In this document: positions 1 through 27,038 of the stretch, in pieces
Layout of the letters: every line of letters starts with the position of its first letter
Position numbering within the stretch: position 1 is the first letter of the stretch
Made by a program: the position numbers and the translations under genes
Notes under the pieces: model-generated
What the model saw: the letters and a program-made list of their open reading frames with translations, nothing else
What the model was told of the DNA's origin: nothing
The model's database searches: none
IMG/VR virus record: IMGVR_UViG_3300042298_000464
Coordinates: 1 to 27,038 of that record
Length of the DNA: 27,038 bases
Origin: a virus
Direction: 5' to 3' (one strand)

Positions 1-201
1 GGCACTGTTCACATCAGCAAGGCGGACAACAAGCGAGTATTCGCCAAGGTTCGCATCACTACCAACACTGCCAAATCTTCGAAGAAGATTGAGCAGATTC
101 TATCAGCAATGGGTCAATACCCAAACTTTGACAAGGTTCTCGCAGCCGTGCTCAAGGTTGAACCAAACGCATACCTAACACTGAAAGGAGGTTCACGCTA
201 A
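1..201 (+). CDS. 3' end of an unknown phage protein (cut by window edge)
   Basis: Frame 1 is open from the first base to a TAA at 199-201, giving 66 residues of a C-terminus that begins GTVHISKADNKRVFAKV and ends LTLKGGSR. It is rich in Lys and beta-branched residues, with no Cys and no membrane segment. The stop overlaps the next start (TAATG), and AAAGGAGG at 184-191 lies just upstream of that start, so the two are read as one operon. I do not recognise the family; the true start lies left of the window. Confidence 0.6.
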   Translation, partial: GTVHISKADNKRVFAKVRITTNTAKSSKKIEQILSAMGQYPNFDKVLAAVLKVEPNAYLTLKGGSR

Positions 202-377
202 TGAGCAATGACCTAATCCTATCCATCCTGTTCCTCTGTTATACAGGAATGTGCCTCGGAATCGGGGCTCTCGCTGGCATGATGCGACGCGACACAGAGT
301 GGCGCAGGCATCTCTTGATAGCAGACCAAAGGTCTGCTGATATAGACAACCACTGGGAAACCACAGTTCGTGAGTAG
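201..377 (+). CDS. small single-pass membrane protein
   Basis: 58 aa starting MSNDLILSILFLCYTGMC. Residues about 4-28 form one hydrophobic segment, followed by MMRRDTEWRRH, so the positively charged side should be cytoplasmic and the N-terminus outside. The rest is short, polar and soluble. The start is fixed by AAAGGAGG about 9 bases upstream and the TAATG overlap with the preceding stop. Function unknown; small inner-membrane proteins in phage early regions often act on host envelope or superinfection, but nothing here shows that. Confidence 0.6.
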   Translation: MSNDLILSILFLCYTGMCLGIGALAGMMRRDTEWRRHLLIADQRSADIDNHWETTVRE

Positions 378-393
378 CCCAGACCAAACCTCG

Positions 394-456
394 ATGGAGG
401 CGGTCATCACCTGCGGTGACTGCCTTCGTCCCGAATGCAAAGGATGTGAATACTAA
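394..456 (+). CDS. tiny CxxC-CxxC peptide (20 aa)
   Basis: ATG at 394 opens a 20-residue frame, MEAVITCGDCLRPECKGCEY, ending in a TAA that overlaps the next ATG at 456 (TAATG). A GTG at 370 would extend it to 28 residues and overlap the upstream gene. Two CxxC pairs in 12 residues make a mini zinc-knuckle plausible, and exact junctions with both neighbours argue for a real gene. There is no strong ribosome site, so translation may depend on coupling to the upstream gene. Confidence 0.42.
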   Translation: MEAVITCGDCLRPECKGCEY

Positions 457-638
457 TGTCCAAGCCATTACACCCTAGCCCATACAAGCCAACTCTTGCC
501 TCGTGCGAGGTTTGTTGGGCTGATTCAAGCGAAACAACCATCATGTTATATAGACGCAATGGGTATGAGAACAGCACCTATTGCTCGCAACACTTTTACG
601 AAGTAAAACAATTAGAAAAGGAGAAATCTAATGAGTAA
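456..638 (+). CDS. small putative zinc-binding protein
   Basis: 60 aa. C17-x2-C20 in CEVCW and C43-x2-H46 in YCSQHF form a treble-clef-like CCCH set; the C-terminus is a charged helix (KQLEKEKSNE). AAAGGA at 439-444 lies within the end of the preceding ORF and positions this start. The end overlaps the next gene by 8 bases. No family recognised; possibly a small nucleic-acid- or protein-binding adaptor. Confidence 0.7.
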   Translation: MSKPLHPSPYKPTLASCEVCWADSSETTIMLYRRNGYENSTYCSQHFYEVKQLEKEKSNE

Positions 639-933
639 TCAACTAGCAGAGTGGTTCGCCCACGACTGGCTATTGGTCATTGAGAATGACCATGATTCAT
701 GGAACCAACTCGTTGACGATGTCAAGTCTATGGACTGTGAGCCAATAGCAACGACCGCATACCTACGCGAAGAGTGGGACGTGCTGGTTAATCAAATGGC
801 AACGCTTGTCGAAGACAAGGTGTCAGAAGTGGGTGCTTTACTGCTACGCCAAATGCTAGCGACTGGAGATTACCCATTCCAACTCATTGCTAATCATGTG
901 ATTAGCAGTATCAAAGAAACGGAGGCAAACTAA
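631..933 (+). CDS. hypothetical phage protein (100 aa)
   Basis: 100 aa, acidic, predicted mainly alpha-helical, with several Trp (WFAHDWLLVIEND). It has no Cys pair, signal peptide or membrane segment. AAAAGGAG at 617-624 sets the start at 631 inside the end of the previous gene, and its TAA overlaps the next ATG (TAATG at 931-935), so translation is coupled on both sides. Function unknown. Confidence 0.75.
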   Translation: MSNQLAEWFAHDWLLVIENDHDSWNQLVDDVKSMDCEPIATTAYLREEWDVLVNQMATLVEDKVSEVGALLLRQMLATGDYPFQLIANHVISSIKETEAN

Positions 934-1334
934 TGGGGCAATACCATGTCCTTGTCAATTATGACAAGAAAGAAATCGTCGAGCCTTACGGATTAGGGCT
1001 AGGCGCAAAGCAACGCGAACAAGTAGGTGCATTCAACGGAACCATTGCTGATGCAATGTATCTGTTGGTAATGACTAGCCCTAGCGCTGGAGGTGGCGAC
1101 CTGCCATTGACTGGCGTGTCTGGGCGATGGGCTGGCGACCGAGTCATGGTTGTCGGTGATTACACACAAGATATCAACGTCCCATCTATACCAAATGCAA
1201 GCCAGTTATATGGTGGGAAATACGAAGACATCACACCAATGGTGGCAATCGCACTCAAGATTGCGTTCGGACGCGACGTTCGGGAGTCAAGTTGGCATCC
1301 CGATTATGTAGACAAGGAGGAAACCAATGCCTAA
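933..1334 (+). CDS. hypothetical protein of the MGQYH type
   Basis: 133 aa beginning MGQYHVLVNYDKKEIVEPYGLGLGAKQRE. This opening (Met-Gly-Gln-Tyr, 'DKKE', 'P..LG.G.K') resembles a small uncharacterised family common in actinobacterial and phage genomes. A Gly-rich central stretch (SAGGGDLPLTGVSGRWAGDR) is followed by an aromatic C-terminus. Cytoplasmic by lack of signal or membrane segment. Function unknown; the family impression is from memory of the N-terminus only. Confidence 0.75.
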   Translation: MGQYHVLVNYDKKEIVEPYGLGLGAKQREQVGAFNGTIADAMYLLVMTSPSAGGGDLPLTGVSGRWAGDRVMVVGDYTQDINVPSIPNASQLYGGKYEDITPMVAIALKIAFGRDVRESSWHPDYVDKEETNA

Positions 1335-1539
1335 GTATCTCGTATGGCAGAAGCGCGAGTTCATGTTCTACCAAGAGGTAGAAGCGGACTCGAAAGAGAA
1401 AGCAATAGATGTTGCCTTCGAAGAAGGCGACTGGGAGCAAGACCAAAACTATGCCGAGTATGAATACACAGTCGAGCTCGTGCCTAGCGAACTACAACCA
1501 GAGGTTGACGACCTCATCAAAAGCAAGGAGGAGCAATGA
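1327..1539 (+). CDS. small acidic protein, DpnD/PcfM-like fold possible
   Basis: 70 aa. The pattern FYQEVEADSKEKAIDVAFEEGDW, a beta strand followed by 'A-S-x-E-x-A-I' helix, is the compact beta-alpha motif seen in many small phage and plasmid proteins, including DpnD/PcfM-like ones. GGAGG at 1316-1320 precedes the ATG, and 8 bases overlap the previous gene. The next gene has the same strand-helix pattern and could be a diverged duplicate. No specific function can be assigned. Confidence 0.7.
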   Translation: MPKYLVWQKREFMFYQEVEADSKEKAIDVAFEEGDWEQDQNYAEYEYTVELVPSELQPEVDDLIKSKEEQ

Positions 1540-1694
1540 CTAGTTACACAGTAACTGCAGTTCGTACCACAACTTATGAGGTTGAGGTCAACGCAGATTC
1601 CCCAGCATCAGCCATCGAGAAACTCGATGACTGGATTTCAGATGACTTCGAAGGGTTCGAAGTTTCAGGACACTGGCAATTGGAGGCACACTAA
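1536..1694 (+). CDS. small acidic protein (52 aa), possible paralogue of the preceding gene
   Basis: 52 aa. It starts at the ATGA overlap with the preceding gene and follows AAGGAGGAG at 1525-1533. The sequence MTSYTVTAVRTTTYEVEVNA, then DSPASAIEKLDDW, repeats the strand-then-helix layout of its neighbour (EVEADSKEKAI). The TAA overlaps the next ATG (TAATG). Function unknown. Confidence 0.65.
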   Translation: MTSYTVTAVRTTTYEVEVNADSPASAIEKLDDWISDDFEGFEVSGHWQLEAH

Positions 1695-1951
1695 TGGGAC
1701 GTAATACAGCGCAAGACCTAGCCGAGAATGTCATTGACATTCGGCAATCAATCGCAATCCAATTGCGAAGCAATCACTATCCCCCAGTTCCACTTACCAT
1801 GGTGGAACCATGTATCGAAGCCATCTATGCATGCAGTGATGAGGACTATGACAAACAGATAACACTCCCAGAGGGAGTGAAGTGGCGTGGCTCAACGACA
1901 GCGCCAGCACGTGCCATAGTAGAGAGCCATCACTTGGAGCCTTGGCTATGA
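1694..1951 (+). CDS. hypothetical protein (85 aa)
   Basis: 85 aa starting MGRNTAQDLAENVIDIRQS. An N-terminal amphipathic helix is followed by a segment with two Cys (EPCIEAIYACSDED) and a Trp/His-rich C-terminus. GGAGG at 1682-1686 precedes the start, and the end overlaps the next gene as ATGA. No recognised domain. Confidence 0.65.
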   Translation: MGRNTAQDLAENVIDIRQSIAIQLRSNHYPPVPLTMVEPCIEAIYACSDEDYDKQITLPEGVKWRGSTTAPARAIVESHHLEPWL

Positions 1952-2130
1952 CCAAGCACATCATGGACATGAGCGCAGATGAACTGGCTCAACTCACCTG
2001 CTTCGGATACGAGGGACACCCATGCACGAACACGATGGATGAGTATGGCTGTCGCAATTCCATGAAAGATAACGAACCATTCTGTTCAGAATGCTGTGCC
2101 GATACTACCGATGGCGCATGTTGTGGATAG
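1948..2130 (+). CDS. Cys-rich putative zinc-binding protein (60 aa)
   Basis: 60 aa from the ATG at 1948, chosen because it forms an ATGA overlap with the upstream stop and has GGAG at 1936-1939. Eight Cys (YGCRN, FCSECC, ACCG and others) make up over a tenth of the protein, with the spacing C-x2-C-C near the C-terminus. This suggests one or two structural metal sites. Function unknown. It is the last gene before the first hairpin element. Confidence 0.68.
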   Translation: MTKHIMDMSADELAQLTCFGYEGHPCTNTMDEYGCRNSMKDNEPFCSECCADTTDGACCG

Positions 2131-2135
2131 CGTGT

Positions 2136-2174
2136 ATCAAGATAGCACATCTTTAGATGTGCTTTATATATAGG
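2136..2174 (+). promoter_or_regulatory. repeated hairpin + TATATATAGG element, copy 1
   Basis: In the gap before the Gp88 gene. ATCAAGATAGCACA is followed by a perfect 8-bp stem (AGCACATC 2144-2151, loop TTTA, GATGTGCT 2156-2163) and then TTATATATAGG. A second copy lies at 3228-3264 with the same flanks but a different stem top. The TATATA could be a -10 box, and the hairpin could end or process the upstream transcript. No clear -35 is visible, so the function is inferred. Confidence 0.6.
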
Positions 2175-2197
2175 GCAACTCAACGAAAGGAGAAGCA

Positions 2198-2905
2198 ATG
2201 CCGAAACTCAAAAGGTCTAACGACCGCAAGGTAACCAACATGGCAACACCGAATGGCAAGCGGTCAGCGATTGCTAACACGTTCGGTCTGCCAAGTGGCA
2301 AGCAATACTCATGCCCCTATGCAACTAGTATCTGCGAGAAGATTTGCTACGCAGGTAAGTTAGAGAAGATGTATACCTCAGTTCGTGAAGTATTACTTCA
2401 CAACTGGAATGCTCTTCGCAACGCTAACAAGTATGACATGTGGGCAATGCTCGACACCATGATTCTTGATTTCAAGAATGACTGCGACACCAAAGGTGTC
2501 GAGAAACTATTCCGCATCCACTGGGATGGCGACTTCTTCAACGCCGATTACACATGGGCATGGAAGGTAGTCATCGAGAACAACACCGACACTCAGTTCT
2601 GGGTGTACACACGCAACCCTGACGCAGCTCGTGCGTTACGTAACATTCCCAATCTCTCGCTGTATTACTCTGCAGATGCAGAGAACTGGGAGTTCGCACC
2701 GCAAGGTGTGAAGATTGCATACCTTGGCGACAACTTCGATACTGCCAAGCAAGCAATGCTAGCAATGACAGGTAAGCCAGGCGCTTCCTGTCCCGAACAA
2801 CTCAAGCGCATCCCACTCATCTCCGAAAAGGGTGGAGCCTGTGCGGTATGCCGTCTATGTATAGATGGTAAGTCCGACATTCGATTCAGTATCTCAAAGA
2901 GATAG
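2198..2905 (+). CDS. Gp88 (gene 88 protein) family phage protein
   Basis: 235 aa. The N-terminus matches the mycobacteriophage gene-88 protein family as I know it: KLKRSNDRK, then a 'GKRSAIANTFGLPSGKQYSCP' type opening with C39, C46 and C50 (SCPYATSICEKICYAGKL). It closes with a second cluster, C215, C218, C221 (CAVCRLC). The Cys spacing suggests a bound metal or iron-sulfur cluster, but the biochemical role of the family is not established. The start is supported by GAAAGGAGAA upstream. It is the first gene after hairpin element copy 1 and may start a transcript there. Confidence 0.82.
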   Translation: MPKLKRSNDRKVTNMATPNGKRSAIANTFGLPSGKQYSCPYATSICEKICYAGKLEKMYTSVREVLLHNWNALRNANKYDMWAMLDTMILDFKNDCDTKGVEKLFRIHWDGDFFNADYTWAWKVVIENNTDTQFWVYTRNPDAARALRNIPNLSLYYSADAENWEFAPQGVKIAYLGDNFDTAKQAMLAMTGKPGASCPEQLKRIPLISEKGGACAVCRLCIDGKSDIRFSISKR

Positions 2906-2913
2906 GAGCAAAC

Positions 2914-3228
2914 ATGGAAGCATCATTCTTAATAACGCAAGTAGAAACCACGCTGTCTAATTACACAGACCAATACCGCCGTCCAGGTATGCAAGACCTT
3001 GCTATCTGGCAGGCACTCGACAGTTACTACTCACGACCAGATGACTGGGACATTGTGCTCACATCTACACGTGAAGAAGCCTTCGACCGCATGGTCAAGG
3101 ACAACTGGTATGTAAACATGGGCGACCACTTCTTCGGTATCGATTACGAAACCACCGATGAACTAGTCCTCGAATACCTAATCGACAATCAACTCGCTGC
3201 TCGCACAGATGATGATGACGCAGCGTAA
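2914..3228 (+). CDS. hypothetical protein (104 aa)
   Basis: 104 aa, acidic, ending in a run of Asp (RTDDDDAA). Several Trp/Tyr clusters (DSYYSRPDDWDI, DNWYVNMGDHFFGIDY) suggest a compact alpha/beta fold. AGGAG at 2905-2909 precedes the ATG. It ends exactly where hairpin element copy 2 begins. No domain recognised. Confidence 0.72.
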   Translation: MEASFLITQVETTLSNYTDQYRRPGMQDLAIWQALDSYYSRPDDWDIVLTSTREEAFDRMVKDNWYVNMGDHFFGIDYETTDELVLEYLIDNQLAARTDDDDAA

Positions 3229-3264
3229 TCAAGATAGCACAGCAAAGCTGTGCTTATATATAGG
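3228..3264 (+). promoter_or_regulatory. repeated hairpin + TATATATAGG element, copy 2
   Basis: Starts at the last base of the preceding stop codon. ATCAAGATAGCACA, perfect 8-bp stem (AGCACAGC 3236-3243, loop AAA, GCTGTGCT 3247-3254), then TATATATAGG. Relative to copy 1 the two top base pairs change on both arms together (TC/GA to GC/GC) and the loop changes freely, so pairing is conserved rather than sequence. It precedes the 157-aa gene. Confidence 0.6.
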
Positions 3265-3294
3265 AAGCAACACTAACCGAAAGGAGCAACACAA

Positions 3295-3768
3295 ATGACT
3301 GAAGAAACAACACCATTCGGTGCAACAGTCACCGATTACATAGCACCAGATGTGCTAGTGCAACAACTTAATACGAAACTATCCGACTTAGAAACCAAGG
3401 TTTCTAATTACTCAAACCTAGTCAACGACCATCGTGACAAGGTGCGTAGTCTATACACAGCAATCAATGATGTGATTCAAGAGAATCAGTCAGACCCAGA
3501 TGACACCATCGAGTTCTCAGAATTATCTGAGATTCTCAAAGACATCTTCGGCAACGAACTTGTCTTCACGAAAGAGTATGAAGTGCAGGTTCGATACGTA
3601 ATGTATGCCACCTTCAAGATAACAGCAGCATCAGAAGATGATGCTCGCTCAATTGCTGAGGAGATTGGTATAAGCAGCGACCCAGAATGGGATATCGATG
3701 GCGATAACACAGAGTTCGACACATTCTCTATCGATGACACACGTGTCGACTACATAAGGGAGGCATAA
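3295..3768 (+). CDS. coiled-coil hypothetical protein (157 aa)
   Basis: 157 aa, strongly acidic. Residues about 20-60 (VLVQQLNTKLSDLETKVSNY and on) form a predicted coiled coil. The C-terminal half has the pattern EVQVRYVMYATFKITAASED followed by DARSIAEEIG, a beta-hairpin/helix unit common in small phage proteins and similar in pattern to the 70-aa and 52-aa genes upstream. GAAAGGAG at 3279-3286 sets the start. Function unknown; it could self-associate or bind a host protein. Confidence 0.72.
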   Translation: MTEETTPFGATVTDYIAPDVLVQQLNTKLSDLETKVSNYSNLVNDHRDKVRSLYTAINDVIQENQSDPDDTIEFSELSEILKDIFGNELVFTKEYEVQVRYVMYATFKITAASEDDARSIAEEIGISSDPEWDIDGDNTEFDTFSIDDTRVDYIREA

Positions 3769-3769
3769 C

Positions 3770-4015
3770 ATGACAGAAACAATCCTATCCACGCCAAAGC
3801 GTGGTGATGTTTGCGCTAACGGCGCAACCATTCTCGACATCAAGAAAACTGTAGGCGATGGATGGATAGTCCTTTGCCTATACCCACAGTCCCAGTACCA
3901 CCCATTCGTAACGTGGTGGGCGTACTGGTCACAGACAGGCGAGCTAGCCTGCAGCATGGGTCATTACCATGACCAACTCTCCCAAGCGATTGTTGACTTT
4001 GACAAACGTTCGTGA
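3770..4015 (+). CDS. hypothetical aromatic-rich protein (81 aa)
   Basis: 81 aa starting MTETILSTPKRGDVC. The centre is aromatic (YHPFVTWWAYWSQTGE) and looks like an antiparallel beta-sheet core, possibly small and SH3-like. AGGGAGG at 3757-3763 precedes the start. No domain recognised. Confidence 0.65.
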   Translation: MTETILSTPKRGDVCANGATILDIKKTVGDGWIVLCLYPQSQYHPFVTWWAYWSQTGELACSMGHYHDQLSQAIVDFDKRS

Positions 4016-4055
4016 GATACTCTCTCCCAACCAACCAACTAACGAAAGGAAACAC

Positions 4056-5024
4056 ATGACAACAACACGCAGAATGTCAGCATCAATTGCTGGCTCAGCA
4101 GTAACCGCTACATCCGCACAGGATGCAGCACAACAGGCTGGTCTTGACTGGCACGTATCACTGGCTGACCTTGAGGCTATCGCTGTGAATGACACAGGCG
4201 TTAGCCGATTGGCTGTGCCACAAACATTCGCCACTATCCGCACCGACAAGGATGGCGGACAGTCTGTGCTTGGCACAGTAGGTGGTCGATACAAGGTGTT
4301 CCAGAATGGAGAGATGTTCTCTGCACTGGATGCACTGGTCGACTCAGGTGAAGCACGATATGCAAACGCAGGTGAGCTCAGAGATGGTGCTCAAGTATGG
4401 ATGCTCTTGGAATTACCAAGAGAGGTCAAGATTAAAGGTGACCCACATGCTGCATACCTACTAGCACGAACCTCACACGATGGTTCATGCTCATTAGGTG
4501 TAACACCGCTAGTCAATAGGTTGTTCTGCTCGAATCAAATCAGTGGAATCTTCCGCAAGAATACAAAGTATTCTCTGCACCACACAACCAACGCTCAACT
4601 CAAGGTTGATGAGATGCGGACGATGCTCGATGTAATCTACACAGGTATCGAAACGTATGAACTTATCGCAGATAAGTTACTCAATGTATCGGTATCAGAT
4701 AACGATGTTGAGCGTGTGTTCAACAAGATGTGGACTCTCCCATCCATCATCGAGAAGACACCGTATAACAAACTCAGCACTGGTGAACGACGCACATTCA
4801 ATCGTGTAACCGATGCTCGCTCAACTGCAATGAATATCTACCAATCAAGCAGTACCCAAGATAACATCAGAGGGACTGCGTTCGGAGCGTTCCAAGCAAT
4901 CGTCGAGTACCTCGACTGGAACTCACACAAGTCAGAGGCTACTCGTGCAGAACGTGTAATCGCTGGTAAGTATGACCGACTCAAGGGCAAAGCCCTTGAC
5001 CTAGTAACACAGGAGGTAGCATGA
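4056..5024 (+). CDS. DUF932 / phage-plasmid-like protein
   Basis: 322 aa from the ATG at 4056, chosen over an in-frame start at 3969 that would run through the preceding gene and lacks a ribosome site; GAAAGGAAACAC lies directly upstream here. Features typical of the DUF932 (phage/plasmid-like TIGR03299) family: 'FATIRTDKDGGQSVLGTVG..YKVFQN.E' near residues 60-90, 'ARTSHDGSCSLGVTPLVNRLFCSNQI' near 140-165, and a helical C-terminus with FNRVTDARSTAMNIY. The family is widespread on phages and plasmids and has no settled function. Confidence 0.85.
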   Translation: MTTTRRMSASIAGSAVTATSAQDAAQQAGLDWHVSLADLEAIAVNDTGVSRLAVPQTFATIRTDKDGGQSVLGTVGGRYKVFQNGEMFSALDALVDSGEARYANAGELRDGAQVWMLLELPREVKIKGDPHAAYLLARTSHDGSCSLGVTPLVNRLFCSNQISGIFRKNTKYSLHHTTNAQLKVDEMRTMLDVIYTGIETYELIADKLLNVSVSDNDVERVFNKMWTLPSIIEKTPYNKLSTGERRTFNRVTDARSTAMNIYQSSSTQDNIRGTAFGAFQAIVEYLDWNSHKSEATRAERVIAGKYDRLKGKALDLVTQEVA

Positions 5025-5248
5025 CTAATCCACTACAGAAATATCTAGACCCACAGTATGTGCAACCGCCACTCACTCCAAGGGTAGCGCAATACATACT
5101 CAAAGCGCTGGACTATCTACACATCTACTCAACTAAAAACAATGAGCCTGCTCTTATAGAGCAGCCATTGCATGATGATGCCGAGGCGTTTGTCACTGAC
5201 GCAATCATCTACGGAACAGAGGAGAATGATGGGCAAACTAAAGAATAA
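5021..5248 (+). CDS. hypothetical protein (75 aa)
   Basis: 75 aa; starts at an ATGA overlap with DUF932, with AGGAGG at 5011-5016. Composition: Pro-rich N-terminus (YLDPQYVQPPLTPRVAQYIL), one helix (KALDYLHIYS), acidic C-terminus. No domain recognised. Confidence 0.6.
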   Translation: MTNPLQKYLDPQYVQPPLTPRVAQYILKALDYLHIYSTKNNEPALIEQPLHDDAEAFVTDAIIYGTEENDGQTKE

Positions 5249-5456
5249 GAATACGCTGGAAGTCAAAGCCTCCCGACTGAAGATTGTTCCAGTCGGGGGC
5301 TGGACTTGGTACTGTGGGTATCACGATGCCTACGGATTAGGAGATGATGAGGACGAAGTCCTCTTCATGTCTGGTGCTCACATGCACTACCATCTAATAG
5401 ATGGTGATGTGTGCGAGCTATACTATAAGGAACACAAGGAAAGGAAAGAAGCATGA
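5229..5456 (+). CDS. hypothetical protein (75 aa)
   Basis: 75 aa from the ATG at 5229; an adjacent ATG at 5226 is too close to AGAGGAGA (5218-5225) to be preferred. It overlaps the previous gene by 20 bases. The sequence contains VPVGGWTWYCGYHDAYGLGDDEDE and an LFMSGAHMHYHLIDGD segment rich in His, perhaps a metal site. The C-terminus is basic (KEHKERKEA). Function unknown. Confidence 0.6.
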   Translation: MGKLKNKNTLEVKASRLKIVPVGGWTWYCGYHDAYGLGDDEDEVLFMSGAHMHYHLIDGDVCELYYKEHKERKEA

Positions 5457-5584
5457 TACATATAGCAAGTGTCATTCTTCTCTGCGCTTATTGCAATGCA
5501 GAGATTGAGCGACGCACTGAAGACGAAGCACGTCAAGCGCTGGCTGAACATCAGACCTACGTTCAGTGTATGAAAGGATACTGA
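5453..5584 (+). CDS. small CxxC-H-C putative zinc finger (43 aa)
   Basis: 43 aa. It begins at an ATGA overlap with the previous gene, with AAGGAAAG upstream, and ends by overlapping the next ATG (TGATG). C11-x2-C14 in LCAYCNAEIERR and H34-x5-C39 (EHQTYVQC) form a C2HC zinc-finger-like set with the usual intervening helix. This layout looks like a real mini zinc finger that could bind nucleic acid or protein. Confidence 0.62.
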   Translation: MIHIASVILLCAYCNAEIERRTEDEARQALAEHQTYVQCMKGY

Positions 5585-5907
5585 TGGCACGTCCACGTCC
5601 GACGGAAATCAAGTTGGTTGCAAGCCTGCTTGACCCTGACAATACTAACTCCGAAAGTGCTGCGGAACTAGCGGTAGAAATCATCGAGGCTCTTGATGAA
5701 TCAAGAGATAAGCGTGATGCCTATGTTCTCGTAGGACAACTAGCACGTTGGGCTCCAGTCCAGGCGTGGGGTGAGTTCAGTACCAAACTACAGGCTGAGA
5801 AGTTCGTAAAGAACTTGTCGGCTGTAGACAAGAACGAACCAGGCAAGGCAGTAGTCTGTCGCTTGGAACTACCAGAAAAATTTTTGGAAAGGATTGGAGG
5901 TAAATAA
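5584..5907 (+). CDS. hypothetical protein (107 aa)
   Basis: 107 aa from the ATG at 5584. The first residues are MARPRPTEIKLVASLLDPDN, followed by a helical region (SAAELAVEIIEALDESRDKR) and a mixed C-terminal half with WAPVQAWGEFSTKLQAEKFV. The N-terminal helix pair could be a small DNA-binding or dimerisation unit, but no catalytic or metal motif is present. AAAGGA at 5574-5579 precedes the start, and the end overlaps the next gene (TAATG). Confidence 0.68.
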   Translation: MARPRPTEIKLVASLLDPDNTNSESAAELAVEIIEALDESRDKRDAYVLVGQLARWAPVQAWGEFSTKLQAEKFVKNLSAVDKNEPGKAVVCRLELPEKFLERIGGK

Positions 5908-6050
5908 TGTGGACGATTGTATACATTGCCATCACTGCGTATGTTGCTTACCGAATAGGTAAGCGCAAGGGTGAGCAAGAGATGTATCAGTTATGTAAGA
6001 ACGCTGACCAAGTTCAGCGTGAGTTCTTCTCACGCATCAGCTTGAACTAG
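5907..6050 (+). CDS. small membrane protein, last gene of the rightward operon
   Basis: 47 aa, MWTIVYIAITAYVAYRIGKRKG and on: one N-terminal membrane segment (about 1-16), then a positively charged cytoplasmic helix containing one Cys. GGAGG at 5896-5900 and the TAATG overlap fix the start. Its last 14 bases overlap the end of the opposing glycosyltransferase gene. Function unknown. Confidence 0.65.
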   Translation: MWTIVYIAITAYVAYRIGKRKGEQEMYQLCKNADQVQREFFSRISLN

Positions 6051-6852
6051 AACCATCCGAAGGGGCGGGGGCTTGTGCCTCCGCCTCTTTTTCTTTACGC
6101 GCCTGAGCCTGCATACTGTTTAGCATCGTAGCCCAATACAATTTATAGAACTCTTCATCGAATGCAAATCTCTTCATGTGCTTTACTGTTGCACCAGTAT
6201 GTGCATGAAGTGGAATGCCAGCCTCTTTCATCTTCATAAAGAACTGGATGTCCTCACCAATGAACGTATCCTTATCAGAGTTAGCATCATCCATCGACTC
6301 AATAAAGAATGAGATGTCACCATGAAACTCCCGCATCTTGTCAGCCACTGACCTATGCATCAGAAGGAATCCAAACCCAGCGTAATCAACCTTCAACAAC
6401 TGGTTGAATGGCAGAGGGTGGACGTATGACATTAGATACTTGTCATCCTCGTGTGCCATGAATACTGCAGGGTATGGCTGCATGATTGAACTCTCCATCT
6501 GCTTGGAGATAAAGTAAGTTCCGCTAACAACAGGTCGCTCAACCTTATGAGCAGACTTCCATACCAACTGTAAAGCTTCGTTCGTAAGAACGATATCGCT
6601 ATCAACCCAGAGTAACCAATCAAAGTTAGTCTTCTTATGCCAGGTATCGAATGCAGTCTGGCGTTGTCTACCTATCTGATTACCTTGCACACGTTGTGCG
6701 CTAGTAATAGGTAGCCCAGCAGTTAACAGCGTGTACACTACGCCTTCCATAAACTTGCCATCGACTGTTCCATTGTCACACCAACAGACCATTATCTGGT
6801 CATTAGGTTCGCTGGTAACAGCTCGCTTCGCAGGGTTGCCTGACTTACCCAT
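6037..6852 (-). CDS. GT-A-fold glycosyltransferase
   Basis: 271 aa from the ATG at 6852, where GGAGGAAATCACA gives a strong ribosome site; an upstream in-frame start would overlap the FmdB gene needlessly. After a short basic N-terminus comes a nucleotide-sugar-transferase layout: 'GNQIGRQRQTAFDTW', then FDWLLWVDSDIVLT with the metal-binding DSD at 84-86, a VSGTYF strand, VDYAGFGFLLMHRSV, and FIGEDIQFFMKMKEAGIPLH near the catalytic end. These are typical of GT-A glycosyltransferases. It may glycosylate virion proteins, host envelope or modified DNA; the substrate cannot be read from sequence. The Ser/Ala/Pro-rich tail carries the embedded terminator on the other strand. It is the last gene of the replication operon. 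Confidence 0.8.
   Translation of the reverse strand: MGKSGNPAKRAVTSEPNDQIMVCWCDNGTVDGKFMEGVVYTLLTAGLPITSAQRVQGNQIGRQRQTAFDTWHKKTNFDWLLWVDSDIVLTNEALQLVWKSAHKVERPVVSGTYFISKQMESSIMQPYPAVFMAHEDDKYLMSYVHPLPFNQLLKVDYAGFGFLLMHRSVADKMREFHGDISFFIESMDDANSDKDTFIGEDIQFFMKMKEAGIPLHAHTGATVKHMKRFAFDEEFYKLYWATMLNSMQAQARKEKEAEAQAPAPSDGSSSS
6062..6096 (+). terminator. rho-independent terminator of the rightward early operon
   Basis: GGGGCGGGGGC (6062-6072), loop TTGT, GCCTCCGCCTC (6077-6087) pair over 11 positions with two G-T pairs, followed by TTTTTCTTT. The T-run follows only on the + strand, so it stops rightward transcripts just after 6050. It lies wholly inside the coding 3' end of the leftward glycosyltransferase gene. 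Confidence 0.8.
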
Positions 6853-7015
6853 TGTGATTTCCTCCCCATCCAGTTCCCTTGAACTGTATACCTGGCGCTG
6901 TCCACACACGTGTCATCGTTCGATGACACTGGTCGCAGTCAGGACCAACTTCAAAATGTATATTGAATTCTTTTTTGAATGAGCATTCTCTACATTCGTA
7001 TTCGTATGTAGGCAT
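6845..7015 (-). CDS. FmdB-family zinc ribbon protein
   Basis: 56 aa, found by reading between larger genes. It opens MPTYEYECRECSF and closes TAPGIQFKGTGWGGNHNG, both signatures of the FmdB putative regulatory family. C8-x2-C11 and C27-x2-C30 supply the zinc ribbon. FmdB-like proteins are small cytoplasmic zinc proteins of unproven regulatory role. It overlaps the glycosyltransferase start by 8 bases and its own ATG overlaps the preceding TAA (TAATG). Confidence 0.85.
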   Translation of the reverse strand: MPTYEYECRECSFKKEFNIHFEVGPDCDQCHRTMTRVWTAPGIQFKGTGWGGNHNG

Positions 7016-7182
7016 TAGCCCTTCTTCTTTTTCTTTCGTGCAACCGCTGCGTTGTCTATTAGGTTTGGGTATGGACGACCAGCAGCTTTAGCGCGAGCAC
7101 GTGCCTGAGCTTTCTCTTCTGGTGTCAGTGGAGTAGATGTCTTCTTTGGATTTGTTGTCTTCCAGAAAGGTTTCTTCTTCAT
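7015..7182 (-). CDS. small highly basic protein (55 aa)
   Basis: 55 aa, MKKKPFWKTTNPKKT at the start and a KKKKKG tail, with an Ala/Arg helix between (PEEKAQARARAKAAGRPYPN). About a third of residues are Lys or Arg, which suggests nucleic-acid binding or electrostatic packing. Both ends are TAATG overlaps with neighbours, so it belongs to the operon. No family recognised. Confidence 0.72.
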   Translation of the reverse strand: MKKKPFWKTTNPKKTSTPLTPEEKAQARARAKAAGRPYPNLIDNAAVARKKKKKG

Positions 7183-7820
7183 TAGTATGGTGTTGCCCCT
7201 CCGAGATACTCAGTTATATCTCTTAGTCCCTTGTTAATAATCTGCTCCACTCTTTGTGGAGAGATGTCCCACTCTTTTGCAATCTCAGCAAGAGGTGCAT
7301 CGGTTGCGTATTTAGTTTTTAATATTGAATGTGTACGTAGGTCAAGCTTCTTCATAGCCCTGTCTACATCAGCTAACATAGCCAATAGGTTGTTACCTTC
7401 ACTGGCTTGCCTTTTAGCTTTAACGCCATGGATATCTGGGTCCATCACTTGGTTAGTTAAGTGAGCATCATCGGAACCAATAACCTTAATAAGAGTTTCA
7501 ATCATAGCCAAGCGGTAGAAGTATTCATCACCTAACTCATAACCAAGCGCACGAGCTTTCTCTTTGCGAGCGTATCGCTCGCCTGCTCTGCGTATGAATG
7601 TGCTGAATGCTTTGTATCCTTGCTTGCGTTCTATCTCATCCTCACGCATTAGGTATTCGGATACTTTATCTTTACGCTTCCATGCATATTCATTCATAGC
7701 CTGCTTAACATCTTCAAGCTCAACAAACCTGTGATATCTTTTTGCTATACCCCAAGCAATGGTGCTTGTTATGTCATTGATTGCAGACCAAATCTCATGG
7801 TCTTTATCTAGGTTAGTCAA
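7182..7820 (-). CDS. sigma-70-like RNA polymerase sigma factor
   Basis: 212 aa. The C-terminus (about 155-205) reads LDLRTHSILKTKYATDAPLAEIAKEWDISPQRVEQIINKGLRDI when followed through: a sigma region-4 helix-turn-helix with 'LxxIAxxxxISxxRVxQI'. The N-terminal third (DITSTIAWGIAKRYHRFVELEDVKQ) resembles sigma region 2, where '(E/D)DVxQ' is typical. The start is a TTG at 7820, because TGA lies in frame just upstream and the next ATG is 41 codons in; it overlaps the endonuclease VII end by 8 bases. It probably directs host RNA polymerase to phage promoters, though no target promoter can be read here. Confidence 0.75.
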   Translation of the reverse strand: MTNLDKDHEIWSAINDITSTIAWGIAKRYHRFVELEDVKQAMNEYAWKRKDKVSEYLMREDEIERKQGYKAFSTFIRRAGERYARKEKARALGYELGDEYFYRLAMIETLIKVIGSDDAHLTNQVMDPDIHGVKAKRQASEGNNLLAMLADVDRAMKKLDLRTHSILKTKYATDAPLAEIAKEWDISPQRVEQIINKGLRDITEYLGGATPY

Positions 7821-8103
7821 GAGATTTCACCAGGTATTCAACAGACCTAAGCATTAATTTAATATCATCATTCAGTAAACCAAGAGCACGATTGTGATTA
7901 GAACAAAGCAAGCCACGCACCTTGCCAGTTGCATGGTCGTGGTCTATATCAAGAGCTCGCTTGCCTTCTGGTTTCTTGCCACAGATGTGGCAACCACCAT
8001 CTTGTTCATCAAGCATACGTTCGTAATCTTCCACGCTAATTCCATACATACGGATGCGTGAGATACGTTGCTCTTCGTAAGTCTTATTCCGATTTCTTGG
8101 CAT
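7813..8103 (-). CDS. recombination endonuclease VII-like (HNH superfamily)
   Basis: 96 aa from the ATG at 8103, preferred over a GTG at 8121. Hallmarks of the T4 endonuclease VII family: YGISVEDYERMLDEQDGGCHIC with C38-x2-C41, then LDIDHDHATGKVRGLLC with the DHDH catalytic region at 54-57, then NRALGLLNDD. The enzyme class resolves branched DNA before packaging. The second metal pair is C67-x2-H70 (LLCSNHN) instead of the usual Cys-Cys, a conservative ligand change. Confidence 0.88.
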   Translation of the reverse strand: MPRNRNKTYEEQRISRIRMYGISVEDYERMLDEQDGGCHICGKKPEGKRALDIDHDHATGKVRGLLCSNHNRALGLLNDDIKLMLRSVEYLVKSLD

Positions 8104-8422
8104 ACTTAGCCCACACCCCACGCTGTACCATTAGTGCGATGATGGCGTAGTTAGCCAGGTCAACAAACGAATCTTCAAGAGATTCGTTCTTAGGTTTCTC
8201 TGACTTGGGACTGTAGATAAGATTCTTTAATCTCTCTATCTTGTCCGACATACGTACCATCAGCCCATTGGTTGCGCCACCTGGTGCATGCCAGATATTG
8301 AATGGACCATAATCAATTTGTTTCTTTACTAGAATTGCAAGCAATTCGTCGTAGATTTTTTGAGCATCCTCTTCGAATTGCAGGATGGTGGTATCTTCAG
8401 ACAACGAGCTCCCTCTATTCAT
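8084..8422 (-). CDS. Nmad1 / DUF1599 nucleotide-modification-associated protein
   Basis: 112 aa. The pattern KQIDYGPFNIW, then GLMVRMSDKIERLKNLIYS, then NESLEDSFVDLANYAIIALM matches the DUF1599 family, now called nucleotide modification associated domain 1. The E/D-rich 'MSDKxxRLxNL' and 'ExxxDxxxDLANY' helices resemble MazG-like all-alpha NTP pyrophosphatases. A role in deoxynucleotide metabolism or hypermodified DNA is likely by family. It overlaps the TOPRIM gene by 8 bases and the endonuclease VII gene by 20. Confidence 0.78.
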   Translation of the reverse strand: MNRGSSLSEDTTILQFEEDAQKIYDELLAILVKKQIDYGPFNIWHAPGGATNGLMVRMSDKIERLKNLIYSPKSEKPKNESLEDSFVDLANYAIIALMVQRGVWAKYAKKSE

Positions 8423-9062
8423 CCAGTGCGTTAATCAACTTAGTTAACGCTTGAGCTCCTTGGCTGACAATTATACTATTAACGTCACTATCAGGCGGTA
8501 GCGACACGCGGATGGCTTGAGGTATTGCATCAGATAAACGGCGGGCTAGTTCTTGTCCTGGGTTAGAACCATCCTCTTTGGCATCGTTATCTGTGGCTAT
8601 AACAACGCGACCAATGCCGTCAAAACAACGGCTAAAGTGAGGCTTCCAAGCATTAACGCCAGCCACAGCGACAGCAGGATGACCAGCAAGGGTAGCAGAT
8701 ATCGCATCAATCTCTCCTTCTACAATCAATACTTCATGGACTGCATGAAGGATAGCACTAACGTTATATAGGTGGTGCTTCTGACCAGTAGGAATCATAT
8801 ACTTTGGGTCGCCATCATCTATACGGCGGAACTTAAATCCAACTACACCTGACTCTGTTATGTATGGGATAGATAGGTGATGCTTCAACCTATCTTCATG
8901 ACCAGGTGCAGGTTCAACCACATACCCAAGCTTGAATTGTTCGGCTCCGTTAAGGATGCCACGCTTCTCAAGGTATGCCTCGGCTGGTGAACCAGCAAGG
9001 TTGGCATGGTATGTGTTGGCTGCTTTAGTCCAAAGGTCTATGAGCTTTTGATTTGGTTTCAC
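8415..9062 (-). CDS. DnaG-type primase catalytic (TOPRIM) protein
   Basis: 215 aa with a GTG start that forms a GTGA overlap with the Ntn hydrolase gene. Residues 11-35 (ANTYHANLAGSPAEAYLEKRGI) match the primase N-terminal helix. Residues 63-90 (LSIPYI..SGVVGFKFRRIDDGDPKYM) fit the DnaG core. The TOPRIM fold shows VLIVEGEIDA with the catalytic Glu in EGE 115-117 and VVIATDNDA with DND 158-160. The protein lacks its own zinc finger and helicase domain; both are separate genes in the same operon. It synthesises primers for phage replication, or at least holds the TOPRIM core for that. Confidence 0.85.
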   Translation of the reverse strand: MKPNQKLIDLWTKAANTYHANLAGSPAEAYLEKRGILNGAEQFKLGYVVEPAPGHEDRLKHHLSIPYITESGVVGFKFRRIDDGDPKYMIPTGQKHHLYNVSAILHAVHEVLIVEGEIDAISATLAGHPAVAVAGVNAWKPHFSRCFDGIGRVVIATDNDAKEDGSNPGQELARRLSDAIPQAIRVSLPPDSDVNSIIVSQGAQALTKLINALDE

Positions 9063-9592
9063 TTCTTCTCCTGCCTATGCACAACAAATGGAGGGGCAGT
9101 ATACACATCATTCTTGGCTGCTATCTGCATTGCTTTCTTCCAGTTAGCACCAGATGCGAGAGCACCTATGGCATAGGAAGACCCAGAACCTAAGCCATAG
9201 ATGCCATCGTCGCGTAGGAAGACTGAGTATGTATCATCTACTTCATAGATGGTTCCATTCACAGCCATTAAAAATAAGAATTCATATTCATCTGTCTTCT
9301 CATCGTGAACGAATCCGTTATCACGTAAGCATTCACGCATGTTAGGGATGACAGTTGTAATCATAAAATGATAGATGTCTTTTGTGTTAGCTGGTATGGC
9401 TGGTGGTTTCCATATGTGTTGGACTATGTCACAGGGTTGAGTAGTGCCAGCACCAGCGATTAGAAACTTACCGCGTTTAGTAATCTTAGTTACGATTGGA
9501 TGTGAGTAAGGGCGACCCTTCTCAGTTGTAGTTCTACTATCGGCTGCAATCAAGCAGCCGTCTGGTTCTTGAATACCAATGATTGTTGTCAT
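9059..9592 (-). CDS. proteasome beta / HslV-like Ntn-hydrolase peptidase
   Basis: 177 aa, the usual length of HslV. It opens MTTIIGIQEPDGCLIAADSRTT. After Met removal T2 becomes the N-terminal nucleophile Thr1; D18 then falls at mature position 17 and K36 at about 35, near the catalytic Asp17 and Lys33 of proteasome beta subunits and HslV. GSGSS at 135-139 and NDVYT at 161-165 match the conserved C-terminal half (HslV 'GSGG.YA..A' and 'D.YT'). It should form a ring-shaped cytoplasmic threonine peptidase. No partner ATPase (HslU, Mpa) is encoded here, so it may borrow the host's or act alone. It overlaps both primase genes (ATGA, GTGA). The Ntn-hydrolase fold is well supported, the substrate unknown. 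Confidence 0.83.
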   Translation of the reverse strand: MTTIIGIQEPDGCLIAADSRTTTEKGRPYSHPIVTKITKRGKFLIAGAGTTQPCDIVQHIWKPPAIPANTKDIYHFMITTVIPNMRECLRDNGFVHDEKTDEYEFLFLMAVNGTIYEVDDTYSVFLRDDGIYGLGSGSSYAIGALASGANWKKAMQIAAKNDVYTAPPFVVHRQEKK

Positions 9593-9918
9593 CTAACTGA
9601 CCGCAATCTAGGTGGAGTCCAACGACTACTGGACTTACGTCCACGTGTCGGAGCTGGGCTCTTCGACTCCTTACCTATGTTCTTCTCTGCCCATTTACGA
9701 GCGTCTGAGTATGTTAAGTTTTCACGAGCCATGACAATCTGTATACCAGCGCCACGTCCGCTGCATGCATAACATACCCAGACACCCTTCTCCGAATTAA
9801 CCGAAGCAGACTTATGTGAGTCATCATGTACAGGACAAAAGATGGATTTGTCCCCACCTAACGGTAGGTCTAATCCGTAATGACGAAAGACTGCTTCAAG
9901 AAATTCGGGTTGGTTCAT
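9589..9918 (-). CDS. primase CHC2 zinc-finger protein
   Basis: 109 aa. C28-x2-H31-x17-C49-x2-C52 in IFCPVHDDS and WVCYACSGRG is the CHC2 zinc ribbon that recognises the priming template in DnaG and T7 gp4 primases. It continues with GAGIQIVMARENLTYSDARKW as in full primases, then a basic Ser/Arg tail (RGRKSSSRWTPPRLRSVR) that probably binds DNA. The catalytic TOPRIM part is two genes downstream. Three bases separate it from the transglycosylase gene. Confidence 0.87.
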   Translation of the reverse strand: MNQPEFLEAVFRHYGLDLPLGGDKSIFCPVHDDSHKSASVNSEKGVWVCYACSGRGAGIQIVMARENLTYSDARKWAEKNIGKESKSPAPTRGRKSSSRWTPPRLRSVR

Positions 9919-9921
9919 AAC

Positions 9922-10302
9922 CTAATACCAATTCCTTTCCTGATGGAACCTGTACGCTTCGCACCAAGTGTCGTATCGATGTAGCACATACTTGTGTGCT
10001 TCCTCCGTTTGTTTGAGTAGTGACCACCCTGGTTTGCCCCAGAGTAATTGCCATACTCCACGTGCTCCACTCGACTTGTTGAAGGAGTCCACGTTGTATC
10101 GGCTCTCCTTGTATGCAATGCGAATTGCACACTGAGCCTCGCGCTTGTTGGTTGTGACTTGTGTTAGCACCAACTCCACTCGTTCCTTTTTGTCCGTGAC
10201 TACGGACAACTTCTTCTCGAATGTAAGTTCTGGTGATAACGCTTGGGCTGGTGCTGCTATTGGCAACATTAATCCAAGCACTGTCACTATCACTAACCGC
10301 AT
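9922..10302 (-). CDS. secreted lytic transglycosylase (SLT-like)
   Basis: 126 aa. The first 22 residues (MRLVIVTVLGLMLPIAAPAQA) are a signal peptide with an AQA-type cleavage site. The mature part has the SLT signature: catalytic Glu in AYKESRYN (around 66), then FNKSSGARGVWQLLWGKPGW and, near the end, RYDTWCEAYRFHQERNWY, as in actinobacterial and phage transglycosylase domains. Two Cys (AQCAIR, DTWC) may form a disulfide outside the membrane. It cleaves the peptidoglycan glycan strand. AGAGGTAACT precedes the ATG. It is unusual for a secreted wall enzyme to sit in the replication operon; the lysis genes are elsewhere. Confidence 0.85.
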   Translation of the reverse strand: MRLVIVTVLGLMLPIAAPAQALSPELTFEKKLSVVTDKKERVELVLTQVTTNKREAQCAIRIAYKESRYNVDSFNKSSGARGVWQLLWGKPGWSLLKQTEEAHKYVLHRYDTWCEAYRFHQERNWY

Positions 10303-10321
10303 AGTTACCTCTTTTCATTTT

Positions 10322-10344
10322 GTGAAACTCTGTCACAGTTTCAC
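10322..10344. promoter_or_regulatory. 23-bp inverted repeat ahead of the transglycosylase gene
   Basis: GTGAAACT (10322-10329), 7-base centre CTGTCAC, AGTTTCAC (10337-10344): a perfect 8-bp inverted repeat overlapping the end of the resolvase gene and 20 bases upstream of the transglycosylase ATG. It could be a protein operator or an mRNA hairpin near the ribosome site. Confidence 0.5.
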
Positions 10345-10694
10345 TGATGTCCATTGTAACCTGCCTGTTTAAGCAGATTCACCCAGAGTTCAGCAGGCAT
10401 TACTGCATACGACTCTGAGATATTAGATGTGCCACGCTTTTTAATTAGCACAACGCCTGTTTCTGCATCCGCATGAATCATCTCATCTTCTAACTCTCTG
10501 AGATAACCAGGGATATCAATTCTTTTTTCATTCTTACATTCTATAACAACACCATCGATGCCATCAATGTCACCAACATCATCGTGTCTACCTGCCCCAT
10601 ACGCCCGCTCAGCACAGGGATAACCCATACTGATAAGCCACTTAACTACATCACGTTCGTATTGTGAGCCCTTGCGTTTGGATGGCGTGGTCAT
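10341..10694 (-). CDS. Holliday-junction-resolvase-like PD-(D/E)XK nuclease
   Basis: 117 aa. GSQYERDVVKWLISMGY with E13, then YGAGRHDDVGDIDGIDGVVIECKNE with D42, E52 and K54, reproduces the E...D...ExK active site of Hjc/VRR-like nucleases. It probably cuts branched DNA during replication or recombination. It is part of a set with endonuclease VII and two other nucleases. Its ATG overlaps the previous stop (TAATG). Confidence 0.82.
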   Translation of the reverse strand: MTTPSKRKGSQYERDVVKWLISMGYPCAERAYGAGRHDDVGDIDGIDGVVIECKNEKRIDIPGYLRELEDEMIHADAETGVVLIKKRGTSNISESYAVMPAELWVNLLKQAGYNGHQ

Positions 10695-10846
10695 TAGAAC
10701 TCAATCGAAATCCAAATTGGTCCAATGTCTAAATTAAATCCCCATCTATCAATACTGAATCCAACTGCAAACCTTCTTAAGCTATATCCGATATGAAACC
10801 AAGTTGACTTGAATAGTTTTATTTCTAATGAGCTAAGTGCTTTCAT
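10694..10846 (-). CDS. small beta-rich phage protein (50 aa)
   Basis: 50 aa, MKALSSLEIKLFKSTWFHIG and on, with GFSIDRWGFNLDIGPIWISIEF at the end: alternating hydrophobic and polar residues forming four or five beta strands. It starts at an ATGA overlap with WhiB and ends at a TAATG overlap with the resolvase gene. Short proteins with this 'GFxxDxxGFxxxxGPxWxxxEF' ending occur in many phages; function unknown. Confidence 0.7.
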   Translation of the reverse strand: MKALSSLEIKLFKSTWFHIGYSLRRFAVGFSIDRWGFNLDIGPIWISIEF

Positions 10847-11109
10847 GTGTAATCCTTTACTAGTATCTCTTGAAGAATTATATTCTTCTTGCGTCTAATT
10901 AGCTTACGTTCCTGTGGTGTAGTACCGCCCCACATACCAAACGCTTCGTGCTTTACTGCCCATTCCAGACATTTATTCTTGACCACGCAACTGTCACATA
11001 TCTTGCGCGAGTATCTATATATATCAGTACCACTTCCTCCTTCTTCTGGAAAGAAGAACTCGATACCAACTTCTCTACATAGCCCCCTGGTTAGGTCTGG
11101 GAATTTCAT
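10843..11109 (-). CDS. WhiB-family iron-sulfur transcription regulator
   Basis: 88 aa. Four cluster ligands C11, C38, C41 and C47 (C-x2-C-x5-C), then the GMWGG turn at 58-62 followed by TTPQERKLIRRKKN: the standard WhiB domain and basic C-terminus. WhiB proteins are essentially confined to Actinobacteria and their phages; they bind [4Fe-4S] and act on sigma factor region 4. The phage TM4 WhiB is known to disturb host cell division and exclude superinfection. A similar host-takeover or regulatory role is likely. It overlaps the upstream nuclease gene by 35 bases. Confidence 0.92.
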   Translation of the reverse strand: MKFPDLTRGLCREVGIEFFFPEEGGSGTDIYRYSRKICDSCVVKNKCLEWAVKHEAFGMWGGTTPQERKLIRRKKNIILQEILVKDYT

Positions 11110-11503
11110 TTTGATTAGCCTTCCTCAACAACTTGGTTGTTGCCAATAGGTTTTCAATTGTTATTAAGTAACCCTTGCTTTTATTCGGGGGAATATCACA
11201 AGTTATTTCGTGACCAAAATTTCTTATTGCGTATCTTAGGCTTTCTGTTGGAAGCATGATAACCATATCTTCTAACACAAACGCCCAGTAATCAGCTTGA
11301 GTTACTGATAAACCAGACGGTTCCCAAGATTCGGATTTAAGATACCAGCATTCAATCTCAATGTAAACATTTCCAGTTTGATGCCACTTGCGGTCGCGCT
11401 TTACTTCAACAGTTTTACCATTGGTTAGAAGTTGTTCAACAAGTTTCTCTCCTTCATGACCGTATGAGAAATCTAAATCGAAACTTGATTTAGTTACTTC
11501 CAT
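11075..11503 (-). CDS. putative PD-(D/E)XK nuclease (restriction-endonuclease-like)
   Basis: 142 aa. SFDLDFSYGHEGEKLVEQLL supplies the leading acidic helix, TVEVKRDRKWHQTGNVYIEIE supplies the E33-V-K35 catalytic pair with the 'TGNxxxE' strand, then PSGLSVTQADYWAFVLED. This order is known from small phage PD-(D/E)XK proteins. It may be a structure-specific or exonuclease-type enzyme. It overlaps the helicase end by 10 bases. Confidence 0.62.
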   Translation of the reverse strand: MEVTKSSFDLDFSYGHEGEKLVEQLLTNGKTVEVKRDRKWHQTGNVYIEIECWYLKSESWEPSGLSVTQADYWAFVLEDMVIMLPTESLRYAIRNFGHEITCDIPPNKSKGYLITIENLLATTKLLRKANQNEIPRPNQGAM

Positions 11504-12327
11504 TGACTCAATGTCCTCGCTCTAAATAATTCTGTTGATGAGTTATACAAAGTCATCTTGCTAGCTTCTGCTGCTAACGTTATATACTCTTCAGCATTAG
11601 GGTCAGCTTTGCCATGACGATTCTTCACGACAGCCACACGATAAACATTGGATGCGCTATCCAGCGCCACAGATAAGACGAGTTCTGGTAGGGCTGCAAC
11701 CTTGCCCATCAGAGCCTTACGTGGCGCTGGGTAGTTTGGCTTAGACATCTTCTCATTCTCCGACACATGGTGAAGAACGATGAAGGCAGTTTCATATTCA
11801 CGAGCCATATAGTGGAACGCTGACATTGCATCACGCAATGCAGTCCACTCATTGTCGCTTGATGAAGCGACGTTCATTAAGTTATCAACATACACCGCCA
11901 CAGGTGCAGCACCGTGCAGTTCAATCCACGCTTCGATTTCTTCCTCGATGTCTTGTAACGAGGGTGCTGGGTCGAAGGCAAACCGAACATGTCCTGCACC
12001 TTCAGCCAATGCATCTTCAAGAAGAACACTGGCTTCAGTATCCATGATTCTCTCAACGTCAGACACTTCTCTGTCCATAATGATTGCGCCTGCACGAGTC
12101 GCTATTGTTCTTGAATCAGAGTCCGCTGAGATATATAACGCTGGAACTTTGGAGGCGATGGCGTACCACAATGCAATCAGTGTCTTACCGCCACCTGGCT
12201 GACCTGCAATTAAATGCAGTTGAGCCTGACGGAAGGATACTTGGGCTGCGGTAAGTGAAGGAAGCACCTCTGGTAATTGCTTACCAGCAGGTGATTCCAC
12301 ACCGACTACTTGTAGTAGTGAACGCAT
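11494..12327 (-). CDS. RecA/DnaB-like replicative helicase ATPase
   Basis: 277 aa. Walker A GQPGGGKT at 42-49, an ADSDSRTIATRAG segment as in RecA/DnaB-fold ATPases, Walker B-like VAVYVDNLMN near 145, FIVLHHVSE (sensor strand) and VVKNRHGKADPN, the arginine-finger region typical of DnaB-type helicases. There is no N-terminal primase domain. It probably unwinds the phage DNA and works with the separate CHC2 and TOPRIM proteins. Some SSB-associated RepA-like ATPases share this layout, so helicase rather than other RecA-fold is an inference. Confidence 0.8.
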   Translation of the reverse strand: MRSLLQVVGVESPAGKQLPEVLPSLTAAQVSFRQAQLHLIAGQPGGGKTLIALWYAIASKVPALYISADSDSRTIATRAGAIIMDREVSDVERIMDTEASVLLEDALAEGAGHVRFAFDPAPSLQDIEEEIEAWIELHGAAPVAVYVDNLMNVASSSDNEWTALRDAMSAFHYMAREYETAFIVLHHVSENEKMSKPNYPAPRKALMGKVAALPELVLSVALDSASNVYRVAVVKNRHGKADPNAEEYITLAAEASKMTLYNSSTELFRARTLSQWK

Positions 12328-12329
12328 TG

Positions 12330-12800
12330 TTACCCTTTAGTCCAGATAGTTTCTGCTTCAGTAACTCCTGGCTTAAATGGCTTTGGTCCCTTGGCTGGGT
12401 CAAACCAACCAACGTAAGCTTTACCAGCCTTGGATACGCCCTTCTTCTTGGCGTACTTGCCACGTCCATCTGGTAAGTCTGGGGCATCTGGATGTCCGTA
12501 TGTCCATTCATTGCCGTACTTGTCTTTGACTACCTCGATTGATTGAGGTGTGGTTCCAGCAACTACTGGTTGTGGGTTAAGCCCAGCATCCTGCAGCATC
12601 TGGATTGCTTGTTCAGCATTAGGTGTGTATGCATTACCTGTTGGTCGATTAACCAACACAGCTTGCAGACTTTGTGCTTCACTGATTGCCTCAATAGCTG
12701 CATTCAGATTAGCTTTGAATTCAGCAATACTCATACCTCGAACGGTAAATAAGTCTTGCCCATTTAGTTTGCCAGTATATGAAAACGTAGATTCAGTCAT
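12330..12800 (-). CDS. unknown protein, candidate ssDNA-binding by position
   Basis: 156 aa. The N-terminal half is an antiparallel strand and helix (FSYTGKLNGQDLFTVRGMSI..FKANLNAAIEAISEA), followed by a linker and a basic, Gly/Trp-rich C-terminal part (GRGKYAKKKGVSKAGKAYVGWFDP). It lies two bases from the helicase and next to the nuclease. Such neighbours in phages are often single-strand binding or recombination mediators, but I see no OB-fold signature that proves this. Confidence 0.6.
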   Translation of the reverse strand: MTESTFSYTGKLNGQDLFTVRGMSIAEFKANLNAAIEAISEAQSLQAVLVNRPTGNAYTPNAEQAIQMLQDAGLNPQPVVAGTTPQSIEVVKDKYGNEWTYGHPDAPDLPDGRGKYAKKKGVSKAGKAYVGWFDPAKGPKPFKPGVTEAETIWTKG

Positions 12801-13469
12801 CTACTTTTTCCTTTCCTTCCCCTTTGTTGTAGGTATTTGCAGAGGGAAATCTTTTGAGCCCATTGCTGGACACTTCTCTTGGAACGAACACATCTTACAG
12901 TTTTCTCCAACCGATGGTGGGAACCAACCTTTAGACACGGAGTCATTCATTGCGCCAAATACATAATCAAAGTAATCAATACTCAAATGCGATAAGTCAA
13001 ACAGGTCATCGAGCTGACCTTGTCTTGTCATAAAGAATGCGCCGAACTTTGGGCGAATGCCGTATATCTTTTCAATACCGCTGGCATACAAGCCAGCTTG
13101 AATCATACCGAACGGTGTCCTAGCACCAGTCTTGAAGTCGACTATTACTAAGTCTTCCCCCACTTGGTAAATGACATCAATGACAAAGCGTACAGGTGTG
13201 CCTCCGAAATGCACACTTGCATCCCATTCGATGCCAGGACGACCGTCGGGCAGGGTGGCGATTTGCCAACCAGATTGAGCATACCACTTCTGATAAGCCT
13301 CAACCTGCTTGAGTCCATCACTCTGCCAGAACGCTAGGTCTTCCCCATCTGGGCGAGCTACGGTCTTACGACCAGCAGTCTTCCAATCAGAACTAGGAAC
13401 ACCTGTTTGTTCTTCGGTAACTCTAACAGATTCATTAAATACTTCAAGCCATTTTTCAGTTAAACTCAT
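12801..13469 (-). CDS. RecB/Cas4-like Fe-S nuclease, catalytic body (split gene, part 2)
   Basis: 222 aa from the third of three successive ATGs, which sits 7 bases after GAAGG. It carries the active-site core of the RecB/Cas4 family: RFVIDVIYQ with D98, LVIVDFKTGA with D111 and K113, MIQAGLYASG with Q124 and Y128, and three C-terminal Cys in CKMCSFQEKC (191, 194, 200). The family's N-terminal motif (a Cys and GxxxH) is absent here and is encoded separately at 13652-13846. Exonuclease for DNA end processing. The fragment begins right where the missing head would end, so head and body look like two halves of one enzyme. Confidence 0.85.
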   Translation of the reverse strand: MSLTEKWLEVFNESVRVTEEQTGVPSSDWKTAGRKTVARPDGEDLAFWQSDGLKQVEAYQKWYAQSGWQIATLPDGRPGIEWDASVHFGGTPVRFVIDVIYQVGEDLVIVDFKTGARTPFGMIQAGLYASGIEKIYGIRPKFGAFFMTRQGQLDDLFDLSHLSIDYFDYVFGAMNDSVSKGWFPPSVGENCKMCSFQEKCPAMGSKDFPLQIPTTKGKERKK

Positions 13470-13686
13470 CATCATCCTTCGGAGTGTAGTCTGGGTTATC
13501 TATGGGGGTAGGGGTAGTCATCGGCGACCCACAGGTCGCACAGAAGGAATCAGTAAACCACATAACAAGCTCATAGTCTTGGAAGATGGCACGGATAATT
13601 TGTATGTTGGAGCCACAGTTAATACACTCATTGCTGGGTATTCCCCGCTGGTCAATTAGATTCTTGCTGGGTTCTATAGAGCTCAT
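13456..13686 (-). CDS. zinc-ribbon protein between the two nuclease halves
   Basis: 76 aa. C21-x2-C24 (CINCGS) and C49-x2-C52 (CATCGS) are a zinc ribbon with a 24-residue hairpin between (IQIIRAIFQDYELVMWFTD). The tail is Thr/Pro- then Asp-rich. It overlaps the head gene by 35 bases and the body gene by 14-20 bases, so all three are translated in order. It may bind the nuclease halves, DNA or neither; no family recognised. Confidence 0.72.
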   Translation of the reverse strand: MSSIEPSKNLIDQRGIPSNECINCGSNIQIIRAIFQDYELVMWFTDSFCATCGSPMTTPTPIDNPDYTPKDDDEFN

Positions 13687-13846
13687 GATTCAACCATTCC
13701 AGCATCGAGTGGACAGCCGAACCTGCAGCCAAATAAACAGCTGGTTTCTCTGGGACCATTGCGACTTTACTGAGGTAGTATTTCTGCGGGCAGGATTGCC
13801 AAGTAGAAAGCTGACTGTACGAACGATGTGGGGGTAGTTGATTCAT
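13652..13846 (-). CDS. RecB/Cas4-like Fe-S nuclease, N-terminal head (split gene, part 1)
   Basis: 64 aa from the ATG at 13846. SYSQLSTWQSCPQKYYLSK is the standard opening of Cas4/AddB-type nucleases, with C19 as the first iron-sulfur ligand, and AAGSAVHSMLEWL has the GxxxH motif (H46) used in the active site. It stops at QESN just after this helix. In intact relatives the same chain runs on into the part encoded at 12801-13469. It cannot be catalytic alone. The start lacks a strong ribosome site; a longer GTG start at 13954 would run through the leader and seems less likely. Confidence 0.8.
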   Translation of the reverse strand: MNQLPPHRSYSQLSTWQSCPQKYYLSKVAMVPEKPAVYLAAGSAVHSMLEWLNHELYRTQQESN

Positions 13847-13944
13847 ATGACCAGTGTAATCTCTAACACGGACAAATCGGGTAAGACACGCCGTTTGTTT
13901 TTTAACCAAATCCGTGATAAGTTTGAGGGGTGGAGGGCGGGAAA

Positions 13945-13964
13945 GGCTCGCCACAGGGCGAGCC
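13945..13964 (+). repeat. perfect 8-bp hairpin just before a start codon
   Basis: GGCTCGCC (13945-13952), loop ACAG, GGCGAGCC (13957-13964); ATG of the 49-aa ORF follows after one base. Any ribosome site for that ORF would lie in the 3' arm, so the hairpin may limit translation. Equally strong on the - strand, where it lies about 100 bases upstream of the nuclease head gene. Confidence 0.55.
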
Positions 13965-13965
13965 G

Positions 13966-14115
13966 ATGAAAGATATAGAAGTATTCATAAAGAAAATAGA
14001 AGATGCGAAGACGCATCTTCCTGATGGGCATAAGGATAAAGAATGGATGGAAGGGTTTAATGCTGGTTTAGGTTGGGCAATTAGAATTCTAAACAAAGAT
14101 AAATCTGCGTATTAA
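13966..14115 (+). CDS. small + strand protein in a - strand region (49 aa)
   Basis: 49 aa, MKDIEVFIKKIEDAKTHLPDG then HKDKEWMEGFNAGLGWAIRIL. The helical sequence with 'FNxGLxWAIRIL' looks protein-like and recalls other small phage proteins. It is the only gene read rightward between the two leftward operons. A perfect hairpin precedes its ATG, another lies inside it (13999-14020) and a terminator follows. It might instead be mainly the body of a structured RNA. Confidence 0.55.
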   Translation: MKDIEVFIKKIEDAKTHLPDGHKDKEWMEGFNAGLGWAIRILNKDKSAY

Positions 14116-14126
14116 AAACAAAAAGA

Positions 14127-14150
14127 AGGGGGAACCGTTTGGTTCCCCCT
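14127..14150 (-). terminator. rho-independent terminator of the leftward structural operon
   Basis: AGGGGGAACC (14127-14136), loop GTTT, GGTTCCCCCT (14141-14150): perfect 10 bp. Read leftward, it is followed by TCTTTTTGTTTTTAATACG, a clear T-rich tail. Rightward the tail (ATCTCTTTGG) is weak, so it may also end the 49-aa transcript, less efficiently. Confidence 0.85.
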
Positions 14151-14164
14151 ATCTCTTTGGCTCC

Positions 14165-14383
14165 CTACCATTCAGGCGGAGCAACTGCGAGCGCATCCAG
14201 CGTGGCTAAGTTGATGCACCCGACTGCTGGAATGGAAAGCGTATGCTGCAAACCCTTAAGCACTTCAGCCAGGGGAGCATCTAGCACATCATCTCCAGCT
14301 ATATTCAGCGCCACTCGAACTTTTTCTACTAGTTCGTGACGCTCACCTGGTGATACCAGGGATATTAGTCTGTTCTGTTCCAC
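14165..14383 (-). CDS. small protein with possible peptidoglycan-binding motif (72 aa)
   Basis: 72 aa with a GTG start overlapping the preceding TAG. The second half, VLKGLQHTLSIPAVGCINLATLDAL, resembles the 'LQxxLxxxxxGxxxxxTxxAL' pattern of PG_binding_1 domains, which would suit a virion or lysis accessory. The domain is short and the match weak. It is the last gene before the terminator. Confidence 0.5.
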   Translation of the reverse strand: MEQNRLISLVSPGERHELVEKVRVALNIAGDDVLDAPLAEVLKGLQHTLSIPAVGCINLATLDALAVAPPEW

Positions 14384-16296
14384 TATGTAATCGGAACTTC
14401 TGTATCAATAGTCTGTAATTGAACCGTAACTATTCCACCGAATCCTGCTGCGAATGAGGGTGGAGAAGTTTGCTCAAATTGGATAGCACGGATTGTACAG
14501 ACTCGTTCTTCTCCCGAAGAAAAGTCTTGGAATAGTACCGCGCCTCCATTTTGTTCAATGCGTTCCAAATAGTTAATGCGTTCCCATGGCGCGGATACTC
14601 TTGTAACTCCATTGGAATCGCGCTCCTCTTCATAGCATAGTAATGGGATAGTAAGTGTACGAGAACGAAGTGGTGCTGGTAAAGCACGACACTGCCATTC
14701 TTCTACAGTCGGACCAACTGTTGCACTGCTTGTGCTACGAGTTAAGGTCAATGTAATTTCAAAGTGGTCTGCTGGCTGTAAGCTTGCAGATAATTGGAAG
14801 TCGGTTGAACCACCTAGTGGGATAGATTCAATTCCTGAAGAAGTACCATCTTGGTCAGAAACAGAGAAACCAACAGTTCCTCCATTGCCATCTGTTCTTA
14901 TTGCAAGAGATACTGGTTGTTTATCTTCAGCAGTACCCCAACGAATCCAGCCAGAGCTGATGGTTCCAGATGTAGCAAGTTCAGTTGCATGTTCAACCCA
15001 TACGCCAGATGCACCAACCATAAACTTACGTGCGGTAATCCCAATAAAGCAAACGCCTATTACGTCAGAGGAATCGGTAGCTAAGTCGGCAGCATAGGCA
15101 TATCCGTTATCTATCGGTTGACCTAAGTCAACACGCCACAATCCTTTAACTGTATTGATGGCATAGTTACGAGTCGCGTATATATATCTATTATTGAATG
15201 CAATATCCCTGACATCGCCAACAACATTGAGTGGTCCATAAGTAAAACTTAATCCGTCAGTGCTTTGATTTCCAACACGGAGTCCAGCAGTAGTAGCCAT
15301 AACTACGTACTCGTTTAGGTATGTACGAATCTGGTGCAGGGTTTCACCACGAGGTAGCTCAGCAATAACAATTGGGTCTTTGATTGCAGCAAGTGGTGAT
15401 GTTTCATCGATAGCAAATGACAAGACACGGCTGATAGCGCCAAGTGTATAGCCAACTATGATGGCACTGTTTAGTTCACCAACTGATTCCCATACCAGGT
15501 TAGAGTCTTTGAATGTGTATCGCTCTTCTGTGTTACCTATAGTTGTTGGGGTAGAAGAAGGAAACCTAGATAGTTCATAGACTACGCATTGCGTAGTATC
15601 TTCTTTAACTCCGATAACAATACGGTCTTTAACAAAGCCAAGAGCCTGGACGGTAAATGTAGTAACACCGTTTGGTTTAGCCCAAAGCTTGGTTACAGCT
15701 AGTGAAGTGCTTACTGAATAAATACCATCACTAGCACCAACGATAGCGCTGTTACCATCTGATGATATAACTTGAGCTGTTACTGAAGTTGCAAGAGATG
15801 TTGACGTACTAGTGTTAGTAGAACCATTGTAATAAAAAACATTACCGCTTTGAATATAGAATGCGCCATTGTTTGTTGTGGCAGGCTTAGCGGTGATAGC
15901 CGTAGTTGATACCTGTGTAGTTCTAGGTAGAAGCTTTAGTTCTCCAAGGTTCCATACATCAATATTGTTTGATTCATAGAATCTATATTGGTCGGATGAG
16001 TCAGCGTCGTAGTAACGTTCACCAGCACCATGATGCCAGGATGTAGCAGACCTAATCCACCAGTTAGACAGAGAGTTTTCACCAGCGGATGTACCTTGGT
16101 CGATACGTTCTTTCTGATAAGTCGTAGTGATACGACTTATACGGTTCTGGTCAGATGCACCAGATAACCATGGCGTGTTACCAATTGCATAGCTTGCAGC
16201 AAAATCCTCTCGCTTGTATTTAACAAGCGCTGTTGGGATTGCTTGGCTAAGAATAATCGGTAGGTCGCCAACAAGGTCCTTGTTGCTAGTTGCCAC
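14383..16296 (-). CDS. large virion/tail structural protein (637 aa)
   Basis: 637 aa, no Cys-rich or catalytic motif. The N-terminal 70 residues (DLPIILSQAIPTALVKYKRED) look like a fold that attaches to the particle. Between about 100 and 420 there are repeated beta-strand units with recurring Thr/Ser and Gly/Asn turns (GAFYIQSGNVFYYNGSTNTS, IVGASDGIYSVSTSL, IRTYLNEYVVMATTAGLRVG), consistent with a beta-propeller or stacked sheets. The C-terminus (RTLTIPLLCYEEERDSNG and on) resembles virion assembly domains that connect tail parts. It is probably a major tail component of a short-tailed phage. Exact role unknown. Confidence 0.68.
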   Translation of the reverse strand: MATSNKDLVGDLPIILSQAIPTALVKYKREDFAASYAIGNTPWLSGASDQNRISRITTTYQKERIDQGTSAGENSLSNWWIRSATSWHHGAGERYYDADSSDQYRFYESNNIDVWNLGELKLLPRTTQVSTTAITAKPATTNNGAFYIQSGNVFYYNGSTNTSTSTSLATSVTAQVISSDGNSAIVGASDGIYSVSTSLAVTKLWAKPNGVTTFTVQALGFVKDRIVIGVKEDTTQCVVYELSRFPSSTPTTIGNTEERYTFKDSNLVWESVGELNSAIIVGYTLGAISRVLSFAIDETSPLAAIKDPIVIAELPRGETLHQIRTYLNEYVVMATTAGLRVGNQSTDGLSFTYGPLNVVGDVRDIAFNNRYIYATRNYAINTVKGLWRVDLGQPIDNGYAYAADLATDSSDVIGVCFIGITARKFMVGASGVWVEHATELATSGTISSGWIRWGTAEDKQPVSLAIRTDGNGGTVGFSVSDQDGTSSGIESIPLGGSTDFQLSASLQPADHFEITLTLTRSTSSATVGPTVEEWQCRALPAPLRSRTLTIPLLCYEEERDSNGVTRVSAPWERINYLERIEQNGGAVLFQDFSSGEERVCTIRAIQFEQTSPPSFAAGFGGIVTVQLQTIDTEVPIT

Positions 16297-16305
16297 GATT
16301 TACCT

Positions 16306-16821
16306 CTACTTCTTATTAGTTGGACATTCTGGACAGCAGCAGTGATGATGTGGTTTAATTACAATTGCTGGTTTTTTTGATGGTAGTACGGCAACAGCAG
16401 CTTTAATACGATTGGTTAACTTAGGTTCGTTTAACCACCAGAACCAAGGGCTGGTGTCATTACCTTGACCATCATTGATAGAAATATGCAGGTGCTTGGT
16501 ATGCGGGTTTGAACCAGTATATTTTCTGTTGCCTTGCTTAGCATATTGCTTAGACCAAATCTTCTTATCGAAGATTAGATACTTAACTCGTGCATCTTCT
16601 TTTAGTTTCTCAAAGATAACAGCACAGTCAATACCATTAGCTGGGTCATGAGTAAGGTCTACTGCTAGCCCAGTATTGTGGTCCGAAGTCGGACTCGCCT
16701 TGAGGTGAGCAGCACTGGGCAGGAGCCCATCGCTTGCCTTCTTGCGTTTCGGTGCTAACGCCGTCGCTTGACGGAGAACAGCAACGGCAGCAGGTGTGGC
16801 TTTCTTGGCTACAGTTTTCAT
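16306..16821 (-). CDS. M15 (VanY/D-Ala-D-Ala peptidase-like) endolysin
   Basis: 171 aa. The zinc-peptidase motif SDHNTGLAVDL carries H48 and D55, and SNPHTKHLHISI gives H112 with H110: the H...D...HxH set of the M15 family. The first 25 residues (KKATPAAVAVLRQATALAPKRKK) form a basic helical segment, not a signal peptide. The enzyme cleaves peptide crosslinks in peptidoglycan at lysis. The tail ends HHHCCCPECPTNKK (158-171), a dense metal-ligand cluster that is unusual for an endolysin. It directly follows the glycosyltransferase and two holin-like genes. Confidence 0.85.
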   Translation of the reverse strand: MKTVAKKATPAAVAVLRQATALAPKRKKASDGLLPSAAHLKASPTSDHNTGLAVDLTHDPANGIDCAVIFEKLKEDARVKYLIFDKKIWSKQYAKQGNRKYTGSNPHTKHLHISINDGQGNDTSPWFWWLNEPKLTNRIKAAVAVLPSKKPAIVIKPHHHCCCPECPTNKK

Positions 16822-17739
16822 TCATTTCCTTACTCTACTCATAATCAAATCGTTTTTATCTCTTAGTTCTATTCCAGTTTTTTCTATCCACTGTAAATAT
16901 AAATCATAATTACCTATGCCATATATACCAAGGGTTATATCGCCAGTCATAATTTTAGCTAAACGTTCATATGATTGATAGTTAAGCAGATACCAGTTCG
17001 GGTCATCCTCCCAATGCAACTTACGTTTAGGAGTGCTTTCATTCCAAGATGCTTTATATTCGTGGAACATGAAATCAACTGGAGTATTTATTAATTTAAT
17101 ACCACGAGTATAGAACCGTAATCCTAGAGATGGTTCTTCTCCATGAAAATAAAGCAATGAATCATAAGGAACTTCTTCTATTATTTCTTTGAAACAGAAT
17201 AAAGAATTACCAGACACATAATAGATTTCATCTCCATAAGGATTGAAACTAGCCTCTTGAAATGATGGTCCCACCATCTTTTCAACTTCATCCCAAACAG
17301 GAACTATCTTTAATAAATTGCTGCGGTAATGAAACTCATCTTGTTTATTGTCGTTTACTTTATATCCTTCTGGGTAGGTAGTAAAGACAATCTTTCCGTA
17401 ATGTGCATACGATGACAGGTAAGAATTTACAATTGCTTTATCCCATCCTGGTCTAAACCTAGAATGAGAATCTGTCTGAAGAAAGAATGTTCCTTTAATA
17501 TCTCTGGAACCTATTTCCCTAGCCCAACAAACTCCCTTACTTTGACTCCAGTGAAACTTGTAATAAGTTAACTGTTCCTCTGGAATGAAAGATAAGTCGG
17601 GATGTTCGTTATCTTCCGCTTGAGAAACTATAGTAAAATGTAAACTATCAGGGTCTGAAGAATTATCCCAGGCAGAACGAATGCTTGGCAATAGTTCAAT
17701 ATCCCTATAGCTTGCTATAGAAACATTGATACCAGACAT
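16822..17739 (-). CDS. GlcNAc-transferase-like glycosyltransferase (GT60-type)
   Basis: 305 aa. NVSIASYRDIELLPSIRSAWDNSSDPDSLHF, then SKGVCWAREIGSRDIKGTFFLQTDSHSRFRPGWD when read through, matches the GlcNAc transferase (Skp1-type GT60, Glyco_transf PF11397) family: 'SIRSAxxxxxxPxxL', 'Gxxx(A/W)RE', and the acidic DSH (90-92) in place of DxD. Cytoplasmic; no signal peptide. Located among virion genes, next to the endolysin, it may decorate virion fibre proteins with sugars or alter the host wall. One of two unrelated glycosyltransferases in the window. Confidence 0.8.
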   Translation of the reverse strand: MSGINVSIASYRDIELLPSIRSAWDNSSDPDSLHFTIVSQAEDNEHPDLSFIPEEQLTYYKFHWSQSKGVCWAREIGSRDIKGTFFLQTDSHSRFRPGWDKAIVNSYLSSYAHYGKIVFTTYPEGYKVNDNKQDEFHYRSNLLKIVPVWDEVEKMVGPSFQEASFNPYGDEIYYVSGNSLFCFKEIIEEVPYDSLLYFHGEEPSLGLRFYTRGIKLINTPVDFMFHEYKASWNESTPKRKLHWEDDPNWYLLNYQSYERLAKIMTGDITLGIYGIGNYDLYLQWIEKTGIELRDKNDLIMSRVRK

Positions 17740-17743
17740 CTAT

Positions 17744-17938
17744 TCACTTTCCTGCTATTAGGGTAAATAGTTCGTCGACTCTGCGTTCTAATCTATCCAA
17801 TGAGTCACGCATACTTGTACCAGAATTCGGCTTAAGTTCAGTAAGGTAGTGCTTGACCAACCAACGAACTGAGCCAGCAAAGCTGGCGACTATTGTGGTA
17901 ACCGCTACTGCGATACCAGCCCATTCGTTGGTGCTCAT
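17744..17938 (-). CDS. holin-like membrane protein 1
   Basis: 64 aa. One hydrophobic segment at about 6-28 (WAGIAVAVTTIVASFAGSVRWL), then a predicted coiled coil (RDSLDRLERRVDELFTLI). Its start overlaps the stop of the next holin-like gene (TAATG). Small TM-plus-coil proteins of this kind beside an endolysin are usually holins or holin partners. Confidence 0.68.
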   Translation of the reverse strand: MSTNEWAGIAVAVTTIVASFAGSVRWLVKHYLTELKPNSGTSMRDSLDRLERRVDELFTLIAGK

Positions 17939-18147
17939 TACTCTTCTCTACCGAACGCCGAGTCAGATGAATCTAAAGCACGGAGCACGACGGGCAACAC
18001 TGCCACGACTCCTGCTGTGAAAATTGCTTTAAGTCCTGCCGAGTCAAGAGTGAAGATATCCCCACCAGTAGCAGTAAAGGCAGCAAGGCAAGCGCCAATA
18101 AAATGGCGCACGTAGCTTTTAATAGCCGATACGGTTTTTTCATTCAT
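17938..18147 (-). CDS. holin-like membrane protein 2
   Basis: 69 aa. Two hydrophobic stretches (YVRHFIGACLAAFTATGGDI and LKAIFTAGVVAVLPVVLRAL) with a short loop and a charged end, as in two-TM actinophage holins. AAGGAGAAATAA precedes the ATG. With the single-TM neighbour it could form a holin/antiholin pair timing lysis. Confidence 0.7.
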   Translation of the reverse strand: MNEKTVSAIKSYVRHFIGACLAAFTATGGDIFTLDSAGLKAIFTAGVVAVLPVVLRALDSSDSAFGREE

Positions 18148-18199
18148 TTATTTCTCCTTGGTTTTGTGAGCAGTTTAAGCACATACTTAGGTGCAATTG

Positions 18200-18595
18200 T
18201 TATGCTCGTAAAACTTTAATCCACTCTTTATTGTATTCAGACCATCTCCAGATATAATCTTCAATTTTATCAGGCATAGCAACTGGTGCTTCCCATTGAT
18301 AAGTTGTGTAGTTTAATTTCCAAGAAGGATATGGTTGTGGTGGAATAAATGCATCAAAATGAGCATCATAGATATAACCAATTGCAGCAAAATTTTTGCG
18401 AATGTTATTATTATATGATGTTCTTTTACAAGTTAAACCTTCAAACCAAGGGCGAGATGCGTAGAATTGTTCCCAAGCCTCAGTTGAGCCACCGACCTCT
18501 GTGCCATCTCTATCAATTTGGATTACGTTTTCATCAACCCCAGTAATTACTTGAACTACTATGTTGTCTTTATTTATTAGAGCGTAATGTGCCAT
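18200..18595 (-). CDS. tail-fibre-associated protein common in aquatic phages
   Basis: 131 aa. MAHYALINKDNIVVQVITGVDEN at the start, RTSYNNNIRKNFAAIGYIYD in the middle and PQPYPSWKLNYTTYQWEAP near the end are hallmarks I recognise from many marine and freshwater phage proteins of unknown role ('TSYNNNIRKNFAGIGYTYD', 'PYPSWxLN'). It lies between the adhesin and lysis genes, so it is likely virion- or fibre-related. The next gene upstream ends at its start (TAATG). Confidence 0.72.
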   Translation of the reverse strand: MAHYALINKDNIVVQVITGVDENVIQIDRDGTEVGGSTEAWEQFYASRPWFEGLTCKRTSYNNNIRKNFAAIGYIYDAHFDAFIPPQPYPSWKLNYTTYQWEAPVAMPDKIEDYIWRWSEYNKEWIKVLRA

Positions 18596-20133
18596 TATGA
18601 GAAACTCACATTTCCAGAGCCAGCAGTAATTGTAGCTCTCTTGTATCCACCGCTTGCAGTGCTTTCTGTTCCAGTTACACCTGCGCCAAATGAAATAGTG
18701 ACTGTGTCAGGGTATCTAAGAATAACAACACCAGAACCACCAGTGCCTCCAGAAGTGCCACCATAGCCACCACCACCGCCAGAACCAGTATTTACAGTTC
18801 CTGCGCCACCATTAGCACTACCTCCACCACCAGTGCCACCTGTGCCAGTTGTGGCTCCACCACCACCACCTGCACGAGTAACAGATGTTCCTGTAATATC
18901 CGAAGCAGTGCCATTACCACCATTACCAGTATCACTACCGCCTGCGCCAGCAGTGCTACTACCACCACCGCCACCGCCACGACTGTTGTAACCACCAGAG
19001 TTACCACCAGCCCTGCCTTGATTTGCAGTGCCTGCTAGACCATTAGAAAACCCAGATGACCCACCACCACCAGAACCACCAGTTGCACCTGCTTCATCTT
19101 GTCCAGCACCCCCACCACCACCTGTTGAAGTGATTGTAGAAAATGTAGAATTTCCGCCATTACCACCTTTACCGCCACTAGAACTAGCAGCACCAGCAGA
19201 ACCAACAGTAACTGAATAGTTATCTCCGCCATTTATGGTTAAACTTGATTCAGCAGAAGAACCAGCACCAGAAGTTCCAGCAGATGTTCTATATCCACCA
19301 GCACCACCACCGCCAGTATTTTGATTTCCGTTTTGAGGAGCACCTCCTCCACCACCACCACCTGCAATAACTAAATAATCAAGAGTAAATCTCTTAGGCA
19401 TTGTTGCAGAGTTTGATGCAGAACTTTCTAGGCTATCTCCATTAGCATTAGTTGTTTTAACTTTAAATGTATACGCGCTAGCACCAGGTATTTGTCCATC
19501 TGTAAATGTATAAGATGTAGAACTTGTTGTTGCTGCAGTGCGAGAAGTTTGTGCTGTAGTTCCATTTAGATAAGGAGTAATAGTGATAGCAGAAATGTTC
19601 TTGCCACCAGTTGCTCCATTAGTCCAAGTTACAGTTATTTCATTAGCAGAAGTAGATGCTGTTGCTGTTCCAATAGTTGGTGCTTGTGGAACTGTTGTTA
19701 CAGTAAGTGACTGAGTTGATGTACTTGGGCTTGTGCCAAATCCATTAAAAGCAGTTGCGCTAACAGAGTATGTTCCAGGTTCGCCAACAGAAAGCGTTGG
19801 AGTTGTTGAAGCCGTTGAACCAGTTGTATATGTTACTGGAGTAGGGCTTGTTGCTACACCAGTATATCCGTAAGGCGAACCTCCGTTTGTTCCTGGAGTT
19901 AAAACAAACGCAATAGCGCCACTTGTAAAAGCACGGCTAGTTCCAACATCAGTAACAACCATAGTTGGAATACCAGCAGGTGCAGAGGCTGGAACCCAGT
20001 TAGTTCCATCATAAATTTCAAGAAGTCCTAGTTCACCATTGTAAAATGTATCTCCAATAATTGGACCTGCTGGGCGACCAGCAGTGTTACCCGATGGAAT
20101 ACCACCCTTAAAAGGATATTGCTGAATAGCCAT
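18595..20133 (-). CDS. poly-glycine tail adhesin with Ig/FN3-like domains
   Basis: 512 aa. N-terminal GNTAGRPAGPIIGDTFYNGELGLLEIYDGTNWV is an attachment module seen in many phage fibres. Residues about 60-250 hold two Ig/FN3-like units (VPQAPTIGTATASTSANEITVTWTNG). Residues about 258-470 are a glycine-rich domain with runs of 4-8 Gly, opening LDYLVIAGGGGGGG and closing GGSGVVILRYP. This matches Gly-rich adhesins that fold as polyglycine-II sandwiches, as in the S16 phage adhesin. The C-terminal 40 residues are a tip-like beta strand unit. Probable receptor-binding protein. Confidence 0.83.
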   Translation of the reverse strand: MAIQQYPFKGGIPSGNTAGRPAGPIIGDTFYNGELGLLEIYDGTNWVPASAPAGIPTMVVTDVGTSRAFTSGAIAFVLTPGTNGGSPYGYTGVATSPTPVTYTTGSTASTTPTLSVGEPGTYSVSATAFNGFGTSPSTSTQSLTVTTVPQAPTIGTATASTSANEITVTWTNGATGGKNISAITITPYLNGTTAQTSRTAATTSSTSYTFTDGQIPGASAYTFKVKTTNANGDSLESSASNSATMPKRFTLDYLVIAGGGGGGGAPQNGNQNTGGGGAGGYRTSAGTSGAGSSAESSLTINGGDNYSVTVGSAGAASSSGGKGGNGGNSTFSTITSTGGGGGAGQDEAGATGGSGGGGSSGFSNGLAGTANQGRAGGNSGGYNSRGGGGGGSSTAGAGGSDTGNGGNGTASDITGTSVTRAGGGGGATTGTGGTGGGGSANGGAGTVNTGSGGGGGYGGTSGGTGGSGVVILRYPDTVTISFGAGVTGTESTASGGYKRATITAGSGNVSFS

Positions 20134-20447
20134 TAGTTAATCTCCACTCCGCTGATGTGGAACGTAACTGCAGTTGTTGACGCATAACCAGTAATTGTCT
20201 TGGCTGGGTCAGAAGCTGGAATAACCTGCTTCATATCAAACCCAACAATAGAGTTAGCATCAAGCTTGATTGTCGGCACGATGGCAATGCCATCGATGCT
20301 GATAGTTGCACTAGATGCAGAGGTTGCAGCATTGGCAATAACAATGTTTGTTACTACCGCCAGTGTGCTCGTATTAGGAGCGGTGTAGAGAGTTGCACTG
20401 GAAGTTGCTGCTGCAGTTCTAGCCAGTACCTTAGTTGTTGTAGCCAT
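20133..20447 (-). CDS. small virion structural protein (104 aa)
   Basis: 104 aa, Ala/Thr/Ser-rich, all-beta in appearance: SATLYTAPNTSTLAVVTNIVIAN then ATISIDGIAIVPTIKLDAN and ITGYASTTAVTFHISGVEI. The 'LYTxPxxxTxxVTxIVxxN' layout is seen in small tail/collar-type proteins of many phages. Probably a minor virion protein that binds a fibre or baseplate. AGGGTAGTAATTA separates it from the repeat fibre. Confidence 0.65.
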   Translation of the reverse strand: MATTTKVLARTAAATSSATLYTAPNTSTLAVVTNIVIANAATSASSATISIDGIAIVPTIKLDANSIVGFDMKQVIPASDPAKTITGYASTTAVTFHISGVEIN

Positions 20448-20463
20448 TAATTACTACCCTTTC

Positions 20464-22134
20464 TTAGTACGCACCCATGATGTTCATGAGCGTTATATCT
20501 ATTTCTTTGGAGTTTGCATCAAGAGATGCGTATGTTGCTGTTACTAATTTAGTAAGACCATTAATTGTTGTTACGGTTGTACCAGAAGCTATAAGTGTTG
20601 AACCAAGTGTTGGTGCTGAGTATGCGCTAGCTGAGTTAATTGCTACCCAAGCAGAACCAGTCCATACTGACATTTCACCAGTTGCTGAGTTAAAATAAAG
20701 AGCACCAGTAAGTAACGCATTTCCATCATTGTCTAATGTTGGAGGTACTGTCTTAGACCCAAGATACCTGTCATCAAATTGGTCATATACTGTTGCTGCA
20801 CTGGAGGCAGAAGTTTGTGCCGAGCTTGCCGAAGTAGCAGCCGAAGATGCAGATGTTGCTGCAGATGAGGCGGATGTCGCTGCTTCAGAAGCAGATGTGG
20901 TCGCAGTTGCTGCAGAGTTAGATGCAGTTGTAGCACTATTAGCAGCCGATGTAGCACTTGTTGCAGCAGCGGTTGCACTGGCAGCAGCGCTTGTAGCGCT
21001 GGTTGCTGCAGAGGTTTGTGATGTTAAAGCACTAGATGCTGATGTAGAAGCCGATGATGCAGATGTAGCAGCAGCGGTAGCCGAAGAAGCAGCAGCGGTT
21101 TCGCTTGATGCTGCAGCGGTCGCATACCCTGCAATTGAGGCAACAGATGCTGCAGCTGTGGTAGCACTATTGGCTGCACTAGTTGCACTTGTTGCTGCAG
21201 ATGTCGCCGATGTTGCAGCTGACGTTTGGCTAGTTAATGCAGATGACGCACTGGTCGCTGCTGCAGTTGCAGATGCTGCTGCGGATGTAGCAGAAGTGGC
21301 TGCAGAAGTTTGGGATGTAAGAGCAGAGGCTGCTGAAGTAGTAGCAGCTGTTGCTGACACAGCAGCACTGGTTGCCGAAGTTGCTGCAGCAGTGGCTGAG
21401 TTTGCAGCTGATGTAGCAGATGTTTGAATAGCAGCTACCGAGTTAGCAGCTGATGTGGCTGATGTTGCAGCGGATGCAGCAGAAGTTGCTGCTGCAGTAG
21501 CACTGGTTGCTGCAGATGCTGCGGATGTCGCAGCAGCAGCAACTTGAGCATCAGCAAAGTCTTTACGAACAGCATCGCTAGATGATGTTGGTGTAGCAAG
21601 GTTTGTAATCTTAAATCCACCAGCAGATAAATCAGAACCTAAAGTTGCGGTGGAGTATGTGCCACCAGTAATTGTTGCGGTAGATGTAAACGTACCGCTG
21701 ATTGTTGCACCAGTAATAGTTGGTGTGTTAACTGTTGGTGATGTAAGAGTTTTAGAAGCCAGGGTCTGTGCTCCACCTGTGCCAACAATATCTCCAGTTA
21801 CTCCATGTGCAGAGGTTGCTGCTTCATGTGAACGAAAATCAGAAAAGTCCAATGCAGAAACACCGTGTTCTACAATTGCGCCAATTGAGTGTGCCTTGGA
21901 GCTTGTGCCATCAACGCCACGAGTTACCGTATATGCAGTACCAACGAGGGCGGTTACCGTTACGATTTCTTCGTTAGCGGTATCCTTTTCAAGAATAAGT
22001 GTGAATGGATACTGCGATGGTAAACCAGAAGCAGCAGCCAGCGACAAGCTTGTGCTTGTCGTGCTAGCGTCAATAGCACTAGACAGTGTTGTCTTAGCAG
22101 CGGTTGAGCTATAATAACGTGCAATTGTTGGCAT
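20464..22134 (-). CDS. Ala/Ser/Thr-repeat tail fibre protein
   Basis: 556 aa. The N-terminal 100 residues (STTSTSLSLAAASGLPSQYPF, NEEIVTVTALVGTAYTVTRG) are a small beta domain like those that anchor tail fibres, followed by a pattern of SKTLTSPTVNTPTITGATIS repeats (about 120-170). About 195-440 is a long low-complexity rod of AATSA-type units with heptad-like spacing. From about 450 the sequence is globular again: DNDGNALLTGALYFNSATGEMSVWTGSAWVAI, a common fibre tip fold, then an end domain. It probably forms a trimeric rod. Host recognition is inferred. Confidence 0.8.
   Translation of the reverse strand: MPTIARYYSSTAAKTTLSSAIDASTTSTSLSLAAASGLPSQYPFTLILEKDTANEEIVTVTALVGTAYTVTRGVDGTSSKAHSIGAIVEHGVSALDFSDFRSHEAATSAHGVTGDIVGTGGAQTLASKTLTSPTVNTPTITGATISGTFTSTATITGGTYSTATLGSDLSAGGFKITNLATPTSSSDAVRKDFADAQVAAAATSAASAATSATAAATSAASAATSATSAANSVAAIQTSATSAANSATAAATSATSAAVSATAATTSAASALTSQTSAATSATSAAASATAAATSASSALTSQTSAATSATSAATSATSAANSATTAAASVASIAGYATAAASSETAAASSATAAATSASSASTSASSALTSQTSAATSATSAAASATAAATSATSAANSATTASNSAATATTSASEAATSASSAATSASSAATSASSAQTSASSAATVYDQFDDRYLGSKTVPPTLDNDGNALLTGALYFNSATGEMSVWTGSAWVAINSASAYSAPTLGSTLIASGTTVTTINGLTKLVTATYASLDANSKEIDITLMNIMGAY
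20795..21550 (-). repeat. coding repeats of the AST-rich fibre rod
   Basis: Degenerate, in-frame tandem units of about 21 bases encode variants of A-A-T-S-A-T-S; the longest near-identical stretches encode SSALTSQTSAATSATSAA three times. Such repeats can gain or lose units by recombination and so change fibre length. Confidence 0.7.
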
Positions 22135-22137
22135 GTA

Positions 22138-23037
22138 TTACCTCGTATACTGTATTGTGTTTAGGAAGTTGGCTTGTTGCTTAGCGATTTCTTCTGCCAA
22201 ACGAACGGTGTAAAGCTGGAACAAATACTTTGCAGCATTGGTAGAAGCACCAGCTTGAACTGGTTGGTCGAGGGCATCTGCAGATACTGTAGTTGCCGTA
22301 ACCTTTCCAGGGTCTACTGTTGTAAGTAGGCGATACATAGCACCGAAGCGAACGACATCTTCGCAAGATGCTGGAAGACCACTAACAGTTAACTCTTGGT
22401 TATCTGTAATAACTGTTGGGAACTTTGTATATTGAACATTGACTGTACGACCAGGCATTGGTGATTCTTTTAGAATCAAAGCTTGCTTGATTGTTGAAGT
22501 GTCAGTGTCATAATAATTTTTATCGACTCGATAGTTTTTAATAATCTGCCATACGCCTGTTGAGTCTGGGACATCCCATGAGATACCAGTTATATCTTCT
22601 AACGCATCTGGTAGTAGGTATGAATAATCAGCGCCATTAAAAGTAAATGTATGGTATGTAATAACTGGAAAGTTCATTGCTTTAATAGTTTCGTTAATTG
22701 CTCGCTTAACTTGATTGCGAGGAAAGATTGGGTTGTTGCGTACAACCGAACCAGTTACATGGCTTGTTGCTGTAGTACCACGCCAGCCACGACCAATAAT
22801 ATTACCAGTAGTTCCAAGAACTTGGATAGTACCGCTGGTTGGAATAATCTTCTTTAAGTAAATTAGTTCATCATCTATTTCAACAATGCCCTTGCTTAGC
22901 GCAGTAGCATCATCAACCAATAGAGTCTGGTCGCCAGCGGTTGTAGCGCTGGTAATAACCGTAACTGATTCTTGGTTCTTGACGTAAGAGTTAACTTCAC
23001 CAAGGGTCTGTTCGGTCAGCTGGTTTAGTGTTGCCAT
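22138..23037 (-). CDS. putative neck/adaptor virion protein (299 aa)
   Basis: 299 aa. Residues 1-100 include TTAGDQTLLVDDATALSKGIVEIDDELIYLKK, a beta domain shared with the N-terminus of the repeat fibre (both have 'xxLxVxxxxxLxxG.I.I.xE', then a Gly-rich 'GRGWRGT' / 'TRGVDGT'). The rest is mixed, with DVPDSTGVWQIIKNYRVDKN and a long helix near the end (TNAAKYLFQLYTVRLAEEIAKQQANFL). The gene lies between the capsid and fibre genes, so a head-tail connector or tail adaptor role is likely. No exact family recognised. Confidence 0.68.
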   Translation of the reverse strand: MATLNQLTEQTLGEVNSYVKNQESVTVITSATTAGDQTLLVDDATALSKGIVEIDDELIYLKKIIPTSGTIQVLGTTGNIIGRGWRGTTATSHVTGSVVRNNPIFPRNQVKRAINETIKAMNFPVITYHTFTFNGADYSYLLPDALEDITGISWDVPDSTGVWQIIKNYRVDKNYYDTDTSTIKQALILKESPMPGRTVNVQYTKFPTVITDNQELTVSGLPASCEDVVRFGAMYRLLTTVDPGKVTATTVSADALDQPVQAGASTNAAKYLFQLYTVRLAEEIAKQQANFLNTIQYTR

Positions 23038-23288
23038 TATGCTTGCGCTGCCCTTCCAATAAGGTCAGATGCTCTGACCGCTTTTTGAATGTCTTTCATT
23101 TTTGTTGAAGCAGGTTGAATTCCTTGCTTGCGAGCGTCACGATATGCGCTCAATTCTTTATCTGTATTTTTAATATCGGCTGATACATGCTCATTGCTAA
23201 TACTTAAATTAGCTGCACGAAGACAATCTCCCCAAGACTCATGGTCTTGAGTTGTACATCCACTTCTACACTTCGACAATGTATTCAC
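23037..23288 (-). CDS. hypothetical actinophage-type protein (83 aa)
   Basis: 83 aa, MNTLSKCRSGCTTQDHESWGDCLRAANL at the start. 'CRSGCxxxDHxSxxxCLxAANL' is a recurring pattern in small actinobacterial phage proteins. C7, C11 and C22 could bind metal. The rest is helical and charged (DKELSAYRDARKQG). It overlaps the previous gene by 23 bases. Role unknown; near virion genes. Confidence 0.65.
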   Translation of the reverse strand: MNTLSKCRSGCTTQDHESWGDCLRAANLSISNEHVSADIKNTDKELSAYRDARKQGIQPASTKMKDIQKAVRASDLIGRAAQA

Positions 23289-23520
23289 CGTATCCTGCAG
23301 CAGTTAACTCTGCTGCCTCTGCGTCAGTAATTGGGTTGTCATATCCACCACGAAGCACCTTGTCATAGTCAGCTAAACTGCTATCTTGTGGTGAAACTAT
23401 GGTTGACCAAGTTCCATTCTTTTTAACAACTGTCTTGCCCCATGGATAAGAAACAAACCAAAGGTCATATTGAAGACCAAGCTTGATTGTCATGGTTGGT
23501 CCACGAAATATCTTTGCCAT
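23266..23520 (-). CDS. hypothetical protein (84 aa)
   Basis: 84 aa from the ATG at 23520, which overlaps the preceding TAA (TAATG); this is preferred to upstream in-frame starts inside the previous gene. Starts MAKIFRGPTMTIKLGLQYDL, then has aromatic strands (WFVSYPWGKTVVKKNGTW) and ends AAELTAAGYGEYIVEV. Unknown; perhaps a small virion-assembly protein. Confidence 0.6.
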   Translation of the reverse strand: MAKIFRGPTMTIKLGLQYDLWFVSYPWGKTVVKKNGTWSTIVSPQDSSLADYDKVLRGGYDNPITDAEAAELTAAGYGEYIVEV

Positions 23521-23795
23521 TACCATTTCACCTTGTCTGCCCAATATGCTGCGGACATAACACCCTTGGCTATATTCTTAGAGTGACGAGCCTTGAATGA
23601 TTGGCGACGTTGGCGGTAAGACCTTGTTTCTCCAGCCTTCTTAGGAGAGCCTGATACACCTTGCTGACCAAACCTAATTGTCTTTACTTGTGAGCCAGAT
23701 TTGGCTACGACAACATGGGATTTAGTGGGATGACTGGGTGTGCGCTTAGGTTTATTAAACCCTGCTACTCCCGCCCTCTTTAGCCTTGGGTCCAT
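23520..23795 (-). CDS. basic DUF5872-like phage protein (91 aa)
   Basis: 91 aa. GVAGFNKPKRTPSHPTKSHV, then KTIRFGQQGVSGSPKKAGET and YRQRRQSFKARHSKN followed by MSAAYWADKVKW. This matches the small basic phage protein family I know as DUF5872 ('KSHVVVAK...IRFGQQGV...FKARH.KNI.KG..SAAYWA.KVKW'). Function unknown; commonly sits among virion genes. It overlaps the 56-aa gene by 41 bases. Confidence 0.78.
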   Translation of the reverse strand: MDPRLKRAGVAGFNKPKRTPSHPTKSHVVVAKSGSQVKTIRFGQQGVSGSPKKAGETRSYRQRRQSFKARHSKNIAKGVMSAAYWADKVKW

Positions 23796-23925
23796 TCTTC
23801 TTATACTCCCCGACTTTTCCTAGTATCGATTGAATACGTCCGTCTTTACGAAGACGAACTATCATTCCATCTTTAATCTGTATTGGGTTAAAACTATGTT
23901 TCGATTTGTACTTACCAGACGACAT
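23755..23925 (-). CDS. small basic protein (56 aa)
   Basis: 56 aa, MSSGKYKSKHSFNPIQIKDG and on, with MIVRLRKDGRIQSILGKVGEY: Lys/Arg-rich, probably a short beta hairpin with a disordered tail. Starts at a TAATG overlap. The 41-base overlap with the DUF5872-like gene makes its 3' end dual-coding. Unknown. Confidence 0.6.
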   Translation of the reverse strand: MSSGKYKSKHSFNPIQIKDGMIVRLRKDGRIQSILGKVGEYKKNGPKAKEGGSSRV

Positions 23926-24047
23926 TACTTTTTCTTTAGCTTAGGCTTCTTTACTGCCATCTTCTTGCCAGTCTTCTTAGCTTCCATCTTTGCCATTGCC
24001 ATACCCTTAGCGGTGTATGCAAATTCTTTCTTTCCTACTTTTGGCAT
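23925..24047 (-). CDS. very small Lys-rich protein (40 aa)
   Basis: 40 aa, MPKVGKKEFAYTAKGMAMAK and a KKPKLKKK tail; a third of residues are Lys and five are Met. Both ends are TAATG overlaps, which supports a real gene. 'MPKVGKKxFxYTxxGxxxA' openings are common among short phage proteins near capsid genes. Possibly binds DNA or the capsid interior. Confidence 0.65.
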   Translation of the reverse strand: MPKVGKKEFAYTAKGMAMAKMEAKKTGKKMAVKKPKLKKK

Positions 24048-24247
24048 TACTCTTCTCCCTTTTCACTAAACTCTGGTTCTTCTAATTCCCAATCAGGTAA
24101 ATGGCGAACCATTAGTTCCCACGCTTCACCTTCGGTAAATCCTGCCTGTGCAAACGAGTTGTATAGCTCATGTGCTTGTACTGCGTATTGCTGGAGTGGC
24201 GTAAAGAAATCAATTGGTAATTCTTCAGCCTTCTTTTTCTTAGCCAT
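24047..24247 (-). CDS. hypothetical protein (66 aa)
   Basis: 66 aa. Lys-rich start (MAKKKKAEELPIDFF), then a helical core (YAVQAHELYNSFAQAGFTEGE followed by AWELMVRHLP) and an acidic end. The 'FTExEAxxLxxxxLP' helix turn resembles small phage proteins next to capsid genes. AAGGAGATAA gives a strong ribosome site. Function unknown. Confidence 0.65.
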   Translation of the reverse strand: MAKKKKAEELPIDFFTPLQQYAVQAHELYNSFAQAGFTEGEAWELMVRHLPDWELEEPEFSEKGEE

Positions 24248-24262
24248 TTATCTCCTTATGTG

Positions 24263-24288
24263 GAGAGGGGTGGTTGCCCACCCCTCTC
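24263..24288 (-). promoter_or_regulatory. 11-bp perfect hairpin after the capsid gene
   Basis: GAGAGGGGTGG (24263-24273), loop TTGC, CCACCCCTCTC (24278-24288). Lies 10 bases after the capsid stop on the leftward transcript. There is no T-tract, and the next gene's ribosome site follows, so it is more likely a partial terminator or an mRNA-stabilising hairpin that keeps capsid mRNA high. Confidence 0.65.
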
Positions 24289-24298
24289 ACTAAGTAAA

Positions 24299-25276
24299 CT
24301 ACGCTGTTGCGATGCTTGACTTGGTCTGGATGACGTAACGTGCTTCCTTGCGGAAGATGTTCCATCCGAGTAGACCCTTCCAACCCGCTGGGCGGAAGCG
24401 CATCAACTTATCTGTCACAGGACCGATAACTGTCTTTGGCTCGTAAGAAACAGCCTCAAGAAGAGCCTGCTTTCCGAGAAGAACAGTTGCGTATACCTTT
24501 GAAGTGCCAGAGCCAGAGATTGACTCGCAGCGTGGAGATTCGATATAACGAACCTGGTCGTAGATACCGATTTCACCATTCCATAGGTTGGCAACGCCAG
24601 CCTCTGTGTAGGTGTGAGGCAACTGCCATACAGCAGAACCAGATGATTGAGCTTCTGAACGAAGGTCATAAGATACATCTGGGTGAATTAGTGCTGTGTA
24701 GAGTCCGCCATCGCGTGGCTGTACGTTTGCGCCACGAAGCTTGGCAACACCCTTACGTGCAAGAGCAGCGGTTAGGTATGCAGCTGTGGTGCTTGAAGAT
24801 ACGTTCTCACCGTTGATGGTTGATTCATCAGCAGAAGCTGTACCTGTGTAACGCATTGTTGCAAGAGATGTTAGCTTGCCCCAGACCAAAGAGTCTAGAG
24901 AGTCGCGCATGTTGAATGACAACATGTCTGCAACAGCTGGGTCAATTGCTGAAAGTGACTCAAGAGCCAAGCGCTCAGTTGTGATTACAGCATTGCCGTA
25001 TTCATCTACTGTAACATTCACCTTATTGGTGTTGTTAAGTGTTACTGCGTCTGGGTCTTGTGTCTGAGTTAGTGCAGTAGTTGCACGTGATAGGTCCTGA
25101 TAGACCTGGAAGACGACGGTGTTACCTGGGTTTGTTACATCGACTGGGCGCTTGTCCGCAAACTTACGGAACATTGGCTCAGAGCGAAGGTTAAACTCAA
25201 TGTACTTGTCATACGCCGTCTGAATCAAGTTCGACATCGTTGATGTCGTTGTTGACGTTGCTGGTGTAGTAGGCAT
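24299..25276 (-). CDS. major capsid protein (N4 gp56-like, HK97 fold)
   Basis: 325 aa. A short Thr-rich N-terminus (MPTTPATSTTTSTMSNLIQTA) leads into AYDKYIEFNLRSEPMFRKFADKRPVDVTNPGNTVVF when read through, followed by VYQDLS...TQDPDAVTL, then VDEYGNAVITTERL. These elements match the N4-gp56-type HK97-fold major capsid family. Later parts such as YTALIHPDVSYDLRSEAQ, NGEIGIYDQVRYIESP and GKQALLEAVSYEPKTVIGP also fit. AGAAGGAAATC precedes the ATG. It is preceded by the scaffold gene and followed by a perfect hairpin. Confidence 0.88.
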   Translation of the reverse strand: MPTTPATSTTTSTMSNLIQTAYDKYIEFNLRSEPMFRKFADKRPVDVTNPGNTVVFQVYQDLSRATTALTQTQDPDAVTLNNTNKVNVTVDEYGNAVITTERLALESLSAIDPAVADMLSFNMRDSLDSLVWGKLTSLATMRYTGTASADESTINGENVSSSTTAAYLTAALARKGVAKLRGANVQPRDGGLYTALIHPDVSYDLRSEAQSSGSAVWQLPHTYTEAGVANLWNGEIGIYDQVRYIESPRCESISGSGTSKVYATVLLGKQALLEAVSYEPKTVIGPVTDKLMRFRPAGWKGLLGWNIFRKEARYVIQTKSSIATA

Positions 25277-25310
25277 GATTTCCTTCTAATTGGGGTTGAT
25301 TGTGGACGTA

Positions 25311-25760
25311 TCAGCCTTTGAGTAGATTACTTAATTCCTCTGGCGAACCTACGTTCGCAATACGAGAAGCTAAGTCTTGACCCACGTATGGGTCAATATC
25401 TCCATTATCAAAGTCTGACATTCGCTCATATGATTGAGCGTCAGGGGACGAATCCCCTTCTTCAACGGCTTCGATACCGAATGCATCGCCGTATTCATTT
25501 AACCATTGTGCGACAGCATCCTCGTCCGCTTCAATTTCATCTGGGATGAATTTTGCGATTCTTGGATTGAGTCCGAAACTTTCTAGGATTTCGCCAACGG
25601 ATGCTTCGTGACTTTGTGTAGTAAACTCTGCAAGGATTTCATCACGTTCTTTAACTTGCTTAGAAAGTGCGTCAATCTGTTTGCGAAGTTTCTTTACAAG
25701 GTCAGTTCCACTGCCATTGTCTTCATCTTCGTAGTCGTACTCTAGGTATTCTTCTGCCAT
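25311..25760 (-). CDS. capsid scaffolding protein
   Basis: 149 aa, very acidic. MAEEYLEYDYEDEDNG at the start, a predicted coiled coil at about 20-50 (LVKKLRKQIDALSKQVKERD), then IAKFIPDEIEADEDAVAQWL and an Asp/Glu-rich C-terminus. Acidic coiled-coil proteins immediately upstream of the capsid gene are usually internal scaffolds that guide procapsid assembly and are removed before packaging. AAAGGGAG precedes the ATG. Confidence 0.78.
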   Translation of the reverse strand: MAEEYLEYDYEDEDNGSGTDLVKKLRKQIDALSKQVKERDEILAEFTTQSHEASVGEILESFGLNPRIAKFIPDEIEADEDAVAQWLNEYGDAFGIEAVEEGDSSPDAQSYERMSDFDNGDIDPYVGQDLASRIANVGSPEELSNLLKG

Positions 25761-25901
25761 TGTTTTCTCCCTTTATTAGTAGTTAAACCCTCATCGGGTT
25801 TTGCACCACACGTACTCCTCACCAGGGGTAGTGATTCATAGACGTGATGACTTCCAGACTTATACACATCACCAGGGCTGGAGGGTCTGGGACGGAATCT
25901 A
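25761..25901 (-). promoter_or_regulatory. 141-base structured leader ahead of the scaffold gene
   Basis: The longest gap in the leftward structural operon. Read leftward it holds two overlapping inverted repeats (CCAGAC/GTCTGG and GTGATG/CATCAC), two direct CCCTGGTGA/CCCCTGGTGA copies about 60 bases apart, a TGTGTATAAG that could be an extended -10 box, and an AAACCC/GGGTTT hairpin just before the ribosome site. No ORF of convincing length. It may carry the scaffold/capsid promoter. Confidence 0.4.
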
Positions 25902-27038
25902 TTAAACGTCAGGTGTTCTTAAACGAGAACCTAACGATGCGCGGTCAATTGCTCCACGTTGCTGGAACTTGGCGCGTTCTCTTGATGCAAGTTTCTTAGT
26001 CTTGATACCAACTTCAGCGCCACCTGCAAGACCAAGTGATTCACGAGCTAAGTCTTCTGTACCAGCGGTTTCGCCATACAGTGACATCAAGCGTCGGTAA
26101 TCATCTTGTTCGCGGGCTGCACCTTGGAAGGCACGTTCGGCAGCATCTGCCTTACCTGCCTTGGTAATCTCTTCGGCAAAGCCTCTAGAGATACCTGTAT
26201 CACCAAATCCTGCACGAGCAGCAGCTCCACCAACTTCAGCAGAGGTGTACATTAACTTGGCTTGTTCTGTTGAATACTGGTAGCGAGAGTTGATAGCATC
26301 AAATGCTTTCTCATTATCTAGAAGATAAGCAACCAGGTCGCCAGATGATAAGCCGTAATAATCTTTAAGTGATTTAACAATTTGCTGGTCTGCCTTTTGT
26401 AGCGCATTCTGTGCAATGTTAACACGTGCGGTAAACTCACCGACGCTAATTGAGTTAGCAATAAGGTTACCTAAATCTTCTGGTTGGTCATAGAACATTT
26501 CTGGCAATCCTGCTTCTTGCATGATTTCTCTATAGCCATCTTCAGCAGCAATGTATTCTGCAGGGGCTAGAAGTCTATCGCCAGGGCGACCTTTGCCGTC
26601 TGCTATACGCTTACGTATAGCTTCATTAGCAGCAAACCGTGTCTTATATGCATCGCTTGTATAAATAGTATTAAGAATTTGTTCGTCAGTAGGCATAATG
26701 TTGTCTTCATATACCTTGTCTATGGTAGACATTAGTGACTTAATAAATGTGTCACCAAGACCAGTATTCTCAAACATTCTCATAACTGAATCACGAGCAC
26801 CAAAGTCTTTATATGATTCAATTAAATTACCAAGAGAACCATCAGACATCTGTTGATATACCTCAACAACGCCACCAGTTTTACGAACTGTACGTGTGCC
26901 AGTAACCTTTGGCTTAGCAGCATCGGCTGCAGCAGCAGCCTGCATAGCTGCAATCTGAGCTGTTAATGCAGCAATCTGGTCAAGAATTGCACCTGTTGCT
27001 GCTGCATCAGGACCGCGACCGCCAGCACCAGTATTAGG
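25902..27038 (-). CDS. large virion-associated protein, 5' end cut by window edge
   Basis: The reading frame stays open to the last base, so at least 378 residues are visible and the start lies to the right. The visible N-terminal part is Ala/Gly/Gln-rich and heptad-like (ILDQIAALTAQIAAMQAAAA). The middle is mostly helical (MRMFENTGLGDTFIKSLMST, then LGNLIANSISVGEFTARVNI), ending with a basic region (KKLASRERAKFQQRG). Its position directly upstream of scaffold and capsid genes suggests a portal-adjacent or internal virion protein. No family is recognised. Note that M at 26945 is not its real start. Confidence 0.65.
   Translation of the reverse strand, partial: PNTGAGGRGPDAAATGAILDQIAALTAQIAAMQAAAAADAAKPKVTGTRTVRKTGGVVEVYQQMSDGSLGNLIESYKDFGARDSVMRMFENTGLGDTFIKSLMSTIDKVYEDNIMPTDEQILNTIYTSDAYKTRFAANEAIRKRIADGKGRPGDRLLAPAEYIAAEDGYREIMQEAGLPEMFYDQPEDLGNLIANSISVGEFTARVNIAQNALQKADQQIVKSLKDYYGLSSGDLVAYLLDNEKAFDAINSRYQYSTEQAKLMYTSAEVGGAAARAGFGDTGISRGFAEEITKAGKADAAERAFQGAAREQDDYRRLMSLYGETAGTEDLARESLGLAGGAEVGIKTKKLASRERAKFQQRGAIDRASLGSRLRTPDV

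Follow-up and report, generated by a model that had tools for sequence, protein, structure and literature searches.

I propose that the phage in virus record IMGVR_UViG_3300042298_000464 (positions 1 to 27,038, the whole stretch of 27,038 nucleotides analysed here and called the window) keeps among its replication genes a small exported enzyme of the Apf type, SLT, whose start codon is buried in an RNA helix, and that a second reading frame over the same DNA, alt, is kept open for the sake of translation. This is the best explanation I can offer for the locus as a whole, and I put its probability at about 0.6. The enzyme alone is not new, because the closest studied case, Tgl of Kayvirus, is also a secreted lysin with an early promoter; SLT is a further member of an already known kind. 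It is the second frame, free of stops and preceded by an RNA hairpin that covaries, that makes the locus distinctive. An earlier note on this DNA described the enzyme and made no mention of the overlapping frame or the RNA structure, and I found no published account of the SLT/alt overlap in the open-licence literature.

Gene callers give one frame per place, and alt overlaps the 126-aa SLT from end to end. The pair is thus a compact and testable case, either of a gene born by overprinting or of translation itself being under selection. If it is true that selection here is for the act of translating the same strand rather than for the protein that results, it would amount to a form of regulation new to DNA viruses. 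The locus also bears on how a wall-cutting enzyme can be kept among replication genes without killing the host too soon, and it does so in phages related to the cultivated phages of abundant freshwater actinobacteria, 'Ca. Planktophila'. The positions of the features discussed are collected in Table 1.

Table 1. Features of the SLT/alt locus and their positions in the window
Feature	Position	Strand	Basis
SLT, exported lytic-transglycosylase-like gene (126 aa, ATG start)	9922..10302	-	PHROG 35836, NF052397
Putative signal peptide of SLT, residues ~1-22, A-x-A cleavage site	10237..10302	-	Composition and conservation, 87 distinct proteins
Apf C-terminal-like catalytic domain of SLT, residues 56-126, with invariant Glu66, Cys58 and Cys114	9925..10137	-	NF052397, alignment, weak match of the model to lysozyme-like structures
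alt, second ORF (152 aa)	9896..10354	-	ATG 52 nt upstream of SLT ATG; open frame, stop avoidance
Inner RNA hairpin, 8-bp stem, 7-nt loop GUGACAG	10322..10344	-	Covariation; resolvase stop codon and alt codons 4-11 lie within it
Outer helix, 5' arm (last part of resolvase gene, with the probable Shine-Dalgarno of alt)	10356..10369	-	Comparison
Outer helix, 3' arm (over SLT spacer and start codon)	10295..10308	-	Comparison, covariance model
RusA-like Holliday junction resolvase gene, directly upstream of SLT	10341..10694	-	PHROG 244, 1.4e-24
Primase zinc-finger gene, directly downstream of SLT; ATG 3 nt past SLT stop	9589..9918	-	Pfam PF01807, 2.2e-10; PHROG 360

The earlier note had taken SLT for a secreted-type protein with a signal peptide and an SLT catalytic motif. 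The first part is borne out by composition, hydropathy and conservation, the grounds on which the signal peptide was judged. The N-terminus has a positive start, a hydrophobic core and an A-x-A site, and these parts are kept while the sequence varies: a small-x-Ala site occurs at residues 16-26 (near residue 21) in all 87 distinct SLT proteins and a positive residue at positions 2-6 in 86 of them. SLT was also the only one of the 30 window proteins scanned to pass the hydropathy cut for a signal segment. The second part, the catalytic motif, stands with a qualification. A profile search matches the protein to PHROG 35836, 'transglycosylase' (E 2.6e-45), and its score against NF052397, the NCBIfam model for aggregation-promoting-factor C-terminal-like domains, is above the curated cut-off (52 vs 40 bits), with all 50 of the aligned relatives matching at E<=0.01. 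Against the Pfam SLT model itself (PF01464), the window protein falls below the threshold, at 17 bits vs a gathering score of 21.3. Glu66, which I take to be the catalytic glutamate of the lysozyme-like fold in the SLT family, lies in YKESRY or FKESRY and is invariant in 87/87 distinct proteins; Cys58 and Cys114 join it as invariant in an alignment of 50 sequences.

An AlphaFold2 model of SLT (mean pLDDT 81) resembles lysozymes weakly (best Z 4.7, rmsd 4.7, 82 aligned), and the listed rows are nearly all lysozymes. Foldseek gave the model E values of at least 2.3, and no solved structure matched the protein by sequence at E<=1. The best explanation of these matches is that SLT is a small exported lytic-transglycosylase-like protein of the Apf/IsaA/SceD kind. 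The comparison with Rpf proteins, also made in the earlier note, goes no further than a likeness in fold and role, because the domain is that of NF052397 and because no match to Rpf (Pfam Transglycosylas) was found at E<=1 with HMMER, whose filters drop most very weak matches. The start codon of SLT is preceded by a good ribosome-binding site, AAGAGGTAACT-ATG, present in nearly all relatives.

SLT does lie where it had been placed, between a resolvase gene and a primase gene and far from the holin/endolysin cluster. What is likely to be the lysis region (16306-18147, -) is about 6 kb away and consists of an M15-like lysin, identified by eye (16306-16821, -), and two possible holins, which are small and have membrane-type segments (17744-18147, -). 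The M15-like lysin has 75% identity with a Planktophila phage F5 protein across 150 aa. Two strong terminator-like hairpins, at 14150-14127 and 14021-13998 (-), stand between the late and the replication genes. They agree with early expression of SLT and do not show it; that SLT would be made early, as the earlier note had it, is plausible on this arrangement, and promoter-like matches are not above those in shuffled sequence (6 vs 8.8). The primase itself is split (8415-9918, -) into the zinc-finger gene and a TOPRIM gene (8415-9062), and between the two is a gene for a proteasome/HslV-like Ntn-hydrolase (9059-9592) that is conserved in relatives.

The order resolvase - SLT - primase zinc finger is found in 80 of 80 viral contigs, the best 80 in a search with the SLT protein. 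When the best 80 were instead selected independently with the primase protein, SLT was kept in 80/80 loci, of which 65 were checked in this set and the other 15 through the SLT search, although many contigs are common to both sets, and keeping the best 80 per search under-samples distant phages. Judged from these sets, SLT is a core gene of a group of freshwater actinophages of about 41 kb. A host origin was considered, but one scan of bacterial genome contigs gave 30 pattern matches and no relative. The Planktophila phages E7 and F5 (records OX376640 and OX376641; strains LanE43-AprE7 and -AprF5) are relatives of the group, and at E<=1e-3 F5 has matches to 20 of the 30 proteins of the window. 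Unlike the SLT of the group, the relative in F5 does not lie between resolvase and primase: those two genes adjoin, and the SLT relative is elsewhere, on the other strand. In E7 the relative adjoins a whiB-like gene, as judged by eye. Both phages are counted, in the paper that describes them, among the first isolated phages of 'Ca. Nanopelagicales' (PMC10202952).

Then there is the second frame. The ORF alt runs on the same strand as SLT in another frame, covering SLT and the start of the primase gene, and its ATG is accompanied by a Shine-Dalgarno-like AGG. The start is present in 99 of 106 distinct upstream-plus-gene sequences, and the spacing between the two starts is the same 52 nt in 101/101 distinct sequences. 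In 96 of the 99 distinct relatives with the start, alt meets no stop within the first 108 codons past the SLT start, and 92 of the 99 start-bearing sequences have at most one alt stop. The seven without the start are L204, L239, L237, E7, two Streptomyces phages and one Staphylococcus phage. L204, a broken copy, has a single alt stop; the others have from 3 to 31 (L239 3, L237 6, E7 9), and the depletion of stops seen in the hairpin clade is absent from L239, L237 and E7.

Synonymous shuffling, which keeps both the protein and its codon usage, leads one to expect 5.1 alt stops where 0.47 are observed (means over 86 sequences), while the remaining frame of SLT has 9.5 stops against an expected 10.9. 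Of the 25 window genes tested, SLT alone gave p<0.05 in the alt-type frame (0.006); the nearest other genes gave 0.052 in that frame and 0.050 in the other. The avoidance can be read directly from third bases. Before AA, AG or GA, the three stop contexts, T/(T+C) in SLT is 75/1155=0.065, vs 0.52-0.73 in 17 other genes and 0.60 in other contexts within SLT itself; taken by dinucleotide it is 0.007 (AA), 0.035 (AG) and 0.088 (GA). Site by site, T is nearly absent at residues 20-108 and common at residue 110 (26/64). A tree-based count over all 76 hairpin-bearing leaves finds 4 C<->T changes at the stop-context sites of SLT vs 51.3 expected from the gene's own rate, and ten other genes counted on the tree show 90-276 such changes, each at or above expectation. 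The comparison makes it clear that the alt frame is under selection to stay open, and translation of alt is very probable. A short gene such as SLT might have an odd composition, but it is scarcely credible that a mere bias in codon context should defy shuffles that preserve codon usage, spare the remaining frame, be lacking in 17 genes of the same genomes, confine itself to exactly three stop contexts, relax at residue 110 and be missing from the SLT genes of L237, L239 and E7.

How far must alt extend? It stops at residue 110 in 23 of 99 sequences and at 75 or 96 in 3 of 99, so alt need not run the whole way to the primase start. That start could be located in 79 of 101 sequences. In 51 of these alt runs past it, by 14 or 23 nt; in 26 alt falls short of it by 31 to 58 nt, and in the remaining 2 by 157 nt. 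The three exceptions to the rule of 108 open codons, L031, L032 and L039, have alt closed early, at residues 75 and 96, and the hairpin persists in them, which makes them useful as a natural test. A different accident has befallen L204 (IMGVR_UViG_3300008262_002631, around 3489), where part of the signal-peptide region is deleted and the SLT start codon leads into the alt frame, so that the enzyme is broken; this may be an assembly error.

The two starts lie within one RNA fold. For the inner hairpin, covariation over 38 distinct leaders is 0.509, vs 0.199 when shuffled (0/500) and at most 0.129 when slid; both sides have changed in 6 of 9 pairs, and the loop is nearly invariant. The outer helix has 12 pairs, 100% paired in 38 sequences, and because 11 of the 12 never vary it has no covariation support by itself. 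Resolvase codons 109-117 show almost no synonymous variation across 71 genomes. A covariance model of the whole element finds it in L239 (E 1.6e-9) and L237 (E 2.7e-9), though neither has the inner hairpin or the upstream ATG. The minimum-energy fold gives the structure in the window and in 3 of the 4 hairpin-bearing relatives tried, L074 being the one that differs, and gives the outer part in L239. No Rfam family matches positions 9800-10500 at E<=1. That the hairpin is a DNA operator for a protein is disfavoured by a stem that changes by compensation and a loop that stays fixed. That its covariation is a by-product of alt coding is disfavoured by the many stem changes that alter alt residues and still pair. 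Nor does it look like a repeated element, since the covariance model finds no convincing second copy in the window or in 20 loci (best other match E 1.4).

I propose that the outer helix hides the SLT start until ribosomes finishing the resolvase gene open it. The start codon is buried in a helix, established by comparison, with the end of the resolvase gene, and therefore translation of SLT is probably coupled to, or released by, the ribosomes that end there. The upstream start of alt would compete, as a ribosome that begins at alt crosses the SLT start in another frame.

The history of this arrangement can be read from a tree (FastTree, rooted with Planktophila phage F5) in which the 76 hairpin-bearing loci form one clade with support 0.964. 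L239 and L237 fall outside it, in a branching order that is poorly supported (0.49), and these sister lineages have neither the hairpin nor the alt ATG and have early alt stops. A short segment carrying the hairpin and the ATG would have arisen once, over an older start-site helix, and the second frame would have been selected afterwards. A single gain of hairpin and alt ATG is the simplest history, resting on only two sister lineages, and two losses may have happened instead. Ribosomes may also enter alt by a frameshift from the resolvase stop, but an ATG with a Shine-Dalgarno-like AGG is the simpler route.

What, then, is alt open for? It might be a real protein, recently overprinted, disordered and fast-evolving, in which length and N-terminus matter more than exact sequence. 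Its own ATG and AGG, the fixed 52 nt and the open frame are all to be expected of such a protein. So is its N-terminus, MDI...VT......KRGNYAV, which is nearly invariant, but the RNA structure and the SLT start site account for this as well. Substitution classes in the overlap give dSN/dSS of 1.41 and dNN/dNS of 0.94 overall, the latter dropping to 0.44 in residues 58-112, where there could be some constraint on the alt protein. Against this, the ratio of alt residue changes per nucleotide change is 1.02, no different from the 1.006-1.054 of non-coding frames in eight other genes, and the four-fold divergence of SLT is merely at the low end of its neighbours' range. No convincing family was found for alt in Pfam (best E 0.038, in one of 36 members) or in PHROG (best E 0.088), and its AlphaFold2 model has a mean pLDDT of 35.6 and no predicted fold. 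The usual argument for an overprinted gene starts from a protein that is conserved or expressed; alt is unlike such cases in that amino-acid constraint is not clearly detected. The residue changes, divergence, families and fold together indicate that alt is kept open with little regard to the protein it spells. By sequence comparison that protein is mostly not conserved, and a functional alt protein seems to me rather doubtful.

Selection on translation itself is what I infer instead, because the alt protein sequence is hardly constrained and has no predicted fold. Competition alone would need only a short second ORF, yet alt is kept open to residue 108 or beyond. Ribosomes that take the alt lane would pass the enzyme gene without making the enzyme, would keep the message covered, and would reach or come near the primase start. 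The positions at which alt ends would be expected if such ribosomes must leave no long naked stretch before the primase gene. On this proposal a structured leader chooses between the start of a dangerous enzyme and an upstream start whose product is irrelevant, and the downstream replication genes would stay on even when no enzyme is made. I offer this last step very tentatively; the fast-evolving protein is about as likely.

There is a precedent of sorts in the ambigrammatic narnaviruses, in which codon avoidance keeps a second frame open with little sign of a functional protein, and selection on translation itself has been proposed (PMC7010960, PMC8316113, PMC8155312). The likeness goes only so far: in narnaviruses, which are RNA viruses, the second frame is read from the complementary strand, whereas alt shares its strand with SLT in a DNA phage and follows a structured leader with two starts. 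The manner in which alt would have arisen, by a new upstream start that opens a new frame over an old gene in one clade, is like that of overprinted genes of viruses and bacteria (PMC8227390).

As for the enzyme, the likeliest role of SLT would be that of an auxiliary lysin, by analogy with Kayvirus Tgl. Tgl is described as a secreted, wall-degrading protein made from an early host-type promoter, one that needs loss of membrane potential for lysis when it is not overproduced and that is read as an auxiliary endolysin (PMC7150955). SLT shares with it a signal peptide with an A-x-A site, a catalytic Glu and the NF052397 domain (64.7 bits in the Twortvirinae homologue), and neither is the main lysin. 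Tgl differs in being larger (239 aa in that homologue), in lacking an open second frame (the homologue has 31 alt stops), and in the placing of its gene, which is a few genes from lysK with a host-type promoter of its own (PMC7150955). I would give even odds that SLT works in the manner of Tgl, that is, that it is exported through Sec during the replication phase, has low activity in the wall, and aids lysis once a holin collapses the membrane potential.

SLT lies in the replication operon, away from the M15-like lysin and the small membrane-type proteins and separated from the late genes by the terminator-like hairpins. This placing would also suit another role, suggested in the earlier note beside local wall remodelling: superinfection exclusion or the keeping of a wall permissive to uptake of nutrients or DNA, with no part in lysis. 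The Streptomyces phages EGole and Ibantik would suit it too, as their relatives of SLT are near genes of nucleotide metabolism (ribonucleotide reductase, ThyX or polymerase genes). It weighs against this role that Tgl, the only phage relative to have been studied, brings about lysis and is interpreted as an auxiliary endolysin (PMC7150955), and I consider the role unlikely. Far less likely still is an enzyme packaged in the virion that acts when the phage enters a cell: tape-measure proteins of Gordonia, Mycobacterium and Corynebacterium phages match the domain weakly, but SLT has a signal peptide of the cleavable type and its gene is outside the structural genes.

Auxiliary lysin or not, SLT has relatives of the same general build. 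The proteins of EGole (gp40), Ibantik (gp24), E7 and the Twortvirinae phage all have, like SLT, an N-terminal signal or membrane segment, and all score above the NF052397 cut-off (EGole 128 bits, Ibantik 114, the Twortvirinae phage as given above, E7 57). Unlike SLT, the two Streptomyces phage proteins have a long linker, and EGole, Ibantik and E7 have no open second frame. One contig among the loci compared is odd in another way. IMGVR_UViG_3300027754_000069, at 82688 bases twice the usual size, carries two different primase loci, L223 and L311, and looks as though the assembly had fused two related phages of 41 kb each.
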